Assembly: GCA_016209155.1 (NCBI GenBank)
Contig: JACQWU010000239.1
Coordinates: 1-6,949, forward strand
From: Candidatus Desantisiibacteriota bacterium
GTDB lineage: Bacteria > JACRDZ01
Length of the DNA stretch: 6,949 bases
Direction: 5' to 3'
In this document: positions 1-6,949 of the stretch, one piece after another
Position numbering within the stretch: position 1 is the first letter of the stretch
How the letters are laid out: each line of letters begins with the position of its first letter
Program-made: the position numbers and the translations under genes
The notes under the pieces: generated by a model
The model's input: the letters and a program-made list of their open reading frames with translations, nothing else
The model's database searches: none
What the model was told of the DNA's origin: nothing

Positions 1-799
1 TAGCTTCTTCAAATAATTTTCGTTCAGAAACAATAGAATTAATTATTTTCCCTGAAAGGATACCGACTCTGCAGCTATGTTGATAAAGATCATCTACCTG
101 AAATTTATCCATTTCTTCTTTCGAAAATTCTCCAAAAGCTTTTACTGTTATTACAATAGATTTTATTGTGTCCATACCGAGATATGATACGGCCTGATAA
201 ATATCAGATATATGATTAGGTAAACCAAAAAACGCTGAATTAACCAATTGCAATACTTTAGCTATCATAATCACATCTTTCTTTATTATTTCAGATACTT
301 CTTTTGATGAACTTTTATCTGATTCTACAAGATTTATTAGCTGTTTATACAAGTCCGGTAAAACCGGTAATATTTTAATTTTGGAAATAAATTCATGGAT
401 TTTAGCTTTATCTTGAGAGACTGTAACCCCAATTGATTTTTGAATAGCTTTTTTTAGCAGATCTGAATTGCAGGGTTTGGTTAGAAATTGATCTGCGGCA
501 TCAATAGTGCGCAAAATCATATCCTTATCACTATAGCCTGAGAGAATAAAACGAATAGTTCTGGGGTAAATTTGTTTGACTTTATTCAGTAATTCAGCTC
601 CATCCATTTCAGGCATACGCATATCCGATATAATAACATCAATAGTTTTTTTTCCCATGATTTCCAATGCTTTTTGCCCCGAATTAACAAACTCCATTTC
701 CCATTCATTCCTCATGCTGTATAGCATTCTGCGCAGTCCATCAAGAATTTTTTGTTCATCATCGACAAAAAGAATTTGCACTTTTTCCCCATTATTCAT
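1..799 (-). CDS. Response regulator with C-terminal HDOD domain (3' end beyond window)
   Basis: I translated this from the minus strand: 266 codons from the ATG at 799-797, running off the left edge. Residues 1-120 form a CheY-like receiver. It has the acidic pair D13/D14, the phospho-acceptor D59 in SDMRMPEMDG, S87 in the switch position and K108 in LTKPC. From about residue 126 an HDOD domain begins (ILPVLPDLYKQLINLV, then IAKVLQLVNSAFFGLP and AVSYLGMDTIKSIV). HDOD is an HD-superfamily fold that lacks the metal-binding HD residues and acts as a signalling or scaffold module rather than a hydrolase. A GGGAG Shine-Dalgarno lies at 810-806, six bases before the ATG. The gene is divergent from cheR, and a sigma-28-like promoter lies just upstream, so a role in motility or chemotaxis output is likely. 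The exact target is unknown. Any further C-terminal domain would lie outside the window. Confidence 0.93.
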   Translation of the reverse strand, partial: MNNGEKVQILFVDDEQKILDGLRRMLYSMRNEWEMEFVNSGQKALEIMGKKTIDVIISDMRMPEMDGAELLNKVKQIYPRTIRFILSGYSDKDMILRTIDAADQFLTKPCNSDLLKKAIQKSIGVTVSQDKAKIHEFISKIKILPVLPDLYKQLINLVESDKSSSKEVSEIIKKDVIMIAKVLQLVNSAFFGLPNHISDIYQAVSYLGMDTIKSIVITVKAFGEFSKEEMDKFQVDDLYQHSCRVGILSGKIINSIVSERKLFEEA

Positions 800-819
800 G
801 ACTTTCTCCCTTTATTTTA

Positions 820-846
820 TTAGCGGCAGGATTACAATAAACCTAA
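820..846 (-). promoter_or_regulatory. Sigma-28 (FliA)-type promoter for the HDOD response regulator
   Basis: On the minus strand, TTAGGTTT (846-839) is followed by exactly 11 bases and then GCCGCTAA (827-820). Against the enterobacterial FliA consensus TAAAGTTT-N11-GCCGATAA this is 6/8 in the -35 and 7/8 in the -10. A start site about 7 bases downstream would give a very short leader that still contains the GGGAG Shine-Dalgarno. Support comes mainly from two similar sites with the same spacing on the opposite strand. Confidence 0.6.
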
Positions 847-859
847 ACTTATTTAATTT

Positions 860-886
860 TAAAGTTTTATTTATATTTGCCACTAA
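860..886 (+). promoter_or_regulatory. Sigma-28 (FliA)-type promoter for cheR
   Basis: TAAAGTTT (860-867) matches the FliA -35 exactly. It is followed by an 11-base spacer (868-878) and GCCACTAA (879-886), which is 6/8 against GCCGATAA. The expected start near 893 gives a leader of about 75 bases before the cheR TTG. The sequence is closely repeated before the next gene at 1819-1845. Confidence 0.72.
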
Positions 887-956
887 TAATGAAAAGTACA
901 GGAATAATTAAGAGATAAAGACAGTTCTAAAATTTTATTTATAGAAATCTTATAAT

Positions 957-960
957 GGAG
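957..960 (+). promoter_or_regulatory. Ribosome binding site that fixes the TTG start of cheR
   Basis: GGAG lies seven bases before the TTG at 968-970. In that frame a TAA at 953-955 closes the frame just upstream, and no in-frame ATG occurs for many codons downstream. TTG is therefore the only good start. Confidence 0.75.
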
Positions 961-967
961 AATAAAA

Positions 968-1810
968 TTGATTAATCAAAGCATAAAAAGCAATACTATA
1001 TATTCAATTAAAATAACACAACTGCAATTCGATAAAATTAGAAAAATAGTATATGAAATAAGCGGTATTAATTTGCAAAATGGTAAAGAAGAACTGGTAC
1101 AATCAAGACTGATTAAACGCCTAAAAGCGTTGGAATTGTCTGATTTTGATGAATATCTGCATTATATAAAACAGGATAGTACCAACAATGAAATTTCTCT
1201 TATGATAGATCTTCTCACAACTAATAAAACAAATTTTTTTAGAGAATATGAACATTTTGAATTCCTGAAAAAACAAATACTGCCAAATTTAAAAACCCGT
1301 AAAATCCGGATATGGAGCGCCGCCTGTTCATCGGGAGAAGAACCGTATTCTATTGCAATGCTTCTGACAGAGAGACTATCTGATATTAATAAATGGGATA
1401 TACGCATACTTGCTACAGATCTCTCATCAATAATTTTAAAAAAAGCAAAAGAAGGTATATATACCGAAGAAATTTTAAGTGACCTGCCGGCACATATTTC
1501 AAAAAAAAATTTTATTGTTTTTAAAAACAAAGATGGCAATTCATATAAAATAAATGATGATATAAAACGAATGGTAACTTTTACGAATTTAAACTTAATA
1601 GGTGAATGGCCCATGCATGGACCTTTTAATGTGATTTTTTGCAGAAATGTAATGATCTATTTTGATAAAAAAACACAACAGACCCTGGTAAATCGTTTCT
1701 GGGATTTGCTTGGACATGGAGATTATCTTTTTACAGGCCATTCAGAAAGCCTTAACGGATTAGAGCACAATTTTAAATATATTCAGCCAGCAATATATAT
1801 TAAAGTATAA
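968..1810 (+). CDS. cheR: Chemoreceptor glutamate methyltransferase CheR
   Basis: CheR transfers methyl groups from S-adenosylmethionine to glutamates on the MCP methylation helices and drives chemotactic adaptation in the cytoplasm. The 280 residues match the usual single-domain-pair length. The N-terminal CheR helical domain (about 18-80) includes LVQSRLIKRLKAL. The catalytic Rossmann domain follows, with TTNKTNFFRE (84-93), the SAM-binding loop IWSAACSSGEEP (115-126), ATDLS (149-153), FNVIFCRNVMIYFDK (220-234) and FTGHSESL (255-262), all close to enterobacterial CheR. No TPR or other extension is present. The start is TTG with a GGAG Shine-Dalgarno, and a sigma-28-type promoter lies 82 bases upstream. 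Its natural partners would be the MCPs across the terminator. The readable MCP tails show no NWETF-like tether, so it probably acts without one. There is no sign of damage. Confidence 0.97.
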   Translation: MINQSIKSNTIYSIKITQLQFDKIRKIVYEISGINLQNGKEELVQSRLIKRLKALELSDFDEYLHYIKQDSTNNEISLMIDLLTTNKTNFFREYEHFEFLKKQILPNLKTRKIRIWSAACSSGEEPYSIAMLLTERLSDINKWDIRILATDLSSIILKKAKEGIYTEEILSDLPAHISKKNFIVFKNKDGNSYKINDDIKRMVTFTNLNLIGEWPMHGPFNVIFCRNVMIYFDKKTQQTLVNRFWDLLGHGDYLFTGHSESLNGLEHNFKYIQPAIYIKV

Positions 1811-1818
1811 AATACATT

Positions 1819-1845
1819 TAAAGTTTATATTAATTTTACCACTAA
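1819..1845 (+). promoter_or_regulatory. Sigma-28 (FliA)-type promoter for the cysteine-rich protein
   Basis: TAAAGTTT (1819-1826) is a perfect FliA -35. It is followed by an 11-base spacer (1827-1837) and ACCACTAA (1838-1845), which is 5/8 against GCCGATAA and differs from the cheR -10 only at its first base. It starts 8 bases after the cheR stop and implies a start near 1852, giving a leader of about 54 bases. The downstream gene would then be transcribed independently of cheR as well as by read-through. Confidence 0.68.
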
Positions 1846-1905
1846 TATATTTAAAGAAATATTTCAATTTGAAATTTGAAATTTTAATTAAAAGGAGGTG
1901 ATTTT

Positions 1906-2187
1906 ATGGGAGCAAAACAAAATTGCTGGGATGTAAAACAATGCGGGAGAAATCCCGGAGGCGCAAAAATATCATTAATGGGAGTGTGTCCTGCGTCAAC
2001 TGACATCACACATAGTAATCTAAACAATGGAACAAATGGCGGCAGAGCCTGCTGGCTTGTTGCAGGCACATTTTGCGGAGGGAAAGTGCAGGGTGATTTT
2101 GCACAAAAGAAGGTTTCATGTTTGACCTGCAATTTCTTCAATCAGGTTAAAACTGAAGAAGGAACTGCTTTTGTAATGAAAAAATAA
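1906..2187 (+). CDS. Small cysteine-rich 'two-CW domain'-type protein
   Basis: This is a 93-residue soluble protein with no signal peptide or membrane segment. Seven cysteines stand in recognisable spots: C7-W8, C13-G-R, C28-P-A, C49-W50, C57-G-G and the C72-x2-C75 pair. Two CW dipeptides, the GVCPA and AGTFCGG motifs and the closing CxxC match my recollection of the two-CW domain family, small proteins of unknown function seen in Desulfobacterota and relatives. The cysteine spacing would suit a metal or Fe-S site or disulfides, but nothing here decides between them. Translation should be strong: AGGAGGTG at 1893-1900 lies five bases before the ATG. It sits 95 bases after cheR with its own sigma-28-type promoter, which links it to motility by context only. 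Confidence 0.88.
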   Translation: MGAKQNCWDVKQCGRNPGGAKISLMGVCPASTDITHSNLNNGTNGGRACWLVAGTFCGGKVQGDFAQKKVSCLTCNFFNQVKTEEGTAFVMKK

Positions 2188-2190
2188 TTT

Positions 2191-2255
2191 TGTAGTGCGA
2201 GGCAAAAATATCGCTTTTATCGGCCATAACTTTAGCTTCGCACTACATTTTTTTT
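2191..2255 (+). terminator. Stem-loop terminator between the convergent genes
   Basis: TGTAGTGCGA (2191-2200) pairs perfectly with TCGCACTACA (2238-2247), and eight T residues follow (2248-2255). This fits a rho-independent terminator for the plus-strand pair, three bases after the stop of the small gene. The 37-base loop is unusually long. A-rich sequence on the left flank (2178-2187) gives a weaker T-run on the minus strand, so it may also stop transcripts from the MCPs. Confidence 0.72.
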
Positions 2256-2274
2256 GTATATTAGAAACTATTTG

Positions 2275-2322
2275 TTAATGATATTTTGTGGTTTTTTTGC
2301 GGACTGCTGCTGTTTTCATTCA
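2275..2322 (-). pseudogene. Untranslated remnant of the left MCP's C-terminal tail
   Basis: After the TGA stop of the left MCP (2322-2320) the same frame continues for 14 codons, MKTAAVRKKTTKYH, to TAA at 2277-2275. It aligns without gaps to the tail of the right MCP, where TGA corresponds to AGA (Arg) and the following residues are [14 protein letters not shown]. The tail has therefore been cut off by a nonsense change. Confidence 0.65.
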
Positions 2323-4347
2323 ATCGGGGAGCGAGATTTCAAATGTATTGATAATATCTGTCATTTCCTGAGCTTGGGCTGAAAGCTCTTCGGATGCACC
2401 GGCTGATTCTCTTGCATTTGCCGCATTTTGCTGGGTTAATTGATTTAACTGTCCAATTGTCTGATTTATTTGATCTATACCTCTATTTTGCTGCTCTGAA
2501 AATATAGTTATTTCATCCATTATTCCGCTAACTTTTTTAACCTGGGCATCTATATCTTCTAAATTTGTCATAACTTCTTTATTTATTGATACTCCGTCAT
2601 CAGCATTTTTTATTGATTCTAAAATCATATCAGAAGTATTTTTTGCAGCTTCAGAACTCCGCATTGCAAGATTTCTAACTTCTTCCGCTACAACGGCAAA
2701 TCCTTTTCCTGCTTCACCGGCACGCGCAGCCTCAACCGCGGCATTAAGCGCCAGTAGATTTGTCTGAAACGCTATCTCATCTATTGTTTTAATAATTTTT
2801 TCTGTATCTGAAGCGGATTTCTTAATTCTATTCATTGCATCCGACATTTTTTTCATATTTTCAACACCCTTTTCCGCACTTGATTTAGCTGTTTCAGCCA
2901 TATTTCTTGCTTCCATCGAATTAGATGTATTCTGTTTTGTCATAGAATTCATTTCCTGCATATTGCTTGCTACTTCTTCTATAGAACTTGCCTGTGTTAA
3001 ATTACCTTGAGACAAAGTTTGATTACCTGATCCTATTTGTGATGCGGTTGATGTAACTTGTTTTGCTAAAGCTGCTGCCTGCTGTAACCCTTTGTCCAAA
3101 TTATCTAACGCAGTATTCAAAGACTCCTTTATTTTCGCATAATCACCTTTAAAATCACTCATTATACGAACTTTTAAATTCTTAGCGGCTACTTTATTCA
3201 GAACCTGTGCAGTTTTACCTATTTGTTTGCCAATAGCATCAAAAGTCTGATTTATTCCATTTATAATTTTTTTGAAATCACCATCATGTTTATTTTCGTC
3301 CGCTCTTATATCCAATTTACCTTCAATCGCAGATTGCGCGAGCAAATTTGCATCAATAATCAGATTATTTATTGCTTCAATACATTTATTAAGATTGTTT
3401 TTAATTTTATTAAAATCTCCGCTATAATTATCAGTTATTTTAGATGGGATATCACCGTTACCGATTCTATCAATATATTCACTGGCAGCATTTAAAGGTA
3501 TGGTAACAGCATCTATAGTATCGTTAATACCTTTAATTATGTCTTGATATCCGCCCGGGAGTTTATTAATATTACCGCGAGTTGCCAGTTGTCCTTCTAC
3601 TGCAGCATTTGTTAGCATTTTTGATTCTTCAATTAACTCATTTATGGCATCTATACATTTATTAATATTGTTACTGATTTTATTAAAATCGCCGCCGTAG
3701 TTGTCAGTTATTTTAGACGGGATATCGCCATTACTAATTCGATTAATATATTCACTGGCGGCATTTAATGGCCCAATAACAGCATCCATAGTATCATTAA
3801 TACCTTTTATTATATCTTTATATCCTCCATGAAATTTGTTAATATCACCTCGAATTGCAAGACGTCCTTCTATAAAGGCGTTTGTCAGCATCATGGATTC
3901 TTTAACAAGCCCGCGCAGTGAATTACTAATTTCATTTAATGCCAGAGAAATTTCATCAATATTATCTTTAGCTGTAACATTTAGAGTTAAATCGCCGTCT
4001 GCGATTTTTTTCATTGTGCTAACAATATTGTTCTGTAAATCATCCGCAAAATCATCCATGGTTTTTGCCAGGATCCCAATTTCATCAGCTCTTTCAAATT
4101 CTAACCGGGCGTCAAGATGGCCATTACTTAACTCCTGCATCATTTTAGTACTTTTATTAATTGGACGGGTAATGGAAAGTGTAAGAAAAAAACCCAGACA
4201 AAAAGCAATTATAATAGCTGCAATCGTACCGGTAATACCTGCAAGTATTGAAACAATAATAAAACTACTGATAAGCTTTGTCCCAATTTTTATATTATTT
4301 AAATTCATTGACAGGAGGATATTGCTTATTTTCTCTCGTAGTGACAT
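2320..4347 (-). CDS. Methyl-accepting chemotaxis protein, sensor domain deleted, multi-HAMP
   Basis: This 675-residue chemoreceptor would signal to CheA/CheW. A short basic N terminus leads into a continuous hydrophobic stretch (about 25-59) that looks like TM1 joined directly to TM2. The periplasmic sensor is absent, although the paralogue to the right keeps it. A canonical HAMP follows (about 52-108, ITRPINK and DEIG), then a chain of HAMP-like units to about 417. The coiled-coil signalling domain (about 420-670) has an intact tip, [20 protein letters not shown] continuing through [19 protein letters not shown] (525-565). The protein stops at ISLPD, and homology to its neighbour's tail continues past the stop. 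A GGGGG ribosome site (4358-4354) supports the ATG at 4347; M15 ([12 protein letters not shown]) is closer to the usual MCP start but has no Shine-Dalgarno. R646 replaces a Glu of the usual EES in the second methylation helix. The gene is open but probably blind to periplasmic ligands. Confidence 0.9.
3097..3891 (-). repeat. Tandem 91-residue double-HAMP units in the left MCP
   Basis: Residues 153-243 and 244-334 are two close 91-residue repeats. Each starts near MLTNA.xEG.LA.RG and contains [18 protein letters not shown] third, diverged unit (335-417) includes [13 protein letters not shown] and [14 protein letters not shown]. Each unit reads as two HAMP-like segments of about 45 residues. 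With the canonical HAMP and one more segment (about 109-152) this gives about eight HAMP-like segments in series. Confidence 0.8.
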
Positions 4348-4353
4348 AAAATA

Positions 4354-4358
4354 CCCCC
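4354..4358 (-). promoter_or_regulatory. Ribosome binding site of the left MCP
   Basis: GGGGG on the minus strand, six bases before the ATG at 4347-4345, decides for this start over the in-frame Met 14 codons further on. That Met is preceded by a pyrimidine-rich stretch with no Shine-Dalgarno. Confidence 0.6.
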
Positions 4359-4368
4359 TTTTGTAAAC

Positions 4369-4395
4369 CCTGAATCTTGCATAGCAAGATTCAGG
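4369..4395 (-). other. Perfect 12-bp hairpin between the two MCP genes
   Basis: CCTGAATCTTGC (4369-4380) and GCAAGATTCAGG (4384-4395) are exact reverse complements around a 3-base loop. The hairpin fills about half of the 55-base gap. Neither strand has a T-run after it, so it is not a standard intrinsic terminator. It could be an mRNA-stabilising or processing hairpin or a protein site. Confidence 0.7.
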
Positions 4396-4402
4396 TAAAA
4401 CA

Positions 4403-4981
4403 TTAAAAAGTTTTTAATATTTGATCATCACTGCCCATGGGAATTATTTTTTCCATGTTTAGTTTGGAAATATTTTTTTGACCCATAGTGTCAACTGAAA
4501 TTAAATTAGATTTTTTAGCATCAGCCATTCTTTCAAAATGATGTTTTGCAGTCTTTTTAACGCTTCCTGACGATTTGATTCTATCGGGGAGTGAAATTTC
4601 AAATGAATTAACAAGACTTGTCATTTCCTGAGCTTGTGCTGAAAGTTCTTCAGATGCGCTGGCTGATTCTTCTGCATTTGCCGCATTTTGCTGGGTTAAC
4701 TGGTTTAACTGGCTAATTGCTTGATTTATTTGATCTATACCCTTATTTTGCTGTTGTGATGATGTGGATATTTCTTCCATTATTTCACTAACTTTATTAA
4801 CCTGAACATTGATATCTTCTAAATTTGACATTACTTCTTTGTTTATTGATACTCCATCATCAGCATTTTTTATTGATTCAACAATCATAACAGAGGTATA
4901 ATCCTTTTCCTGCTTCTCCGGCACGCGCGGCTTCAACCGCAGCGTTAAGCGCCAGTAGATTTGTTTGAAACGCAATCTCAT
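4403..4981 (-). CDS. C-terminal fragment of the right MCP
   Basis: This 192-codon open frame is the distal part of the broken receptor. Only the last 164 residues (from T29, position 4897) are genuine MCP sequence: [28 protein letters not shown], then the second methylation helix [20 protein letters not shown]. The first 28 codons are read out of frame across the end of the upstream fragment. Beyond ISLPD it carries a 60-residue, basic, probably unstructured tail ([15 protein letters not shown] to DDQILKTF) that is lost from the left MCP. It has no transmembrane or sensor part and no convincing ribosome site, so it is unlikely to be a protein of its own. The two fragments overlap by 104 bases, which could mislead automated annotation into calling two genes. 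Confidence 0.75.
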
Positions 4982-6860
4982 CTATTGTTTTAATGATTTT
5001 TTCCGTATCTGAAGCGGATTTTTTAATTCTATTCATTGAATCAAACATTTTTTTCATGTTTTCAACACCTTTTTCCGCACTTACTTTAGCTGTTTCACTC
5101 ATATTCCTTGCTTCCATCGAATTAGATGTATTCTGTTTTGTCATGGAATTCATTTCCTGCATACTGCTTGATACTTCCTCAATAGAACTTGCCTGTGTTG
5201 AACTGCCTTGAGATAAAGTTTGACTGCCTGATCCTATTTGCGATGCTGCTGAAGTAACTTGTTCTGCTGAAGTAGCTACTTGCTGTAGCCCTTTATCCAG
5301 ATTATCTACTGCTGTATTCAAAGATTCCTTTATTTTCGCGTAATCACCTCTAAAATCACTCGTTATACGAACTGTTAAATCTTTAGCAGCTACTTTATCT
5401 AAAATTTGAGCAGCCTCATTAATTGGTTTAACAACAGCATCAAGAGTCTGGTTTACTCCATTTATAATTTTTTTGAAATCACCATTATGTTTATTTTCAT
5501 CTGCTCTTATATCCAATTTACCTGCAACAGCATATTGTACAAGCATATTTACATCATTAACAAGATTATTAATTGATTCAATACATTTATTGAGATTACC
5601 TTTGATTTCATTAAAATCACCGTTGAAATTGTCGGTTATTTTGGATGGGATATCACCTTTGCTAATCTCATCGATAAATACCGCAGCAACATTTAATGGA
5701 CCAATAACAGCATCCATAGTATCATTAACACCTTTAATAATATCTTTATATTCACCTGAAAATTTATTTATATCACCACGTATTCCCAATCGTCCTTCTA
5801 TGGCAGCGTTTGTCAGCATTTTTAATTCTGCAATCAGATCATTTATAACATCTATGTTTTTATTAAGATTGTTTTTAATTCCGTTAAAATCACCGTTATA
5901 ATTGTCGGTTATTTTGGGAGGGATATCACCTTTACTGATCTTATCGATGTATTCAGCGGCAACATTTATTGGTCCTATAACAGCATCCATAGTATAATTA
6001 ATACCTTCAATTATATTTTTGTATCCGCCCAAAAATTTGTTTGTATCACCGCGAGTTGCAAGACGGCCTTCAATCAAAGCGTTTGTCAGCATTTTTGATT
6101 CCTCAACCAGCCCGCGCAGGGAATTACTGATCTCATTTAATGCCGGAGAAATTTCGTCCATATCATCTTTAGCAGCAACATTCTGGTTTAGCTCCCCATC
6201 AGCTATTTTTTTCATTGCGCTAATAATATTATTCTGTAAATTATCTGCAAAACTATCCATTGTTTTTGCCAGGATACCAATTTCATCAGCTCTTTCAAGT
6301 TTTAATCGAGCATCAAGATGCCCTTTGCTCAATTCCTGAATCATCTTAATGCTTTTATTCATTGGATGGGGAATTGAAAGTGAAAGAAAAATTCCAAAAC
6401 AACAAGCAATTATAAAAGCTATAATAATAGCACCCAGCATTATTTTAGTGGATCTATTTGCAATTACTGCATTATTTATAGATGTTTTTTTAGTATCATT
6501 AATACTCATATTGGCATAAGCCATAATTGATTTAACTAAATCATCTGATTCTTTATTTAAATCATTTTTTAATAATAATTTGGCTTCATCATTTTTCTTA
6601 AATATCAATAAATTATATATTTTGGTTGATACTTCAATATAGTTTTTTTTCTCATTTATTAACTCATCAAATAAAGTTTCATCTTCTTTATCAACTATAG
6701 ATTTTTTTGGCTCATCCAGGTTTTCATCCACAATTTTGGATAACACGATAATCCCCTCCTGTAATTCTTTAATTTCTTTAAAATCACTGGCTAAAAACAT
6801 TTTATGCAGGTTTTTTCTAAAAAAAAAAAAAAAAACACCTATATTAATTAAATTCCCCAT
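4878..6860 (-). CDS. N-terminal fragment of the right MCP: sensor, TM2, HAMP chain, half hairpin
   Basis: This 660-codon open frame covers most of the broken receptor. Residues 1-138 look like the periplasmic four-helix-bundle MCP sensor: PMGNLINIGV before the frame start, RKNLHKMFLA and long charged helices. An odd run of five Phe comes from a 17-base T tract. TM2 is about 141-163 and a HAMP follows (SIPHPMNKS, DEIG), with IPHP where the paralogue has ITRP. The HAMP chain runs to about 521. The ascending signalling helix reaches the tip ([22 protein letters not shown]), and after GKG the frame shifts into LYLCYDC and stops. The descending helix is lost here, so CheA/CheW coupling by this fragment is not expected. 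The first Met at 6860 is probably not the true start, since TM1 and the sensor's first helix lie upstream in another frame. Confidence 0.8.
   Translation of the reverse strand: MGNLINIGVFFFFFRKNLHKMFLASDFKEIKELQEGIIVLSKIVDENLDEPKKSIVDKEDETLFDELINEKKNYIEVSTKIYNLLIFKKNDEAKLLLKNDLNKESDDLVKSIMAYANMSINDTKKTSINNAVIANRSTKIMLGAIIIAFIIACCFGIFLSLSIPHPMNKSIKMIQELSKGHLDARLKLERADEIGILAKTMDSFADNLQNNIISAMKKIADGELNQNVAAKDDMDEISPALNEISNSLRGLVEESKMLTNALIEGRLATRGDTNKFLGGYKNIIEGINYTMDAVIGPINVAAEYIDKISKGDIPPKITDNYNGDFNGIKNNLNKNIDVINDLIAELKMLTNAAIEGRLGIRGDINKFSGEYKDIIKGVNDTMDAVIGPLNVAAVFIDEISKGDIPSKITDNFNGDFNEIKGNLNKCIESINNLVNDVNMLVQYAVAGKLDIRADENKHNGDFKKIINGVNQTLDAVVKPINEAAQILDKVAAKDLTVRITSDFRGDYAKIKESLNTAVDNLDKGLQQVATSAEQVTSAASQIGSGSQTLSQGSSTQASSIEEVSSSMQEMNSMTKQNTSNSMEARNMSETAKVSAEKGVENMKKMFDSMNRIKKSASDTEKIIKTIDEIAFQTNLLALNAAVEAARAGEAGKGLYLCYDC
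5298..6092 (-). repeat. Tandem 91-residue double-HAMP units in the right MCP
   Basis: Residues 257-347 and 348-438 of the open frame are 91-residue repeats matching those of the left MCP in length and order (MLTNA.IEGRL..RGD.NKF and GDIP.KITDN.NGDFN). The third, diverged unit is 439-521. The same unit order and length in both genes shows that the chain existed before the two genes duplicated. Confidence 0.8.
6819..6835. repeat. 17-base A/T homopolymer inside the right MCP sensor
   Basis: Seventeen A on the plus strand (T on the coding strand) encode V-FFFFF in the current frame. The frame is consistent on both sides of the tract. Such a tract is prone to slipped-strand mispairing and also to sequencing error. 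Confidence 0.85.
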
Positions 6861-6868
6861 TGGTTTAG

Positions 6869-6879
6869 TTTTTTTTTTT
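6869..6879. repeat. 11-base T/A homopolymer at the N-terminal frame break
   Basis: Eleven T on the plus strand (A on the coding strand) join two sensor-like reading frames that do not match. Nine or twelve bases would make them continuous. Confidence 0.8.
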
Positions 6880-6949
6880 CAAAAAGAAATGTATCAGCAT
6901 TATTAAGAGTTTTTAAATTTGTAATCCCAATAAAACCAACGATTCCTAC

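Follow-up and report, generated by a model that had tools for sequence, protein, structure and literature searches.

Candidate sigma-28-type promoters precede cheR, a receiver-HDOD gene and a two-CW gene in a Candidatus Desantisiibacteriota bacterium

Introduction

The published consensus of Escherichia coli promoters recognised by the flagellar sigma factor sigma-28 (FliA) is TAAAGTTT-n11-GCCGATAA (PMC2859248), and a stricter published rule accepts at most two mismatches to TAAA/GCCGATAA (PMC8325347). Sigma-28 control has been predicted for a che cluster of Geobacter (PMC2577667). The sigma factor WhiG, believed to be the driver of type IV pili in Rubrobacter, has promoter specificity in common with the flagellar sigma factor (PMC8325347).

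Here we describe three sites of this kind in a 6,949-nucleotide stretch of DNA from a Candidatus Desantisiibacteriota bacterium (the window), which is one entire contig of a 3.08 Mb assembly in 352 contigs that is 79% complete. The locus resembles the class 3 (sigma-28, FliA) promoters of E. coli and Salmonella in its octamers, its 11-base spacer, the presence of FliA and FlgM, a site before flgM and a chemotaxis gene among the targets. It differs from them in the preferred -10 element, which here is GCC(G/A)(A/C)TAA or GCCGATTA, and in its receiver-HDOD and two-CW targets, with no sites seen before motA, fliD or genes of methyl-accepting chemotaxis proteins (MCPs). As in Geobacter, a predicted sigma-28 site stands before chemotaxis genes outside the enterics; there it is in the leader of a major che cluster, whereas here it precedes a cheR that stands alone, next to an HDOD gene in divergent orientation. 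The WhiG-RsiG regulon has the same promoter sequence and the same sigma family, but it is linked to type IV pili and RsiG, in contrast to the flagellar cluster with FlgM found here.

Results

Three sites with 11-base spacers

The spacer between the -35 and -10 octamers is exactly 11 bases, the spacing of sigma-28 promoters, in all three sites (Table 1). Direct reading and a pattern search reproduced to the base the sequences, coordinates, strands and spacers given in an earlier sequence-only reading, and sites A and B lie, as it described, back to back and 13 bases apart. Each site was said to precede a different gene on the correct strand, and this is the case: all three are outside long open reading frames and point at the next gene. 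The distance to the start codon is about 21 bases for site A (ATG, 799), 82 bases for site B (TTG, 968) and 61 bases for site C (ATG, 1906). The sites agree with the octamers of the strict TAAAGTTT/GCCGATAA consensus apart from three (A), two (B) and three (C) of the 16 bases.

Table 1. Sites, genes and other elements of the window
Feature	Position	Strand	Sequence or match	Remark
Site A	820..846	minus	TTAGGTTT-N11-GCCGCTAA	candidate sigma-28-type promoter, receiver-HDOD gene
Site B	860..886	plus	TAAAGTTT-N11-GCCACTAA	candidate sigma-28-type promoter, cheR
Site C	1819..1845	plus	TAAAGTTT-N11-ACCACTAA	candidate sigma-28-type promoter, two-CW gene; between cheR and two-CW gene
Response regulator receiver + HDOD protein	2..799	minus	PF00072 E 2e-22, PF08668 E 3e-28	cut by contig end
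cheR, chemoreceptor methyltransferase	968..1810	plus	PF01739 E 3e-64, PF03705	TTG start, GGAG upstream
Small two-CW domain protein, 93 aa, cysteine-rich	1906..2187	plus	NF045718 E 7.5e-29, above cut-off	AAAGGAGG ribosome site
Probable terminator	2191..2256			strong stem-loop then T run, between two-CW gene and convergent MCP gene
MCP, tandem HAMP domains	2320..4347	minus	PF00015, PF18947	best upstream sigma-28 score 5.9, no site
Second MCP	4403..6949	minus		broken into several frames

The stem-loop of the probable terminator has a fold energy of -25.5 kcal/mol (z -5.3) and was missed by a simple terminator scan. An Rfam search of the window returned nothing. The N-terminal frame of the second MCP (6800-6949) is interrupted near T/A runs at about 6815-6880, and some 30 profile positions are missing from its signalling domain near 4900, where the frame changes; decay, phase variation or an assembly error could each account for the broken gene.

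The pattern used in the searches had been partly fitted to sites A-C (R and M in the -10 element), and because it had been shaped by the sites, chance was also assessed with a second matrix built from the textbook consensus alone, without the window sites and with weights of our own choice. Its false-hit rate was taken from matches with incorrect spacer lengths (6-9 and 13-17) in the intergenic DNA of the same genome. At scores of at least 14, 0.003 sites were expected in the window gaps and three were observed.

The sites are of unequal strength, scoring 18.3 bits (B, cheR), 15.1 bits (C, two-CW) and 14.0 bits (A, HDOD). Site A has the -35 core TTAG instead of TAAA, and these two departures, the lowest score and the adjacency to a strong site would fit a reading in which B and C are sigma-28 promoters while A is not and the receiver-HDOD gene is read otherwise. 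We consider this unlikely, as so few sites of its score are expected in the window gaps and its -10 octamer recurs: a receiver-HDOD paralogue in the same genome (42% identical) has GCCGCTAA 20 bases before its ATG. The layout there matches that of site A, with a poorer -35 element (TAATTAAT).

Recurrence was also seen for the two-CW gene. In G003, a genome of the same phylum, the start of a two-CW gene 54% identical to that of the window is preceded at a distance of 24 bases by TAAAATTT-N11-GCCGATAT, which scores 16.6 bits. The remaining three two-CW genes there lack such a site, so that one is present for one of four two-CW genes in G003 and for one of the two in the genome studied here. At the cheR loci of distant relatives, no conserved site was found before cheR, and these relatives are too distant for the comparison. 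At locus L212 (G035:C327), the closest cheR relative (51% identity) is immediately preceded by a two-CW match that contains one in-frame TGA; two-CW and cheR are thus neighbours in a distant genome too.

Sigma factors and FlgM

A fliA homologue is present in the genome (C270; TIGR02479, 268 bits against a cut-off of 189.6). A profile search of the genome identified two members of the FliA/WhiG family above the cut-off, C270 (259 aa) and C176 (478 aa). The stretch DELRAMDWAPRSIRKKAR in region 2.4 of C270 and a 31-residue stretch in region 4.2 closely match the solved FliA chain 6pmi. The C176 sigma factor (L029, 286-1722) is divergent and has a C-terminal extension of about 230 residues without a Pfam match. 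A FliA-family gene is present in each of the four genomes of the phylum; in G002 it lies near cheD and cheX/cheC genes.

FlgM is encoded in the same genome (PF04316, E 1e-12; C264), adjoining a rod-binding (FlgJ-like) protein and FlgN. In this cluster FlgM, FlgN and the rod-binding protein were named by Pfam, and FlgF, FlgG, FlgH, FlgI, FlgK and FlgL from our own reading of the sequence. The site TAAAGTTA-N11-TCCTCTAA is located 37 bases upstream of flgM. The strongest sigma-28 site outside the window, TAAAGTTT-N11-GCCGATTA, precedes a gene for a 67-residue FlgM-like protein on C120, whose name is tentative because its PF04316 match (E 0.001) is below the curated cut-off. The protein, which is possibly a second anti-sigma factor, is encoded outside any flagellar cluster (G000:C120, 2362-2565, minus strand). 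The protein encoded before fliA on C270 was considered as FlgM and rejected, since it has no Pfam match; it is a conserved neighbour of fliA. In three genomes of the phylum, the gene immediately upstream of fliA encodes a small protein of unknown family (L028, 1704-2183; L146, 2305-2670; L147, 1743-2108), with 56% identity over 90 residues between two of the three.

Given two sigma factors of one family, the sites might be read by C176, or FliA might be WhiG-like here and serve a non-flagellar regulon. FliA and WhiG share one promoter sequence, WhiG is associated with type IV pili in Rubrobacter, and the window genes encode signalling proteins rather than flagellar parts. By E-value, the best NCBIfam match of C270 and of C176 alike is the WhiG model, below its cut-off, and for each the top solved matches, 6pfj and 6pfv, outscore the FliA chain 6pmi. 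We nevertheless regard such a reading as improbable. A site stands before flgM within the flagellar cluster, C270 is closer than C176 to solved FliA in region 2.4 (DWAPRS versus DWATRS), and the other three genomes of the phylum have exactly one copy above the cut-off, which is C270-like.

Excess over chance and position in the genome

The three sites had been judged hard to ascribe to chance, a view borne out by shuffling as well as by the independent textbook matrix. In the whole window, the pattern with up to three mismatches has five matches against 0.24 expected, a number attained in none of 200 shuffles. In the intergenic stretches 800-967 and 1811-1905, three sites have at most two mismatches; the mean was 0.0025 in 2,000 shuffles that preserved dinucleotides, and no shuffle contained two. 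Matches are thus far from equally common in shuffled sequence. Eight sigma-70-like sites occur in the region, site A is modest and AT-rich DNA gives rise to many weak matches, but it is very improbable that the three sites are noise of this kind and that the housekeeping sigma-70 transcribes the genes, because sigma-70-like sites are about as frequent as in shuffled sequence (8 versus 8.2), the sigma-28 sites far exceed their shuffled level, and the latter recur before homologous genes.

Raw counts of matches in the whole genome are uninformative, whereas their position before genes is informative. The loose pattern with at most two mismatches has 20 matches genome-wide against 43 for a reversed control; only five are intergenic, namely the three of the window, one before the FlgM-like gene and one before a gene of unknown function, and this search is free of bias from the choice of contigs. 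Across the phylum, matches to the strict consensus with at most one mismatch did not exceed those to the reversed pattern to an extent that would support a claim. Under the TAAA/GCCGATAA rule with at most two mismatches, site B alone of the three passes, and matches in the genome are not above the numbers at other gaps; four of the ten matches are upstream of cheR, cheW, FlgM-like or HDOD genes.

Genes were ranked by the textbook-matrix score of their highest-scoring site with 11-base spacing in the 250 bases upstream. The ranking covered 971 genes in a sample of 121 contigs (1.02 Mb of 3.08 Mb), which was partly picked for hits or flagellar genes, so that hit counts are biased upward. In these contigs, four intergenic 11-spaced sites outside the window score at least 15, against 0.33 expected, and five score at least 13, one of them before flgM and one before the weakly FlgM-like gene. 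The cheR gene ranks first, the FlgM-like gene of C120 second, the two-CW gene sixth, the receiver-HDOD gene ninth and flgM of C264 eleventh.

The enrichment of sites before motility genes proposed in the sequence-only reading was found for 11-spaced sites as a class and not for several of the expected genes. With 200 bases upstream considered, five of the 12 top genes are among the 39 labelled as motility genes (p = 5e-5), a value that is generous because the labelled set counts the window's own two-CW and receiver-HDOD genes; when the window is excluded, two of the top nine are (p = 0.035). Outside the window the enrichment is due to flgM and the weak FlgM-like gene. In the sampled contigs it occurs at spacing 11 and is absent at every other spacing from 6 to 17. 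Within the 971-gene ranking, no 11-spaced sigma-28 site was found upstream of motA, fliD or MCP genes, nor upstream of most of the che cluster; many motility genes are internal to operons or close to the end of a contig. The main che and MCP genes may belong to operons with unsampled leaders or use another promoter. Upstream of a cheW gene on C113, GCCGATAA is paired with a poor -35 element, and a site with 12-base spacing stands before a cheW-type gene on C5. The fliD matches at L081 (G000:C154, 2342-4448, minus strand) are split across two reading frames. Flagellin was not found in the 79%-complete assembly, in which the sole Flagellin_N match is an FlgL-like gene. Two strong sigma-28-type sites on G000:C15 (455-481, plus; 3807-3833, minus) are upstream of two genes of unknown function, one for a probable lipoprotein and one for a protein of 121 residues.

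Discussion

From their sequence and setting, we infer that sites A-C are very probably promoters for RNA polymerase carrying the flagellar-type sigma factor FliA. Sites A and B would form a divergent pair, from which the receiver-HDOD gene is transcribed leftward and cheR rightward. Site C would re-start transcription for the two-CW gene inside the cheR-two-CW pair. No terminator-like site was found on the plus strand from cheR to the two-CW gene, which may therefore also be transcribed by read-through from cheR, so that site C would supplement the read-through rather than replace it. By analogy with other flagellates, the anti-sigma factor FlgM would hold FliA back until completion of the hook. 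The HDOD, CheR and two-CW products would then be synthesised as the flagella are completed, presumably for use in chemotaxis. These results support the earlier proposal that the HDOD regulator, CheR and the cysteine-rich protein are switched on with the late flagellar genes. As flagellin was not found and no sites were seen before motA, fliD and the MCP genes, the link to the late flagellar genes is made mainly through flgM.

We judge the regulon to be genuine but ordinary, an instance of well-known regulation. Its less expected targets are the receiver-HDOD gene and the two-CW gene, of which the latter is the least expected; we found no described function of the two-CW domain in the literature. 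Tentatively, the two-CW protein and receiver-HDOD regulators may be controlled by the flagellar sigma factor in this phylum as a regular part of the motility programme, a generalisation that we put somewhat short of an even chance. If it is true, this membership would be the first functional setting for the two-CW family. The sigma-28-type site before the two-CW gene gives a hint of a possible role of the cysteine-rich protein. A sigma-28/FlgM switch whose promoter resembles that of E. coli is recognisable from raw sequence in a lineage remote from the model organisms, and both the two-CW protein and the HDOD signalling proteins are placed under likely motility control, which is testable.
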